Source: Sulfurimonas sp. (GTDB lineage: Bacteria; Campylobacterota; Campylobacteria; Campylobacterales; Sulfurimonadaceae). Taken from it: a stretch of DNA of 64,000 nt. Where the stretch lies: positions 124,001-188,000 of the forward strand of contig JAUZSC010000008.1 of assembly GCA_030949825.1 (NCBI GenBank), given 5' to 3'. The notes beneath the pieces are model-generated. The model made no database searches and was not told the origin of the DNA. It saw nothing but the letters and a program-made list of their open reading frames with translations. Within the stretch, counting starts at the first letter, position 1. Every line of letters begins with the position of its first letter. A program made the translations under genes and the position numbers. This document shows, in pieces, positions 1 to 64,000 of the stretch.

Positions 1-796
1 GTACTGCCGGTGATAAAATAAGCAAGAAAGCAAGTTTATTAAGTAAAATTCCACCAACATTTACAACTCCTGCGTGCATTAAAGCAGATACTGGAGTTGG
101 CGCTTCTGATGTATACGGTAGCCAAATATGAAAAGGTACAATTGCCGACTTCATCATTGCTGCGAGTAAGTAAAGGAATCCAACAACAAAAATCATCGGA
201 TCATCGATAGGGTTTTGAGACATCATTAACCACTGTTCTTTTAGAACATCTAAATCAAAGCTACCGAATGTTTTATAAGTTAAAATTACAGCGAGTAAAA
301 ATACAAAATCCGCACTTTTATGAATGTACATCGTCCATCTTGCATTTTTAACGGCGGTTTGTGAACCTACATTAAATGAAACAAGAAGATATAAGTAGAC
401 ACTCATAAGTTGCCAAGCAAGCGCAAGGACAATAAGGTTATTACTCATCACAAGTAAATAAATGGACGAAAAGATAAAGTTTAAAAGAACAAAAAACCTT
501 TTATACCCTGCTTCATCCCACATATATTTTGTAGCAAATTTACGAATAACTAATCCTAAGATTGCTACATAGGGTACAAGAATAGCTGAAAGTTCATTGT
601 AAATCAACAAACCACCAAAGCCTTCTATAGAGGTACCAGTACTAATGACATAGTACGACCCACATAATGCAAGTATAGCCACCATACTAGAGAGTATAAG
701 GCTGATTCTTGGCATAATTTCTTTTTTATCTACAAAACCGAGAAGAATCGCAATTAAAATTGGAATTCCTGGGATAAGTAATACTATTTGCTCCAC
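1..796 (-). CDS. NuoL/DabB-family proton-conducting membrane subunit, 5' part only
   Basis: The ORF track misses this gene because it starts with GTG (794-796) and runs off the window. The start is supported by an AAGGAG ribosome site about seven bases upstream. About 265 residues are visible, almost all hydrophobic helices, ending in the proton-transporter core motif WLPYTSEAPTPVSALMHAG. This is the NuoL/MrpA family. The variant SALMHAGVVNVGG resembles DabB, the membrane partner of DabA in energy-coupled inorganic carbon uptake, more than NuoL of complex I, where the equivalent stretch usually reads HAATMVTAG. An autotroph would suit DabB. The deciding evidence, a neighbouring dabA (DUF2309) gene, would lie outside the window. 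Family assignment is firm, DabB is an inference. Confidence 0.75.
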   Translation of the reverse strand, partial: MEQIVLLIPGIPILIAILLGFVDKKEIMPRISLILSSMVAILALCGSYYVISTGTSIEGFGGLLIYNELSAILVPYVAILGLVIRKFATKYMWDEAGYKRFFVLLNFIFSSIYLLVMSNNLIVLALAWQLMSVYLYLLVSFNVGSQTAVKNARWTMYIHKSADFVFLLAVILTYKTFGSFDLDVLKEQWLMMSQNPIDDPMIFVVGFLYLLAAMMKSAIVPFHIWLPYTSEAPTPVSALMHAGVVNVGGILLNKLAFLLILSPAV

Positions 797-1020
797 TATA
801 ACTCCTTATATTCACTAAGATTATCATCTATAGAAATATATGCTTCTAAAATATTTGACTAATTATAGATAATTAATATTAAATATAAACTAAAGCCTTG
901 CAAAACATACTCATAGCTTAAGTTTTGTAGAACCTAATCCCTTGCTTAAAGAAAAGTAAAAGGTTTTTTAAGTAGAATTCTCGTTCAAAACATAAAATGT
1001 AGCTGATAAAGAATGTCTAG

Positions 1021-1040
1021 AAACAGGGTAAGACCTGTTT
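1021..1040 (+). terminator. Hairpin with U-rich tail in the leader of the oxidoreductase operon
   Basis: A perfect 7-bp stem (AAACAGG / CCTGTTT) with a 6-base loop is followed by TAAAGATTTTTTAT. It lies between the divergent dabB-like gene and the oxidoreductase operon. It could be a weak intrinsic terminator or attenuator for + strand transcription. No gene on the + strand ends here, so a leader role is more likely than gene termination. Confidence 0.35.
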
Positions 1041-1085
1041 TAAAGATTTTTTATATTATAATTTTTTCGATGCTACATCGCTAAT

Positions 1086-1104
1086 TATTAGATCTGATCT
1101 AATA
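1086..1104. promoter_or_regulatory. Perfect 9-bp palindromic arm pair, candidate operator
   Basis: TATTAGATC-T-GATCTAATA is a perfect inverted repeat with a single central base, ending 33 bases before the start of the first oxidoreductase gene. A -10-like TATAAT lies about 25 bases upstream, at 1057-1062. The layout (promoter, palindrome, ribosome site) suits a repressor operator. The binding protein is unknown. The rest of the 797-1137 gap holds no other clear feature apart from the hairpin at 1021. Confidence 0.4.
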
Positions 1105-1137
1105 TATTATGTTTAACTTATTCATTAGGGAGTAACA

Positions 1138-1365
1138 ATGTATTATGTAGCGAAAGTTAATTCTGACATGTGTGCAGAATATAAATGTAACACATGTACA
1201 CTATATTGTCCAGAAGCAAATACGCTTATGTTCAATAAAGATGGAAATACATCTTGGGTAGACGAAGATAGATGTAAAGGGTGTGCACTTTGTGTGTACG
1301 TATGTACTGACATGCTTGATCGTAATTGTATTACGATGGAAATGGTAAGCGGTAAAGAAGACTAA
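1138..1365 (+). CDS. 2-oxoacid:ferredoxin oxidoreductase, delta (ferredoxin-like) subunit
   Basis: This 75-residue protein carries two cysteine groups, CKCNTCTLYCP and CKGCALCVYVC, as expected for a dicluster 4Fe-4S ferredoxin domain that passes electrons between the catalytic subunits and free ferredoxin. It opens a five-gene co-directional run with alpha, beta, gamma and one extra subunit. The start is supported by TTAGGGAG just upstream. In multi-subunit pyruvate or 2-oxoglutarate:ferredoxin oxidoreductases this is the PorD/ForD/OorD subunit. The second group has the spacing C-x2-C-x2-C-x3-C. Which 2-oxoacid the complex uses cannot be read from this subunit. Confidence 0.85.
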   Translation: MYYVAKVNSDMCAEYKCNTCTLYCPEANTLMFNKDGNTSWVDEDRCKGCALCVYVCTDMLDRNCITMEMVSGKED

Positions 1366-1425
1366 GTATTTAATTTATTTTAATTTAATTTAAACTTAAT
1401 AGTATAGAAAATTATAGGAGAACTT

Positions 1426-1995
1426 ATGGCAAATCAAGGCCCTGCGTATTATTCACCGTATCCTGCGGCAATATATGACGGTGTAATTACACCACCAGAA
1501 GGAAAAGCACTTTTATTAGAAAGTGTAGTTGACGAAGAAACAGCAATGAGAGAAGCTGCTAGAGTAATGTTGACAAGTGAGAATGCAACAATTTTCCCTG
1601 GTCCACAAGTACTTTATGGATACAATGAAGAAGCAAAGAAAAAAGCTACTCTTATTAAAGAGATATCTGAAGTTCTAAATGCTAAAATGATTCCAATGTA
1701 CGATTACAGACCAAAATATCCAAAGATTGATGCGGAAGTAGAAATTAATCCAAATCATCCAAACTTAACAATTTGGCACAACAACATTAAAGCAGCGATA
1801 TTTATCGGTATTCACTGTCATTATGCAAATGTTGCATTAAAAATGGTTAGATGTGAAACAGATTGTTACACAATCGCGATTTGTGGTTTGTCAGGGCATG
1901 AAGATGCAATGGCTACATTACGAGATCAGCATTCTTCGGAGCTTGAGAAATTCATCAAAATAGCTAAAGAAGTAAAAGCTGAGCTTGGTAAATAG
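1426..1995 (+). CDS. 2-oxoacid:ferredoxin oxidoreductase, epsilon-like fifth subunit
   Basis: This 189-residue soluble protein lies between the delta and alpha genes and is preceded by a TAGGAG ribosome site. Ordinary four-subunit oxidoreductases lack such a gene. Five-subunit enzymes known from Hydrogenobacter and Nitrospira, where they run the reductive TCA cycle, carry an extra small epsilon subunit, and position and size match that. Several Cys and His residues cluster near residues 125-155 (IGIHCHYAN, RCETDCYT), but there is no classic iron-sulfur motif. The assignment is mainly from context. Its role, perhaps assembly or stabilisation, is not established by the sequence. Confidence 0.6.
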   Translation: MANQGPAYYSPYPAAIYDGVITPPEGKALLLESVVDEETAMREAARVMLTSENATIFPGPQVLYGYNEEAKKKATLIKEISEVLNAKMIPMYDYRPKYPKIDAEVEINPNHPNLTIWHNNIKAAIFIGIHCHYANVALKMVRCETDCYTIAICGLSGHEDAMATLRDQHSSELEKFIKIAKEVKAELGK

Positions 1996-2007
1996 GTAGG
2001 AGAAAAT

Positions 2008-3210
2008 ATGAGTACAATTAAAGATATGACAGCGACGAAAAACTGGTCTGGACAAACTCTTGTTACAGCAGACTATATGCTTTTCGAAGCTCCTAGAACT
2101 AAGCACTTTATGACTGGTTCTGAAGTTTTAAAAGAAGCGGTAAAAAGATGTACAGTTGATGCATCTGTTTCTTACCCTATTACACCACAGTCTGAAGCCG
2201 CTCACCTTATTGGTGAACTATGGGCAGAAGGTTATGTAGGTGTATATTTTAGAGGCGAGAATGAATTTGGTGTAATGGCTGAAGTTGCTGGTTGTGCAAT
2301 GGCTGGTGCAAGAACGATTACTACTACTTCAGGTCCTGGTACACTAAGAGCAATGGAAAACTTTCCACAATGGTCTGGTACTAGAATCCCTTGTCAACTT
2401 ATCCTTATGGCTCGTGGTATTAATTCACCACTAACTATTCAACCGGATAATCTAGAAGTTACATTTATGCTAGAAACTGGATGTCAAATTTGGTATGCTG
2501 AAAATGTTCAAGAACTTTTTGACATGTCAATTGCAGCATTTATCGTTGCTGAAAAACCTGATGTTCATGTGCCTATTGTAACTGTTGTTGATGGTTTCTT
2601 TGTATCACATACAAGAGAATCAGTAATGTTACCAGCAGATGATATGGCACTTTTCCCTTATGAGCCATACAAATCTCCATTACCTCCGATTGATTCTGAA
2701 ACTCCTCCTGGGCGTTTTTTAAGAGATCCATTTGTAATGAAATCTAACTATATTTCTTATGCTACACATGCTTCTTGGCAGTGGGAAGTAAGATCTGCTG
2801 TTGAGCGTTCACGCCCTTATGCAGAGCACTTCTTAAAAGGTCTTATACATGTTACTGGTGAAGCTGATGCTGAGATAGCATTTGTTACTTGTGGTACTGC
2901 ATCACACCAAGCAAAAGAAGCGCACAGAGAATTAATGAAACTTGGAATTAAAACGAAAGTTCTTAAACTAAGAACAATCAGACCATTCCCTACAAAAGAA
3001 CTTCTAACTGAACTTGATGGTATCAAACATGTATTTGTACCTGAGTTTAATGTTGTTGGTTGGTTAGAAAAAGAAGTTAAAACTGCTCTTTATAACAAAC
3101 ATGATGCACAAATTGTTGGTGGACCAAGAGTTGCCGGTGGTATGAGTTTACCAGCTGAAGCAATTATCAAAGAAGTAATGGAACAAATCAACCCAGGAAA
3201 AGGAGCATAA
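2008..3210 (+). CDS. 2-oxoacid:ferredoxin oxidoreductase, alpha subunit
   Basis: This 400-residue protein has the POR N-terminal (pyrimidine-binding) domain, with SYPITPQSEAAHLIGE near residues 55-70 and TTTSGPGTLRAMENFPQWSG near 110-130. A transketolase C-terminal-like domain follows from about residue 280 (VTGEADAEIAFVTCGTASHQA). It contributes to the thiamine diphosphate and coenzyme A active site with the beta subunit. In the reductive TCA cycle the reaction runs toward carboxylation of acetyl-CoA or succinyl-CoA using reduced ferredoxin. It is 12 bp downstream of the epsilon-like gene and 1 bp upstream of beta. Pyruvate versus 2-oxoglutarate specificity is not decidable here. Confidence 0.9.
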   Translation: MSTIKDMTATKNWSGQTLVTADYMLFEAPRTKHFMTGSEVLKEAVKRCTVDASVSYPITPQSEAAHLIGELWAEGYVGVYFRGENEFGVMAEVAGCAMAGARTITTTSGPGTLRAMENFPQWSGTRIPCQLILMARGINSPLTIQPDNLEVTFMLETGCQIWYAENVQELFDMSIAAFIVAEKPDVHVPIVTVVDGFFVSHTRESVMLPADDMALFPYEPYKSPLPPIDSETPPGRFLRDPFVMKSNYISYATHASWQWEVRSAVERSRPYAEHFLKGLIHVTGEADAEIAFVTCGTASHQAKEAHRELMKLGIKTKVLKLRTIRPFPTKELLTELDGIKHVFVPEFNVVGWLEKEVKTALYNKHDAQIVGGPRVAGGMSLPAEAIIKEVMEQINPGKGA

Positions 3211-3211
3211 T

Positions 3212-4081
3212 ATGGCAATTGATATTTATAAAATCAACCCCGAATTTAAAGACATTATGCCTCAAGAGATCATCGATCTCGAGGAAAATGCTACATGGGC
3301 TCAGAATCAAAAGAAACCTCGTGGTATTAAAGAACTTCCAGAAACTAAAGAGTTACTAGAAGAGCACTCTTTATGTGCTGGTTGTCCAGAGTCTGCTGCA
3401 TTAAGATATGTACTTGCTGCACTTCCTAAACCTGAAGATACTATCATTGTTAATTCAACTGGTTGTACTTCTTTAATGTTCCCACACATTGCACTTCATA
3501 CTGTGCATTCACTTTTTGGTAACCAAAATGCTGTTGCATCTGGTATCAAAAGAGTTCTAGACTGGAGATTTCCAGACATCATTAAAGATGTTGTTGTTCT
3601 AGCTGGTGATGGTGCTACTGTTGATATCGGTCTTGATTATACACTTCAGTCTTTCTTTAGACAAGAAAATATCACTACAATTTGTTTTGATAATGAAGTA
3701 TATGCAAATACTGGTGGACAAGAGTCAGGTATGACTCCTAAAGGTCAAGTTTTCAAAATGGCTCCTAAAGGTAAGAAATTTGAAAAAGTTAAAATGTGGG
3801 AACTTGCTCAAACTGCTGGTTGTCATTACTCTATCAACATGACAGCTTCTGCACCTAAAGCAGTTGCTAAAGCGGTTAGAGAAGCAATTTTAATTGCTAG
3901 AAAAATTGGACCAACATACCTAAACATTTATACACCTTGTATTCTTGAAATTGGACTAAGCGCTAACGAAGGGCTTGGGGAAATGAAAGACCAAGATAAA
4001 GACAGATTTGCATCATTCAAATATGTTTCACCTGAAGCGGCTGAATACCTAATAGAATGTAAAAAAGAAGGACTTTTATAA
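3212..4081 (+). CDS. 2-oxoacid:ferredoxin oxidoreductase, beta (TPP-binding) subunit
   Basis: This 289-residue protein matches the thiamine diphosphate-binding beta subunit. CAGCPESAALRYVLAAL near residues 55-72 holds two of the conserved cysteines. AGDGATVDIGLDYTLQSF near residue 130, followed by FDNEVYANTGGQ, is the GDG...N TPP-Mg2+ motif typical of the family. Another conserved Cys is in VNSTGCTS. It overlaps the gamma gene by one base (TAATG), indicating translational coupling. Members of this family place a 4Fe-4S cluster close to the cofactor. Confidence 0.92.
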   Translation: MAIDIYKINPEFKDIMPQEIIDLEENATWAQNQKKPRGIKELPETKELLEEHSLCAGCPESAALRYVLAALPKPEDTIIVNSTGCTSLMFPHIALHTVHSLFGNQNAVASGIKRVLDWRFPDIIKDVVVLAGDGATVDIGLDYTLQSFFRQENITTICFDNEVYANTGGQESGMTPKGQVFKMAPKGKKFEKVKMWELAQTAGCHYSINMTASAPKAVAKAVREAILIARKIGPTYLNIYTPCILEIGLSANEGLGEMKDQDKDRFASFKYVSPEAAEYLIECKKEGLL

Positions 4082-4797
4082 TGGCTAAAGATTCGATTAA
4101 AGTAAGACTACCGGGACTCGGTGGTCAAGGGGCAGTTACTGCTGCTCACATTGCGGCTACAGCAGCTGACACTGATGGTTACTTTGCAGTGTCTAATCCA
4201 TTTTTTGGTGCTGAAAAGCGTATGGCTCCATCTGAGTCTTATGTAAGAATTGGTACTGTGCCTATTTACGATAGAGGGGAAGTAATTTACCCAGATATCG
4301 TTATGATTTTCCACCCACAAGTTATTACTATGGGTAAATCATACACTATGCCTTTTTATGCTGGTATTAAAGAAAACGGTCTTGTTATTATTAACAGTGA
4401 TACTGACCTTTTAACTGATGTAGATAAGAAAACACTTGCTGATATGAATGTAAAAGTTTTCACGCATGACTTCACACAGTTTGCAATAGATGAAGCAGGT
4501 ACTGAACTTGCTACAAATATGGCAATGCTAGGTGCACTTTTTGGAGCACTTGGAACAATTAGTAAGCCTGCTATTGAAGAGGGAATTAAAGATAGATTCC
4601 TTAAAAAATACACGGCTTCTGGTGGTACTGCTACACTTGACTCAGTTATTGAGAAAAAGTTTAAAAAGAAAAAAGAACTTATAGAAAAAAATCTTTCTAC
4701 AGCTTCTGCAGCATATGACTTAACAGTTAAATGGGCAAAAGAAGTAGGACTAGGGCAAATTCTAGAACCTTCTAAAAATAACAACGGTAACGTATAA
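4081..4797 (+). CDS. 2-oxoacid:ferredoxin oxidoreductase, gamma subunit
   Basis: This 238-residue protein has the gamma-domain signature: VRLPGLGGQGAVTAAHIAA at the N-terminus, then FFGAEKRMAPSESYVRIG near residue 40-60. Gamma domains help form the coenzyme A and thiamine diphosphate sites in the assembled enzyme. It is the last gene of the five-gene operon and its start codon overlaps the beta stop. It is longer than the roughly 185-residue OorC of Campylobacter and Helicobacter, with a Lys-rich C-terminal extension (about residues 190-238). That length fits the five-subunit type better. Confidence 0.88.
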   Translation: MAKDSIKVRLPGLGGQGAVTAAHIAATAADTDGYFAVSNPFFGAEKRMAPSESYVRIGTVPIYDRGEVIYPDIVMIFHPQVITMGKSYTMPFYAGIKENGLVIINSDTDLLTDVDKKTLADMNVKVFTHDFTQFAIDEAGTELATNMAMLGALFGALGTISKPAIEEGIKDRFLKKYTASGGTATLDSVIEKKFKKKKELIEKNLSTASAAYDLTVKWAKEVGLGQILEPSKNNNGNV

Positions 4798-4804
4798 TTT
4801 CACA

Positions 4805-4823
4805 ACTGTGCCTTTGGCACAGT
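4805..4823 (+). terminator. Hairpin after the oxidoreductase operon
   Basis: ACTGTGCC-TTT-GGCACAGT forms a perfect 8-bp GC-rich stem eight bases after the gamma stop codon. The expected U-run does not follow directly, so it may act as a 3' stabilising hairpin or a weak terminator. Confidence 0.45.
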
Positions 4824-4900
4824 GTTACTGTCACTTCAAAAACACTCCATTTATCTATAGACATCTACATTAATCACAATCTAATTCTTAAGGCTCACAT

Positions 4901-5872
4901 ATGATTCAATCATTTATTATTACAGGATTTCTAGGTGTTGGTAAAACAACTATGCTTACCAATACAGTCAAAAAATATTTTAGCGATAAAAAAGTTGCTA
5001 TTGTTGTCAATGAATTTGGTGATATTGGAATTGATGGAAATATATTAAGTAATGTTTATAGTGAAGTGCTTGAAATTTCTGAAGGTTGCATCTGTTGTCA
5101 GTTGGCTGAAGAATTTGAAAGTGGTGTTATTGAGATTATAAATAAATACAATCCTGAAATTATCTTCGTTGAGACTTCCGGAGCATCTGAGCCTTTTCCA
5201 ATCTTTTTATCGCTTCAAAATCTAGGTGTATCTATAGAGGGAATTATCTGTGTAGTAGATTCTAAAAATATAAACTCTTACAAAGATAATTCAACTGCAA
5301 AATACCAAATAGGTGGCTCAAATATTATCGTATTAAATAAGACTGACTTAGTGAGTCATGAAGAACTCGAAATTGTTAAACAAGATGTTATAGCAATAAA
5401 AGAAGAATACAATATTAAAAATAACCTCACTGGAAAAAGTATATTTGATAGATATGCACTAAATAATTCTGAGCAAGGGCTTGTTAAAAAAGAAGTATTT
5501 CAGGGTGTCTATAAAATTGATGAAATTATTGGCTTGGCAAAAGACTATAAGCATGAAAGCCACACAGCTGATGATTCTATAACACAAAAAGTTGCCTATC
5601 TTAAAGAAGGAATTCAGTTTAGTGATATAGAAGCAATTTTAAATAATCTTCCTAAAAGTATCTATAGAGTTAAAGGCATAGTAAAAGCCCTAGATGTTCC
5701 CAATCATCTAGCAATAAACTATTCATTTGGCGACACTTCTTATGAAGAACTTGAAGACTACAAGGAACAATCTATCATGATATTTATTGGTGAATCCATA
5801 GACGATGATGTTAAGGACTTATGTTCACAATTTGATTTTTTAAATATGCCCCAATTTAGCATTAAAAAATAG
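4901..5872 (+). CDS. CobW/G3E-family P-loop GTPase (metal-handling)
   Basis: This 323-residue cytosolic GTPase has the Walker A motif GFLGVGKTTM at residues 9-18, the family's metal-binding signature EGCICCQ near residue 64, and the guanine-specificity motif NKTD near residue 146. A CobW C-terminal-like domain lies at about 235-320. G3E GTPases (YjiA, CobW, ZNG1) bind zinc or other transition metals and deliver them to client enzymes. The client here is unknown, and the upstream oxidoreductase operon ends 100 bp away without an evident link. The gene is complete and separated from the convergent HAD gene by only 8 bases. Confidence 0.85.
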   Translation: MIQSFIITGFLGVGKTTMLTNTVKKYFSDKKVAIVVNEFGDIGIDGNILSNVYSEVLEISEGCICCQLAEEFESGVIEIINKYNPEIIFVETSGASEPFPIFLSLQNLGVSIEGIICVVDSKNINSYKDNSTAKYQIGGSNIIVLNKTDLVSHEELEIVKQDVIAIKEEYNIKNNLTGKSIFDRYALNNSEQGLVKKEVFQGVYKIDEIIGLAKDYKHESHTADDSITQKVAYLKEGIQFSDIEAILNNLPKSIYRVKGIVKALDVPNHLAINYSFGDTSYEELEDYKEQSIMIFIGESIDDDVKDLCSQFDFLNMPQFSIKK

Positions 5873-5880
5873 TTATACTA

Positions 5881-6516
5881 TTAGGACTTATCTCGTAAGT
5901 AATGCACTGCATCAAGTGCATTACTTACAACTATATCAGTATACTTATTTAAACTAGCCTCTGTACCATAACCACTCAAGACCCCAATAGACTTAACTTT
6001 TGCATTACTTGCGGCTTTAAGGTCCATCTCTGTATCTCCTATCATCCATATTTCTTTATCTTTGCAGTCTAAAGCTTCAAGTGCTTTTAAAATAGGCTCA
6101 GCATCTGGCTTTGGGTTTTGTACATGTTCTCTTCCTATTAAAACTTCAAAGTACTTCATTAGATCAAAGTGTTCCATAAGTATCTCAGAATAAGACCCTG
6201 TTTTTGTCGTAACAATACCTAAGGTTGCAATTTCACTTGCAAGCTTCACTGCTTCTTTTGCATATTCCAACAATTTTGTCTTTTGCGTTGAAATTTTTCG
6301 GTACTCTTGCTTATAAGTATTTACATAATCCCAAACTTTTTCTTGCTCAACTCCAAGCCTTGCATACATAATGTCTAAAGGATAGCCTATTAGAGCCATG
6401 ATATCTTCATCGGAAGGATGTTTAGTACCATAAACATCAAAAGAGTAGTGGAAGGTGCTCACGATAGCTTCAGTCGAGTCTATAAGTGTTCCATCTAAAT
6501 CAAAAAGTATTATCAT
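5881..6516 (-). CDS. HAD-superfamily phosphatase (phosphoglycolate phosphatase-like)
   Basis: This 211-residue protein has the HAD motif I at its extreme N-terminus (LFDLDGTLIDST), a helical cap domain around residues 15-85, motif II (GIVTTKT) near 100, motif III Lys in NPKPDAEP near 135, and motif IV GDTEMDLKAA near 160. This layout is the Gph/PgmB-like subclass that hydrolyses small phosphorylated metabolites. The natural substrate cannot be deduced. It overlaps the upstream substrate-binding protein gene by 4 bp (ATGA), so the two are co-translated. Confidence 0.82.
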   Translation of the reverse strand: MIILFDLDGTLIDSTEAIVSTFHYSFDVYGTKHPSDEDIMALIGYPLDIMYARLGVEQEKVWDYVNTYKQEYRKISTQKTKLLEYAKEAVKLASEIATLGIVTTKTGSYSEILMEHFDLMKYFEVLIGREHVQNPKPDAEPILKALEALDCKDKEIWMIGDTEMDLKAASNAKVKSIGVLSGYGTEASLNKYTDIVVSNALDAVHYLRDKS

Positions 6517-8021
6517 TTTATTTCATCCTTTTCCCACATAATATGATTATGCCATATGCCACTCAAGCTTGGCTCAATGTTCTTGATATTTTTATCTACA
6601 GTTGTAATAGAGTTAGGAATGTATAAAAAGAGATAAGGGTTATCATCAGTAATAATTTTAAACATCTTTTTCCATAAGTCTGCTAGTTTTTCTCTGTCTA
6701 TTATGCTCTGTGATTCATCTATCATTTTATCCATAACAGGGTTATTGTAGCCAACGAGGTTGAAGCCACCTTTTTTATCAGAATCAGTATGCCAAAAAAG
6801 ATATGGATCTGGCGTTGATGAAAGTCCCCATCCTAAAAGTACTGCATCAAACTCATGGGGAAATACAACCATGTTTAAAAAAGCCTGCCATTCCATTATT
6901 CTTAAAGTTACTATTACTCCCACTTTTTTCAACTGATGCTGTAAAATCTGTGCTGCATAAGGTCGGATGCTACTTGAATTTGAGGTTACTATTTCAAATG
7001 TAAAAGGATTATTTTCATCATAGCCAGCATCTAGTAAAAGTTTTTTAGCTCTTTTTATATCTTGAATAGGTGCTTTTACTTCAGGATTATATGCGGCTGT
7101 TGCAGGAAGAAAGGGACCCGTACAAACCTTAGCATGTTTAAAAAACAATATTTCCATCAACTCTTCTCTATCTATTGCCAAAGATAAGGCTTCTCTTACT
7201 TTTGGGTTATTAAATTTTTCTCTTCTTAAGTTAAATCCTAAATATGTATAGGAATGACTTATCTCTTCATAGACATTAAAATTCTTAAAAAAATCATCAT
7301 TTAATTGTCTCTCATATTGAATCGGTTCTATCGCCCCAATATCTAAAGACTGTGACTTTAACATCAAAAAACGTGTTACAGGATCAGCGATAACATGAAA
7401 AGAAATTTTATCTATCTTTGCTTTACCCATAAAATAATCAGCATTCGCTTCTAAAATAATATTTTGAGAATGCTCTAAAGTATGGAGTTTATACGGACCT
7501 GTTCCAATCGGCTCAGTGTTAAACTTACTGCTCATCATATTTTCTTCTGACTTTAAAATATGCTCAGGAATAATTCCCATCATCCATGTTTCTAAAGCTT
7601 TAAAATATGGCTTAGTGTATATAACTCGAACCTTGTAAGCATCTATGATTTGAACTTCTTTTACAAATCTAAAATTTGCACTGTAAGGAGATGATATATT
7701 TGGAGAAATTAATGTTTGGTAGGTAAAAAGAACATCTTTCGCACTAAAACTTGCACCATCATGCCATTTTACATTTTTCTTTAACTCAAAGACTAAACTC
7801 GTATCACTCTCATAATAAAACTTACTCGCTAAATCACCTATGATTGTAGAGCTATCTTTATCGTACTTAACTAGCCCATTAAAAATAAAGCCTGCAATCT
7901 CAGATGAACTTGAGTCCGTTGCTAAAAGCGGGTTTAATCGTGATGGATTTGCCGAAGTAGCTAGATGCAGCGTACTTGCAAAAAGGTTTAAAGAAAATAA
8001 ACAAAAGAAAAAAAATTTCAT
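6513..8021 (-). CDS. ABC transporter periplasmic solute-binding protein, family 5 (peptide/nickel type)
   Basis: This 502-residue protein begins with a signal peptide (KFFFFCLFSLNLFAS). It shows the SBP family 5 pattern: RLNPLLATDSSSSEIAGFIF near residue 28, the LKKNVKWHDG motif near 90, the REALSLAIDREELM signature near 280, and C-terminal YLFWHTDSDKKGG. This family binds oligopeptides, dipeptides, nickel or other solutes for import. No permease or ATPase gene adjoins it here, so the transporter must be encoded elsewhere or it works alone. It sits in a tight minus-strand run with the downstream HAD gene (4-bp overlap) and the upstream membrane-anchored gene (1-bp overlap). Confidence 0.85.
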   Translation of the reverse strand: MKFFFFCLFSLNLFASTLHLATSANPSRLNPLLATDSSSSEIAGFIFNGLVKYDKDSSTIIGDLASKFYYESDTSLVFELKKNVKWHDGASFSAKDVLFTYQTLISPNISSPYSANFRFVKEVQIIDAYKVRVIYTKPYFKALETWMMGIIPEHILKSEENMMSSKFNTEPIGTGPYKLHTLEHSQNIILEANADYFMGKAKIDKISFHVIADPVTRFLMLKSQSLDIGAIEPIQYERQLNDDFFKNFNVYEEISHSYTYLGFNLRREKFNNPKVREALSLAIDREELMEILFFKHAKVCTGPFLPATAAYNPEVKAPIQDIKRAKKLLLDAGYDENNPFTFEIVTSNSSSIRPYAAQILQHQLKKVGVIVTLRIMEWQAFLNMVVFPHEFDAVLLGWGLSSTPDPYLFWHTDSDKKGGFNLVGYNNPVMDKMIDESQSIIDREKLADLWKKMFKIITDDNPYLFLYIPNSITTVDKNIKNIEPSLSGIWHNHIMWEKDEIK

Positions 8022-9412
8022 TAGCGTCCTAATAATGTTTTACCATTTATTTTCAAGCTTCCTTGTTTGTATGAGACATCAAGTTCGAGTTCATCTTTCG
8101 TCGTTTTTATGTATTTATCTATAGAAAAAGAAAGTGGTGAATTTGCCATAAGCACTTCTAGAATCTTTTTTGAGATTTTAGATTTAAAATCAAAATCTAT
8201 ATTTCCTAAAATTAGCAGAGGAGTAAACATCATTTTTCCAGCTAAGTGTTTATCTTCTTTAACTTCAAGTTCTGAGCTAATTACAAAGCCATTTACATTT
8301 TCATTATTAATGATTATTTTTTTAGCAGAGAAGTCGATAACATTTAAGCGCAATCCTTTTGCTAACAAATCAATGACTGCATCTGTAATCTCCTTGTTAA
8401 TATCAACAGAATTTGAAGACTTTGCTTTAGATACTAAAATTCTTAATTTTTCAAACTCTATTTTATCCATCTCCGATACTGCTACATCATAATTAAAATC
8501 TGTTGCATTTATATCTAGGTTTTTAAGTTGTGTGTCAAAATTCTCAAAAGAAAGTTTTGTATTTATTTCTGCTTTTTCATTTTGTGTATTTGAAGAGATA
8601 TTCATATATATTTTAGAAATATTTATATTTTGTGTTTTTTTATTTTTTATTTTTAAATTTATCTTCAAGCTTTCGAGTAATGAGGACGAAACATATGTAG
8701 TCTGATTCTCAAAACTCGAAGAAAAACTAAATGTGTCTAAATCTATCGACATTTCTTCCTCGAGGTTAAAAAATTCAATATGTACTTTTTGTGAATTCAC
8801 ATGTAAAGAAGATGGTGCAATTAAATCTCCATTCCCATTAAAAGTTGTCCCTTTTATAGTTAGGACTGCTTGTGAATGATTTTTAAGTGTATAATTTTCA
8901 TTTACATCTTTAAGATAGCCACTAAACACTTTACTCACAATTTCATAATCTATATGATACAAAAGCCCTTTTTGAAAAAGAAACTGTTCTATATACTTAG
9001 AAAACTCACTATCATTTACGCGTATATCTTGCATGAGTTCATCTGCTAAAGCCAATGGGTAAATATCTAAAGAAACAGCCTTAGAGAATGGAATATTAGA
9101 ATATTTCAGATCAACTCCAAGGAGCGTTCCATTAATCAAAGCGTTTGTATAAGGAGGTAATTGTTTATCTGAGTACTTTTGCAAATAATGTAAAAACTTC
9201 TCACTATCTTGGAGTAAAAACTCATAATGTCTCGAAGTTTCTAAGTAACTTACATCTTCATCACTTTTAGTAACTTTGATTCCCTTAGATTCTAAGTTTT
9301 GTAATTTTTTATCTAGAGTTTCTTTGACTAAAGTGTTTCCAATGATTGGTATCATTGCCACTATAGCAATAATGATGAGTAGAAATATAATAATTTTTTT
9401 ATTTTTTAGCAT
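8021..9412 (-). CDS. Large membrane-anchored protein, DUF945-like, function unknown
   Basis: This 463-residue protein starts with a charged segment and one hydrophobic helix (residues 7-27, IIIFLLIIIAIVAMIPIIG), followed by an all-soluble remainder. It is predicted to be anchored in the inner membrane with its bulk in the periplasm. Topology and the stretches of alternating beta-like sequence recall the DUF945/YdgA family, but no diagnostic motif is clear, so that is tentative. The final residues include DVSYKQGSLKINGKTL, a pattern often seen at the C-terminus of such proteins. It is the first gene of a three-gene run with the solute-binding protein and the HAD phosphatase. Confidence 0.6.
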   Translation of the reverse strand: MLKNKKIIIFLLIIIAIVAMIPIIGNTLVKETLDKKLQNLESKGIKVTKSDEDVSYLETSRHYEFLLQDSEKFLHYLQKYSDKQLPPYTNALINGTLLGVDLKYSNIPFSKAVSLDIYPLALADELMQDIRVNDSEFSKYIEQFLFQKGLLYHIDYEIVSKVFSGYLKDVNENYTLKNHSQAVLTIKGTTFNGNGDLIAPSSLHVNSQKVHIEFFNLEEEMSIDLDTFSFSSSFENQTTYVSSSLLESLKINLKIKNKKTQNINISKIYMNISSNTQNEKAEINTKLSFENFDTQLKNLDINATDFNYDVAVSEMDKIEFEKLRILVSKAKSSNSVDINKEITDAVIDLLAKGLRLNVIDFSAKKIIINNENVNGFVISSELEVKEDKHLAGKMMFTPLLILGNIDFDFKSKISKKILEVLMANSPLSFSIDKYIKTTKDELELDVSYKQGSLKINGKTLLGR

Positions 9413-9493
9413 GGCTTTCTCTTTATCTTGAATTTAATAAAGACATTATATAGAAAAGTTTGTTATTTGTAGTTGTTTTGAAGAAGAGAAGTG

Positions 9494-9523
9494 TAAAAAA
9501 AGTTTACCAAGACAAAAGTCTTG
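9494..9523 (-). terminator. Rho-independent terminator after rpsI
   Basis: Read on the minus strand, CAAGAC-TTTT-GTCTTG is followed shortly by ACTTTTTTTAC, a stem and U-run. It lies 21 bases after the rpsI stop codon and fits transcription termination of the rplM-rpsI operon. Confidence 0.7.
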
Positions 9524-9544
9524 ATAAGAAGTTCTATAAAACGA

Positions 9545-9937
9545 TTATCGTTTAGAGAACTGACGAGAACGACGAGCTTTACGCTTACCTGGTTTTTTAC
9601 GCTCAACAACACGAGAATCACGAGTCATCATACCTTCAGGTTTAAGGATTGCTTTAATCGCAGGATCCATCTCAACAAGAGCTTTAGAGATACCATGACG
9701 AAGTGCATCTGCTTGACCACCGAAACCACCACCTAAAGTAGTAGCTACGATATCAACTGAAGTTTCTTGTTTAGAAAGAGCTAATGGTTGTTTAACACGA
9801 AGTTTCTTAGCTTCAAGTCCACCTAACCATGCATCTAAAGAAAGACCATTAATAGTTATTTTTCCAGAACCTGGAGTTAACCATACTTTTGCGATTGACG
9901 CTTTACGTTTACCTGTTGCATATATTGTTTTTGCCAT
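9545..9937 (-). CDS. rpsI: 30S ribosomal protein S9
   Basis: This 130-residue protein has the family's standard length. It shows the S9 N-terminal [14 protein letters not shown], a central [19 protein letters not shown], and the basic C-terminal tail ending in RRSRQFSKR that reaches the decoding region of the 30S subunit. It follows rplM by 10 bases, the universal rplM-rpsI pairing. A terminator hairpin lies directly downstream. In Campylobacter this pair also lies near the addAB and cco loci, as it does here. Confidence 0.97.
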
Positions 9938-9947
9938 CTGGTAATCC

Positions 9948-10370
9948 TTACTTAGCTAGTTGTGCAGTGTGAGGATGTTCAGCACCTGCATAAATTTTTA
10001 ATTTTTTAATCATTTTAGCACCAAGCTTAGTTTTAGGAAGCATACCGCGAGCAGATAGTTTAAATAACTTCTCAGGATTTTTTTCTAAAAGCTCAGTCAT
10101 TTTAATACTCTTAGTTGAACCGAAGTAACCTGAGTGAGAAAAATATTCTTTATTTGCAATCTTTCCAATACCGTTAAATTTAGCCTTAGAAGCGTTGATG
10201 ATAACTACATAGTCACCACAGTCAATATTTGGAGTCCAGCAAGCTTTTCTCTTACCACGAAGAAGCGTAGCTACTTCAGTCATCATACGACCAAAAGTCT
10301 GACCTTCAGCATCGATAAGAATCCATTTCTGGTCTATCTGTTCAGAAGTTGCAATTTTTGTAAATTTCAT
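9948..10370 (-). CDS. rplM: 50S ribosomal protein L13
   Basis: At 140 residues the protein matches the L13 family. Motifs visible are [25 protein letters not shown] near residues 16-40 (quoted in part as [13 protein letters not shown]), [10 protein letters not shown] near 52, and [21 protein letters not shown] toward the C-terminus, of which [10 protein letters not shown] is the L13 signature. L13 is an early assembly protein of the large subunit. It heads the two-gene operon with rpsI. The promoter would lie in the 186-bp gap shared with the divergent histidine kinase gene. Confidence 0.96.
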
Positions 10371-10556
10371 TCTTGAACCTTTTTATTTGAATTTTATAAA
10401 TGAGCCTAAAAGAAGAGTCATTTGAGTGCACGAAGTATAACTATTTAAACTTATAAGTTACTTAAATTTAGGTTTATTTAAGTTTTTGACTAGTGCTTTT
10501 ATATAAAATTTCCCTTATAAAGTAAACAAAGTAAAAAATTATAGTAGAATTATCCT

Positions 10557-12665
10557 ATGAATAGTTTACGCAATCGTTTTATTACTAGCATGCTTCTCTT
10601 ATTAGCTGGACTAGCTCTACTACTCTTCTATGATGCTAACACCAACAAAGAACTCAAAAGTGCGCAAGCGCATATACTTAAAATAAAAGAAGCTAAGATA
10701 GCACTCTTACAGATGCGGCGTGCTGAAAAAGATTTCTTTGTGCGTCAGCATTTAAAATACTATGACTTACTGCTTCAAATAGCCAAAGATTCAAAAAAAG
10801 ATTTTCTTGACTTCGATCTAGCCCTCGAGTATACAGGATATATTTCTAACTTTAAAAAAATTGCTCATCACATGAAAGTCTTAGGTCTTGTCCCTGAGGA
10901 GGGACTTAAAAAAGACTTCTCTCTTCATTCTCATAGGCTTGAGCAGGATTTAACTGAAGATAAGCATATAAAAATGTTACTACAATATTTATCTTTAAAA
11001 ATGCATGAAAAAGACTTCTTTATTCATAAAAAAATAAAATATATTGACTTAAGAACACATGCTCTTCAAAATATGAAAGACAACAAGCATTTAAGTATTA
11101 ATACCAGCATGTTACTTGAAAATGAGAACAAAGCCTTTATCGCTTTAAAAACAGAAATGCTTCGCATTGGTTTAAATGAAAAACTTGGTTTGCGTATTCA
11201 AATGAGAGATGCTGCACACCAAATTGAAGATGCATTAAATACTTATACAAGTACTTCTCTCCCTCTTTTAGAAGAAAAAATACAAAAACTAAACTTCACC
11301 CGATACAGCACCTTCTCTTTGTTTCTGCTAAGTGTCTTATTACTTTTTACGCTAACGCTTCGACCGATATACTTTGCATTTAAATCATTTAAAGAATTTT
11401 TTACGCACTTTAGCGATGCTAAACAAAGGCTCGATATAGAGAACTTGAAGTTTATTGAACTCAAAAATACAGCAAAAACAATCAATACCATGCTTCAAAG
11501 TCGCCAAGACATTGAAGACAACCTCATCAAATCAAAAGACGAGGCTATACGCTCCCAGCAGGTAAAAGAACAATTCTTGACAAATATGAGTCATGAGCTT
11601 CGTACTCCATTAAATGCTATTATTGGTTTTACTTCCATTTTAGAGAAAAAAATTCCCGAGCATGCAAAGATAATAGAACCGATTTCTGTTAACTCAAAAA
11701 ACTTGTTAGAGATTATTAATAATATTCTTGATATTTCAAAAATCCAAAGTGGTCACTTTAGTATTAATAAAGAAGCATTTCATTGTGCTAAAGAGTTTGA
11801 GACATGTTTATCAAAGTTTAGTTTTAGTGAGAAGAAAAAAAACATACAATTAACATCGAGCTCAAATATAACTGAGGAGTGTGTTCTTCATGGTGATTGG
11901 TTTAGAATTTCACAAGTATTAACAAACTTTTTGTCCAACGCTTTTAAATTTACTCCAGATAATGGAACAATAGCCTTGCGTATGGAGCTCATAGATAAAC
12001 AACTTCACATAAGCGTTAAAGACTCAGGTATTGGGATTTCTGAGGAAGCGCAAGAGAGGATTTTGAAACCGTTTGAGCAGGCGGATTCTTCCACAACGAA
12101 AAACTTTGGCGGAACAGGGCTAGGCTTGAGTATTTCTAACTCTATTATTACAATGATGGGTGGGACAATAAATATCGTTTCAAAAGAAGGTCAAGGAAGT
12201 GAGTTTAGTTTTTCTATCCCCATAGATATTGTAGAAAAAACCGCTCAAATACTTAGCGCAGATATTCCTGATACACAAGAAGAATTACAGATTTCTGCAC
12301 ATATTCTCGTGGTCGAGGATAACAAAACAAACCAAATGCTTTTAACAATGCTTTTAGACGATGTTGGGATTACTTTTGATGTTGCGAATGATGGTCTTGA
12401 AGCGGTAGAAATGTATGAGGACAATAAATACGACATAGTTTTAATGGATGAAAATATGCCAAATATGAACGGTGTAGATGCCATGCAAAAAATTAAAAAA
12501 GACTATGTAAATGTTTGTCCGATTGTTGCCGTAACTGCGAATGTTATGAAAGGTGATGAATTACGACTTATAGATGCTGGGATGGACGCTTTTGTTGCAA
12601 AACCCATCGATGATGATGAACTTTTTGCCACGATACGAAAGCTACTTAAACCTTCACAAGCTTAA
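10557..12665 (+). CDS. Hybrid sensor histidine kinase with receiver domain
   Basis: This 702-residue membrane sensor has a transmembrane helix at about residues 8-25, a mostly helical periplasmic domain to about 250, and a second transmembrane helix at about 253-273. A DHp domain follows with H-box SHELRTPLNAIIGF near residue 345, then the ATPase domain with N-box FLSNAFKFTPDNG near 458 and G-box GGTGLGLSIS near 520. A receiver domain at about 582-700 has phospho-acceptor Asp in VLMDENMPN (near 629) and Lys in FVAKP. The ligand is unknown. It has no adjacent response regulator and interrupts the Campylobacter-like order between rplM and addA. Its 3' end overlaps the convergent addA by about 20 bp. 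Confidence 0.9.
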   Translation: MNSLRNRFITSMLLLLAGLALLLFYDANTNKELKSAQAHILKIKEAKIALLQMRRAEKDFFVRQHLKYYDLLLQIAKDSKKDFLDFDLALEYTGYISNFKKIAHHMKVLGLVPEEGLKKDFSLHSHRLEQDLTEDKHIKMLLQYLSLKMHEKDFFIHKKIKYIDLRTHALQNMKDNKHLSINTSMLLENENKAFIALKTEMLRIGLNEKLGLRIQMRDAAHQIEDALNTYTSTSLPLLEEKIQKLNFTRYSTFSLFLLSVLLLFTLTLRPIYFAFKSFKEFFTHFSDAKQRLDIENLKFIELKNTAKTINTMLQSRQDIEDNLIKSKDEAIRSQQVKEQFLTNMSHELRTPLNAIIGFTSILEKKIPEHAKIIEPISVNSKNLLEIINNILDISKIQSGHFSINKEAFHCAKEFETCLSKFSFSEKKKNIQLTSSSNITEECVLHGDWFRISQVLTNFLSNAFKFTPDNGTIALRMELIDKQLHISVKDSGIGISEEAQERILKPFEQADSSTTKNFGGTGLGLSISNSIITMMGGTINIVSKEGQGSEFSFSIPIDIVEKTAQILSADIPDTQEELQISAHILVVEDNKTNQMLLTMLLDDVGITFDVANDGLEAVEMYEDNKYDIVLMDENMPNMNGVDAMQKIKKDYVNVCPIVAVTANVMKGDELRLIDAGMDAFVAKPIDDDELFATIRKLLKPSQA

Positions 12666-15362
12666 TCTCATTATCCAGTAGATAACAAATATAACCGTTC
12701 ACTTGTTCACCCGTAATCTCCTGCACTGCTTTTTTATAATAACGCACTTGTTTTAAATGATGATTTCCATAACTCATAGAACTTTTGTAATCAATAATAT
12801 TGTAGCATCCATCAGTTTGTACAAGTAAATCTATATAACGCAGATTTTTTTTTATAGCGCATAGCTTGTTCTCTATAAAGTTTACCTTGTATCAAGGCTT
12901 GGAACTCTTGGGAATTTACTAGATTGTGTACTCTTGATGTGATAGCATTTATCTCTGATTCTTCTAAAATATAACCATATTTATTTATCATCATATTTTT
13001 TTGCATTCTCTATAGCATCTACTTCAAATGAAGAGAGCATCTCTAACATATAGTGCATAGCAAGACCAAAGTTAATAGCCTTTAAATCTTCCGGTATGCT
13101 TTCTTCAAGTTTTAAAACATCACTTTGTGTACCGTAATAAAAAGCTTGGTATTGTAGTTTTTCAAGTTCGCTTTTTTCTAAGTCTTGTGTATCAGATGCG
13201 CACACTAAAGTACCACTAGAACCTAGTTGCAAATCTAAAATATCAAAGCTAGAATCTTTAGTTTTGCATATTATAAAAAGATTATCTCTTGCGCGTGTGA
13301 ATGCAACATACAAGGCATTTAAACTATCTTCAACAACAAGTGCCTTCTCTTTTTCTAAGGCCTTGGCGTATCTAGCATCTATAGCGTCCCTGCCCTTTGT
13401 TCTTAGATATACATTCTCCAAAGTGATATTGTTATATTCATAAATAATAGCATCTCGACTCGCAGGAGCCTTTTTAATCCTGTCCATTACAATAACATGT
13501 TCATACTCTAGGCCTTTTGACTTATGGACCGTTAAAACTCGCACACCACTCAAATCAGATGCAGCAGCTTCAATGTCAAGCCTTTCATACTCAAATAGCA
13601 ATGCTTCAATATCTTGGTACCTCGAGAGTGCATTTAAAAATCTGATGAGATGAAAATCATCCTTAAAGAGTTTATAAATATCTATCATTCTTTTTACTAC
13701 ATCAAAAAGTTTAGATTTACTTAAATCCACCCTTTTTATAGCTTGCACTTCTTTGTTTATAAGTGCAAAAAAGTTATGCTTATATATATCTTCAATAAAG
13801 TACAAGTATTTTAAATACTCTAAAACAGCTCGAACACTTCTTTGATTGATTAGCTTAGTTGTGGTCTCTGTAACTACTTCTATATTTTCTTCTACAAGTC
13901 TTTGCTTTACAATTTCACCATCGCCATTGGTTGCACATAGCACGGCTATTTCATCTATCTTTGCACCAGCGACTATAAGCCTTTTTATTTGCTCTAATGT
14001 CTCTTCTACAAGTTCATCATTTTGAATAACTTCTACATAACCACCTGGAGCATCTTCTCGTGTTTTTTGCTCAGTATAATTTAGAATTTTTCGAGCAAAA
14101 CTAGTGTTTACAAAATCTATAACTTCTTTTTGCGAACGGTAATTTGTTACTAACTGTTCGACATCCGTATGTTGTTCTTCTTTTACAACTCCAAAAAGAG
14201 CAGACACTCCACCTCGGAACCTGTAAATAGACTGCTTCACATCTCCAACAAAAAAGAAACTTCCATTTTCAAAAATTCCACTCCCTGAGGTTATCTCGTT
14301 TATAAGTGGTTTTAAAATCTCATACTGCACGATGCTAGTGTCTTGAAACTCATCTAAAAGCATATGTTCTATTTGCGCATCGAGTCTAAAGTATAAAAAC
14401 TCACTGTCATCAATCTCGCGGAGTATAAAATGTACAAGCGAAGTTACATCTGAAAAACTAAGCTCAGAGTCCTCCATATAAAGTGCTTTTTTAGACTTTT
14501 CATAGATGCCAAGAAGTTCGCTTAAGGCATAAAAAAAGTTCGCCTCTTTAGCTCTGTTTTGTTTTTGTATCGCTTCTTGAATATGTAATAAAATAGAATC
14601 CATCTCAGGAGTAAAACATTTGGAAAAAGTTCTATAATCAAGTGACTCTCGACCCAACCAAGTCTTTTTACTCAAAGCCGTAAAACTCTCTGCATCTACT
14701 GCTTTTTTAACAGTAGCAGATGCTCCCTTACAAGCATCTACAATCTTTTTAAGTTCACCCAAGGCTCTTAAAGCTTCTTCTTCGTGTTCTTTATAATCTT
14801 GTTTCTCAAATTTTAGTTTTGAAAGTTCTTGTTTTTTCACATAAAAAGAATCAAGAAGAGCAAATATACTGTCTAAGCGTTTGTTAGACTCTAAAGATAA
14901 GTTAATCAGTGTATCTCTTTTACCTGCCACACTCACCTCTTTTAAAAAACGCGATAAAAGTTTGATTTCGTGCTGGGAAGCAAAAGTAGAAAAATCAGGC
15001 ATAAGTGAAGTATATAATGAAAACTTACGAAGAATCTGCGTAAAGAACTTGTCAATGGTCATAATCTTTGTGTTAGCATTTAAAAAGTCATCAAGAATTT
15101 TCTTTCTTTGTTTAAGTATCTCAGATGCAGGGATACTAGTAACTTTCACAATCTCATCAAGTTCCCCTCGAGATTCTAATTCTTCTAAAGTACTCACAAC
15201 TCTCTCTTGCATCTCAGATGCCGCTTTGTTTGTAAATGTAAGTGCTAGAATTTTGCTAGGGGATGCCCCTGTAAAAAGCAAGGAAAGGTAACGGACTACT
15301 AACATAAAAGTCTTACCACTTCCCGCACTTGCCTCGTAGCATAGGTTGTTTTTAAAGCTCAT
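12646..15362 (-). pseudogene. addA: AddA-type helicase/nuclease, interrupted by two frameshifts
   Basis: The main ORF (12981-15362, 793 aa) is a UvrD-like helicase: ASAGSGKTFML Walker A, ALTFTNKAASEM, LLDEFQDTS, GDVKQSIYRFRG and VAFTRARDNL. It runs out of frame at an A7 run (+ strand T at 12995-13001). The next 64 residues continue in a second frame (12812-13006) until an A9 run (+ strand T at 12845-12853). A third frame then supplies the RecB-type nuclease motif IIDYKSSMSYG and a stop at 12646-12648. Deleting one base in each run restores about 904 continuous residues. AddAB processes double-strand DNA ends for RecA. This may be a real loss or two homopolymer sequencing errors. The latter looks likelier, because all motifs are intact. 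Confidence 0.85.
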
Positions 15363-17705
15363 TATCTACCACAAACAATTTTATAATCACAAAACAAACA
15401 ATGCTTTGTATCTTCACATAACTCAAAATTAATTTCCTCGATATTTAAAAGGTCTTTTATATTTGACTCCAGTACTGCTAACTTTTCTTCTAAGAAAGCT
15501 TCTTGAACTATCTTTCCCTCTTTTAAATCGTAGTAGGCGCATGAGGTAACATTGCCAAGCTCAGATGCCAACAAATAATAAAACTCGAGTTGAAAGTCTG
15601 TTGCATCTGTAAAATTGTTTTTTGTGTAAAGTGGGTATGTTCCTGTTTTGTAATCAAGTACTTCTATTTCATTGTTTTGTTTATCAACTCTGTCTATTTG
15701 ACCAACTAGAGTCACACCTGCAAATTTTCTCTCAAAACTTTGCTCGCAGGACTCTACATGCCAGCCATCATTAAAGCGTTGCATATCTATTTCGCATAAG
15801 GTTTTTAATCGCTTTTTTTGCATCGCTATTAAATACGCATCTAATTCACTCTCGCCACATACTGCATCTAACTCTTTGTTTAAATCATTATGAAGTGATT
15901 TAAAGTCGCTGTACTTATTTTTTTTGTGTATAAGTTATTTAATGCTAGATGCACTACATTTCCGATTTCATATTCTTTTGGCATATCACGAGGAATTTCA
16001 TGTCCATATAAATGTTCTACATATTTATAATAATACTTTCGCTTGCATGTCAAAAAAGTTTTTAACCGTGTTGCTGATATTTTTTTATCTTTAAAACTGT
16101 AGGCTTGAATGATTTCTTTTGGCTCATAAGAATTTATTTCTTGTGTTTGAAATAAAATATTTGCATACTCAGATTCTTCATGAACTTTTTTTTCTTTTAT
16201 ATTTAACTGTTTTAAAAAACGAGAGCCATTACTCTCGCTAGAACTTACATACGAGATAGCAACTTCGCTTGAACGGGAGATAAGTAAATCGTAATAATGC
16301 TTTTGCAAGTTTTCTCTATCACGCATTGTCGGTAAATTTGCTACTTCTCTTATATGTGTATTTAAAAACATATCTTTGTCGCTTTTTTTAGGAACATTTG
16401 AATCTGAAAAATCAACAATAATCACAGCATCAAAAGCAACTGAACGAGTTTCAAGTACACCCATCACTGTAACTTTACCACCAGCAACATCATCTAAACT
16501 TCTTGAACCTAGTCTTTGTAAGAACAAAGAAAGTAATGATTTTACATTCATCCCATGCATAAACTTTAAAATATTTTTAAAACTATACAACTCTTCTTTA
16601 AAAATACTTAAGGCTCTTTTGTCAGAAAATTTTTCCCCATAATTAGTTAAAAATTCTATAATATCTATCTCTTGGCTACTCTTATGATAGATGCTAAGCA
16701 AACTAACAAAAAGTTCATCACCTACTCTTTGTAAGCGAGCATAATTTTCTTTTGATTTTTGATCGAGTGCCTGCGTTGTTGCATACAGTTCTTTATACAT
16801 CAAACTCTCTTTAAAAGATTCACCCATAGCGAAGTTAAAGTTAGATTTTTCATCGAAGCTTTTTAATTTTTTTGCTAAATTTTCATCAGGTAATATAACT
16901 GCTATTTGTTCTGGTGTGTAGCCTTTTTTCACAAACTCATAAAGTTTTTGCTGTATAAATGCCACTTGGAGAAGAGACTCTGAAAAGGACTGACAAGAAA
17001 TGTTTTTATTTACTTTACGAGCTGTCTTTTTCAGAATTTCTTTTTTTGTTTAAAGAGATAGTATATTGGAAGTCTTTTTCTAAAGAGATGCCAAGTTCTA
17101 AAAATTTTAACTGCATTTTTGTATTAAATTTTGAAGATGTAAAAATAATATTTATACTGGAAAATTCACAGGCTTTTTCTAAAAGTTCAAACTCAAAATT
17201 TGTTAAGTGTCCATCTATGTGTATTTCTATTTCCTGATTATTTTTTAAATACGCATCGTTAAATATATATGAAGATGCTAGATATATTTTATCAAGAACT
17301 TTTTTTTCATCGCACAAAGATTTATACCGTTTATGAAGCTCTTGTAAAATTATAATATGCTCTTCATAGTCTCCATAAATGTCCGAAGTGTTTAAGTTAG
17401 ATATATCATAGAGTTCTGCACTTAACTCCTCAAAAAATTTAAAAATATACGAAGAATTTTTTGTAAAAGTAAAAAAAGTTTCTTTCAATTTTGAGTGATG
17501 AGAATTCTTTAAAATCAGATGCTTCAAGCAAGAGTAAAACTCTACTGTCTTCATCTAAGATTTTATAACCTTTTACTATGTAAAGCTTAGAGATAAAATC
17601 ACTCATTGTCAAAAAATTTGCTAAGAAAAGTGTTTGAGATTCTATTGAGAGTTGTTCGTGGCGTATTGCACGAGCAGAAGGTAGAACGATTGTTTTATTA
17701 TTCAC
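15362..17705 (-). pseudogene. addB: AddB-type nuclease, interrupted by three frameshifts
   Basis: Four ORF-track pieces form one gene: 17439-17705, 17015-17554, 15880-16965 and 15362-15823. The junctions fall at homopolymers: T7 in coding (17471-17477), A7 (17041-17047) and A8 (about 15918-15925). Removing one base at the first two and adding one (or removing two) at the third gives about 780 continuous residues. The C-terminus has a PD-(D/E)XK nuclease (VLDYKTGTYPLYTK) framed by cysteines (FLTCKRKYYYKY and HCLFCDYKIVC) that would hold an iron-sulfur cluster. The stop overlaps the addA start by one base. Location next to the cco/fixH genes matches Campylobacter. Its identity as AddB is firm, its inactivity is not. 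Confidence 0.82.
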
Positions 17706-17709
17706 AAGC

Positions 17710-18222
17710 TTAGTACTCTTTAACCTCTGTCACTCTTGTGTCAGCTTTAACATTAAAAAATCTCTGGTATTCACCTACATTAAACTTAGCCATAATGTTC
17801 CAACGACCCGGCTCTGCTAAAGTAAAATTTGAAAATGAATATACTCCATTTTCTACACTTGGATTTTTTAATTCTTGGTTATATCGATGATGCTCAGGAC
17901 GAGTAATAACTACTATCACGCTTGCATCATTAATCATCTTTCCATCAAGATCTGTAAGCTTATATTTTAGAGTAGAACCCTCTTGTGCTAGTGATTCTGT
18001 TATGTAAGCTATTTTATATTTTTTATTAAAATCAATTCTAGCTTCAATCAAGTCATTTGCTTGTAGATTTGCATGTTGATAGCCCATCATATAATCATTG
18101 CTTCTTTGAACCGGAGTTTCTTCAAGAATTAAAGAGATTGAAAAAACAATAGCCCCAAAAAAGCCTAGAATAGCCATAGTTATTATATATGGCCATTTCT
18201 TTGCACTTCTAATTTCTTCCAC
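17710..18222 (-). CDS. FixH-like cytochrome oxidase accessory protein
   Basis: This 170-residue protein has one N-terminal transmembrane helix (about residues 10-30, WPYIITMAILGFFGAIVFS) and a periplasmic domain with the conserved ending PGRWNIMAKFNVGEYQRFF typical of FixH. FixH proteins support maturation or copper insertion of cbb3-type oxidases. It lies at the tail of the cco gene run, overlaps the preceding TPM-like gene by 1 bp, and is followed by addB after 4 bases. Its presence in an oxidase locus supports the assignment. The copper-delivery role is known for the family, not shown here. Confidence 0.75.
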   Translation of the reverse strand: MEEIRSAKKWPYIITMAILGFFGAIVFSISLILEETPVQRSNDYMMGYQHANLQANDLIEARIDFNKKYKIAYITESLAQEGSTLKYKLTDLDGKMINDASVIVVITRPEHHRYNQELKNPSVENGVYSFSNFTLAEPGRWNIMAKFNVGEYQRFFNVKADTRVTEVKEY

Positions 18223-18914
18223 TATTTATTCCTTCTTTCGTATAACTTTTTTCGTATATACATAGCTAATGCAAGAAGAAGTATGCCATAAAATATAATT
18301 TTAACAATGAATAAAAGAAAGGTTCCTGTTTGTCCATTGCCATATTTAAGTTTTACACCCTTACTCTCTGCTATTTGACCTGCAATGTCAATGTAGCCAT
18401 TAAACATAGATGCTGCATACTTTCCTGTTACTTCTCCAGCCTTTGCTTTTGCCCCAAGTAAAGGTAAAATTGTACCTCCACTATCAGCTGATAATTCTTT
18501 AAAATCATCAAAACTTCTCGCGAAGATTATCGCCATTGCATATGCTTGTGCCTTGGATGCAACAGGGCTAAGAACCTGCTCTCTTTTAAAATACTTATAT
18601 AAAGATGTATCATTTACGGAAATGTCTATTTGAGAATTAAGTTCTGCAAATATAAGTAAAACACTTGGTCCAGTTAACTCTTGAAGTATCTTATCCTGAT
18701 ACTCTAATATACTAACTCCATGAGGTAAATCTCGAATCATAACTAACTTTAAAGATATACCCGTTTTTTCATATAAATCAGCACCTCTTTCCTCAATTTC
18801 TTTTGTAAATTTAGGATTGTTTACTACATCATCTTTGTATAAATATTCAGCTGTGAGTGTTGTTTGAAAAAGCAATATAAATAGGAGGGCCGCTAGCCCT
18901 CTTGAAATTTTCAA
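18222..18914 (-). CDS. Exported TPM-domain-like protein of the cbb3 locus
   Basis: This 230-residue protein has a cleavable-type signal peptide (LAALLFILLFQTTLTA), a soluble periplasmic domain of about 165 residues and a C-terminal transmembrane helix (about 200-220) followed by a basic tail. The soluble part (EIEERGADLYEKTGISLKL, then VLLIFAELNSQIDISV) resembles TPM-domain proteins, several of which act in respiratory-complex or photosystem assembly. The similarity is judged by eye and is moderate. It lies between the DUF4006-type gene and fixH, so a role in oxidase assembly is plausible. In Campylobacter the same slot also holds a gene of this kind. Confidence 0.55.
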   Translation of the reverse strand: MKISRGLAALLFILLFQTTLTAEYLYKDDVVNNPKFTKEIEERGADLYEKTGISLKLVMIRDLPHGVSILEYQDKILQELTGPSVLLIFAELNSQIDISVNDTSLYKYFKREQVLSPVASKAQAYAMAIIFARSFDDFKELSADSGGTILPLLGAKAKAGEVTGKYAASMFNGYIDIAGQIAESKGVKLKYGNGQTGTFLLFIVKIIFYGILLLALAMYIRKKLYERRNK

Positions 18915-18925
18915 GAAAACTTCCC

Positions 18926-19015
18926 TTAACTTATAAAGAGGTGGTTAGGAGTTACAGCAATATAAATTGTATATGCCGCTAGAATAACTAAACCTATTGT
19001 AATTAATTTTTCCAT
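18926..19015 (-). CDS. 29-residue single-helix membrane peptide in the cbb3 locus
   Basis: This ORF is too short for the supplied track. It starts ATG at 19013-19015 with a GGAG site seven bases upstream (GGAGTTAGTA) and encodes MEKLITIGLVILAAYTIYI followed by a short polar tail ending HLFIS. One hydrophobic helix fills most of it. It fits exactly between the DUF4006-like gene (10 bases upstream) and the TPM-like gene (11 bases downstream) in a tightly packed run where all neighbours are co-directional. Small single-helix subunits are common in heme-copper oxidases, so it may be an accessory oxidase subunit. That role is inferred from context only. Confidence 0.6.
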   Translation of the reverse strand: MEKLITIGLVILAAYTIYIAVTPNHLFIS

Positions 19016-19025
19016 TACTAACTCC

Positions 19026-19238
19026 TTACTTCACATCAACAAGGTGATCTGACTGTTTAGAGCCAATCATCTTAATTGATTTCATATCTTTTATTTCATA
19101 AAAATTCGTTGCATTTTCAACTTGAACTTTATATGCTTCATATGCTAAAGTCAAAACAACTACTACAAGTACAACTGTCGCGATTAAAAACCCTGTCATA
19201 CCGTGGATGCTAAATAAAGATCTATTTTCATTTACCAT
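19026..19238 (-). CDS. DUF4006-family small membrane protein
   Basis: This 70-residue protein carries one long hydrophobic helix (about residues 13-34, MTGFLIATVVLVVVVLTLAY) and a short hydrophilic C-terminal part. Length and the N-terminal FSIHGMTGFL pattern match DUF4006, a family seen next to ccoP in Campylobacter, Helicobacter and Sulfurimonas relatives. It starts 9 bases after ccoP and is preceded by an AAGGAG site. It is probably an accessory or stabilising subunit of the cbb3 oxidase. No biochemical function is established. Confidence 0.7.
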   Translation of the reverse strand: MVNENRSLFSIHGMTGFLIATVVLVVVVLTLAYEAYKVQVENATNFYEIKDMKSIKMIGSKQSDHLVDVK

Positions 19239-19247
19239 AATAACTCC

Positions 19248-20162
19248 TTATTCGCTTAAGCTAGATACATATGCACCAGCAGCTTCTTTTTGTTTTTTGT
19301 TCAGTCTATCAAAGGCAGGCATTGTTCCAATAGGACCTTTTTTACCATAGTTTAGAACATTTATAACAAGGTCCATGTCAAATGTAGCAATATTTGGAGC
19401 AGCTACACCACCCTTACCTTGTGCACCATGACATGCAGAACAAAAGTTAGTATATACAACTGCACCATCACCTGTCATACCATTAGCAACATATGAAGAT
19501 ACTACATCAATTTCAGCATCACTAATAGCTGCATCACCGTACCAAAGACCATTACGGTCAGGCATTGGAATGTCTAGACCAGTTAAATTATGGTTTGAAC
19601 CATTTTCAATAACATGTTGAACTACACTTTTCTCAAGTCTAACATTTAAGTTAGCAGCAGTACCCTCAATACCATCAGCTGTTAAACCATGGCATACTTT
19701 ACACTCTGCCAAGAATACTGATTCACCCATTTCAACTAATCTGTCACCAGTAATAGTTTTATACTTTTCGGTGAACTCAGCATCATGTGCTGCCACATCT
19801 TCATTATATTCACCAATCTGTGAATACGACTGAGGTGGATAAGCCATTGTCCAATACCAAGCAGCCCAAACCATAGTTAGAAGAAATAAAACACCCCAAC
19901 CTGTTGGAATTGGATTAAGATATTCACCAATACCATCCCACTCATGCTCTGCTAATTCACCATCTGCTGTATCAACTTGCATTTGACGAACATACTTAAT
20001 GACAACAAAAACTGTAATTACTACAAGTGCTGCTGCAGCTGCAACAGTAAGCATATTAACAATATCACCATTTAAACCACCCTTAGATCCAAGTACTGAA
20101 ACGTAAGTGAAACCAAGCATTGCAGCTGTTACGATAAATCCCCAAAGATAAATCTTATTCAT
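19248..20162 (-). CDS. ccoP: cbb3-type cytochrome c oxidase, diheme subunit III
   Basis: This 304-residue protein has two N-terminal membrane helices (about 5-25 and 35-55), a third hydrophobic stretch near 90-110 and two c-type heme sites, CKVCH near residue 151 and CSACH near 240. CcoP relays electrons from the cytochrome c pool to CcoO and then the CcoN heme-copper centre. Axial Met candidates follow each site (MPDRNGLWYGD, and GTMPAFDRL near the C-terminus). It lies 9 bases downstream of ccoQ in the canonical ccoNOQP order, and the reading frame is intact. Confidence 0.95.
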   Translation of the reverse strand: MNKIYLWGFIVTAAMLGFTYVSVLGSKGGLNGDIVNMLTVAAAAALVVITVFVVIKYVRQMQVDTADGELAEHEWDGIGEYLNPIPTGWGVLFLLTMVWAAWYWTMAYPPQSYSQIGEYNEDVAAHDAEFTEKYKTITGDRLVEMGESVFLAECKVCHGLTADGIEGTAANLNVRLEKSVVQHVIENGSNHNLTGLDIPMPDRNGLWYGDAAISDAEIDVVSSYVANGMTGDGAVVYTNFCSACHGAQGKGGVAAPNIATFDMDLVINVLNYGKKGPIGTMPAFDRLNKKQKEAAGAYVSSLSE

Positions 20163-20171
20163 ATATCTCTC

Positions 20172-20375
20172 CTATTTCTCTTTATCACGATTTTTAGCGT
20201 TTACCGGAGTATCCGTTAAATCGTCATCTAATGCTAAATTAGCATACTCTTCATAGTCATGACCATCAGCATCTTTTCGATTCTTATATAAATGATATAT
20301 ATAAGAATAAAGAGCAACTGTCAAAAAAATAGTTACGGCTAAAAAACCATACGATTGTAATTCAGCAATCCCCAT
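20172..20375 (-). CDS. ccoQ: cbb3-type cytochrome c oxidase, subunit IV
   Basis: This 67-residue protein has a single N-terminal membrane helix (about residues 8-28) followed by a charged cytoplasmic tail that includes YHLYKNRKDADGHDYEEYA. The (Y)xxHLY(K)xxR pattern after the helix is usual for CcoQ. CcoQ stabilises the interaction of CcoP with the CcoNO core. It sits 14 bases after ccoO and 9 bases before ccoP. Confidence 0.88.
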   Translation of the reverse strand: MGIAELQSYGFLAVTIFLTVALYSYIYHLYKNRKDADGHDYEEYANLALDDDLTDTPVNAKNRDKEK

Positions 20376-20389
20376 CTATCTGCCTCAGA

Positions 20390-21103
20390 CTATTTTAAAG
20401 AATTCATGTATGCTATTAAAGCAACGATTTCAGGAATTCTACCAACTTCAACTGCATCAATTACATCTTGATTTTTCATGTCTTTAACAATGATTCTAGC
20501 CTCTGCCAGAGCCATTTTACGCGCTTCATGAAGATCGGATTTATTTTCAGCTTCGTTCCATGCCATCTTAACAATTTTACTAGTTCCATCTTTCATAGGA
20601 ACTGGCTGGTTGTAAGGAACACCAAAGAATTTTTTAACTGTTATCATCTCAGCATATGCAGTATCAATATCTGTATTATTAACAAACATCCATCTGTAGG
20701 CTGGCATAATTGTACCTGGTACAACTTTTTCTGGATCCCACATATGGTTTTCATGCCAATCTGTAGTTCTATAATTACCAACACGCATTAAGTCTGGACC
20801 AGTTCTTTTTGAACCCCAAAGAAAAGGACGATCATAAGCATACTCACCACTTAAAGAGTAATCACCATAACGGTCAGTTTCTGATTTAAATGGACGAATA
20901 AGTTGTGAATGACATGCATTACAACTGTTTTTTATATATACATGACGACCCGCTAACTCTAAAGTAGAGTAAGGTGTCGTGCCAATAAGTGGACGCGATG
21001 CTTGTGCAAAGTTTGGAACGATTTCTACCAATCCAGCAAAAGCAATAGTAGCAAATACAGCCAGGGCAAAAAAGAATGGATTTTTTTCTAACCAATGAAA
21101 CAT
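20390..21103 (-). CDS. ccoO: cbb3-type cytochrome c oxidase, monoheme subunit II
   Basis: This 237-residue protein has an N-terminal membrane anchor (about residues 10-30) and one heme c site, CNACH near residue 58, within the CcoO signature HVYIKNSCNACHSQLIRPF. Further family motifs are RTGPDLMRVG near 105 and the axial region PGTIMPAYRWMF near 130. CcoO passes electrons from CcoP to the CcoN active site. It starts 16 bases after ccoN. The frame is complete. Confidence 0.95.
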   Translation of the reverse strand: MFHWLEKNPFFFALAVFATIAFAGLVEIVPNFAQASRPLIGTTPYSTLELAGRHVYIKNSCNACHSQLIRPFKSETDRYGDYSLSGEYAYDRPFLWGSKRTGPDLMRVGNYRTTDWHENHMWDPEKVVPGTIMPAYRWMFVNNTDIDTAYAEMITVKKFFGVPYNQPVPMKDGTSKIVKMAWNEAENKSDLHEARKMALAEARIIVKDMKNQDVIDAVEVGRIPEIVALIAYMNSLK

Positions 21104-21119
21104 ATTATAATCCTTTTAA

Positions 21120-22604
21120 TTAAGCGCCCATAGGCGTAGTGTTTTGAAGCTCACTTGCTTCAACTTTGCGACCAATTGTCATAGTTTTATATACATTATA
21201 AATAAACATAGCAAAACCAATAAGATACAGAGTACCACCAACAGCACGAATAATAAAGTAAGGATGTAAAACAGTAACTGTATCAATGAATGAGTACGCT
21301 AAGTTACCAAATTCATCGTGAGCACGCCACATCATACCTTGAGTAATCCCTGCAATCCACATAGATGTAAAGTATAAAACGATACCTAGTGTTTGAATCC
21401 AGAACTGTGTAGCCATTAAACTCTTCGAGTATATAGCACGGCCATAAAGTCTTGGAAGCATATGGTAAATTGCAGCCATAAGCATAAAAACAACCCAACC
21501 AAGAGCACCATCATGTACATGACCAATAATCCAGTCAGTAAAGTGAGCAATCGCATTAACCGATTTAATAGCTTGAATAGGACCTTCTAAAGTTGAGAAC
21601 ATATAAAAAGTTGAACCAAGAACCATAAATTTAATAATAGGATTTGACGCAACTTGTTGCCATTCACCTTTAAGTGTTAGAAGCATATTAATCGCAGAAC
21701 CCCATGAAGGAAGAATTAGAATTACAGAAAACACTGAACCTAAAGTCTGAACCCAGTCAGGAACTGTTGAGAAGAGAACATGATGTCCACCTGCCCACAG
21801 GTAAATAAACATTAGACCCCAAAAAGAAAGTAAAGATAATTTATACGAATAAATAGCTTGACCTGATTCTTTTGGAAGGAAATAATAAATCATTGCAACA
21901 ATTGGTGTAGTTAAAACAAATGCAACGGCATTGTGACCAAACCACCATTGTACAAGTGCATCATTTGTACCTGCATACATAGATACTGAATGGTACCATG
22001 CTCCGATTCCTTCTGACGCGTAATAGGTAGGAATTGCCAAGTTATTTAGCAAGTGAAGCATTGCAACTGCTAGAAAAGTTGCTATATAATACCATACAGA
22101 TATATACAGTGTCTTCTCGCGTCTTATACCAATAAGACCTGCAATACTTGCACCCCATAATAACCATACGATTGTAATAGATAAATCAAGTGGCCATTCA
22201 AACTCAGCGTATTCTTTTGACTGTGTTATACCCATAAATAAAGAGATTACAAGTACTACTGCTGAAACTAAGTAGATCCAGAAGTGTGCATAACCAATAT
22301 ACATTAAAGTTTTAGACTCTGCCATAGAAACTTTTAAAACTCTTTGGCCTACATAATACCATGTAGCCCAAACCGCACTTAAAACCATACCATAGATAAC
22401 AGAATCGGTATGTAGTACTCTTAAACGACTAAAATTTGTGTATTCTGCAATAGCACCATCTCCAAACATAGTGTTAATCGCTGGAAATGCTAATTCCCAT
22501 GCGATTACTACACCAACAAGCATACCAACAAAACCAATACCTAAAGCAGTATAGATAAACAGCTTACTTACAGAATAGTCATATTCTAACGGACGATTTT
22601 CCAT
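21120..22604 (-). CDS. ccoN: cbb3-type cytochrome c oxidase, catalytic subunit I
   Basis: This 494-residue, multi-helix protein carries the heme b and heme b3-CuB centre. Typical CcoN sequence is visible: RVLHTDSVIYG near residue 60 (heme ligand His), VQWWFGHNAVAFVLTTP near 220 (CuB His; the family has GHNAV where other oxidases have HPxVY), AGGHHVLFSTVPDW near 272, and HFTDWIIGHVHDGALGW near 350. It reduces oxygen with high affinity, typical of microaerophiles and of cells at oxic-anoxic interfaces. It heads the ccoNOQP run. The 107-bp upstream gap should hold its promoter. Confidence 0.96.
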   Translation of the reverse strand: MENRPLEYDYSVSKLFIYTALGIGFVGMLVGVVIAWELAFPAINTMFGDGAIAEYTNFSRLRVLHTDSVIYGMVLSAVWATWYYVGQRVLKVSMAESKTLMYIGYAHFWIYLVSAVVLVISLFMGITQSKEYAEFEWPLDLSITIVWLLWGASIAGLIGIRREKTLYISVWYYIATFLAVAMLHLLNNLAIPTYYASEGIGAWYHSVSMYAGTNDALVQWWFGHNAVAFVLTTPIVAMIYYFLPKESGQAIYSYKLSLLSFWGLMFIYLWAGGHHVLFSTVPDWVQTLGSVFSVILILPSWGSAINMLLTLKGEWQQVASNPIIKFMVLGSTFYMFSTLEGPIQAIKSVNAIAHFTDWIIGHVHDGALGWVVFMLMAAIYHMLPRLYGRAIYSKSLMATQFWIQTLGIVLYFTSMWIAGITQGMMWRAHDEFGNLAYSFIDTVTVLHPYFIIRAVGGTLYLIGFAMFIYNVYKTMTIGRKVEASELQNTTPMGA

Positions 22605-22711
22605 ATAGACTCCTAAAAGATTAAATATAAAAATATAAAATCATATTTTTAATTGTCTAATACTACCTATTAATGGTTTTAAACTTTCTTAAAGGAGTCT
22701 TTTGTATTTAC

Positions 22712-23230
22712 TTAATCTCTATTTCGAAGATTATTGTTTCTTTTCATCGCATCTAGCATCTCTTTATTTTCTTCTTCCATCTCTTCTAGTGCATTTAATA
22801 GGGCTTTATACATCATTTCTTCATTTAAGTTTTCGTTTACTAATTCTTTATATTTAGGAAAAAACTTACTATATGGAGTAACGCCAGATGAAAGTACAAG
22901 AGTAATATCTCTTTCTCCAAAGAGCGCGTTCCATGATGGAGTGATTTTTCTAATTAAATTTGTATTAAGTGCAAATATTAAACCTGCTACAAGAATCATA
23001 AGCATTGATGAAAATACAACATAGAAAATTATGCTTTGTGCTATACCAAGATATGCAAAAGAGTAAGGGTTAAAGAGTACTGCAAACTCTATAAAGGGAA
23101 GCGTAAAAAACATCATTGTTATAATAGAACTATTCCAACCACCTACTGGTCCAAAGTTATAAAGAAGTCTTTTTTTTCCATTCTTTTTTGTTAAAGTTTC
23201 TAAAATTGTGGTGAGCGAGTAGTTTTGCAT
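22712..23230 (-). CDS. Two-helix membrane protein of unknown function
   Basis: This 172-residue protein has two hydrophobic segments at about residues 36-55 and 65-92, framed by a polar N-terminus and a charged C-terminal part ending in a Glu-rich helix (NALEEMEEENKEMLDAMKR). No recognised motif is seen. It lies between the cbb3 and the caa3-like oxidase loci on the same strand, 107 bp from ccoN and separated from cyoE by a strong hairpin. Association with respiration is suggested by position only. Confidence 0.6.
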   Translation of the reverse strand: MQNYSLTTILETLTKKNGKKRLLYNFGPVGGWNSSIITMMFFTLPFIEFAVLFNPYSFAYLGIAQSIIFYVVFSSMLMILVAGLIFALNTNLIRKITPSWNALFGERDITLVLSSGVTPYSKFFPKYKELVNENLNEEMMYKALLNALEEMEEENKEMLDAMKRNNNLRNRD

Positions 23231-23285
23231 AGTTATTCCTTTGGTATTAAAAGAAGAATTGTACTATAAGTAGATGAGCCAAGAG

Positions 23286-23314
23286 TAACAAAAAGGATTT
23301 AATCCTTTTTGTTA
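23286..23314. terminator. Long symmetrical hairpin between the two oxidase gene sets
   Basis: TAACAAAAAGGATT and AATCCTTTTTGTTA are perfect inverse copies separated by one base, forming a long stem with a U-rich 3' side on either strand. It lies 11 bases after the cyoE stop (minus strand) and probably terminates the cox transcript. Confidence 0.7.
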
Positions 23315-23324
23315 TTAGATAATA

Positions 23325-24188
23325 TTATGCGTTATTTTTGAGCATCTCATCAATAGCAATTAAAATAACTGTCGATAAAAAAGCTAAATTAATTTGATAA
23401 AATATTTTTCTTGCATGTGAAAGTTCAAACTTACTACTAATAAGTTGTAATGAGCTTAAAAAGCCTAAAACACCTGTAATAGCAAGTAAGACTAAAATAG
23501 TAACACTAGCAGGATCAAATATATCTACCATAAAATAACCCGCTTGAATAGTCATAACTAACCAAACAAAAGTTAATTTCTGTAGTGTATTTTTACCAAA
23601 TAATTTCATAGCAGTTGGGAAACCACCATTTTTATATTGACCATAAAACAACATAACTAATAGCCAAAAATGTGGCACTTGCCAGATAAAATAAAATATA
23701 CCCAAAGCATAAAACTCAAGATCCATAAGTGAACGCCCAGCTGTTAGCCAACCAATAGCAGGAGGAATAACACCAAGAATTGCACCGGGAACAACTGCTA
23801 AAGCACTTGTTTTTTTAAGTGGCGTATAGACTACATTGTACCAAATAAAGGCGAATAAAAAGAGATTAACTCCAGTCGTTCCAAGTAAGCTGTAAATTAA
23901 AACAAGAGAAAGAATAATTAATATAGCAGCTATAATAATACCGCTAAGTGGAGACATTTTTCCACAAGCAATTGGTCTATGTTTTGTACGCTCCATTAAA
24001 GCGTCTTCTTTGTACTCTTGCACTTGATTGAGAGTCGAAACTCCCATCGCAACAAGAAGTACAGCAAGTGTCGCTAGAAACATATCTGTCCCAATTTCGC
24101 CCTTAGCCATTATGTAGGCTATAAGAGCCGAAAGGCTCACAGCGAAAGAAAGAACAAATTTGGTTAATACAATAAAGTCTTTAATCAT
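23325..24188 (-). CDS. cyoE: Protoheme IX farnesyltransferase (heme O synthase)
   Basis: This 287-residue protein has about eight to nine predicted membrane helices of the UbiA superfamily. The first Asp-rich motif appears as NQVQEYKEDALMERTKHRP near residue 55, where NxxxD and DxxxxRTKHRP are diagnostic for CyoE/CtaB. The step converts heme B to heme O for the neighbouring oxidase. No heme A synthase (ctaA) is visible in the window, so whether the oxidase carries heme O or A cannot be judged. It overlaps coxB by one base at 24188 and ends the cox run, before a strong terminator hairpin. Confidence 0.92.
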   Translation of the reverse strand: MIKDFIVLTKFVLSFAVSLSALIAYIMAKGEIGTDMFLATLAVLLVAMGVSTLNQVQEYKEDALMERTKHRPIACGKMSPLSGIIIAAILIILSLVLIYSLLGTTGVNLFLFAFIWYNVVYTPLKKTSALAVVPGAILGVIPPAIGWLTAGRSLMDLEFYALGIFYFIWQVPHFWLLVMLFYGQYKNGGFPTAMKLFGKNTLQKLTFVWLVMTIQAGYFMVDIFDPASVTILVLLAITGVLGFLSSLQLISSKFELSHARKIFYQINLAFLSTVILIAIDEMLKNNA

Positions 24189-25387
24189 TATAAACTTTTA
24201 AGATGCTCTGCAATAGCTGAAACTTCTTCGTCAGTTACATAAGGGAATGCTGGCATATTGCCCATGCTACCCTTCTTACCATTTTTCAAAACATTACGTA
24301 AAAGATCTACATCGTAATCTACAAGACTAGGAGATGTTCCGTATTGACCTCTACCATCTTCGCCATGACATCCAGCACATGCTCCAAATGAAGCAGGTTG
24401 ATCACCTTGCATACCACCAGCAACATAAGCCGCAATCTCTTGTGCATCTGCACCTGTTGCTAATCCAGCTGGCATTGCACCCATAGCATAGCCGAGTTTA
24501 TCTTGACCATTGTTAATAACATCTAATACTTGTTCCTCAGTCAATACTCTAGTTTTAAGAGTAGGTCCAAAGAATACAGCATCTGTTAAGGTTGCATGAC
24601 AAGATTTACACCCATGTTGCTGTAAGAGTGCAGCACCTGATTTATCATAGTTACCTTCTGGTGTTTCAAGACTACTATTAAACCAAGCTTCGTACTCAGC
24701 TTTTGGAAGTACTACAATTCTAGAGTACATATATGAGTGATCTGTACCGCAGTACTCAGCACACTCAACATCATATTCACCAACTTCTGGAGAATTAAAC
24801 CACTGTTTTGTTACACGACCTGGAACAACATCCTCTTTCATTCTAAAAGCTGGAACAAAAAATGCATGAATTACATCATCAATTGGAGCAGTCATCTCTA
24901 AGATGATATTCGTATTAACAGGTACATAAAGTGCCGATTTATCCATTGTACCTTTTTCTATAAGTACTCCATTCTCATCATATTTAGGCTTAATAAATGC
25001 TCCACCTAGTTTATGAACAAGTCCATCTGTATTTGCAGGGTACTCATATCTCCATTTCCATTTTGAACCTTCAACCTGAATAGTTATACTTTTATCTGCA
25101 TCAGGCATAGTTCTTAAAACTTTCATAGAGTCATAACCAAACCAGAATAAAACCATAAGCATTGCAGTTGGAATAAGTGTCCAAGTTATTTCTAAACCTG
25201 TATGGTGTGTAATGCTTTGGATATCTTCATCCTTAACATTACTTTCACGGTACTTCCAAGCAAAATAAACCATTGGAATTAAAACTGATAAACCTAAAAC
25301 AATGGATACCCAAAAGTTAATCCAAAATGCATTATCTACATCAGCAGCAAAAGTGGCAGCACTTGCGCCAGCAAATCCATCTAACAT
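24188..25387 (-). CDS. coxB: Cytochrome c oxidase subunit II with two fused cytochrome c domains
   Basis: This 399-residue protein has two membrane helices (about 22-42 and 65-85), then a cupredoxin domain with a complete CuA site VECAEYCGTDHSYM near residue 205. Two C-terminal cytochrome c domains follow, CKSCH near 259 and CAGCH near 337, each with a Met-containing axial segment (AMGAMPAG, MGNMPAFP). One fused heme domain defines a caa3 oxidase and two is less usual. Electrons enter the hemes and pass to CuA and then to CoxA. It starts 9 bases after coxD in a coxA-C-D-B-cyoE run. Confidence 0.92.
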   Translation of the reverse strand: MLDGFAGASAATFAADVDNAFWINFWVSIVLGLSVLIPMVYFAWKYRESNVKDEDIQSITHHTGLEITWTLIPTAMLMVLFWFGYDSMKVLRTMPDADKSITIQVEGSKWKWRYEYPANTDGLVHKLGGAFIKPKYDENGVLIEKGTMDKSALYVPVNTNIILEMTAPIDDVIHAFFVPAFRMKEDVVPGRVTKQWFNSPEVGEYDVECAEYCGTDHSYMYSRIVVLPKAEYEAWFNSSLETPEGNYDKSGAALLQQHGCKSCHATLTDAVFFGPTLKTRVLTEEQVLDVINNGQDKLGYAMGAMPAGLATGADAQEIAAYVAGGMQGDQPASFGACAGCHGEDGRGQYGTSPSLVDYDVDLLRNVLKNGKKGSMGNMPAFPYVTDEEVSAIAEHLKSL

Positions 25388-25396
25388 ATAGACTCC

Positions 25397-25780
25397 TTAA
25401 TGATGAGATGCTGCAGGAGCATCCATGTGTTGTGAAGTAATGTGACTTTCATCCATGTACTGGAAGTTAGCAACATCAAAACCGATTACGATAATAAAAA
25501 ATATTGAAACAATAAATAGAGAGAAACCACCAAACCAAATAATTTGTGTTTCACCTTTTAAGTGCATATAGTAAGCAAGAATAAGATATGCTTTAATGAC
25601 ACCGATAAATAATTGTATGCCAAGGTTCATGTTTTCCAAAAACATATGAGGTTGAATAAAAGTAACAGCTGTTAATAATAATAAACCAACTAGAACTTTG
25701 TAATAACCTTTTCGTTCTTCATTATAATTTCCAAGTTTAGTGCTCATTACTTCCACCTCCAAATATTGCAGCAATATCAT
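25397..25780 (-). CDS. coxD: Cytochrome c oxidase subunit IV (bacterial type)
   Basis: This 127-residue protein has three membrane helices (about 29-45, 55-74, 83-103) and matches the short subunit IV of bacterial heme-copper oxidases. The pattern VIKAYLILAYYMHLKGE in the second helix is typical. The listed start overlaps coxC by 44 bp. The internal Met at residue 12 (MSTKLGNYNEERKG, start near 25747) is preceded by GGAGG in the coxC coding region and is the likelier initiation site, leaving an 11-bp overlap. Confidence 0.82.
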   Translation of the reverse strand: MILLQYLEVEVMSTKLGNYNEERKGYYKVLVGLLLLTAVTFIQPHMFLENMNLGIQLFIGVIKAYLILAYYMHLKGETQIIWFGGFSLFIVSIFFIIVIGFDVANFQYMDESHITSQHMDAPAASHH

Positions 25781-26489
25781 GCATTGCGATATCCATAGTT
25801 AATTCACTACCACCAGCACCCATCATATAATAAAAAGGAAATACAAATACCCAGATAAGATGAACAAGATCCCAATAAAGTGCAATATTCCAATGTAATA
25901 TATGATGCTCTGGAGTAACTTTACCAGAGTTTATGCGTTTAAGTAGCCATAACATAATACCAATACCACCAAGGATATGAACTCCGTGAACACCCGTCAT
26001 TGTAAAATACATTCCAAAAAATAAAATTTCACCAAATGGTTTTGAATGTGCATTTCCAGATTGAAGAGCATCTAAACCAAGAAAGATTCCATGATTATAC
26101 TCGGCAGTCCACTCAACGCCTTTAACACCTAAAAACACAAAAGCTAGGATAATAGTTGCCCATATCATTAGCTTTGCACCTTTGATATCACCATGACGCA
26201 TTTTCAAGAGGCTAAGACCCATTGTTAATGCTGAGATAAGGAGAACTACAGTATTGAAACCACCAAGATATCTATTTAAAGATGCTGATGCATTAATAAA
26301 ATCTGCATGGTGAAGTGTCATGTAATATGTTAATGTCATAAACATAGCACCAAACATAAGAACCTCTGTAAACATGAACAGCCAAAACCCAAGTTTTGCA
26401 CCGTACATGTCACCCTGCCAACCCTGAACTACATGCTCATTACCATCACGATCAGTCGCAATTTCTGGTATATACTCGTGAGAACTCAT
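25737..26489 (-). CDS. coxC: Cytochrome c oxidase subunit III
   Basis: This 250-residue protein has seven predicted helices, with the subunit III signatures GFWLFMFTEVLMFGAMF near residue 31 and FTMTGVHGVHILGGIGIM near 160, and YWDLVHLIWVFVFPFYY close to the C-terminus. Subunit III stabilises the catalytic core and carries the lipid-lined oxygen path. It overlaps coxA by one base (26489), consistent with translational coupling. The C-terminus ends IFGGGSNEH. Confidence 0.93.
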   Translation of the reverse strand: MSSHEYIPEIATDRDGNEHVVQGWQGDMYGAKLGFWLFMFTEVLMFGAMFMTLTYYMTLHHADFINASASLNRYLGGFNTVVLLISALTMGLSLLKMRHGDIKGAKLMIWATIILAFVFLGVKGVEWTAEYNHGIFLGLDALQSGNAHSKPFGEILFFGMYFTMTGVHGVHILGGIGIMLWLLKRINSGKVTPEHHILHWNIALYWDLVHLIWVFVFPFYYMMGAGGSELTMDIAMHDIAAIFGGGSNEH

Positions 26490-28150
26490 TAGTCAATCCT
26501 TTTCATAGTTTCATAATCAAATTTAACTACTGGTTGTCCATGATGATACTCATACGGCATAAAGTCAACATAAGGAACTTTTGTGTGGTTCTCTAATGGT
26601 GGAGGTGAAGTTGGTAAATGCCATTCTAGAGTAGTAGCATTCCAATGATTTGGACCAACTTTCTCACCATTTCGAATACCTTTAATAAATACAGTAAACA
26701 TCATAATTAAACCAGTAATAAAAATAACTGCACCAACAAAAGAGATTTGGTGAAAAATTTCAAACTGTGGTAAATAATCAAAATATCTTCGTGGCATACC
26801 ATAATATCCAGCAATGAACATTGGGAACCAAAGAACATTAAAACCGATAAAGTTTAACCAAAATGCAATTTTAGCGTGACTTTCGTTGTACATTCGTCCA
26901 AACATAAGTGGAAACCAATAATGAAGACCAGCAAATAATAAGAAAACAACCCCACCTAGCATCGCGTAGTGAAAGTGAGCAACTGTATAGTAAGTATCTT
27001 GTAAGTGAATATCGATACCAATCATAGCAATAGTAACACCTGTTAAACCACCAATAGTAAAAGTAAATATTGTACCAAGAGCCCATAACATAGGAGTTGC
27101 CAGAATAATTTTACCCTTATACATAGTAGCTACCCAGTCATAAAACTTAATACCTGTTGGAACAGCAACAAAGAATGTTAAGAATGAAAAGATTACTTTT
27201 GCAATATCAGCCATACCTGAAGTATAAAGATGGTGACCCCATACTAAATAACCAATACCCGCAATAGATGCAGATGAAAGTGCAATTGTACGGTAACCAA
27301 AGATTTCTCTTCTTGAAAAAGTTGGAATAATTTCAGACATAATACCAAAGGCAGGAAGAATCATTAAATAAACTGCTGGATGAGAATAAATCCAAAATAA
27401 ATGTTCAAAAAGTACTGGATCTCCACCTTTAGATGGATCAAAAATACCAATTCCAAAATACTTCTCTAAAATTGCAAGCACAAGCGTAATACCAATTACT
27501 GGTGTTGCAAGAAGTTGAATCCATGCCGTTGCATAAATTCCCCATACAAAGAGAGGCATCTTAAAGAAATCCATACCTGGAGCACGAAGACGGTGAATTG
27601 TTACTAAGAAATTAAGACCTGTAAGAATTGAAGCCATACCTAAAATAAATGCAGCTACAAGTGTTGTAATAACATTTGTATTTGTATTCAAACTATACGG
27701 TGCATAAAAAGTCCAACCTGTATCGGCGAAACCTTCTCCATGCCATAGTGATGAAAGTGCAACGATTGCACCAAAAATATATAACCAGAATGTAAACCAG
27801 TTAAGTCTTGGGAAAGAAACATCTTTTGCACCAATCATTAATGGCATTACGATATTACCAAACACTGCGGGAACACCAGGAATAATGAAAAGGAAAATCA
27901 TTATAACACCATGAAGCGTAAACGCCTGGTTAAATGTATCTCCATCCATAAACTGTGCACCTGGTGCGAACAATTCTAATCTCATTGCAAAGGCAGTAGC
28001 CACAGCAACAAAAAAGAATGTAAATATAACGGCCGCGTACATTAATCCAATACGCTTGTGATCCACTGTTAGCATCCACTGCCAAAAAGCAGTTTTTGGG
28101 TGCCCTATTGCACAGTGAGTTTCACCTAAATCTAAGTAACTTTTACTCAT
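26489..28150 (-). CDS. coxA: Heme-copper oxidase subunit I, A2-type (caa3-like)
   Basis: This 553-residue protein has twelve helices and all heme-copper ligands: HGVIMIF near residue 79 (low-spin heme), HPAVYL near 253 (CuB His and the cross-linked Tyr), WGHHLYTSGM near 302, and AHFHYAMLGG near 391. In helix VI it reads IYSHPAVY. The glutamate of A1 oxidases (GHPEVY) is replaced by the YS pair that defines A2-type enzymes such as caa3 oxidases of Thermus and Rhodothermus. It reduces oxygen and pumps protons. It heads the cox run; a 158-bp gap precedes it. Campylobacterota usually rely on cbb3, so a second, lower-affinity oxidase is notable. Confidence 0.94.
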   Translation of the reverse strand: MSKSYLDLGETHCAIGHPKTAFWQWMLTVDHKRIGLMYAAVIFTFFFVAVATAFAMRLELFAPGAQFMDGDTFNQAFTLHGVIMIFLFIIPGVPAVFGNIVMPLMIGAKDVSFPRLNWFTFWLYIFGAIVALSSLWHGEGFADTGWTFYAPYSLNTNTNVITTLVAAFILGMASILTGLNFLVTIHRLRAPGMDFFKMPLFVWGIYATAWIQLLATPVIGITLVLAILEKYFGIGIFDPSKGGDPVLFEHLFWIYSHPAVYLMILPAFGIMSEIIPTFSRREIFGYRTIALSSASIAGIGYLVWGHHLYTSGMADIAKVIFSFLTFFVAVPTGIKFYDWVATMYKGKIILATPMLWALGTIFTFTIGGLTGVTIAMIGIDIHLQDTYYTVAHFHYAMLGGVVFLLFAGLHYWFPLMFGRMYNESHAKIAFWLNFIGFNVLWFPMFIAGYYGMPRRYFDYLPQFEIFHQISFVGAVIFITGLIMMFTVFIKGIRNGEKVGPNHWNATTLEWHLPTSPPPLENHTKVPYVDFMPYEYHHGQPVVKFDYETMKRID

Positions 28151-28308
28151 TTATCTATCTCCTTGATTTGTATCATTTATCTTTGCCTTATACCTAACAA
28201 AAATAAATTACTTGTTTACCTCTAAAGCTATAAAAGCCATCTAGACAGCAAAGAAAATAAGTCTTACTTTCAAACCTATGTTCTTTACTGTCTTAGAGAC
28301 ACTAATGT

Positions 28309-29118
28309 TTATTCTCCTTCTTTTTTCTCTTTTGGTTCTCTTCTTGGAGCGACACCTCTATCATCTTCTTTTCTTCCCATTCTAAGGAGTGAAATAAAGA
28401 ATCCTAAAACAATAAATAACATTACAGTCGCTGCAACTTTTTCCCATACAAAAATATATGTTTTTGCTTCTGGATCATATGAAAAACAATAAAGAAGTGT
28501 TTTAGCGATTGTTGGTCCAACTTTACCTTGAGAAGATTCATATAAAGCCATTTTTACATCAAATGGAAGCTGCTCTATCCCATTTAAATATCGTGTTATT
28601 TTTCCCTCAGGAGAAATAATAATTAAAGCTGCTGCATGAATATAATCAACTTTTCCTAATTTTGTAACAGTTTTTTCAAAACTAAAACCAACTTTATCTG
28701 CTAAAACATGTGAAGAATTATTCTCACCGATAACAAAATGCCATGCATCTGCAACATAATCTCTGGGAATTGAAGCGAGTTGATTTTTTCTTTTAGCTTT
28801 TGCTAAATCTGGAGTTTCGTCTTCAGCAAATGAAACCGTCACTACTTTATAATCAGTATTTTCTGCTAAATCAAGTCTACCTAACATTTTTGCAAGGTCA
28901 TTTAACTGTGGCGTACAGATTCCTGCACATTTAAAATAGTTTAAAGTTAAGATAGTTGGCTTACCATCCATCAACTTTTTCAATGTTACTTGTTCGCCTT
29001 TTTCATTTAAGAAAACAAGGTCTAAAGGTACAATATCACCTAGTTTTTCATTTATACCTAAATATCCTGCGTTAGCGATAGTTATAAGTAAAGCTAAAAT
29101 TGTTATAATTTTTTTCAT
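28309..29118 (-). CDS. SCO1/SenC-family copper chaperone
   Basis: This 269-residue protein has a signal peptide or anchor (residues 3-17) and a thioredoxin-like fold with the copper motif LNYFKCAGICTPQLNDL near residue 65 (C-x3-C). The distal His appears in VDYIHAAALIIIS near 160. A C-terminal membrane helix lies at about 227-245, followed by a charged tail. Sco proteins load copper into the CuA site of subunit II, which is encoded just downstream in this locus. The C-terminal helix is an addition to the basic Sco layout. The gene lies 158 bp upstream of coxA on the same strand. Confidence 0.88.
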   Translation of the reverse strand: MKKIITILALLITIANAGYLGINEKLGDIVPLDLVFLNEKGEQVTLKKLMDGKPTILTLNYFKCAGICTPQLNDLAKMLGRLDLAENTDYKVVTVSFAEDETPDLAKAKRKNQLASIPRDYVADAWHFVIGENNSSHVLADKVGFSFEKTVTKLGKVDYIHAAALIIISPEGKITRYLNGIEQLPFDVKMALYESSQGKVGPTIAKTLLYCFSYDPEAKTYIFVWEKVAATVMLFIVLGFFISLLRMGRKEDDRGVAPRREPKEKKEGE

Positions 29119-29198
29119 AAAATTCCTTAATAATTTTTACATTAAGGCGGATTATACGATTTTTTTGTTTAAACTTAGTTTAGTATTAAGAAAAGAGT

Positions 29199-29619
29199 TT
29201 ATTTAGTTTGATTATGTAAGTAGTCACCAAGGCAATTAACATAAAAAAGTAAAAAGAGTAATACGCTTCCACTCAGCTTGTAAGTAATCAATCCAAAAAT
29301 TGTATTTCCTTGTAAAACAAGGAAAAAAAGCACTTTAGATTGTTTTTCTAATTTTGGATAAATCAGTGAATAAAACTCATCTTTTTCTATTTTTAGTAGA
29401 TGCCTATGTATCAAGATATAATACAAAATTGGTAATTCAATAAGTTTATATAAAACCATACCATACGCAAATAGCATATTATATTTTCCATCAAAATATT
29501 CAGGAGGAACTACTTCATAATTAAAATGAACAATAATAGAAAGAAGAGAAAAAAAGAACAATCAAATAAAGAATAATTTTTCGTCTTTTATTTAACTGTG
29601 TAACTAAATCTGTATACAT
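29199..29619 (-). pseudogene. Small membrane protein with a homopolymer frameshift
   Basis: The ORF track shows only 29199-29561, read from a TTG inside the gene. Upstream in another frame lies ATG at 29617-29619 followed by MYTDLVTQLNKRRKIILYLI. The frames join if one base is dropped from the T7 run in coding orientation (+ strand A at 29549-29555), giving about 139 residues with helices near 14-33, 50-75 and 95-125. The start is 3 bases after the stop of the next upstream gene, which supports the longer form. Function is unknown. The frameshift resembles those in addA, addB and ilvD and may be a sequencing error. Confidence 0.65.
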
Positions 29620-29621
29620 AT

Positions 29622-30143
29622 CTAGAATGCGTGTCTAATAGAAACTCCGATATAAATAGCAATTAAACCCAGTATTATATTGAGAGGGAGTAAGTATGTA
29701 TTCACAAGCCACATACAATCTGCCGCTTTTTGAAGTTTGCAATCTGCTTTTTCAGCCTTTGAAATCACCCAAACCATTAAGATCATATTGAGCACCATAG
29801 CTCCCCAGATGCTCCCTTTCATTGTTATATATTTATATATTTCCATGCTTCGCATATCTAAAACAAATCCATCATCTGCGTATGCATTGTCTTTATACCC
29901 AAGCGCCATAAATATCGCGGTAATAACGGACAGAAGGATAAAAGGAATTAGAAATTTAAAATAACTTTTAATAAGTCTTGCACGACCTGTAAGTCTTCGT
30001 TCATCCGATACAGTTTTATGTGCAGTTTTTGTTATAAGCAAAATCGCCATCATTCCACCAACCCACATCACAGCACTTATTACATGTAAAAAAATAACTT
30101 GGTTTGTATAATCAGTCATTATAATATAAATAAAATCTCTCAT
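29622..30143 (-). CDS. Four-helix membrane protein, CopD-like
   Basis: This 173-residue protein has four predicted helices (about 15-35, 65-87, 108-130, 148-168). The first carries FLHVISAVMWVGGMMAILL, a His/Trp pattern seen in CopD-like and related heme- or copper-associated membrane proteins. A terminal RHAF follows. Its neighbours are a TauE/SafE-type (UreH-like) gene and a Sco protein in an oxidase region, so a part in copper or heme handling is plausible. The ribosome site AAGGAATTTAA supports the listed start; an internal ATG (MTDYTNQV) is a weaker alternative. Confidence 0.6.
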   Translation of the reverse strand: MRDFIYIIMTDYTNQVIFLHVISAVMWVGGMMAILLITKTAHKTVSDERRLTGRARLIKSYFKFLIPFILLSVITAIFMALGYKDNAYADDGFVLDMRSMEIYKYITMKGSIWGAMVLNMILMVWVISKAEKADCKLQKAADCMWLVNTYLLPLNIILGLIAIYIGVSIRHAF

Positions 30144-30219
30144 TTAAATTCCTTAATATATTAATAAACCAAATAATAGCTTCTAACATATTTAGAAGTT
30201 CTTAAAGTTTATATTTATT

Positions 30220-30969
30220 TTAAAGTTTCGATGCGCTGCAACATGGTTTTTTTATATTTTCAATACTTCCACCTGAACTACTTATTTTATAGTAATCGTA
30301 TTGCTCATAGGCTTTAAATAAAGTCCATCCTCCGTATACAATTATAGTAATTGAAGCAAGTTGAAGCATAGTTTGGCGAAATCTATTTTGTGAAAAAAGT
30401 CCTACAATAAATGCAAAACTAAATAATGCGGGCACTGTAAAAATACCGAAAATAAACATAATCATTGCGCCAAGTAAGGCTGATTCTGTTGTCGTAGCCG
30501 ATACAAGCATCGTGTAAACAAGTCCACATGGTAATAAACCATTTAAAAAACCTAAAATAAAAAAACTTTTTAAGCTTGCAGAATTCAACTGGGCTGTAAA
30601 TACTCTTTTAAACCACTTGTGTTTACTTATTTGGTATTCGATGTGAGATAAGAATTTTAATTTACCTGCAAATGATAGACCCATAACTATCATCAAAATA
30701 CCAGCAAATGTAAAAAGTATAGCTCTGCTTAAAGGTGTAGCATCCCATAAGGAACCAAAGTAACCAAACAATACGCCAAGAAGTGTGTAGGTAGTTACTC
30801 GTCCCATATTATAAAGAAAATGATATGTACTTTGAGAAAGTTTCGTTTGTCCTGGTTTTATCTTGGCAGTTGTATATGTAATTATAAATCCACCGCACAT
30901 TCCTACGCAATGACCAATTGAACCTAAAAGAGCAAAACTAATAATTCCGAGAAGTTCAATATTTTCCAT
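30220..30969 (-). CDS. UreH-like/TauE-SafE-family membrane protein
   Basis: This 249-residue protein has six to seven helices. The N-terminus GSIGHCVGMCGGFII (about residues 16-30) carries the C-x3-C motif of the UreH_2 (CcdA-like) family found beside cbb3 oxidase genes. Related proteins are implicated in copper or heme delivery to the oxidase. The C-terminal tail ends in KKPCCSASKL, a vicinal cysteine pair. A homologous gene sits beside carA in Campylobacter, and here carA follows 34 bases upstream on the same strand. The role is inferred from family and locus. Confidence 0.75.
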   Translation of the reverse strand: MENIELLGIISFALLGSIGHCVGMCGGFIITYTTAKIKPGQTKLSQSTYHFLYNMGRVTTYTLLGVLFGYFGSLWDATPLSRAILFTFAGILMIVMGLSFAGKLKFLSHIEYQISKHKWFKRVFTAQLNSASLKSFFILGFLNGLLPCGLVYTMLVSATTTESALLGAMIMFIFGIFTVPALFSFAFIVGLFSQNRFRQTMLQLASITIIVYGGWTLFKAYEQYDYYKISSSGGSIENIKKPCCSASKL

Positions 30970-31003
30970 ATTTAAAATTTACTCTTTTTATGTTAAATTG
31001 ATG

Positions 31004-32164
31004 TTAATTTCTATTAGCTTTCATCAAATTTAAAAATTCGCCAAATATATATGCACTTTCTTTTGGTCCAGGACTCGCTTCTGGGTGATGTTGGACAGAA
31101 AAGATAGGTTCATTATTGTATTTTAAACCTTCAATTGTATTATCAAAAAGATTCGTATGTGTTACCTCTGCAATTTCTATAATATTATCAGGAACATTAT
31201 AATTATGATTTTGTGCCGTAATCTCAACTAAACCAGTTTTTTCATTTTTTACAGGATGATTTCCACCATGATGACCAAACTTAAGTTTATATGTATCATA
31301 ACCATGCGAGATACAAAGAAGTTGATGTCCAAGACAGATACCAAAAATTGGAATCTTCGCATCTATGAGCTTCTTAATCTGTTCTTGCTCTTTTTTAAGT
31401 ACAAGTGGATCACCAGGACCATTTGATAAAAACACACCGTCAATAGATTTAGCCTTATAAGATTCTATTAAATCCTCAGCCTTAAAATCATTTGGAATTA
31501 CATCGACTGCAATTTTAGCATTCACGATTTCATTTAAAATATTTCTTTTTACGCCAAAATCAATAACAGCTATCTTAGCTTCTGGAGTTGGTGGTTTTTT
31601 GTACTCAAATGCATCTTTTGAATTGTATGTTGCGCTTTCATGTTTATACACCACTTTTGTACTTACTTGTTCTATATAATTTATATCTTCTATTCTAGGT
31701 GCATTTTGGAGTATTTTTTTCAACGCTTCTTTATCGCTAATAACAGATGAAGCCACCATCATCATGGCACCTTCATCGCGAACCATCTTTGTTAAGTAAC
31801 GCGTATCGATATCACAGATGCCCATAACATTATGTTTTGCTAAAAAAGCATCTAAAGATTCTTGGGCTCTAAAATTTGAATAGCGAGATTGATATTTTCG
31901 TACTATCATACCCTTGGCATGCGCCGATGTACTTTCCATATCTTCATCATTTACACCTACATTACCGATTTCTGGCATTGTAAAAGTTACAAATTGTCCT
32001 GCATATGAGGGGTCTGACATTATTTCTTGGTAACCACTGAGTGAAGTGTTAAAAACTATTTCTCCGACGCTTGTAGCATCCCCTCCAAAACTTTTCGCTT
32101 TTAAAAAAGTCCCATTTTCAAGATATATCCAAGCTGTTTTTAATTCCTTTACAGTTTGAGTCAC
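31004..32164 (-). CDS. carA: Carbamoyl-phosphate synthase, small (glutaminase) subunit
   Basis: This 386-residue protein has the CPSase small-subunit N-terminal domain (VGEIVFNTSLSGYQEIMSDPSY near residue 31, quoted as FNTSLSGYQEIMSDPSY) and a class I glutamine amidotransferase domain. The latter contains the nucleophile Cys in FGICLGHQLL near 278 and the His-Glu pair in FSVQHHPEASPGP near 360. It releases ammonia from glutamine for the CarB subunit, supplying arginine and pyrimidine synthesis. It overlaps the DUF507 gene by one base, the same arrangement as in Campylobacter. carB is not in the window. Confidence 0.95.
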   Translation of the reverse strand: MTQTVKELKTAWIYLENGTFLKAKSFGGDATSVGEIVFNTSLSGYQEIMSDPSYAGQFVTFTMPEIGNVGVNDEDMESTSAHAKGMIVRKYQSRYSNFRAQESLDAFLAKHNVMGICDIDTRYLTKMVRDEGAMMMVASSVISDKEALKKILQNAPRIEDINYIEQVSTKVVYKHESATYNSKDAFEYKKPPTPEAKIAVIDFGVKRNILNEIVNAKIAVDVIPNDFKAEDLIESYKAKSIDGVFLSNGPGDPLVLKKEQEQIKKLIDAKIPIFGICLGHQLLCISHGYDTYKLKFGHHGGNHPVKNEKTGLVEITAQNHNYNVPDNIIEIAEVTHTNLFDNTIEGLKYNNEPIFSVQHHPEASPGPKESAYIFGEFLNLMKANRN

Positions 32165-32715
32165 TATTCCATACCTCTTTTTAACAACTCTTCTCTATAG
32201 ATTTTTTCGTATAAAATATCAAACTCATCAGTCCCTGGGATATAGTGTTTTTTGTATGAACGGATTTTATCCATCACCGCGTCTTCGAGTTCTGAAGCTT
32301 GGGCGATAAAACTAGTAATAGAATTATAAATAATATTTTTGATTCTATTTTCTGTTACATCAAAGTGTATTAAGTCTTCTTCATAAAGTTCATCAAGTAT
32401 TTTATGTGCAACATCCGAATATCTTTCTTCATAATTTAAAATTACACCAAATTCAGGAGCAAGTTTCTTTTTAATCATAAAGAACAATTGTCTTTCATCA
32501 GCAAGCATAAATTCAATCTCTTCTTCATTGTCCTCACAAATCTCATCTGCCTTATCTTCTAATGCCATTTCTTGGTGAATGTTGGTAATTAAAATCTTCT
32601 CAGCCTCGTGCGCGATAGGCTCAAGACCTTTTGTCATAGTGACGACACCACTTTTGTTTAGGTCAATAGAAATTTTACTTGCAATGTGCGGTATAGATTT
32701 AAGGGAAATTTTCAT
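32164..32715 (-). CDS. DUF507-family protein
   Basis: This 183-residue acidic, helical protein includes the DUF507 features MKISLKSIPHIASKISIDL at the N-terminus and SYKKHYIPGTDEFDILYEKI near the C-terminus. No catalytic motif is visible and it is predicted to be cytosolic. DUF507 genes are conserved beside carA in Campylobacterota and in other phyla, but their function is not established. Translation is probably coupled to carA through a TAATG-like overlap. Confidence 0.8.
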   Translation of the reverse strand: MKISLKSIPHIASKISIDLNKSGVVTMTKGLEPIAHEAEKILITNIHQEMALEDKADEICEDNEEEIEFMLADERQLFFMIKKKLAPEFGVILNYEERYSDVAHKILDELYEEDLIHFDVTENRIKNIIYNSITSFIAQASELEDAVMDKIRSYKKHYIPGTDEFDILYEKIYREELLKRGME

Positions 32716-32834
32716 AATGTACGAGCCTATTTATTTAATTTAGACATTCTACAATAAGTTTAGTAAAAATATGTTTATATGCTTTAATACATTTATGATA
32801 AAATTAGAATTCAATCACTTAAAGGTATACAAAA

Positions 32835-33437
32835 ATGAATTTTTTACTCAGTAATAAGAAATCTGTAATTTTAATTTTAATCGCAATTTTGGGAACTGTA
32901 TTTCTCATGCAAGAAAAACAATATGATAATGATTTTTACAAGTCGTATCTTGACAAAAAGAACAAAGAGATGCAAGATTTTGACTTAAGTGAGAAGTTAA
33001 TAGCCATCGCATATTCCTACTCACAAGATAATAATCTATCTAAAATATATAGAAACACAATGTACGATTGCTTAGGCTCTTCTATTTATAAGGGGAAAGA
33101 AAACTCTTTACTCTCTAGCACACTTCAAGCATGTAAAGAAGATTATATTAACTTAGATAAAAAAGCGATTTACTATAACCAAGCATGGCTTATGAGAGAT
33201 TTCAGTCAATGGGATGGAAGTTATATTTTATTAGAGCGTATCATCAAAAAGCATATAAAAGCAAAAGAATCTTACAAGATGAGAAGTGTCTCTCATAAAA
33301 TGGTCTTTGAAGATAAAAGACCTCATATGTATGTTCAAATAGACTACACAGCGGCAAACTTAGGTGGAAGAATGTATGAAAAGTCAATGTCTATCAAGGT
33401 AGATGCTAAAACGAAAGAGCTTTATGACTTAAGATAA
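32835..33437 (+). CDS. Membrane-anchored protein of unknown function
   Basis: This 200-residue protein begins with one hydrophobic helix (residues 9-25, KSVILILIAILGTVFLM) and continues as a soluble, probably periplasmic, domain with cysteines in YDCLGSS and LQACKEDY. No family is recognised. It is divergent from DUF507 across a 119-bp gap holding its promoter, and convergent with the MotE-like gene only 8 bases downstream. The ribosome site AAAGG lies about eight bases before the start. Confidence 0.6.
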   Translation: MNFLLSNKKSVILILIAILGTVFLMQEKQYDNDFYKSYLDKKNKEMQDFDLSEKLIAIAYSYSQDNNLSKIYRNTMYDCLGSSIYKGKENSLLSSTLQACKEDYINLDKKAIYYNQAWLMRDFSQWDGSYILLERIIKKHIKAKESYKMRSVSHKMVFEDKRPHMYVQIDYTAANLGGRMYEKSMSIKVDAKTKELYDLR

Positions 33438-33445
33438 AGTTCTTG

Positions 33446-33955
33446 TTATTTCGTCAAAATAAGTGTCAGTTGGGACGCTTTTTTAGCTTCCATCTTTGTT
33501 AAAATCTGTCCTACTGTTTTTGGTTTAAGTGCTCTTAGTATTGCTACGGCTTCTTGAGCATCCATTTTAGACAAAATGCCAGATGCAGCACCAGCTTTCA
33601 TCTTTGCAAAAGTTTGAGCAATCTTGGTCATTTTTGTGCTTTTTAGTTCTTTTAAAGTAATTACATTTTTCTCAAGCATCTTTTTTGTAGCAGTTTCTTT
33701 TTGTGTAATCTCTAGGAGCTTATTATTTATCTCTTCTTCTTGAAGTGTCAACCTAGTTTCTTTTTTCTTAAGGAGTTCTTCTGTTGCTGATTTTAAAGCA
33801 CTTAAGGCTTGTTGCTGTTCATCTATTCGCTCAAGTTCAACAAGGAGTTCGCCTTTTCTTTCTTTAAAAATTTCTGTACAGTCAAAAAGTCTATCACTCG
33901 TTTGAAGTGCATTCACAGAAGATAGAAACATCATAAGTATTAGTACTATTTTCAT
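33446..33955 (-). CDS. MotE-like flagellar chaperone with MgtE N-terminal-like domain
   Basis: This 169-residue protein has a signal peptide (KIVLILMMFLSSVNA), a long coiled coil (about residues 40-110, rich in Glu, Lys and Leu), and a C-terminal repeat-like segment, AGAASGILSKMDAQEAVAIL then KPKTVGQILTKMEAKKA. This is the MgtE_N-type fold found in MotE, a periplasmic protein that stabilises MotC in Campylobacterota motors. Its partner gene, a FliJ-like protein, overlaps it by 4 bp. The same pair sits next to purA in Campylobacter. Confidence 0.75.
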   Translation of the reverse strand: MKIVLILMMFLSSVNALQTSDRLFDCTEIFKERKGELLVELERIDEQQQALSALKSATEELLKKKETRLTLQEEEINNKLLEITQKETATKKMLEKNVITLKELKSTKMTKIAQTFAKMKAGAASGILSKMDAQEAVAILRALKPKTVGQILTKMEAKKASQLTLILTK

Positions 33956-34377
33956 TTATTTTCCTTTTTTCTTGCATGTGTCATTAATGCAACTTCATCC
34001 AAGTCTTTAGCTTCTTTTCTCTTAATCTCTTGGAGCATTTTTTTAATCTCTTCGAGTTCAAGATAATTAAATTTCTCATACTCTATCATATCAAATTTTA
34101 ATTTTTCTTTGGCAACTTCTACTTGTTTTTTTGTAAATGTAAGCCACTCTTTGTTATGCTCTATTAAGGCTCTTTGAGATTGGAGTAGTGTTCTAGATGC
34201 AAGCATCTCAGACATTGCACCTGATTGTGGAGTATCAACATCACCAAGAGAGTTGTAGGAAAGCTCTAGTGTTATACTTGCATTATTTAAATCAGCATTA
34301 GCGCCTTGAAGAACGCGTTCACTCTTTTGCATAGAACTTTTTTTCACAGTGAGCAAAGAGCTATAACGAGTCTTCAT
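33952..34377 (-). CDS. FliJ-like coiled-coil protein
   Basis: This 141-residue protein is almost wholly helical and charged, with the N-terminal RYSSLLTVKKSSMQKSERVL and C-terminal LEEIKKMLQEIKRKEAKDLDE patterns of FliJ-type export stalk proteins. FliJ links the export ATPase to the gate of the flagellar type III system. It overlaps the motE-like gene by 4 bp (ATGA) and follows purA by 12 bases. Identification rests on length, coiled coil and neighbour and is moderate. Confidence 0.65.
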   Translation of the reverse strand: MKTRYSSLLTVKKSSMQKSERVLQGANADLNNASITLELSYNSLGDVDTPQSGAMSEMLASRTLLQSQRALIEHNKEWLTFTKKQVEVAKEKLKFDMIEYEKFNYLELEEIKKMLQEIKRKEAKDLDEVALMTHARKKENK

Positions 34378-34389
34378 AAGATTGTCCCT

Positions 34390-35652
<1,263 letters not shown>

Positions 35653-35743
35653 CTAATTCTTATTTCTTTTTCTAGCTCTTATGAGCTTAGCTTTAGTGCC
35701 TTAGCGGCTAGCGTAGAGATATGAGCTTTGCTCAAATCTCGTT

Positions 35744-36589
35744 CTATACTAGCAGTTCGCATAAAGCGTCTGTATAAATGGCAAAACCAACTGATGTTAA
35801 TTCTGAGCTTTTATATCTACCACCACGAGCATATACTTCATTATTTTCTATCACTCTAAAAAACAACTCATCATAATAAAGCATTTTTGCATAATACATT
35901 GGAGCTAAAACACTTTTTCTATAAGCTGTTTCTTCACAGAGTTCTTTCATTTTTTGAAGTTCATTTTTAATAGCATCGGGTGCTATTTTCATTACCTCAT
36001 CAATCTGTTCTACATACTGTAAATAAACTAACTTCTCTAACCACTCTACTTTTAAATTTAAAAACTTTTCAATATTTATATGTTTAAAGTCATCGATACT
36101 TAGTTCATCAAACATTTCCACTAAAAGTTCTGGGATTTTTATATTTGATATTTGAATAAGTGCATTTACTTCGAGTTTACTAAAAATTTCAACAGCTACA
36201 CTCATCACAGATGAGAGTTTTTTCTCACCCATAAATTCGGCACCTACTTGGTACTGCTCTTCAGTTGGAAAACGAAATACAGGTTGAATATAGAACCATT
36301 TTTTCTGTGTAGTGTTTTTACCCAATCTTTTTTCAATAATTCTAACAACATCTATCGTAGAATCAGCACGGAGCGTAAGTGAATTGTTCTGCGCATCATT
36401 AATACGAATAAGCTCTTTATCATCCGCAACACTCAAATGTTGATGGTATGAAAATACAGGAGTAACAATTTCAAGAAAACCATTGGCATCTAAAATAGTA
36501 CTCGCAATATTCTCTATTTTTCTTTTGACCTTAGCGCTTTTGCCAAAGTATAATTTACTTCCGTTTGGAATCTCATGCTCTAAAATCAT
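35744..36589 (-). CDS. hisZ: ATP phosphoribosyltransferase regulatory subunit
   Basis: This 281-residue protein resembles the class II tRNA synthetase fold of HisS but is shorter and lacks the anticodon-binding domain, as in HisZ. Motif-like segments are FLEIVTPVFSYHQHLS near residue 38, LTLRADSTIDVVRI near 71, and KKWFYIQPVFRFP near 96. HisZ with HisG-short forms the first enzyme of histidine synthesis. Its start overlaps the aminotransferase stop by one base. The pairing with purA is seen in Campylobacterota. A short HisG should be encoded elsewhere. Confidence 0.85.
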   Translation of the reverse strand: MILEHEIPNGSKLYFGKSAKVKRKIENIASTILDANGFLEIVTPVFSYHQHLSVADDKELIRINDAQNNSLTLRADSTIDVVRIIEKRLGKNTTQKKWFYIQPVFRFPTEEQYQVGAEFMGEKKLSSVMSVAVEIFSKLEVNALIQISNIKIPELLVEMFDELSIDDFKHINIEKFLNLKVEWLEKLVYLQYVEQIDEVMKIAPDAIKNELQKMKELCEETAYRKSVLAPMYYAKMLYYDELFFRVIENNEVYARGGRYKSSELTSVGFAIYTDALCELLV

Positions 36590-37725
36590 TACTTACTTGT
36601 TCCTTTTTTAAATCCATCTAATGTTCCAAGAAAAGCTTCATTAAAAACTCTATTTGCAGTACCATCGTATTTACGACGCCCTATTCTTGAAAGTGTAAGT
36701 TCAACTGCATTTACAACCCATGCCATCTCATACACCGGGATTAAGCCCATTTGGTTAATTCTAAAAATCTTCCCTTTTAAATGATCTTGACCACCGGCTA
36801 CATTTACATCAAACTCTTCTTTAAGTAGCGTTCTTATTTGGCTTGCATCTGTGTCAATAACTGTGGACATTGATTTAGCAGGGGTTTTAGGATAAATCTC
36901 TAAACCTATAGCTTCTAATGCACGCTTAACTGCCTTAGAACGACATGCTGTATCGCCATAAAGTCTGCTTAAACCACCATTAGATTCTATAGTCTCTAAT
37001 ACTTCTAAAAGTCCAATAATTAAAGTCGTTGCTGCTGTATACGCAGTCGTATTTTCTTTTTGCTTTTTAATCTCAGATGCTAGGTTTAGGTAATAGCCTT
37101 TTCCCTTTCCTATAGTTTCTATAGCCTTATTACTAAGACCTAAAATAGAAAGTCCAGGAGGAAGCATAAGCGCTTTTTGACTTCCAGCTATTAAACAATC
37201 AATATTCTCTACATCAATTCGTTCAACACCAACAGCAGTAATACCATCTGCAATAATCATAATATTTGGATTAATTTCTTTTACAGACTTAGCTATCTCT
37301 TCAACAGGATGGCGAAGACCGCCAGCTGATTCACTTATTTGAACTGCAATTGCATCAATATTTGAATTGTTTTTCACAGTATCTATAATTGCTTCAACTG
37401 TTACAGGAGTGTTCCATTCATTTTTTATCTCAACTGAAGTGAGTCCATTTGCTACTGCGATTTTTCCAAATCTTTCACCAAATTTTCCGGAGTTTACATT
37501 TAAAAGTGTGTGTTTGCAAAGGTTTATAACGGCTGCTTCCATTGCACCTGTACCACTTGAAGCAAGCATAATTACCTCATCAGTCTTAAAAAGATTAAAA
37601 AGGTGTTTTCTTGTTTTTGCAAAAATTGCTTCAAATTCAGGTGTACGGTGGTGCATAGTTTCATCACTCATTGCATTACGAACATTTTGAGAAACTGGTG
37701 TTGGACCAGGAGTAAAAAGTAACAT
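36589..37725 (-). CDS. Class V aminotransferase (alanine-glyoxylate/serine-pyruvate type)
   Basis: This 378-residue PLP enzyme starts LLFTPGPTPVSQNV, the typical beginning of the AGXT/SPT and hydrogenase small-subunit-like group. Other motifs are MLASSGTGAMEAAV near residue 54 and the PLP Lys in DCLIAGSQKALMLPPGLS near 187. The C-terminal domain has NQMGLIPVYEMAW. Substrates are likely a small amino acid and an oxo acid, but cannot be fixed from sequence. The gene is translationally linked to hisZ. Members are common beside purA in this phylum. Confidence 0.8.
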   Translation of the reverse strand: MLLFTPGPTPVSQNVRNAMSDETMHHRTPEFEAIFAKTRKHLFNLFKTDEVIMLASSGTGAMEAAVINLCKHTLLNVNSGKFGERFGKIAVANGLTSVEIKNEWNTPVTVEAIIDTVKNNSNIDAIAVQISESAGGLRHPVEEIAKSVKEINPNIMIIADGITAVGVERIDVENIDCLIAGSQKALMLPPGLSILGLSNKAIETIGKGKGYYLNLASEIKKQKENTTAYTAATTLIIGLLEVLETIESNGGLSRLYGDTACRSKAVKRALEAIGLEIYPKTPAKSMSTVIDTDASQIRTLLKEEFDVNVAGGQDHLKGKIFRINQMGLIPVYEMAWVVNAVELTLSRIGRRKYDGTANRVFNEAFLGTLDGFKKGTSK

Positions 37726-37857
37726 ATTAGTTTCCTACAAAGTTTATTGTTTAGGTTTCATCTTAAGATGTACCAAAAATATGCTCACTAGCATATTTTC
37801 ATAAAAACCTTGTATTATATCAAAAGTTATTTAAAATTTGTTTGCAAGAGAGGATTA

Positions 37858-38250
37858 TTACTTAGGCATGCGTGCAGTAATCGTGTCTAATGTTTTAAAA
37901 ATCGCTTCTTCATTAAAAGGTTTTACCATATAGCCATTAGCACCTTTTTTAATCATTTTGAGAACACTTTCTTTACTACCTTCAGTCGTAGCCATTATAA
38001 TCCTTGTTTTCATCCATGCTTTATTTGCGCGAACGGCTTCTACAACTTCTTCGCCGTTCATATTTGGCATATTCCAATCAAGTAAAACAATGTCGATTTT
38101 TTCTTTTTCCATTTGCTCCATTGCTATGAGACCATCTTCTGCTTCAAAAAGATTAAGAACGGGCCACTCTGGTGCTTTAAAATATCGTTTCATTGTATTT
38201 GTTAAGACTCGTCTTACTATTTTACTGTCATCTACGATTAAAAGATTCAT
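37858..38250 (-). CDS. CheY-like single-domain response regulator
   Basis: This 130-residue protein is a stand-alone receiver: acidic pair in LLIVDDSKIVRRVLT at residues 3-17, phospho-acceptor Asp in DIVLLDWNMPNMNG near residue 60, Thr in IMATTEGS and Lys in GYMVKPF. There is no output domain, so it probably acts on the flagellar switch or another protein. It is divergent from uppP. The C-terminal helix is complete, and the frame is intact. Confidence 0.9.
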   Translation of the reverse strand: MNLLIVDDSKIVRRVLTNTMKRYFKAPEWPVLNLFEAEDGLIAMEQMEKEKIDIVLLDWNMPNMNGEEVVEAVRANKAWMKTRIIMATTEGSKESVLKMIKKGANGYMVKPFNEEAIFKTLDTITARMPK

Positions 38251-38372
38251 TTTTTCTTCTTTATCTGCTAAAATTTCATTTGTAAGGATTTTAGCATAAA
38301 TAATTAAATTTTTTCTTTAATATTGTCTCTCCTTTGTGACTTTTATACTTCAAATACTTTTCAAGGATTACA

Positions 38373-39146
38373 ATGACTCTCTTAGACTCCATCATATTAG
38401 GCATCATAGAAGGCTTTACTGAATTTCTTCCAATATCTTCAACTGGACACCTTATCGTAGCTAGTCAATTTTTAGGTATTGACCAAACAGCAGTCACCAA
38501 AGCATATCAAGTCATCATACAGTTTGGAGCTATTTTAGCTGTCGTTTTGAACTACAGAGATAAATTTAGCATAGAAAAAATAGATCTTTGGACAAAAGTA
38601 TTTCTTGCATTTATTCCCATCGGTGCTGTAGGATTTTTATTTGCAGACCATATAAAAGAATTATTTTCAATAAAAATAGTCGCGATTATGTTTATTCTTG
38701 GAGGTATAGCTTTTTTAATTGTTGAAAAGTTTTTTATACATGAAGGAAAAGACACAATAGATGACATAGAAAATGTAAGCCTCAAACAAGCAATGATTAT
38801 AGGATTCGCTCAAATCTTTGCCCTTATTCCGGGAACAAGTAGAGCAGGTTCAACAATCATTGGAGCATTACTCGTTGGTTTAAGCAGAAAAGCAAGTGCG
38901 GAGTTTAGTTTCTTGCTTGCTTTTCCTGTTATGTCCGCTGTAACTGTCTACGATTTACTTAAGCATTATAATGAATTTTCATCTGAAAATCTCACTGCTT
39001 TACTCGTTGGTTTTGTTGTTTCTTTTTTCGTTGCCTTTTTAACAATCAAGTTATTTCTCAAATTCTTAAATAACTTTACATTTGTTAGTTTTGGAATTTA
39101 CAGAATTATATTTGGGGTGCTTCTTCTTTTAATGTTTGTAAAATAA
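38373..39146 (+). CDS. uppP: Undecaprenyl-diphosphatase
   Basis: This 257-residue protein of seven to eight helices shows the UppP/BacA active-site motifs: [20 protein letters not shown] at residues 10-29 and [16 protein letters not shown] near 150. It dephosphorylates undecaprenyl diphosphate to recycle the lipid carrier for peptidoglycan and other envelope polymers. Its 3' end overlaps the convergent rdgB gene by 41 bp. AAGGATTACA supplies the ribosome site. Confidence 0.95.
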
Positions 39147-39714
39147 TCTTCGCTAAACTCAATCCTTTTGAACGATGTGACAACTTTCTTTTTGTTGCAT
39201 CATCGAGCATACCTAAAGTTTTATCAAGTCCTAGAGGAACGAACATAGGGTCGTATCCAAAACCACCCTCCCCACTTACATAACTCATAGCCGTTCCATG
39301 CATCCAGCCATGAACACAAGACTCGGAATCTTTAGTCACTATAGCAATCGCTGCTGTGTAATGCGCAGGAGAACTCAGGGCTCCTTTTTCTTTTATAGCA
39401 TCTAAAAGTTTATAAAGGTTGTCTTTGTCTGTTGCATCTAGCCCTGCATATCTTGCACTATAAATACCAGGTGCGCCATCAAGAACATCCACACTTATGC
39501 CCGAATCATCTGAAATAACAACTACCGAGTCATCATCTAAAGCCTTAAAAACTGCGCGTGCTTTTATCAGTGCATTTTCTTTAAAAGTATCTCCATCTTC
39601 AACTATCTCAAACTCTTCTATAATCTCACCATAGGGAATTACTTCCATCTCTTCAAACAATGCTTTTATCTCTCTAACTTTACCTTTATTAGATGTAGCT
39701 AAAACTAATTTCAA
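39106..39714 (-). CDS. rdgB: XTP/dITP diphosphatase (RdgB/HAM1 family)
   Basis: This 202-residue protein has the Ham1 signature [19 protein letters not shown] at the N-terminus, [20 protein letters not shown] near residue 66, and [15 protein letters not shown] near 148. It removes non-canonical purine triphosphates such as dITP and XTP from nucleotide pools. It is convergent with and overlaps uppP, and divergent from the MFS gene over 70 bp. The C-terminal motif [10 protein letters not shown] is also present. Confidence 0.94.
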
Positions 39715-39784
39715 ATTTCATTCCTTATAGTGTATATCTTGATATTATTGTATAATCGCACCATTATACTATAAAGGCTTCATT

Positions 39785-41107
39785 ATGTTTAAAAAAGTGT
39801 TACCACTTTCTTCGATTATCTTTTTAAGATTTTTAGGATTATTTTTAGTTTTACCTGTTCTTTCTGTTTATGCACTAGATCTCGATGGTGCTACACCTTT
39901 TCTTGTTGGTGTTGTTGTTGGTGGATACGCACTTACTCAGGCAGTTTTTCAACTACCATTTGGTGCGATGAGTGACAAGATAGGGCGAAAGCCAACCATT
40001 CTTTTTGGACTTATAATCTTTTTTATTGGTTCACTTATTTGTGCCTTTTCAACAGATATATACACGCTTATGTTTGGTCGTTTCCTTCAAGGTGCTGGTG
40101 CTATTGGCTCTGTTGCAACAGCAATGGTTTCAGATTTAGTTGAAGAAGAAGTTCGTGGTAAGGCTATGGCTATCATGGGTGGTTTTATTGCTATTGCCTT
40201 TGCTCTATCTATGGGTCTTGGTCCAGTTTTAGCTTCAAACTATGGAATAAGTGCTATCTTTTTAATTACTTCTGGTTTAGTGATTCTTTCAATCATTATT
40301 CTTTTTACAAAGGTACCAACTCCGCCTAAAATAAGACATATTTATCATAATACATCAAGAACTATTGATATTATAAAAGATAACAATCTTCTTAATATGA
40401 TTATAATTAACACGCTTCAAAAGGGTCTTATGACTGCAGCATTTGTTATTATCCCTATTATCTTAACACAAGAGCAATACGGTTTTAACTGGGCAAAATC
40501 TGATTTATGGATGGCGTACCTTCCTGCAATGGTAGCTGGCTTTTTTGCTATGGCTCCTGCAGCGATTTTAGGTGAAAAGAAAAACATCCCTAAAGAAATA
40601 TTTTTAATTTCTATTGTTTTCTTTTTCGCTTCTTTTGCGATTATAGGCTTTACTAATTCAAGTACAGTATTTATATTTGGTGTTGTATTTTTCTTTATTG
40701 GATTTAATATGATGGAACCACTTGTTCAATCTATGATTAGTAAGTTTGCTAAAGTTCACCAAAAAGGAGCTGCTCTAGGAATCTCAAACTCAAGTGCTTA
40801 TTTTGCAACATTTTTAGGTGGTACATTTGCAGGTCTTTATCTTAATGTTGGAGACAGAGCGACTCTAGCATCTGTTCTCCTTGTTATAATACTACTGTGG
40901 TTAGTTTGGACAGTCTTAAAACTTCAAAACCCTGTGCGACATTCTTTTCTTTACATAAAAATAGAAGAAGTCAACTTAGAAAAACTTGAAGCTTTAGAAA
41001 ATGAAAATATTGCAGAATGGTACATCAACGAAACTGAAAACCTTGTAGTTATCAAGTATGTAAAAGATTCCATAGAAGAAGACGCATTAAAAGCGAAAGT
41101 TGCATAA
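39785..41107 (+). CDS. MFS transporter with soluble C-terminal tail
   Basis: This 440-residue protein has twelve predicted helices and the MFS loop motif GAMSDKIGRKPTILFG near residue 60, with a second-half equivalent less conserved. N-terminal RFLGLFLVLPVLSVYAL is typical of a drug-efflux (DHA1-like) subgroup found in Campylobacterota. A hydrophilic tail of about 55 residues (from QNPVRHS) follows the last helix and contains an IEEVNLEKLEAL segment. The substrate is unknown. The next gene follows its stop codon directly (TAAATG). Confidence 0.82.
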   Translation: MFKKVLPLSSIIFLRFLGLFLVLPVLSVYALDLDGATPFLVGVVVGGYALTQAVFQLPFGAMSDKIGRKPTILFGLIIFFIGSLICAFSTDIYTLMFGRFLQGAGAIGSVATAMVSDLVEEEVRGKAMAIMGGFIAIAFALSMGLGPVLASNYGISAIFLITSGLVILSIIILFTKVPTPPKIRHIYHNTSRTIDIIKDNNLLNMIIINTLQKGLMTAAFVIIPIILTQEQYGFNWAKSDLWMAYLPAMVAGFFAMAPAAILGEKKNIPKEIFLISIVFFFASFAIIGFTNSSTVFIFGVVFFFIGFNMMEPLVQSMISKFAKVHQKGAALGISNSSAYFATFLGGTFAGLYLNVGDRATLASVLLVIILLWLVWTVLKLQNPVRHSFLYIKIEEVNLEKLEALENENIAEWYINETENLVVIKYVKDSIEEDALKAKVA

Positions 41108-41404
41108 ATGGGACTTTCTAACAGAGAGATTCAACAACGCCAAACATGTAAGCTCTATGCCTATGTCCTAGCATCTCAAAACAAAGAGGTTCCATATCAC
41201 TTAGAAGAGTGTGCTGCGTATCATCCAACGGATGAATACGATTCTCTTTTTGATTGCACTAAAGAATTATCTGATGAGATTAAAGCTTTTGACGATGCTA
41301 CATTTGACAAAATAGTAAATAATAAAGATTCAGAAGATGCAAAAGAACTTACAAAATGGTGGAAGATGTACCAAATCTACATCCCAGTAAGTGATGTAAC
41401 TTAA
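41108..41404 (+). CDS. Small soluble protein of unknown function
   Basis: This 98-residue cytosolic acidic protein contains cysteines at RQTCKLYAY, LEECAAY and LFDCTKEL. No family is recognised. Its ATG directly follows the MFS stop codon, so the two are almost certainly co-transcribed and coupled. The Cys and His pattern (HLEEC, YHPTDEY) could bind a metal, but nothing proves this. Confidence 0.6.
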   Translation: MGLSNREIQQRQTCKLYAYVLASQNKEVPYHLEECAAYHPTDEYDSLFDCTKELSDEIKAFDDATFDKIVNNKDSEDAKELTKWWKMYQIYIPVSDVT

Positions 41405-41531
41405 TTTTTTTTAATTCTTTATTGATATGGAAATAATTACAAGAGTGATGGAGTTTCAAGGCGCATAGCGAGGAAGTGCACTAATGTGCATGACGAGTGT
41501 AGCAACGCAGAAAATGCATTGCTATTGTAAT
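41405..41531. other. Non-coding stretch with an internal repeat-like segment
   Basis: Between convergent genes, this 127-bp gap holds AGTGCACTAATGTGCATGAC and a short palindrome, TGCACTAATGTGCA. GGAAATAATTACAA at the left is echoed by TTGTAATCTATTTC at the right as an imperfect inverse copy, so the whole gap could fold into one long stem. It may be a terminator region or a dispersed repeat. No ORF is credible. Confidence 0.3.
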
Positions 41532-42050
41532 CTATTTCTGTGGAGTTACGTACATATTGAAGTATCTTCCTTCAAATCTTGGTGGTTTTTCCATTACACC
41601 AAGATCCTCAACCATTGGCCAAACGCGTAAAAGAACTTCTTTACCTGCTTCTGGATGCGCCATTTCACGACCACGCAAGAAAACACGGAACTTAACATGA
41701 AAACCTTTTTCTAAAAATTCTCTTGCATGTTTTACTTTGTAGTTCATATCGTTTTCTGCAATTTTTACAGAAAGCTTAATCTCTTTAACAACTATTTTAA
41801 CTTGATTTTTACGTTGTTCTTTGAGTTTTTTCTCTTCTTGATATCTAAACTTACCGTAATCCATAATCTTTGCAACAGGTGGTTTTGCATCTGGAGCGAT
41901 GAGAACTAAATCTTGTCCTAACTCATTTGCCTTATCCATAGCATCATCAAAAGAAATTATTCCTAAAGATTCGCCTCCATCAATGTTACATCTTAACTCT
42001 GTTGCACGAATGTCATCATTCATTATTACACGGTTTTTCTTCATACTCAA
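41532..42050 (-). CDS. infC: Translation initiation factor IF-3
   Basis: This 172-residue protein has the IF-3 N-domain ([15 protein letters not shown], then [20 protein letters not shown]), the linker lysines, and the C-domain ([21 protein letters not shown], quoted in part). The listed start is TTG at 42048-42050, overlapping the thrS stop as TTGA. An ATG two codons later (42042-42044) gives [12 protein letters not shown] and would be equally good. infC commonly uses rare start codons for autoregulation. thrS-infC order is standard, but rpmI-rplT do not follow here. Confidence 0.95.
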
Positions 42051-43858
42051 AAATTTACCTCGTTTACTTTAGTTTGTATAAGTGTAAGAAATTCATCTTC
42101 ACTTAGGGTGTACTGCTCTCGTGTGCGTCTGTCACGAATAGCTACAGTTTTATTTTCAATCTCTTCATCACCGATAACAACAATCATCGGAACACGAGTT
42201 TTTTCTGCGATTCTGATACGCTTATTTAGCGAATCATTCTTTGCGTATATCTCACTATCGGCATTTATATCAATAAGTTTATCTGATAGAAGCTTAGCAT
42301 AATCTTTATGAACTTCCGCAACAGGTACGATAGCTACCTGAGTAGGGGCAATAAACATAGGAAATTCACCTGCATAATGCTCAGTTAAAATCCCAATAAA
42401 ACGCTCAAAAGAACCAAGAATCGCTCTGTGAATCATAACTGGCTGGATTTTTTCGTTATCTTCGCCGTTATATTCAAGCCCAAATCGCTCTGGCAAATTG
42501 TTGTCTAGCTGAATTGTTCCACACTGCCATTCACGACCAATAGCATCGAGAATCTTGATATCGATTTTAGGGCCATAAAAAGCTCCACCACCCTCATCTA
42601 TCTCATAATCAAGGTTATGTTTTTCCATTGCAGAGATAAGTGCCGCTTCAGATTTTTCCCAAACCTCAGTATCACCAACCGCTTTTTCAGGTTTAGTAGA
42701 GATCATCATTCTATATTTAAAGTCAAATGCAGTCATAAGCTTATCAACAAAGTCCACAACTTCAATAATCTGTTCTTCTATTTGATCTACTGTACAAAAA
42801 ATATGTGCATCATCTTGCGTAAATTCACGAACACGAAAAAGACCATGCAGCGCACCTGTCATTTCATGACGATGGACTACACCGTATTCAAAGTACTTTA
42901 TAGGTAGGTCTCTATAAGAATGAAGTTCATCTTCATAGACTTTAATATGCCCAACGCAGTTCATAGGTTTTACACCAAACTCAATATCGTCAATCTGTGT
43001 GAAGTACATATTTTCACCATAATTTTGGTAGTGTCCTGAAGTTTTCCAAAGGTCAGAACGAAGCATCTCAGGTCCACGAACGGGCTGATAACCGCGTTTT
43101 CTATGTGCTTTAAAAAGTAAAGATTCTAAACGCGCACGAAGACGACCACCAGCTGGGAGCCAGATTGGAAAACCTGCTCCAACTTCTTCACGGAAAGTAA
43201 AAAGTTTCATCTCATTACCAATCTTACGGTGATCTCGTTTTTCAGCTTCTGCTAACATTTCCATATGTGCTTTAAGTGATTCTTTATCCGCAAAAGCAAT
43301 TCCATAGATACGCGTTAGCATCTCATTTTTAGAATCACCTCCAAGATAAGCACCGGCAAGCTTTGTAAGTTTAAAATAACGGATAAGTCCAATGCTAGGA
43401 AGGTGTGGTCCACGGCATAAGTCTTCAAACTCACCTTGTTTGTAAATAGAAATCGTATCGTCTTTGATACGCTCCATTACAGAAAGCTTTAAATTGTCAT
43501 CTTTAAACTTCTCTTTTGCTTCATCCATTGAAATTGAATATTTTTCAATTTTATACTTTTTCTTTGCAAAAGAAAGCATTTGTTTTTCAATTTTCTTTAA
43601 ATCTCCAGAACCTATTTCAGATTCAGTTTTAAAGTCATAGTAAAAACCTTCTTTAACAGTTGGTCCAACATAAAAGAGAGCATCTGGGTAAAGTGACTTA
43701 ATAGCCTGCGCCATCAAGTGTGCAGTCGAGTGGCGTAAAACATCTAAAGACTCAGGAGAATTATCTAAAACAATCTCCTCACCTTCAACTCCTCGTTCTT
43801 CTGCTGTAACAAGATCTAGTATTTCATCGTTATATTTTATTGCTATTGCGCTCAACAT
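42047..43858 (-). CDS. thrS: Threonine-tRNA ligase
   Basis: This 603-residue enzyme lacks a full TGS domain, beginning directly near [17 protein letters not shown], as in Campylobacter and Helicobacter ThrRS. It has the editing-like domain with [17 protein letters not shown] near residue 42 and class II motifs [12 protein letters not shown] near 315 and [16 protein letters not shown] near 330. Motif 3 is [20 protein letters not shown] near 475. A C-terminal anticodon-binding domain follows. It charges tRNA-Thr. It lies 6 bases after ilvD. Confidence 0.95.
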
Positions 43859-43864
43859 TTTTCC

Positions 43865-45551
43865 TTAAAGTTCAGTTTTGAGTATTGCACCACTTGATGC
43901 ATTTGTTACGAGTAATCTATATCGCTTAAGCCATTTTGAGTTTACTTCGTTTACATGAGGCTTCCAAGCAGCTTTTCTTTTAGCAAGAGTAGCCTCATCA
44001 ACATTAAGCTGCAAAAGGTGATTATCTGTGTCAAGTTCTATCTCGTCACCATCTTCTACAAGTGCAATTAAACCACCCTCAGCTGCTTCTGGAGAAATAT
44101 GTCCAATAGATGCACCACGAGTTGCGCCACTAAATCTACCATCTGTAATAAGAGCAACACTCTCACCAAGTCCCATTCCCATAATAAGTGAGGTAGGAGC
44201 AAGCATCTCTTGCATACCTGGTCCACCTTTTGGTCCCTCATAACGAATAACTACAACATCACCAGCTTTTACTTTGTGTGCCATGATTCCAGCTAAGGCT
44301 TCAGTTTGGGAGTTAAAACAAACAGCGCTACCTTTAAACTGTTTCATATTTCCAGTGATTCCAGCAGTCTTGACAACCGCACCCTCTAAGGCGAGATTTC
44401 CAAAAAAGAATCGAAAGACCACCAACTTGAGAATAAGCATTTTCATTTGTATGAATTATATTTTCATCTAAAATTTTAGCATCTTCGATGCGTTCTGCTA
44501 ATGTTTCACCCGTAATCATTAAAGAATCAAGATTTAAAAGACCACTACGACGAGAAACTTCTGCCATAACAGCATTTACTCCACCCGCTTTATCAACATC
44601 ATCCATATGTACAGTACTTAAAGATGGAGATATTTTAGCGATATGTGCTACTTTATCTGCGATTTTATTAATGTTTTCTATTTTGTATTCGATATCTGAT
44701 TCTCTTGCAATTGCTAGAAGATGTAAAACAGTGTTTGAACTTCCACCCATTGCCATATCTACTACAAATGCATTGTGAATTGCTTTTTCATTTAAAATAT
44801 TTTTCATTTTAAATCGTGGGTCTTCAGATTTTGCCATTTCTACAACACGCCTTGCAGCTTGTTTGACAAGTGCTATTCTCTCAGGAGTCATCGCTAAAAT
44901 CGTTCCATTTCCTGGAAGTGCAATACCCATTGCTTCACAAAGCGTGTTCATAGAGTTTGCTGTAAACATTCCTGAACATGAACCACCTGATGGACAAGCT
45001 TCACACTCTATCTCATATAGCTCTTCGTCAGTCATCTTACCCTCAGCATGTTTTCCAACAGCTTCAAATGCAGTCGCTAAGTCAATAGGCGTACCATCTT
45101 TTTTATGCCCAGCAGCCATTGGACCACCTGAAACAAAGATAGTAGGAACATTAACGCGCAATGCACCCATAATCATCCCTGGAACGATTTTATCGCAGTT
45201 TGGAATACATATCATGGCATCTAACTGATGCGCGTTCATAACAGTCTCTATAGAGTCCGCGATAATCTCACGCGATGGTAAAGAATAAAGCATACCCTCG
45301 TGACCCATAGCTATTCCATCATCAACACCAATCGTGTTAAATACAAAAGGAACTCCACCAGCTTCACGGATAGCCTCTTTAACAATTTCTCCGTACTCAT
45401 GTAAAAAGAAATGCCCTGGAATAATGTCTATATAGCTATTTGCTATCCCAATAAATGGTTTATCGAAGTCTTCATCCTTTAAACCTGTTGCGCGTAATAG
45501 TGAACGGTGTGGAGCTTTGTCAAAACCTTTTTTTATAATATCACTTCTCAT
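43865..45551 (-). pseudogene. ilvD: Dihydroxy-acid dehydratase, split by one frameshift
   Basis: Two overlapping ORFs (44334-45551 and 43865-44446) make one IlvD of about 561 residues. The first ends after VGGLSILF with nonsense sequence. Dropping one T from the coding-strand T6 run (+ strand A at 44402-44407) restores [19 protein letters not shown] and the rest of the protein. Fe-S cysteines are visible in [12 protein letters not shown] and [16 protein letters not shown], and the C-terminal domain ends normally. The enzyme makes 2-oxo acids for valine, leucine and isoleucine. A one-base homopolymer error is the likely cause; true loss would mean branched-chain auxotrophy. Confidence 0.9.
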
Positions 45552-45619
45552 TTTATTTCCTATCTCTTTAATTATTAATGTGATTATAGCACTTTTTTTG
45601 TAATTTAATCTAAATACTC

Positions 45620-45648
45620 TTTACAAACTAAAAACAATCGGCTATAAT
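45620..45648 (+). promoter_or_regulatory. Sigma-70 promoter of the tRNA cluster
   Basis: TTTACA (45620-45625) and a perfect TATAAT (45643-45648) are separated by exactly 17 bases. The -10 ends 37 bases before tRNA-Gly, so transcription of the Gly-Leu-Cys-Ser cluster should start here. Confidence 0.8.
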
Positions 45649-45685
45649 TCCGGCTCACTTACTAAGTTAGTAAGAGTCATGGAAT

Positions 45686-45760
45686 GCGGGAGTAGCTCAG
45701 CGGTAGAGCATAACCTTGCCAAGGTTGGGGTCGCGAGTTCGAACCTCGTCTCCCGCTCCA
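45686..45760 (+). tRNA. tRNA-Gly (anticodon GCC)
   Basis: The 75-base gene has a GCGGGAG / CTCCCGC acceptor stem, encoded CCA end, T-loop GTTCGAA, and anticodon loop in CCTTGCCAAGG with GCC. It is the first tRNA after a strong promoter. Confidence 0.97.
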
Positions 45761-45800
45761 TTTTAAATTATAATTATAAACTGTGATTTTCATTCACTAT

Positions 45801-45887
45801 GCCCGGGTGGCGAAATTGGTAGACGCAGGGGACTTAAAATCCCCCGGTAGCAATACTGTGCCGGTTCGAGTCCGGCCCCGGGCACCA
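45801..45887 (+). tRNA. tRNA-Leu (anticodon UAA)
   Basis: The 87-base gene is a class II tRNA with a long variable arm, acceptor GCCCGGG / CCCGGGC, encoded CCA, and anticodon loop in GGGACTTAAAATCCC giving TAA. Confidence 0.97.
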
Positions 45888-45905
45888 TTGATATGAAAGA
45901 TAACT

Positions 45906-45979
45906 GGTGCCATCGCCAAGTGGTAAGGCCGTAGCCTGCAAAGCTACTATCCCCAGTTCAAATCTGGGTGGCACCTCCA
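45906..45979 (+). tRNA. tRNA-Cys (anticodon GCA)
   Basis: The 74-base gene has acceptor GGTGCCA / TGGCACC, anticodon stem GTAGC / GCTAC with loop CTGCAAA (GCA), T-loop GTTCAAA and an encoded CCA. Confidence 0.96.
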
Positions 45980-46017
45980 GTTTTATGATATAATACTTAT
46001 CGTTACAACACACACGT

Positions 46018-46108
46018 GGATCTTTGGCAGAGTTGGTCGAATGCACCGGCCTTGAAAGCCGGCGAGGAGTTAAATCCTCCCAGAGTTCGAATCTCTGAGG
46101 GTCCACCA
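46018..46108 (+). tRNA. tRNA-Ser (anticodon UGA), integration site of the island
   Basis: The 91-base class II tRNA has acceptor GGATCTT / AGGGTCC (with G-U pairs), anticodon stem CCGGC / GCCGG with loop CTTGAAA (TGA), long variable arm GAGGAGTTAAATCCTCC and an encoded CCA. Its 3' part from the anticodon loop onward recurs exactly at 60124-60184, showing that the tRNA was the target of a tyrosine recombinase and was left intact by the insertion. A -10-like TATAAT (45989) lies just upstream. Confidence 0.97.
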
Positions 46109-46111
46109 CTT
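46051..46111 (+). repeat. attL: 61-bp direct repeat in tRNA-Ser 3' end
   Basis: The 61 bases from CTTGAAAGCC to TCCACCACTT match 60124-60184 without mismatch and diverge on both sides. This is the left attachment site of the island. Confidence 0.93.
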
Positions 46112-46831
46112 ATCTTTACAATCCCCTAAAGTACTTACTTTCAAGACACTCTTAATAATACTAATAGCTTTGATATGCACCGGTTGTATGACCGTAGTAT
46201 GTGATAATTCTGTAAAATTAGTCGCAAAAAAGTCACACTTTTGACTTAAACTTTTCATAACAACCTTGATTAGAATTGCTTATTCAAATATCAAACTTTC
46301 AGATGTATCTGTTGACAATGCTTTAAATAATTGTATAACTCAGGTTTTATTTCCATAAACCTTCTCGCCAAATATAGTATCCGGCGAGGTAATCTCTACA
46401 AACTTAGCACTTAACTATGTTTCTAGCACTTAGCGTTTATTAGTCCGTCTAAAAGTGTGTCTTTTTTGAGACTTTTACTTGATAATCTGATGATGGAATA
46501 TGATTTTTTTGACTTTGGGTGTTTCGGGTGTGAAAAAATGAAAAAAATATTTTATAGAAAAAAGCTACGCTAGTTCTACTCTAAACTTTTTTATTTTTTT
46601 TTGTAAAACTCACACCCGAAACACCCAAAAATTGAGAGTGGTAATTCTACAGAAAAAAAAATATAGTCTATAGTTTTTTACTCTTAAGTGAAGCTCGAAG
46701 TTTTTTGAGCAGTTTCTGTATGAATTTTGAGAGATTTTGTGTGTTTTTTTTTATTGAAGTATCACGGAGTTTTAGTTGAGAAAAAAGTGAGCAGATATTT
46801 CTATCTATTCACTTTGAGGTTTTGATATAAA
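46112..46831. other. 720-bp non-coding left end of the island
   Basis: No credible gene is present. ORF-track entries here are antisense to the tRNAs. On the + strand TTGACA (46312-46317), a 16-base spacer and TATAAC (46334-46339) form a promoter-like pair. It is followed about 35 bases later by a CTCGCC / GGCGAG hairpin (46374-46388), so a short RNA is conceivable. A 20-bp inverted repeat (separate entry) and long A/T runs fill the rest. Recombinase and excision factor binding would be expected in such a stretch. Confidence 0.5.
46514..46629. repeat. 20-bp perfect inverted repeat around a 76-bp AT-rich centre
   Basis: TTTGGGTGTTTCGGGTGTGA at 46514-46533 is the exact inverse of TCACACCCGAAACACCCAAA at 46610-46629. 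Each arm contains the tandem-like unit GGGTGTTTCGGGTGTG. The GC-rich arms stand out in AT-rich DNA. The position near the attachment site and the recombinase remnant suggests a protein-binding pair, such as accessory sites for excision or an element origin. No function is proven. Confidence 0.75.
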
Positions 46832-47051
46832 TTAAGCAGATAATGACTCCAACTGATTACGAATATCATCTTGATTGACTTTACCAAACTTAAGGTAATA
46901 GCGACTTGTTATCTCTGTAGATTTATGACCTAAACACTTTGAGACTGTAGATATTGGAATACCTTTTTCTATAGATATACTGGCAAATGTCGCTCTCGAC
47001 TGATACATCACTATTTTTGGTAGATGTAGTCTCTCTAACATAGGTTTATAA

Positions 47052-48252
47052 CTGATGTTACGATAATCTAAATTATAAAATTCTTAAGAATGCTACAATT
47101 TCACGCAACCATCAATTCCCCAACTTTTGCATAAGCTACTTTTAGAGCCTCAAGATAGATTTTTTCCTTAATAGCAAAGTGATTCATTTTATAATTTAAG
47201 CGAAGTTTTTCTAGTTTGATAAAACCACGTACTGCTAAGTGTATATGATTCCTTTGTGATGTTTCAACTTTTGTAGGAGAATGTTCTATTTTGAGGTTTT
47301 GCTTGAGTGATTTGTGATATTCCTCTACTTTCCACCGTCTTTTGTAGATTTTGAGTACTTCATTGAAAGATAAGTCTATATCATTTGTAACAAGATACAG
47401 ATAAATAGATTCGCCATCATCGCCGTTTTTGACAACTTGCTTGATAAGTCTTAGAGGTTTCTTATAACCTTCAAGATATACCAAACGGCTACTACCACCC
47501 TCTATATCTATGCTTGAGATATTAACATATTTTCCATTATTTCTTTCTTCTAAAGTGAATGCTACTTTTCTATTACTTTTTATTGGACATACAAATTTCT
47601 TTTTGAGTTCTTCTTCTATAAACACCAAGTTCTTGGTGCTTGCAAACCATTTATCAAAGAGTATATATTTGAATTTGACTTCATTATGATAGTATAAAAT
47701 ATTTAGTTTGTCTTGCATTATTTCATTTTTTGTGTAGAGAGATTTCTTCACATGTTTTTGATATTCCTCATTCCATATCTCTTCTGTCTTTGTGATAATC
47801 TCATATCCCAAAGGTATAGATATACCACTAGCATCTGTATAATGAAAATTTAGCATCAAGATGCCTTTCTCCATTCTTTGGGATACATGATCATAGTGCC
47901 AGCAAACAATATCATTTATGTTTGTCTATGGCTTATGCATAAGCATATCATCTATTATAATGCAACCGCTATCTTCATTTTCATAAGTTCTTAAAAATGG
48001 TTTTATTGATTTCCACAATCGCTTGTCGTCATCGAGAGAGTCATTTAGTAATAAATGTTTAGTAAAGACATCGTGGCTCTTACCTGTAATCTTTGAAAGC
48101 TTGGTCATCTCTATTTTTCCAAATGAACTTAGTGTGAAATTGATGTATATATCTTGTAGTTGCTGCATGCCTTAGTTAAGCACTTTTAGTGCCTATAAAA
48201 TTTTCAATGTTACTTTTTGTAAATTTATGAATTTTGATTATCGTAACATCAG
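47052..48252 (-). mobile_element. IS4-like insertion sequence, 1201 bp, with 7-bp target duplications
   Basis: The ends are perfect inverse copies, CTGATGTTACGATAATC at the left and GATTATCGTAACATCAG at the right (17 bp), with imperfect similarity continuing inward. TTTATAA occurs directly on both sides (47045-47051 and 48253-48259), the target duplication. One transposase gene with the IS4-family YREK signature occupies the element on the minus strand. A duplication of 7 bp fits the ISPepr1-like group of that family. The insertion splits the island recombinase exactly between two codons' worth of sequence. Confidence 0.92.
47101..48168 (-). pseudogene. IS4-family transposase with an internal amber codon
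   Basis: ORFs 47926-48168 (80 aa) and 47101-47874 (257 aa) are in the same frame. Between them a TAG at 47926-47928 interrupts IIDDMLMHKP and TNINDIVCWHYDHVSQRM, which read as continuous transposase. Related proteins usually have Tyr there (KPY), one base from TAG. The catalytic region is otherwise intact: Asp in IIDD, Asp in LFDKWFAS, and the YREK signature YKRRWKVEEYHKSLK with its Glu. The copy is therefore probably dead by a single nonsense mutation. Size (about 355 codons) suits the IS4 family. It is preceded on its strand by a short promoter-bearing IS end. Confidence 0.88.
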
Positions 48253-48518
48253 TTTATAATATGTATCTGCTATTGACCTAGTATCACTGTAATAACTACC
48301 AGTTCTAGGGTTTATAAAAACATAGTCATAGCTTGATAGAGTTTTATATTTTAGTAAAACATCTGCTAACTCTTTAACCATAGGTACACTTCTCACTTCA
48401 TCTGTTTTAGTAACATCAAGAACTCCCTTTCTAATAGAGGTTGCGAATGTTATCAAATTATTTTCAAAGTTTATGTTCTCCCAAGTTAGGCTAGCTATCT
48501 CCCCTACTCGTGCCCCTG

Positions 48519-48553
48519 CCCCCTGTGTCAGGATAATTCTCCGAGAGTTATGA
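48519..48553 (+). mobile_element. Left-end remnant of an IS3-like element
   Basis: CCCCTGTGTCAGGATA, then sequence matching the left end of the IS3-like copies at 56431 and 63181, is present (TGTGTCAGGATAATTCTCCG against TGTGTCAGGATAGTTGTCCG; about 26 of 30 bases agree overall). The similarity ends near 48553. The remnant abuts the truncated recombinase, so an IS insertion followed by deletion probably removed the recombinase's N-terminal half. Confidence 0.65.
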
Positions 48554-48760
48554 GTATGAGGACATATCTACAATAGAACTAGGAGATATTTTAATTATAC
48601 AAGTTAAAGACAGTGTTGTAGTTTCCTATCAAATCAAGGCGCTGATGTGAATCATAGTGAAAGTTTGAAGTTTACTTATACTTAGTAATCACAAAAACGA
48701 CATGACCTTGCATTAGCATATATTACAATACTACTTCAAAGAGAAAAAAAGGAGTTAGAA
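48554..48760 (+). other. Gene fragment and upstream region of the DUF1232 genes
   Basis: An open frame continues to a TGA at 48648-48650 (YEDISTIELGDILIIQVKDS and a few more residues) but has no start codon, so it looks like the 3' scrap of a lost gene. The remainder up to 48760 is non-coding and ends in an AAAAAAAGGAG ribosome site for the next gene. Confidence 0.45.
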
Positions 48761-49066
48761 ATGAATAAGAAAAGCTTGATGGCAATGTGGAATGACATGA
48801 AATTAGTTGTGCTCATGTTGACAGATTACATAAGGGAAGATTATATAAATATTCCTACGAATACAGTTGCTGCTATTGCAGTGATGCTCATCTACATAAT
48901 TAGCCCTATAGACTTTATACCGGATTTTATTCTTGGTCTTGGTTTTATAGATGATTTTATAGTTATAAAAATAGTTTTAATGTTCGTGAAAAAAGATTTA
49001 GAACAATACGAGCTATGGAGAAACAAACAAAAAAAAAGGAGCTACAAATGTTTAAAAAGTTTCTAG
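48761..49066 (+). CDS. DUF1232 (YkvA-like) membrane protein, copy 1
   Basis: This 101-residue protein has the DUF1232 core: a hydrophobic helix AAIAVMLIYIISPIDFIPDF (about 45-64), then GLGFIDDFIVIKI, a second helix. The N-terminus MWNDMKLVVLMLTDYI is shared with the paralogue at 49311. DUF1232 proteins are small membrane-associated proteins of unknown role, often near stress or mobile genes. A strong AAAAAAAGGAG site precedes the ATG. The 3' end overlaps the next ORF by 19 bp. Confidence 0.8.
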   Translation: MNKKSLMAMWNDMKLVVLMLTDYIREDYINIPTNTVAAIAVMLIYIISPIDFIPDFILGLGFIDDFIVIKIVLMFVKKDLEQYELWRNKQKKRSYKCLKSF

Positions 49067-49218
49067 CAGATACACGGATCACACGTATTATGATATTTTC
49101 AATATTTGTAAAAGACTCTGACAAGTATATAGACAAAGAACTAGACAAAATACCTGCTAGTGAGTTGTTAAACTGGGTTGGTAGTGAGCTAAAGGAAACA
49201 ATAAAAAGAAAGGAGTGA
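49048..49218 (+). CDS. Small soluble protein of unknown function
   Basis: The ORF track begins at 49015, but the ATG at 49048 has a perfect AAAAAGGAGCTACAA ribosome site, so the protein is probably 56 residues starting MFKKFLADTRITRIMIFS. It has one amphipathic or hydrophobic helix near residues 8-20 and a charged remainder ending ETIKRKE. It is translationally linked to the DUF1232 gene by a 19-bp overlap. No family is recognised. Confidence 0.55.
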   Translation: MFKKFLADTRITRIMIFSIFVKDSDKYIDKELDKIPASELLNWVGSELKETIKRKE

Positions 49219-49310
49219 TTTACAATAAGAGTTTTTAACTTGACAACAAACCTCACTATATCTTTACACGTATTATAGTATAATACTGAACTAAATTATA
49301 AGGACAACAA

Positions 49311-49709
49311 ATGAACTTAACAAAAGAACAACTAGAGAAGGCTAAAAAACAGTTTGAAGAAGATATAAAGAATGTAGATGAAGATGATGTTCAATACGCA
49401 TCAAAAAAAGGTACTACAAAAATTAATGGAATGGAAAATAGTATCCCCAGTGTTTTATTAAAAATGTGGGATGACATTAAACTTATGATTGAATTGTTAA
49501 CAGATTATATCAAAGGTAATTACAAAGAAGTACCATGGAATATTATTGCTGCTATAACTGGGGCAATTATTTATTTTGTTTCACCAATAGATGTTATACC
49601 TGATTTTATTCCAGTTGTTGGGTATCTCGATGACGCAGCAGTAATTAAACTTGCTCTTAATTTTTCGCAGGATGATCTTAATAAATATGCAAAATGGAAA
49701 AATATTTAG
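49311..49709 (+). CDS. DUF1232 (YkvA-like) membrane protein, copy 2
   Basis: This 132-residue protein repeats the DUF1232 pattern: AAITGAIIYFVSPIDVIPDF near residue 80, then IPVVGYLDDAAVIKLAL. The segment MWDDIKLMIELLTDYIKGNY matches MWNDMKLVVLMLTDYIREDY in copy 1, so the two are paralogues. This copy has a charged 50-residue N-terminal extension and a DDDVQYA segment. A TATAAT-like -10 lies about 40 bases upstream, so it may have its own promoter. Confidence 0.82.
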   Translation: MNLTKEQLEKAKKQFEEDIKNVDEDDVQYASKKGTTKINGMENSIPSVLLKMWDDIKLMIELLTDYIKGNYKEVPWNIIAAITGAIIYFVSPIDVIPDFIPVVGYLDDAAVIKLALNFSQDDLNKYAKWKNI

Positions 49710-49814
49710 TTTATAAGGGATATTTAATCTATAGCATGAATAAAATCAAATACTAGTATAGCAATATATAATATTTTTAGTCCTATGTTGAGATTAGTTT
49801 AAAGGATAAAAGAG

Positions 49815-50402
49815 ATGAAAAAAATAATATTTGTAATAAATTTACTAATTGCTGTAGTATGTAGTGATAATACTATCTATCAAAGGGATGGAATTATATA
49901 CAACAATTTTAGTGATTTAGACAAAGTCTCAAAAAACAACTTTAATGATCAAATGACAATAATAAAGAGAAAAGCTTGCGCAAGTTTAGTAAATCCAAGA
50001 CTAAGCAGTATGAATGCTGAAATAAAAGCAATATGTATTTTCTTTAAAGATGAAACCCCAATTGTAACGGGGGGAGGAGGTTCATTATTACTTCTTGTGT
50101 TATCTGGCTTCACAGCTGTAATGGGCGATAAGAATGATGATAGTTGTATGAGTAGACCTGATGTCAAGTTAATAGTTGAAAAATATAAAGATGAATATGA
50201 GAAAGATATAGCTATTAACTTTACGACATGTAAAATGAGAGTGATAGATCTTGATATTGATGAATGGGATGAGAATACTTTCAGTTCTGGAAAATCGAGA
50301 GATATAGAAGTTAAAATGGTTGTCAATGAAAAAAAGATGACAATTGATGATGAAGAGTGTTCCAAAGAAAGATTCAATCCAGAAATAGAAGTTGAGGAGT
50401 GA
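49815..50402 (+). CDS. Exported or anchored protein of unknown function
   Basis: This 195-residue protein begins with a signal-like segment (KKIIFVINLLIAVVCSD; the Cys could be lipidated but the lipobox is poor). The domain holds cysteines in KRKACASL, IKAICIFF, DDSCMSRPD, FTTCKMRV and DEECSKE, and a glycine-rich hydrophobic stretch GGGGSLLLLVLSGFTAVMG near residues 86-104 that could be a membrane helix. It matches no family known to me. An AAAGGAT site precedes the start. A 227-bp non-coding gap with only short, broken frames follows. Confidence 0.55.
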   Translation: MKKIIFVINLLIAVVCSDNTIYQRDGIIYNNFSDLDKVSKNNFNDQMTIIKRKACASLVNPRLSSMNAEIKAICIFFKDETPIVTGGGGSLLLLVLSGFTAVMGDKNDDSCMSRPDVKLIVEKYKDEYEKDIAINFTTCKMRVIDLDIDEWDENTFSSGKSRDIEVKMVVNEKKMTIDDEECSKERFNPEIEVEE

Positions 50403-50629
50403 AATACAAATTCATATTTATGATAGAAACAGTTGTAAAAGAATTAGGAATAGGAATGAAAAAAATTTAAACTTGAAACTAAGTACCATTCTAATGGCAA
50501 AGTATTTGTCGCTAAAGTAAAAAAAATATTAACAGACTAAAAGATACTTGTATACCTCAAACAGTTGCAAACATATACGAGATATTAAAATGTCATTTGG
50601 CTATAATTTAAAATTAAAGGAAAATATAA

Positions 50630-52261
50630 ATGGAAAATATAAATTTATTTATTAAAGAGAATGTAAAAGACATAGGTGACTCTGTATATATTGCACCTAA
50701 CATCCCAGAAAAGAAATTAAACAATGCAATTAAAGCTTTTAAGTGTGAAAATTTTTATGAATCAATTTTAGCTATTCAAGATGCTACTGTATTTGGAAGT
50801 GCAAAAGAAGGTTTTGTTTTTACCGGTAAAAAGATGATTCATCATGAATATGGTGAATTTATTTATTCTGAAATAGAATCAGTTGAGTATATTGCAGATA
50901 AAAAAGTTGACGATGATAATAATAAAGAAAAAGTAGAAAAACATATTGTTATATCAAAAGATAATAAAAAATATAAATTTGAATATCTTATTGGTATTGA
51001 TGAAGAAAAATTAACAATTTTTTTAAATAGAATAATTACAGAATTTGAAGATTACAAAGAAGAAGACCAACTTAAAATAATATCTGAAATGTCTGATGAA
51101 TTAAAGATATCGTATTTAAAAATTATAATAAATATGACATTTATTGATGATGAAAAAATTGATGAAAAAGAATTAGCTGAGTTATTTTTACTTATGACAA
51201 GACTTAACCTAGATAAAGAATCAAGATTTTCAGTAAGAGCATATATTACTGAAATATCAAAAGAAAATATACAGTCTATAAAAGGTTTACTAGAAATTAT
51301 TAAAAATAATTCTGAAGCTAGCCATCATCGATCATTAATGATTTCACTTGCTAAAGATTTAATAAATGTTTACTTCAGTACCAAAGATACTACAAATAGA
51401 GATTTTAAATTTTTAGATGAAAATAAAAATTTATTTGAATTATCAGATGATGAAATTAATTTAGCTTATGAGACTGTAGAAAACGACTATAAACTGTTAA
51501 CAGAAGATTTAGATGATGATGCTATAAAGAAAAATGCAAAAAAATTAGCATCGACAGCAGCAGCAGCAGGTGCACCATTAGCTGCTGTTTATATTTCAGG
51601 TTCAGTTATTGGAATGTCAGCAGCAGGAATGACATCTGGACTCGCAACTCTTGGTATGGGAATGGGGATGACTGGAGGTTTAGCTGTTATTGGTATTATT
51701 GGTGTTTTATCATACAAAGGTGTGCAACACATAACAGGAGCGAATGAATTAGATAAATATAAAACTAGAGAGTTAATGCTTCATGATGTAATAAAACAAA
51801 CTCAAAAAACAATTTCATTAATCATTGATGATGTAAATTATATAGTTCAAAAATTAAATGATACTATGTTAAATCATAGTGACCAAACAGAAAAAATCAA
51901 AAAACTTACTTATATGATGGCTCAATTTCAAGGAGCTTTAAAAAGTGTTGATAATAAAGCAAGTATATATCAGAATACAGCTAATAGACTTCACAACCCT
52001 AAAGTTTTAGATGAAGAAAGGTTTAAATCTTTAACTGAAGAGCCAACAAAAAAACCATTATATGATTTTGTTATTGTAAATTATGAGTTAAAAATGATTG
52101 AAACCGACAATGAAAAAGTTGAAAATCTTGTTTTAAAAGAAGATGTGACAACAGAAGTATTAGATAAAATGTCAGAAATATTTAAAGCCTTAGGTTATTT
52201 TGACATGGATAATATTTTAAAATCAAAAGCTTCTGGAATGATAAAAGGTATCTTTGGATGA
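50630..52261 (+). CDS. Cassette gene A: PH-like, helical and glycine-zipper membrane protein, unknown
   Basis: This 543-residue protein has an N-terminal region (about 1-145) whose strand pattern (DATVFGSAKEGFVFTGKKMI, then IYSEIESVEYI) looks like a bacterial PH domain. A helical part at about 150-290 includes FIDDEKIDEKELAELFLLMT, resembling TerB-like acidic helices. A hydrophobic glycine- and alanine-rich block follows at about 305-370 (AGMTSGLATLGMGMGMTGGL). A long helical C-terminus completes it. Its stop overlaps the next gene's ATG by 4 bp, so both products are made together. No known defence or toxin family is recognised. Layout suggests a membrane-acting protein. Confidence 0.65.
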   Translation: MENINLFIKENVKDIGDSVYIAPNIPEKKLNNAIKAFKCENFYESILAIQDATVFGSAKEGFVFTGKKMIHHEYGEFIYSEIESVEYIADKKVDDDNNKEKVEKHIVISKDNKKYKFEYLIGIDEEKLTIFLNRIITEFEDYKEEDQLKIISEMSDELKISYLKIIINMTFIDDEKIDEKELAELFLLMTRLNLDKESRFSVRAYITEISKENIQSIKGLLEIIKNNSEASHHRSLMISLAKDLINVYFSTKDTTNRDFKFLDENKNLFELSDDEINLAYETVENDYKLLTEDLDDDAIKKNAKKLASTAAAAGAPLAAVYISGSVIGMSAAGMTSGLATLGMGMGMTGGLAVIGIIGVLSYKGVQHITGANELDKYKTRELMLHDVIKQTQKTISLIIDDVNYIVQKLNDTMLNHSDQTEKIKKLTYMMAQFQGALKSVDNKASIYQNTANRLHNPKVLDEERFKSLTEEPTKKPLYDFVIVNYELKMIETDNEKVENLVLKEDVTTEVLDKMSEIFKALGYFDMDNILKSKASGMIKGIFG

Positions 52262-53769
52262 AACAAGATTATTTAAAAGATGAAGGAAATACTTTAAGAG
52301 TACAAAAGCATCAATTAAATAATACAGATGATAAATTATCTGAAGTTGACAGTATATTGTCAGGTTTACAAAAAGAGCAGTCAAGTAATAATGAATCTCT
52401 TGACGATATGATGGCTAGTATGGAAAGTTTATTGCAAAATAGTTCATCTGTAGTTTCAGCTGAAACTGCAGATGAAAATATAATGCTTATTGAAAATGAA
52501 TTAAATTGTAATATGGATAGACAAAATATATCATTAGTATCTGAAATAGACCATATACAATTAAATGAAAATTCAACTTGGGAAGACTATACAAAGGCAA
52601 TAGAAGATTATGGCTTTAAGCATAATTTAGATTTAAAAGAAGACCCATTTAAACACTTAATGACAAAATCTCAACAAGTAGAACTTCAAAAACGAATAAA
52701 AGATGACTTTACTCTTAAAAATGCTAATTGTGACAAATATGATTATATGATGGCTGGAACATGTGGGGTAATTGGTGGGCTAATTGATATTTTATTTGTG
52801 GGTGCTCCAGGAGATAGTAAACTAGGTGATATTGCAGATAATCAAGTAAATGAAATAACAGAAAAATTTGCAGAATTTGTAGGGTGGAATAAAGACAAAG
52901 CAGTTGAAAAAGGAAAAAATACAACAGCAAGTGCGATAGGATATTTAGAGGGTAAGTTTAAAATTAACTATGACCAAGCAACAACACATGCAACAGATGG
53001 TGCAGTTAATAATTTATCTTTAAAGAACCATCATTTGAAAAGCTTAGGACACTCTCCTGACTTAATAGGCTTATTTTTCTCAATATTAAATCAATTTACA
53101 AGTACATCAACTTTTGTAAGCAATGGAAAAATAATAACTATTGATACAAAAACATTTGATTTACAAGGTAATGATTTTGTATCTAAAGTTTTTTGTGGTT
53201 TTGCTAATTGGTTTGGACATATCATGTCTGATTGGTCTGGTTCATCAGGAACAGTAGGACAAGGTGGAAGAGGAACAGGAGTGCCAATACCATTTTTTAA
53301 TTTATTCCAATTAATGAATTTTGGAGAATTTGGACAAAATAAACAAACTTTTGCAACAGTAACAGCAAAAGTTTTTGAAAATGGTTATGATACAAGACAT
53401 GCAATGGCAATGGCAATACCAGTTCTAACCACAGAACTATTAATTAGATTTATGTACACAATGAAAGCACACTTTTATCATGAAAAAGATTGGAAAGATT
53501 CCATTCCTAATGCTAATATTCCAGAATTGAGAAGAATGTTATTGGTTGGTCATGGAACACTTTGTTTAATTGATGGTGTTGATACTTATATCCGTTCGGG
53601 TGGAGAAATGGTTACATTTTTATCAAGAACAAATTTACTAGCATGGGCTAGATTTGGACAACTTGGATTAAAAGAGCTGAATGCTTGGTACAATTTAGGT
53701 GGTGTTGATGCTGATGCCATTGATATGTATTTAGATAAAGAGTATAAAAAAATACTAAATAAATATTAA
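52258..53769 (+). CDS. Cassette gene B: large partly hydrophobic protein, unknown
   Basis: This 503-residue partner has a charged N-terminus (about 1-110) and then a glycine-rich hydrophobic segment YDYMMAGTCGVIGGLIDILF near 165-182. Further hydrophobic helices appear (LIGLFFSILNQF, VFCGFANWFGHIMSDW). A Gly-rich loop GQGGRGTGVPIPFFNLFQL near residue 343 and LLVGHGTLCLIDGVDTYI near 435 look like conserved structural motifs, but no catalytic signature is identified. The gene has no ribosome site of its own beyond sequence inside gene A. Codon use is as AT-rich as the island. Function is unknown; a joint complex with gene A is inferred from the overlap. Confidence 0.65.
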   Translation: MKQDYLKDEGNTLRVQKHQLNNTDDKLSEVDSILSGLQKEQSSNNESLDDMMASMESLLQNSSSVVSAETADENIMLIENELNCNMDRQNISLVSEIDHIQLNENSTWEDYTKAIEDYGFKHNLDLKEDPFKHLMTKSQQVELQKRIKDDFTLKNANCDKYDYMMAGTCGVIGGLIDILFVGAPGDSKLGDIADNQVNEITEKFAEFVGWNKDKAVEKGKNTTASAIGYLEGKFKINYDQATTHATDGAVNNLSLKNHHLKSLGHSPDLIGLFFSILNQFTSTSTFVSNGKIITIDTKTFDLQGNDFVSKVFCGFANWFGHIMSDWSGSSGTVGQGGRGTGVPIPFFNLFQLMNFGEFGQNKQTFATVTAKVFENGYDTRHAMAMAIPVLTTELLIRFMYTMKAHFYHEKDWKDSIPNANIPELRRMLLVGHGTLCLIDGVDTYIRSGGEMVTFLSRTNLLAWARFGQLGLKELNAWYNLGGVDADAIDMYLDKEYKKILNKY

Positions 53770-53855
53770 TAATGAAGATTTAAATCTAAAGTTATTAGTA
53801 AATTCAAAAGAAAAGTTAAAATGAAAGATTTTAAGAATAGTACATAAGGCTCTAA

Positions 53856-54728
53856 ATGAAAAACCACGACACAATAGCAACAAGACTAGCCCAAATTCTA
53901 AACAAACTAAACTCAGGTGAAAGACTTGATGTCGAAGAGTTGGTAGAAGAGTTTGGAGTAACCAAGAGAACTATTCAAAGAGACCTCAATGAAAGACTAT
54001 CTTATCTACCTCTAAAAAAGCAAAATAATCTCTATTTCTTAGAAGAGTATTACTTAGGTAAGCTTAACTTTGATGACATGAAGAACTTTGCAGCTCTTAG
54101 TGGTATAAGGGAGTTATTTCCCTCCCTCCAAGAAAACTTCATTAAAGATATACTAGATGCTACCGTAAGTAAAGCCTACCTTATTAAAGGGCATAACTAT
54201 GAAGATATGAGTGACAAGACTTCAGAGTTTGAACTTACACAGAGTGCTATTCTCTTAAACAAACTCCTAGAGTTCACTTATAAAGATAAACCTAGAGTTA
54301 TCAAACCCTATAAGCTTATCAACTCTAAAGGTATTTGGTATCTTGCTGGTGTAGAGGGAGAGATACTTAAAACATTTTCATTTAGTAAAATAACTAAGCT
54401 TGTAGCTACGGAGATAGTATTTGATAGTGATGATAATATATTAGAAACTATTAAAGATGATGACAACATTTGGTTTAGTTCTAAGCAGATAGAAGTTGTT
54501 TTAAAAGTAGACTATGATGTAGCTGGTTACTTTACTAGAAGAAATATTCTACCAAATCAATTCATAATCAAAAAACTAGCAGATGGTGGACTACTTGTAT
54601 CTACTAAAGTGTCTTACGATGAAGAGATACTAAAGCTTGTACGATACTGGATTCCAAATGTAAGCATAGTTTCTCCAACTTATCTACAAGAAAAGCTAGA
54701 AGATGGTTTGAGAAAGTATCTGAAGTAA
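53856..54728 (+). CDS. WYL-domain transcriptional regulator
   Basis: This 290-residue protein begins with a winged helix-turn-helix (LDVEELVEEFGVTKRTIQRD near residues 28-47). A WYL domain follows, with the signature GIWYLAGVEGE near 160 and the preceding RVIKPYKLINS, and a WCX-like C-terminal domain. WYL regulators often bind ligands such as nucleotides or ssDNA and control defence or DNA-damage genes. It leads a group of unknown genes to about 58850 and shares one base with the next start. It is probably the regulator of these genes. Confidence 0.88.
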   Translation: MKNHDTIATRLAQILNKLNSGERLDVEELVEEFGVTKRTIQRDLNERLSYLPLKKQNNLYFLEEYYLGKLNFDDMKNFAALSGIRELFPSLQENFIKDILDATVSKAYLIKGHNYEDMSDKTSEFELTQSAILLNKLLEFTYKDKPRVIKPYKLINSKGIWYLAGVEGEILKTFSFSKITKLVATEIVFDSDDNILETIKDDDNIWFSSKQIEVVLKVDYDVAGYFTRRNILPNQFIIKKLADGGLLVSTKVSYDEEILKLVRYWIPNVSIVSPTYLQEKLEDGLRKYLK

Positions 54729-55009
54729 TGAAGAGAGCAAATGAGTTTAATCCAAAGTTCCTAAAACTTTTCAACGAGATAGAACTAAGAGACATAGTTA
54801 AATCAGCTTCAGCCTACGGTAATGATTGTCTTGTTGTCACAACTGAGGACTACTTCTTTGAATTAAGTGCAGATATAGGTAATGAAGTAGAAATATATTG
54901 TGAAAATAACACTAGCTTTGAAGCGAACAAACTTTCAAAAGAGGAGTTTCTTCACTTGTACAAGACTAGCCCCTTGAGCAAATTATCTTGTTTGAGTGTT
55001 AAAGAATAA
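54728..55009 (+). CDS. Small soluble protein co-translated with the WYL regulator
   Basis: This 93-residue protein has no hydrophobic helix. The ATG shares a base with the WYL stop codon, so it is translated from the same message. The sequence shows ESRTR-free, ordinary acid-rich composition with SAYGNDCLVVTTEDYFFELS near residue 30. No family is recognised. Its fixed position suggests that it works with the regulator. Confidence 0.6.
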   Translation: MKRANEFNPKFLKLFNEIELRDIVKSASAYGNDCLVVTTEDYFFELSADIGNEVEIYCENNTSFEANKLSKEEFLHLYKTSPLSKLSCLSVKE

Positions 55010-55085
55010 ATAAACGACACCACCACGCCACTCAAAACGCTACACTTCAATAATTAAAATAAACCACATATACAAAGGAAATACA

Positions 55086-55955
55086 ATGTTTATGAACTTT
55101 AGAAGCTGTAGTTCTGATACTACATCATACCAAGAGACCGAAGAAAGACGAAAAGAGAGAGAAGCTCTCAAGCAAGAAAAAAAGGCAATGACTCGTAGAG
55201 AGAAGAAAGCTAAATACGGCTGGAGTTCCTACCATGCTAAGGCTGAGAAATTTGATATAAATCAAGAAGATAGCCTAATCTATAGAAGAAGAAAATCACA
55301 TAAGAATAACACTACGAAATCTAAACATAAAAGAGATATGAAATATTTTTATAAGTTTGAGGGAATATTTAAAAGATGGCTTAAAGAGAATATTGATAGA
55401 TTTAACTATAAACCTATTCCCAAGGAAGGTGGAGGTTATCACTTAGAAGGAATCATTAAAAACATTGAGTTTGGAGTTAGCGACTATGAGGTTTATCTTT
55501 CTTTTCTTTATTTTGGAGAGCCTGACTACTATGGAGATGATAATTGTTTTGATTTTTGCTATATGGCATATATCGGTAAAGAAAAGTACCATCCTCAAAA
55601 AGGTTTTTATGATGGAGATAGACCGGATGGCATATACACATATTTTCCAACGAGAGAAGCCTTATATATAAATGAAGTCTTTGAGTATGCGATTAGCTAT
55701 TGTAATGAAATGCTTGTGCCAGAAAATAGTTTATATCTAAATAGTTCATGTGGAATTACAAGTGCCATGATATATGCAAGCGATGAAAGCGACAAGAAAA
55801 ACAAGCGTGTTTACAGTGAAGAAGATGACTATATAAAAGAGCTAAGTCAAGAAGAGTGTCTTAAACTCTATAAAGATGACAAAGCCTATAAATATATAAA
55901 ATATGATTTGTTTGATAGGGCTAAAGAGCCTTTAATAAAATACAGAAGGAAGTAA
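55086..55955 (+). CDS. Soluble protein of unknown function with a basic N-terminus
   Basis: This 289-residue protein has a highly charged N-terminal region (about 15-85, for example RRKEREALKQEKKAMTRREK), which could bind nucleic acid, and a globular remainder with YFYKFEGIFKRWLKENIDRF near 95. Aromatic-rich segments (YLSFLYFGEPDYYGDDN) and YFPTREALYINEVFEYAIS follow. No motif is recognised. It lies in the WYL-led run with an AAAGGAAATACA ribosome site. Confidence 0.6.
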   Translation: MFMNFRSCSSDTTSYQETEERRKEREALKQEKKAMTRREKKAKYGWSSYHAKAEKFDINQEDSLIYRRRKSHKNNTTKSKHKRDMKYFYKFEGIFKRWLKENIDRFNYKPIPKEGGGYHLEGIIKNIEFGVSDYEVYLSFLYFGEPDYYGDDNCFDFCYMAYIGKEKYHPQKGFYDGDRPDGIYTYFPTREALYINEVFEYAISYCNEMLVPENSLYLNSSCGITSAMIYASDESDKKNKRVYSEEDDYIKELSQEECLKLYKDDKAYKYIKYDLFDRAKEPLIKYRRK

Positions 55956-55960
55956 AAACC

Positions 55961-56432
55961 ATGTTTAAAGATACAATAGAAATACTAAACTTTACACTTG
56001 AGCTTATAAAAAACAAGCAAGTTAAACAGAAACCTGCTAAAGAGATTTATGACCTTTACACACATTTAAATGAGATGAAGAAAAAAATGAACTTACTTAT
56101 CCACTTTATGCAAAGGGATTGGAGAGAATACAATGAAGATACGCAACATGGCTCTCGTATGAAAAAGTGGGTAGTGTTTGTAAATCAAGAATTGTATGAT
56201 TATGTTGATAGTAAGTATATGATGTTTTGTAAGGTACTCAAACTTGAAAGAACTCCATTTCCATATGAAGGAGTGCTAACTATGAACTTCTTTAACAAGC
56301 GTCTCAATTGTAAGCTAAATAAATATTTGGATTTACCTGTATTTGATGATGAAATGACATTAACACTCTATAGTTTTAACTTTGTAGCACTAGAGCAAAC
56401 AGACTATGCTTCTGTAGACTACGAAATCCCCC
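55961..56432 (+). pseudogene. Unknown protein gene, 5' part, cut by an IS3-like element
   Basis: The frame encodes about 157 real residues, starting MFKDTIEILNFTLELIKNKQ, with charged helices and no motif I recognise. From 56433 the sequence is IS end, so the listed C-terminal residues PLCQDSCPKLMI are IS-encoded. The gene starts 5 bases after the preceding one. Its probable 3' part resumes after the IS at 58065. Confidence 0.7.
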
Positions 56433-56488
56433 TGTGTCAGGATAGTTGTCCGAAACTTATGATATAAATCTTAATAAGGAACAAGACA

Positions 56489-57124
56489 ATGAGATATAGT
56501 AAAGCATACAAAGAAAAAGCAGTAAAAAAAGTGTTGGAAATGAGAGACACCCAAACTATGGGAACAATAGCAAAAGGCTTAAATATCTCAAAAGCCACCC
56601 TGCACATATGGCTAAAAAATACTAAGGATACTCAAACAACAGATGGAGTGATAACACTTTCTGATAAGCTCCAAATCCTAAAAGAAAGCTACAGCATGAA
56701 CGATGAAGCACTCAGTGCTTACTGCAGAGAGAAAGGTCTATTTAAACATCAACTCCAAGAGTGGGAGAAGGACTTCCTTAAAGTCCATAAACCTGAAGAC
56801 TCTACCGCTAAGAAAGCCCTAGAGGAGGAGAGAAGTAAGAGTAAAGCCTTAGCCAAGGAGTTGCGACGAAAGGAAAAGGCTCTAGCAGAGACAGCAACAC
56901 TCTTAGTATTGCAAAAAGTTTCAAGCACTGTTGGAGGGAGAGGAAGTATGATACCTCTAGCAGTGCGAAAAGATATCTTAATCCTTGTTACACAAGCACA
57001 TACAGATGGAGCACCTTTTTATAAAATAGCCCCTATCGTAGGATGTTGCACGAGAACACTCAAAAGATGGCAAGCTAATGAGCAGGATAAGCAGAACCCA
57101 GCGAATAAACTTCGAACCAACTAA
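56489..57124 (+). CDS. IS3-family ORFA, extended by a homopolymer variant
   Basis: The 211-residue ORF begins with an HTH (RYSKAYKEKAVKKVLEMRDT to SKATLHIWLKNT) and a charged leucine-zipper-like helix to about residue 150 (TLLVLQK). In this copy an A5 run (56911-56915 region) puts ORFA in frame with a stretch that normally starts at ATG 56948 (MIPLAVRKDILILVTQ) and that resembles the N-terminus of ORFB. The product is therefore an ORFA-ORFB hybrid that ends LRTN. Copy 2 has A6 and a different C-terminus. Confidence 0.75.
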   Translation: MRYSKAYKEKAVKKVLEMRDTQTMGTIAKGLNISKATLHIWLKNTKDTQTTDGVITLSDKLQILKESYSMNDEALSAYCREKGLFKHQLQEWEKDFLKVHKPEDSTAKKALEEERSKSKALAKELRRKEKALAETATLLVLQKVSSTVGGRGSMIPLAVRKDILILVTQAHTDGAPFYKIAPIVGCCTRTLKRWQANEQDKQNPANKLRTN

Positions 57125-58016
57125 CAAACTCTCTCAAGAGGAGAGAGAGCAGCTGATAAGCGTTGCTAACAATGAGAGCTATAAAAACCTATCCTCGCAT
57201 CAAATAGTGCCTAAGCTTGCAGACAAAGGAATTTACCTTGCATCTGAATCAACATTTTACAGAGTACTCAAAGAGCATAAGCAACTGACCCATAGACATA
57301 AACAAAAAGAAGGGAGTAGACATAAGCCAACTCCTTTGGTAGCCTCAGAGCCTAATCAAATATACAGTTGGGATATTACTTATCTACCAACAACAGTGCA
57401 AGGTGTATTTTATTACCTTTACCTCTTTATGGATATATATAGTCGCAAGATAGTCGGATGGCAAATCTATACCAAACAGAGCAGCGAGTTGGCTTCTGAA
57501 GTTATTAAAGATATAGCTATTAATGAAAACATCAAAGTAGATACAGTAACACTGCACTCAGACAATGGCTCCCCTATGAAAGGAGCTACATTTTTAACAA
57601 CACTTCAAAAGCTAGGCATTATGCCCACCTTTAGTAGACCTAGCGTGAGTAACGATAATCCTTACTCAGAGTCCATGTTTAAAACACTCAAATATACACC
57701 CTCCTATCCTAGTAAGCCATTTGATAGTGTAGTTGAGGCAAGAATATGGTGTGAAACATTTGTGACTTGGTATAACCATCAACACTGTCATAGTAGTATT
57801 GGGTTTGTCACACCAGTTCAAAGACACTTGCTTCAAGATAAGGAGATTTTAGAGAAAAGACATCGAGTATATGAGAAGGCTAAAGCAGCCAACCCTCGTA
57901 GATGGAGTGGTAGTACTCGTAACTGGTATTTCACAAAAGAAGTACATTTAAACCCCAATAAAGCAAAGGTAAACAATATAGCTGATAAAGTTTCAGCTGA
58001 AAGACATTCGGGTTAG
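57078..58016 (+). CDS. IS3-family ORFB, rve integrase domain
   Basis: The 312-residue product has the DDE core: Asp in YSWDITYLP near residue 102, Asp in LHSDNGSPM near 161, and Glu in NPYSESMFKTLKY near 197, about 35 residues after the second Asp. The true frame of the N-terminus begins in the previous ORF; the change of frame lies around AACCCAGCG (57095-57110), in both copies. Dropping one C joins the frames. Either the element uses frameshifting there or its ancestor was already damaged. Confidence 0.82.
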   Translation: MSRISRTQRINFEPTNKLSQEEREQLISVANNESYKNLSSHQIVPKLADKGIYLASESTFYRVLKEHKQLTHRHKQKEGSRHKPTPLVASEPNQIYSWDITYLPTTVQGVFYYLYLFMDIYSRKIVGWQIYTKQSSELASEVIKDIAINENIKVDTVTLHSDNGSPMKGATFLTTLQKLGIMPTFSRPSVSNDNPYSESMFKTLKYTPSYPSKPFDSVVEARIWCETFVTWYNHQHCHSSIGFVTPVQRHLLQDKEILEKRHRVYEKAKAANPRRWSGSTRNWYFTKEVHLNPNKAKVNNIADKVSAERHSG

Positions 58017-58064
58017 ACAAAGGTGGTACTTTCTAGGTACTTAATTTGGACAACTAGACTGACA

Positions 58065-58298
58065 TCTACCGAAATGCAAAGAGAAAGTGTTTTCACAAAG
58101 AGTACGATAGTTCTTTGTGATGATGGTGTAAGAAAAAAATTCATAGATGCTATGCAAAGTGACTTAGATAAAATGGAAAACTTCATTATAAACTTAGAAA
58201 ACATACTACTTCAAGAATATACACTTAAAGATATACTGATTCAAGAAGATAAGTATAAGATATCTGAGGGCTTTGCGTTTAGGAGTAATAAATTATGA
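58065..58298 (+). pseudogene. Probable 3' part of the gene cut by IS3-like copy 1
   Basis: After the IS right end the frame reads TSTEMQRESVFTKSTIVLCD and continues to the stop at 58298 (about 77 residues). The ORF track's start at 58023 is within the IS. The frame can follow the 5' part at 55961-56432 if the IS is removed, so this is probably its C-terminus. It overlaps the next ORF by 4 bp. No family is recognised. Confidence 0.5.
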
Positions 58299-58849
58299 TG
58301 ATAGAAAAGCTTGGAGGAAGTATAGGCGTGTTATACGATGGTTTAAAACAGATTAGAGATAAGGATGGTGAATCTGAAGGAGGAGTTGAAGCATTCACTA
58401 GTGTTGAACTTCAAAAGTTTAGAAGATTAAATACTAAACTCATGGACTACGAGAAAATAATGCGTAAAGAGACAGAGAAGCTATTTAGTTATGCACAAAC
58501 AAGAGTTGAAGATAAGCATGATATTGTTAGTGATTTTGAGTTAACAGTAGACGTGTATTTTTATCTTGATGAAAATGATTCTGTATACATTAAAGATGAT
58601 TTTGGAAATAGTGATAATATAATGACTATATTGAGGACATGGAAGCAAGGTACTCTAAAGTGGGATTGGGGCTACGGAGATAATAAGTGTCATAATACCA
58701 TTCCAATGAGACAAGGAACAGCTATGGAGTATGACAAACATTGTGCAACTTTTCATGCGCTCTACGACCATACAAAGTTGAGCTATAAAGAGATACTCAA
58801 GATAGGTGCATTTGAGTTGGATATTAAGGTGCATTTTGAATACTCTTAG
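58295..58849 (+). CDS. Unknown soluble protein in the WYL-led gene group
   Basis: This 184-residue protein has a helical N-terminal half and a C-terminal half rich in beta-type sequence (FELTVDVYFYLDENDSVYI, then LKWDWGYGDNKCHNTIPM). No family is recognised. The start has an AGGAG site and overlaps the previous gene by 4 bp (ATGA-type), which suggests co-translation with the interrupted gene. It may be a downstream member of the same system. Confidence 0.55.
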   Translation: MMIEKLGGSIGVLYDGLKQIRDKDGESEGGVEAFTSVELQKFRRLNTKLMDYEKIMRKETEKLFSYAQTRVEDKHDIVSDFELTVDVYFYLDENDSVYIKDDFGNSDNIMTILRTWKQGTLKWDWGYGDNKCHNTIPMRQGTAMEYDKHCATFHALYDHTKLSYKEILKIGAFELDIKVHFEYS

Positions 58850-58894
58850 TGAATGCTCATTATTTTATTCTACTAAAATTAAAAGGAAAAATCT

Positions 58895-59335
58895 ATGAAA
58901 AGTTATATTTTAATGATATTAATATTTACATCGCTGTGCTCTAATGAACCACCAAAGTATTGTAATTCAGATACAACACATACTATTGATATATGGCTAG
59001 CAAAAGAAATGAAAAAGCTAGATTCCAACCCTATGACTTTACATTGGAAGTATAATGATCTTGTATCAGAATCTTTTACTAAGTGGGATGCTCAACTCAA
59101 TAGAACGTACAAGCTATTTAGAGGAAAGTTAAACTCTACTGACAAAAGAGCTTTGCTTATTGCTCAAAGAGCATGGTTGAAGTTTTATAGTGCAGAGCTG
59201 GCTTTAGAAGGGAGTCTCAGTAGAAATAGTGGACAGATGGGCGCACTTAATGTTCTTTTAAAAAGTATTAAACTTACGAGGAAGAGGAATTGTCAATTGT
59301 TGAAGTATAGTGAGGAATGGGATCTTTTTTATTAG
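58895..59335 (+). CDS. LprI/DUF1311-like exported protein
   Basis: This 146-residue protein has a signal peptide (KSYILMILIFTSLCS) and the LprI-type core WDAQLNRTYKLFRGKL with LLIAQRAWLKFYSAELAL, matching the DUF1311 pattern (D..LN..Y, then AQ.AW..Y). Cysteines occur at PPKYCNSD and RKRNCQLL. Some LprI proteins inhibit lysozyme. It is the usual kind of cargo in mobile regions, and has an AAAGGAAAAATCT ribosome site. Confidence 0.7.
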   Translation: MKSYILMILIFTSLCSNEPPKYCNSDTTHTIDIWLAKEMKKLDSNPMTLHWKYNDLVSESFTKWDAQLNRTYKLFRGKLNSTDKRALLIAQRAWLKFYSAELALEGSLSRNSGQMGALNVLLKSIKLTRKRNCQLLKYSEEWDLFY

Positions 59336-59455
59336 ACTCATATCTATAAGTATGCCTTAAACTCCATTCTTGATATTGTGTTCGGGCGTGGGAGGTAGCT
59401 TTTATATTTCTTTTTTTGTTATAATATACAATAATAAATGAACGAGGAATATTCT

Positions 59456-59656
59456 ATGAGCAATGCACAGATACTACAAGAAGCCTTACAACTAAATCCT
59501 CAAGAACGATATATAGTCGTTGAAAGCTTACTTAAAAGCTTGGATAAACCTGATGATAGTGTTGATGATATTTGGGCTAATGAAGCAGAGAAAAGACTTC
59601 AAAACTATAGAGACAATAAAGTACAAACTATTCGATTTGAAGAAGTTTTCAATTAA
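59456..59656 (+). CDS. Antitoxin of a type II addiction module (PF09720-like)
   Basis: The ORF begins at 59438, but ATG 59456 has GAGGA seven bases upstream, giving 66 residues from MSNAQILQEALQLNPQERY. It has the unstable-antitoxin pattern LNPQERYIVVESLLKSLD followed by the WANEAEKRLQNY helix, typical of the putative addiction-module component family. It directly precedes a ParE/RelE-type toxin and shares a base with its start. Confidence 0.85.
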   Translation: MSNAQILQEALQLNPQERYIVVESLLKSLDKPDDSVDDIWANEAEKRLQNYRDNKVQTIRFEEVFN

Positions 59657-59952
59657 TGAAAATTGAGTTTTTACCTGAAGCAAAATCTGAACTAGATGAA
59701 GCAGTTGAATACTATGAACTTCAAGCAAAAGGTTTAGGAGCAACATTTAAAAGTTTCGCTAAAGAAACTATAAAAAGGGTTGCTACATTTCCAACAGCAT
59801 GGACAACTATTAAACCAAATATACGAAGATGTATAATGCATAAATTTCCATATAATGTTCTCTATTCTATAGAAGAAGACTGTATATTAATAATAGCAAT
59901 AGCACACCATCATAGATATCCAAATTATTGGGATAAAAGAGTCAAAAGCTAA
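59656..59952 (+). CDS. RelE/ParE-family toxin
   Basis: The 98-residue protein has the ParE/RelE fold pattern: MKIEFLPEAKSELDEAVEYY at the N-terminus, RRCIMHKFPYNVLYSIEED in the middle and IAIAHHHRYPNYW at the end. ParE-type proteins poison DNA gyrase and RelE-type cut mRNA; the sequence cannot decide which. It overlaps the antitoxin stop (TAATG). The pair sits 172 bp before the right attachment site and probably stabilises the island. Confidence 0.88.
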   Translation: MKIEFLPEAKSELDEAVEYYELQAKGLGATFKSFAKETIKRVATFPTAWTTIKPNIRRCIMHKFPYNVLYSIEEDCILIIAIAHHHRYPNYWDKRVKS

Positions 59953-59982
59953 TCTTTTTTATTCAGAGAATTTTAAATAATA

Positions 59983-60171
59983 ATGCCTCAAGCATTCCCT
60001 ATTGAATTGCCCATAAACACCATGAGAAAGGACAGAAATAAGACTTATTTTAGACTGATTGATAATCCTAAAACTACGATGTCAGTGGGTTCTACTAGCA
60101 GTAATGGTGCTATTCTAGACTATCTTGAAAGCCGGCGAGGAGTTAAATCCTCCCAGAGTTCGAATCTCTGA
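59983..60171 (+). CDS. Short ORF reading into the attachment site, doubtful
   Basis: A 62-codon frame (PQAFPIELPINTMRKDRNKT...) reads into the tRNA-derived repeat, so its last 16 codons (ESRRGVKSSQSSNL) are att sequence. It lacks a good ribosome site. It may be spurious, or a gene whose end was replaced at integration. Confidence 0.25.
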   Translation: MPQAFPIELPINTMRKDRNKTYFRLIDNPKTTMSVGSTSSNGAILDYLESRRGVKSSQSSNL

Positions 60172-60184
60172 GGGTCCACCACTT
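60124..60184 (+). repeat. attR: 61-bp direct repeat of the tRNA-Ser 3' end
   Basis: Exact copy of 46051-46111, from CTTGAAAGCC to TCCACCACTT. The upstream bases differ (GACTAT instead of CACCGGC), so no tRNA can be formed here. It ends the island and begins the second recombinase module. Confidence 0.93.
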
Positions 60185-60279
60185 CTTAATAATCACAAAC
60201 CTTTGAAACCCTTACAACCCCTTGCTTAACAGCTATTTTACTGTTTTGAACGATTTAGAGGGAGACACAAAAGGCGATA
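60168..60279 (+). repeat. Left arm of a perfect 112-bp inverted repeat
   Basis: Sequence from CTGAGGGTCCACCACTTCTT to AAAAGGCGATA is the exact reverse complement of 61787-61898. Its first 17 bases are the last bases of the attR. Enclosed are the recombinase and the small VbhA-like gene. Confidence 0.93.
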
Positions 60280-60297
60280 CAAAACACACCGAGTTTA

Positions 60298-61548
60298 ATG
60301 CTTGGATTACCTATGAGTATCTCTTTATCCACCAACAAAAACGAATATTATTGCTTACGATTTCGTGTCCATAAGAGATTAATCCCCTACTTCAAGAAAC
60401 CACTCATCCGAAAATCACTTTACACCAAAAATAAGAGACAAGCTCAACTAAAAGCAGATAAGATTTATGATCCCTATCAACAGATATTGAATACTGTATC
60501 AATCATAACTACTGAACAAACTCAACAGCTTGTAGATAAATTCATTGAAGAACAATTAGAACAAAATACGATGAAAACATTTACGATAGACTCAACCAAA
60601 TACAAAGCTCTATCATCCATTACAATTGAAGATGCTTATAACAAATTCTGTGTCTGGTATAAACAACAAAGGATAGGCGAAAAGCAATACTCACTTACTA
60701 CCAAGAAAATACACAATATTATTATCCCATTTATCGGTATGAACACTAATGTAGATGATATTACTCTTGAAACGATTGAAGAGTTTAGGGAGTTTCTGCT
60801 TACTATGCCTAATGTCAACAAATTCATATACAAACATTTATCTTTCACTCAACTCATACATTTATCTGATACACCACAAGAAGACTTAATTACCGTTAGC
60901 ACTCAAATTAAATATCTGAAAATAGTAAAACAGTTTTTCCTCTACATGATTAAAGCTAATCTAATCAAATATAATCCATGCAGCTTACTCACTATGCCAA
61001 ATAATACCATTCCAAACAGAGAACCATTTGATGATGCAGATATGCAGAAGTTATTCAAGATATTTGATGACTTAGATGACAGAAAATATATTTACTATAT
61101 CCTTGCATATACGGGCATGAGACCTTCTGAACTATGGAAGTGTAAAATCTCAGTTAGCGATACAAATATAGTGTATTTTGATTTGACCGAAAAAACGATA
61201 CAATTAAAAACACTCTCAAGTAATCGGGCTATACCACTTCACAACAAATTATTAGAGATGGGTATAGACAAAAAACTATCTTCATTACAATCTTGTTTTA
61301 CTCAAACTGCTATCAGTATCTACTTCAACAAAGTCATTAAAAATATGATTACCGATGAAAAAAATAAGATTATGTACTCTTTTAGACATACGGTCGCAAC
61401 TGAACTAAAAAGAGCTGAAGTTCATATGGATAAAGTTTCTGAACTGTTAGGTCATAGTTATACCAATAGTTCAATGACAAAAGAAGTTTATGCCCAAGGA
61501 TATACCCTTGAACAGCTTCAAGTAGCAATCAATCATCTAAACTTTTAA
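60298..61548 (+). CDS. Intact tyrosine recombinase (integrase)
   Basis: This 416-residue protein has an N-terminal segment with YYCLRFRVHKRLIPYFKKPL near residue 17, a core-binding domain and a catalytic domain. Catalytic residues appear as Arg in YTGMRPSELWK near 281, Lys region in KTLSSNRAIPLH near 305, HxxR in YSFRHTVATEL near 362, His in LLGHSYTNSS near 382, and Tyr in EVYAQGY near 395. It lies directly beyond attR pointing away from it, inside the 112-bp inverted repeat. An internal ATG at 60313 (MSISLSTN) is an alternative start. It is not the same protein as the broken recombinase at 46832, so the site was used by a second element. Confidence 0.9.
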   Translation: MLGLPMSISLSTNKNEYYCLRFRVHKRLIPYFKKPLIRKSLYTKNKRQAQLKADKIYDPYQQILNTVSIITTEQTQQLVDKFIEEQLEQNTMKTFTIDSTKYKALSSITIEDAYNKFCVWYKQQRIGEKQYSLTTKKIHNIIIPFIGMNTNVDDITLETIEEFREFLLTMPNVNKFIYKHLSFTQLIHLSDTPQEDLITVSTQIKYLKIVKQFFLYMIKANLIKYNPCSLLTMPNNTIPNREPFDDADMQKLFKIFDDLDDRKYIYYILAYTGMRPSELWKCKISVSDTNIVYFDLTEKTIQLKTLSSNRAIPLHNKLLEMGIDKKLSSLQSCFTQTAISIYFNKVIKNMITDEKNKIMYSFRHTVATELKRAEVHMDKVSELLGHSYTNSSMTKEVYAQGYTLEQLQVAINHLNF

Positions 61549-61558
61549 CACCTATCAT

Positions 61559-61783
61559 TTAAGTCTTTGCATTGATGGCATAAATTACTTTATCTGTAAT
61601 AATTTTTACAGTTTCATCATCAGGTAATTGACCTTCTAATGCAGATGTTTTTAATATCTTTTTTACTATTTTGTCCGCTTGTTTTAGAATCTCTTTATCA
61701 GTAGTAGGGTTATACCCTTCTATTTGACTTGATATAGTTGCTGCCTTAACAGCTTCTTCATATGAAAATGGTGGTTTATTCAT
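61559..61783 (-). CDS. Small VbhA-like protein (Fic inhibitor-type motif)
   Basis: This 74-residue protein reads PPFSYEEAVKAATISSQIEG near its N-terminus. The SSQIEG stretch fits the (S/T)xxxE(G/N) inhibitory motif by which VbhA-type antitoxins block Fic-domain AMPylases. A helical remainder follows. No Fic toxin is found in the window, so it would be an orphan. It is convergent with the recombinase and inside the inverted repeat. The motif is short, so the assignment is moderate. Confidence 0.55.
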   Translation of the reverse strand: MNKPPFSYEEAVKAATISSQIEGYNPTTDKEILKQADKIVKKILKTSALEGQLPDDETVKIITDKVIYAINAKT

Positions 61784-61786
61784 GGT

Positions 61787-61898
61787 TATCGCCTTTTGTG
61801 TCTCCCTCTAAATCGTTCAAAACAGTAAAATAGCTGTTAAGCAAGGGGTTGTAAGGGTTTCAAAGGTTTGTGATTATTAAGAAGTGGTGGACCCTCAG
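61787..61898 (-). repeat. Right arm of the 112-bp inverted repeat
   Basis: Exact reverse complement of 60168-60279. It includes the tRNA-Ser end in inverse orientation (GTGGTGGACCCTCAG) and forms most of the first unit of the 151-bp tandem repeat. Confidence 0.93.
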
Positions 61899-62095
61899 CT
61901 TAAAATAAAATCATTACATACACACTTGTAAGCACCATTCTATCTTTTGTGTCTCCCTCTAAATCGTTCAAAACAGTAAAATAGCTGTTAAGCAAGGGGT
62001 TGTAAGGGTTTCAAAGGTTTGTGATTATTAAGAAGTGGTGGACCCTCAGCTTAAAATAAAATCATTACATACACACTTGTAAGCACCATTCTATC
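61793..62095. repeat. Two tandem copies of a 151-bp unit, plus a short third start
   Basis: The unit beginning CTTTTGTGTCTCCCTCTAAA recurs at 61944, 151 bases later, and both end in CACCATTCTATC. Each unit holds most of an inverted-repeat arm with the tRNA-Ser end, plus 46 bases of other sequence. A third partial start, CTTTTGTGTCTCCCT, is at 62129-62143. These may be successive attachment-site scars or arm-site clusters. Confidence 0.9.
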
Positions 62096-62568
62096 GGGAT
62101 TTGTCTGTCACAAACATAAATGTGTCCCCTTTTGTGTCTCCCTTTTTATACATTAACAATTTCAATTTCAAAGAACGATATATGTATCATATACATAGCT
62201 CTCTACACAAATATTTTACGCTTTAAAAGCCTATTTTGAGCACTTTAAGGAAATTATTAAGTTAAATATTGATATTTTCAATATCAATGTATTGTTTTTT
62301 TAAGCCTTTTTCTTATAAATGGATGGAAATATAAACTTTATGGTAAAAACAACTGTAGTATTTGAGTTCAATTGACTTGATTAGCCGTTATTTCCTAACT
62401 TATATTTTTACAACCCCATAAACAAGGGGTTCTGTCCTTTTGAGTTGTGTAGAGAGGTATGATCATATATGGTATACATTTTACATTCTTTTGCTCTATT
62501 ATAGGAGCTTATCTGAAAGAATGTCAAAGGTTCTAAACCCCTTTATTCTTATGGATAAAGAAGAGGAT
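62096..62568. other. 473-bp non-coding stretch between repeats and resolvase
   Basis: No credible gene. It holds TATGTAT-CAT-ATACATA (62181-62197) and ATTGATATT-TTC-AATATCAAT (62268-62288), two short perfect palindromes, and TATATGGTATACAT near 62466. Similar TATATGGTGTACCATA occurs upstream of the resolvase (63161). Such pairs could be binding sites for the resolvase. Confidence 0.45.
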
Positions 62569-63141
62569 TTATGCTGCTTCTTGAAGCTTCTTATATGAAG
62601 ATATATATCTCAATAATGTGCTTCTTCCAATCTCAAATTCATCAGCAATCTGTTGTGCTGTCATCCCTTGTTTTTGAAGCTCAATTGCTTGAATTGTTTT
62701 CTCTTCATTGAATTTAGCTTGGGGACCGAATTTTACACCACACTTCTTTGCAGATAAAATTCCATCAGCTTGTCTCTCAGCCCTCAAATCGGTTTCGAAT
62801 GCGGATACAATTGATAGTAGACCAATCATGAGTCTTCCTGCTGAACTTGATGTATCTAAATCTTGTTCAGTAGCTTGGAACGAAACACCTTTTTCATTTA
62901 ATGTATCAATAATCTGATGCAAATCTTTCACAGAACGAGAACATCTGTCTAATCTCGTTACATAGAATTCATCTCTATCTCTTACGAAGTCTAATGCTTC
63001 TTGAAGTTCAATTCTATTGAATTGTTGCTTACCGCTCATCTTCTCAGTAAATATCTTCTCACATCCTATTAATTCTAATGCTTCAATCTGACTATTTAGG
63101 TTCTGACCTGAACTGGAGACACGTGCATATCCTACTCTCAT
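62569..63141 (-). CDS. Serine recombinase (resolvase/invertase family)
   Basis: This 190-residue protein has the catalytic N-terminal domain (RVGYARVSSSGQNLNSQIEA with the active Ser at about residue 9-10, FYVTRLDRCSRS near 60-70) and the LSIVSAFETDLRAERQADGI helix. A C-terminal HTH (MTAQQIADEFEIGRSTLLRY) completes it. It is the small resolvase type used for co-integrate resolution or DNA inversion. It lies between the recombinase module and IS3-like copy 2. A palindromic TATGGT-GT-ACCATA (63163-63176) just before the start could be a binding site. Confidence 0.92.
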   Translation of the reverse strand: MRVGYARVSSSGQNLNSQIEALELIGCEKIFTEKMSGKQQFNRIELQEALDFVRDRDEFYVTRLDRCSRSVKDLHQIIDTLNEKGVSFQATEQDLDTSSSAGRLMIGLLSIVSAFETDLRAERQADGILSAKKCGVKFGPQAKFNEEKTIQAIELQKQGMTAQQIADEFEIGRSTLLRYISSYKKLQEAA

Positions 63142-63238
63142 GATAATTCCTTAATTCCTTTATATGGTGTACCATAACCCCCTGTGTCAGGATAGTTGTC
63201 CGAAACTTATGATATAAATCTTAATAAGGAACAAGACA

Positions 63239-63775
63239 ATGAGATATAGTAAAGCATACAAAGAAAAAGCAGTAAAAAAAGTGTTGGAAATGAGAGACAC
63301 CCAAACTATGGGAACAATAGCAAAAGGCTTAAATATCTCAAAAGCCACCCTGCACATATGGCTAAAAAATACTAAGGATACTCAAACAACAGATGGAGTG
63401 ATAACACTTTCTGATAAGCTCCAAATCCTAAAAGAAAGCTACAGCATGAACGATGAAGCACTCAGTGCTTACTGCAGAGAGAAAGGTCTATTTAAACATC
63501 AACTCCAAGAGTGGGAGAAGGACTTCCTTAAAGCCCATAAACCTGAAGACTCTACCGCTAAGAAAGCCCTAGAGGAGGAGAGAAGTAAGAGTAAAGCCTT
63601 AGCCAAGGAGTTGCGACGAAAGGAAAAGGCTCTAGCAGAGACAGCAACACTCTTAGTATTGCAAAAAAGTTTCAAGCACTGTTGGAGGGAGAGGAAGTAT
63701 GATACCTCTAGCAGTGCGAAAAGATATCTTAATCCTTGTTACACAAGCACATACAGATGGAGCACCTTTTTATAA
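63239..63775 (+). CDS. IS3-family ORFA, copy 2
   Basis: The product is identical to copy 1 for the first 170 residues except one Val-to-Ala change. The A6 run then shifts it into a different frame (QKSFKHCWRERKYDT), ending at residue 178. With one more A the frame would read KKFQALLEGEEV and stop over the ATG of the next frame. That version (A7) is probably the ancestral ORFA. ORFB (from 63829, MSRISRTQRINFEP) continues beyond the window. Confidence 0.75.
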   Translation: MRYSKAYKEKAVKKVLEMRDTQTMGTIAKGLNISKATLHIWLKNTKDTQTTDGVITLSDKLQILKESYSMNDEALSAYCREKGLFKHQLQEWEKDFLKAHKPEDSTAKKALEEERSKSKALAKELRRKEKALAETATLLVLQKSFKHCWRERKYDTSSSAKRYLNPCYTSTYRWSTFL

Positions 63776-63828
63776 AATAGCCCCTATCGTAGGATGTTGC
63801 ACGAGAACACTCAAAAGATGGCAAGCTA

Positions 63829-64000
63829 ATGAGCAGGATAAGCAGAACCCAGCGAATAAACTTCGAACCAACTAACAAACTCTCTCAAGAGGAGAGAGAG
63901 CAGCTGATAAGCGTTGCTAACAATGAGAGCTATAAAAACCTATCCTCGCATCAAATAGTGCCTAAGCTTGCAGACAAAGGAATTTACCTTGCATCTGAAT
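63829..64000 (+). CDS. IS3-family ORFB, copy 2, 5' part only
   Basis: The frame starting at ATG 63829 (MSRISRTQRINFEPTNKL) is identical to the N-terminus of ORFB in copy 1 and runs off the window within the LADKGIYLASES segment. The integrase core would follow outside. Confidence 0.8.
   Translation, partial: MSRISRTQRINFEPTNKLSQEEREQLISVANNESYKNLSSHQIVPKLADKGIYLASE

Follow-up and report, generated by a model that had tools for sequence, protein, structure and literature searches.

Toward the right end of the 64,000-nucleotide stretch of Sulfurimonas sp. DNA analysed here (the window, part of contig C8 of genome G000) lies what is best read as a small tRNA-Ser(TGA) integrative element, seen at its left end, in which the resolvase-P-core-P' segment appears to have been duplicated in inverted orientation beyond the integrase gene (int), a reading to which roughly two chances in three are assigned. 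The labels P, P', attL and attP were given by sequence comparison with relatives. By this comparison, the left copy is a putative attL, the right copy is a whole attP, inverted and followed by the resolvase, and a direct copy on contig C7 of the same genome is attR. The sequence-only reading had presented the layout as one of no known kind; the layout itself stands, but the idea of a novel repeat does not, as the 112 bp common to both sides are, by the same comparison, the ordinary core and P' arm of a tRNA-Ser element's attachment site. Calling the structure one of an unknown kind goes too far: elements of this kind are known, and what is unusual is the arrangement.

Positions 60168-60279 and 61787-61898 form an inverted repeat of 112 nt with 100% complementarity and 1507 nt in between, which is the longest exact inverted repeat of the 64-kb window, and both arms hold the last nucleotides of tRNA-Ser(TGA). 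A chance origin is ruled out, since in first-order Markov resamplings of the window (n=20) the longest inverted repeat measured 15-18 nt, that is, 18 bp at most. Perfect 112-bp inverted arms, with tRNA-Ser sequence in each, had been described from the letters alone, and the comparison of repeats in the window confirms them. That description had taken perfect identity as a sign of recent origin or gene conversion and had named diverged arms among the things that would count against its reading of the layout; the arms are 100% identical, and recent origin or homogenisation is also the explanation adopted here. It overlooked a second right-hand arm, the complete inverted attP with its P arm, the serine resolvase of the same element, and the asymmetry between the attL on the left and the complete inverted attP on the right.

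The target gene of the element family, tRNA-Ser(TGA), was located by ARAGORN at 46018-46108 on the plus strand, and the relatives G032 and G297 carry the same tRNA-Gly/Leu/Cys/Ser cluster with int directly downstream. Integration into the 3' end of a tRNA gene, with a direct repeat of that end, is recorded in the window by a 61-bp repeat of 100% identity between 46051-46111 and 60124-60184, which comprises the 3' part of tRNA-Ser and the three following bases. The second copy (60124-60184, plus strand) marks both the end of a preceding 14-kb island and the left edge (attL) of the element, and int adjoins it. The left arm (60168-60279, plus strand), homologous to attL of G032 and G297, consists of the core (60168-60184) and the P' arm, with arm-type repeats GGGAGACACAAAA-GGCGATACAAAA-CACACC at 60260-60290; such repeats flank the core on both sides, as P and P' aligned with those of G032, G297 and a further genome, G036.

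The preceding 14-kb island ends with a gene pair for an antitoxin and a ParE-like toxin (59438-59952). Inverted iteron-like repeats lie by the resolvase or the island start in the window (46514-46629) and in loci L069 (7744-7850), L037 (5910-6023) and L035 (5135-5281), and are candidate replication origins of these small elements. A dihydroxy-acid dehydratase-like gene (43865-45551) is seemingly frameshifted near 44400 and forms one longer frame in relatives, reflecting either a sequencing indel or a real pseudogene.

Between the arms, an intact tyrosine recombinase/integrase of 416 amino acids is encoded (60298-61548, plus strand; Pfam Phage_integrase, 3.1e-9), the type of enzyme carried by tRNA-targeting integrative elements. 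Alignment assigns it the conserved catalytic residues R275, K304, Y360, R363, H386 and Y398, with Y360 occupying a position where His is usual. An integron was rejected, the protein scoring 16.5 bits on TIGR02249 (IntI) against a cut-off of 265, and instead of the three adjacent tyrosine recombinases of a RIT element, one lies between the arms. The earlier placement of an intact recombinase together with a VbhA-like gene in this interval holds, with the qualification that the VbhA match of the 74-aa ORF (61559-61783, minus strand), which starts 4 nt from the right arm, is weak (E = 0.01, below the Pfam cut-off). Residues 1-41 of this ORF match small ORFs of the Fic-antitoxin type, while residues 29-71 match part of other open frames of roughly 130-160 aa, so that it seems to join the N-terminus of a Fic antitoxin to the C-terminus of another protein as a hybrid, and is probably passenger DNA.

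On the right side, alignment with attR of G032, G297 and contig C7 of G000 delimits a complete inverted attP (61787-62142, minus strand), ordered as P' arm, core, 45-bp spacer, second core-P' and P arm, with the core-P' part doubled. The first right arm (61787-61898, minus strand; core 61882-61898) is 100% identical to the left arm. A third arm, perfect over 106 bp (61944-62049, core 62033-62049), exists because a 151-bp unit is perfectly duplicated in tandem (copy 1, 61793-61943; copy 2, which holds this arm, 61944-62094; both on the minus strand). The P arm (62121-62142, minus strand), defined from an alignment of five attR/attP sites, contains two arm-type sites, GGGAGACACAAAAGGGGACACA when read on the minus strand. 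Between it and the serine resolvase of the element (62569-63141, minus strand), a second copy of which is part of the direct attR end on C7, a MITE-like insert occupies 62194-62457, with inverted ends CTCTCTACACAA and TTGTGTAGAGAG; the insert is missing from the C7 copy, and this MITE-like element, of about 269 bp, has 8 near-identical copies in the genome, the window copy included.

Read on the minus strand from 63141 to 61787, this region presents the resolvase (63141-62569), the P arm (62142-62121), about 80 bp, the core and the P' arm. Since this order matches the resolvase-P-core order of the relatives, the right side is interpreted as a whole inverted attP and the left arm as attL. The two sites may be non-equivalent, because attL has three P' arm sites and the right attP only one complete site, without the second and third. 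No attP was found beside other resolvase relatives. Perfect inverted ends around a recombinase might also suggest a transposon-like unit, in which the recombinase and its cargo would move between terminal inverted repeats as a 1.7-kb element, but this is very improbable: conserved element sequence (P arm and resolvase), and not target DNA, continues beyond the right end, the core is the tRNA target, the relatives integrate at tRNA genes with direct repeats, and the genome holds a single copy of the recombinase.

The second copy of the duplicated segment is found on contig C7 of the same genome (C7:28824), where resolvase, P arm and core follow one another in direct orientation and are succeeded by a different flank, as in a direct attR. 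The MITE-like insert aside, the resolvase-P-core segments of C7 and the window differ by 1 SNP (C/T) in 871 bp. Only the window copy has the insert, the 151-bp tandem duplication and an insertion sequence immediately past the resolvase, which indicates that the inverted copy occupies a locus of its own and is no simple misassembly. Together with the C/T difference and the presence of an ORF at the junction, these features speak against the explanation that the layout is an artefact, arising by misassembly in G000 and as an inverted phi29 amplification chimera in the second genome described below; for G000, what favours that explanation is its state as a 43-contig draft with 5.56% contamination. 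A simple chimera of one integrated locus, moreover, should run into the tRNA side and not into P and the resolvase, and an artefactual origin is judged quite unlikely.

The attL lies on C8 and the attR on C7, each with insertion-sequence tracts beyond it; no contig shows the element from end to end, and the two ends are presumed partners. The synteny tying C7 to the downstream side of tRNA-Ser is a weak match. One insertion sequence is present in many near-identical copies, some of them nested or truncated (56428-58073, 63178-64000, L048 and L069), and copies stand next to the element's broken ends on C7 as well as on C8.

The ordinary form of the element is displayed by G032 and G297, relatives in complete single-contig genomes. 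The left part of G032 comprises tRNA-Ser, the core, a P' arm with GAGACACAAA-GCGAAACACAAAA and an integrase interrupted by an insertion sequence, while its right part comprises a serine resolvase and the P arm GAGACACAAACCGAGACACA, with the directly oriented core CTGAGGGTCCACCACTT following after about 80 bp; two genes between integrase and resolvase were judged by eye, with no Pfam support, to be replication-like. The element of G297 is of the same kind, with cores 4.4 kb apart and without a resolvase. A long inverted repeat around int was found in none of the 15 relatives scanned whole (G006, G010, G028, G032, G056, G138, G192, G247, G280, G297, G298, G349, G382, G575 and G582), and the inverted layout is rejected as a general family trait; a 27-bp inverted pair in G032 represents the ends of its inserted insertion sequence. 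Protein-only scans of genome and viral collections found no relative, an alignment-based scan returned loci already known and distant ones, nothing further, and plasmid and phage collections yielded distant integrases only. A search of the open-access literature found no description of an integrase gene with attL on one side and an inverted attP on the other.

The layout recurs in one other genome, on contig C62 of G036 (L035; Sulfurimonas sp. SAG-AH-194-I05), where core, P' and int are followed immediately by inverted P'-core-P and a resolvase. The arms in this genome match perfectly along 106 bp, and between the window and G036 the arms are identical at 93 of 105 positions (89%); the integrases share 72% protein identity, with 45 of 83 fourfold sites identical. 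In both known examples, one in each of the two genomes, int points away from the tRNA side. Had the layout been inherited, about 12 differences between the arms within a genome would be predicted, going by the 12 of 105 between genomes, and none is present; the arms would thus have been homogenised if the layout was inherited, and otherwise the layout would have arisen twice recently.

This second case also bears on a possible artefact. The breakpoint at the outer edge of P' agrees within about 6 bp between the assemblies of G000 and G036, which are unrelated, and this speaks against a chimera; in its favour, G036 is a single-cell genome (SAG), and phi29 amplification yields inverted chimeras with short overlaps (PMC4595205). 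G036 holds one resolvase-P-core copy only, and a direct attR was looked for in this genome and not found. The case counts as support with the caveat that it is possibly an amplification chimera. On contigs C1, C62 and C93 of the same genome (L056, L035 and L065), several islands with distinct arm repeats are seemingly stacked at the same tRNA-Ser.

According to the preferred reading, the second resolvase-attP segment would most simply have arisen by an illegitimate inverted-duplication event while the element was circular or in tandem. Int/vbhA and P' meet at the outer edge of the P' arm and not at the core, which argues that the normal reaction of the integrase did not make this junction. The arms may be kept identical via recombination between them, or they may be very young. 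Should the window attL be the partner of the attR on C7, excision would release a circle in which two complete attP sites of opposite orientation enclose int, with a resolvase on the outside of each. The inverted cores and arms are putative sites of the kind that borders an invertible DNA switch, and int could be turned round by the integrase at these cores or by homologous recombination between the arms; such an inversion of the int segment is plausible.

A more demanding proposal holds that the element is a functional flip system, whose circular form has int between two inverted attP sites and in which the integrase or homologous recombination does invert int, whether to serve as a switch or for amplification of the replicon, the part that FLP plays in the yeast 2-micron plasmid, and that the two-species architecture and the homogenised arms are products of this flipping activity. 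It draws on the shared layout of two elements whose integrases have diverged and whose arms are perfect within and different between genomes, on the intact integrase, and on the circle with two inverted resolvase-P-core-P' segments that attL and the C7 attR would give if they are partners. The replication-like genes of G032 and the iteron-like inverted repeats would fit a replicating circle, and inversion by a tyrosine integrase between inverted tRNA att sites has been published for pTN3, in vitro (PMC5495485). Against the proposal, int has the same orientation in both genomes and the alternative was seen in neither, the right attP is missing two of the three P' arm sites present in attL, the G036 copy is possibly a chimera, the G000 element is broken by insertion sequences, and no third example was found among the relatives examined. 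Such a functional system is possible but doubtful, and it is unlikely that the two cases represent a family of bacterial integrative replicons that combine two complete, inverted and homogenised attP sites around int, and flipping, with integration at tRNA-Ser.

The interest of the element hinges on the use of its inverted sites. Were the inverted pair to function, a tRNA island of ordinary appearance would have made an invertible switch or amplification device of its own attachment site, which would be unique among the members examined. If the pair is a by-product, it would show how inverted duplications arise in such elements, and how the arms of an attachment site can remain the same inside one genome and yet differ from species to species.

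Known systems resemble the element in different respects. The yeast 2-micron plasmid has a tyrosine recombinase, FLP, on a circle with two inverted FRT sites inside longer inverted repeats; it does not integrate at tRNA genes, and its flipping and the role of this flipping in copy number are known. The likeness would lie in a tyrosine recombinase on a circle with two inverted sites, the circle being presumed for the window element, which differs in its integration at a tRNA gene and in that flipping and a copy-number role are hypothetical. The pTN3 integrase of Thermococcus nautili is likewise a tRNA-targeting tyrosine integrase that inverts DNA between inverted tRNA-derived sites (PMC5495485), but it is archaeal, its natural sites lie far apart on the chromosome, its int is unbracketed, and its activity is demonstrated whereas that of the window element is putative. 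Tandem inversion duplications (Kugelberg et al. 2010), as summarised in PMC4689423, similarly involve an inverted extra copy of a segment that is later remodelled, while for the window element an origin of this sort is conjectural. Further counterparts are tRNA-integrating tyrosine-recombinase islands and satellites of the kind catalogued in Islander (PMC4383910), here represented by the tRNA-Ser relatives in G032 and G297, which share the tRNA-Ser target, the core, the P and P' repeats and the position of int by P', and in the case of G032 also the terminal resolvase; compared with these ordinary islands, the window element has a second resolvase-P-core-P' end, inverted and placed directly behind int, and cores that are inverted and not only direct.
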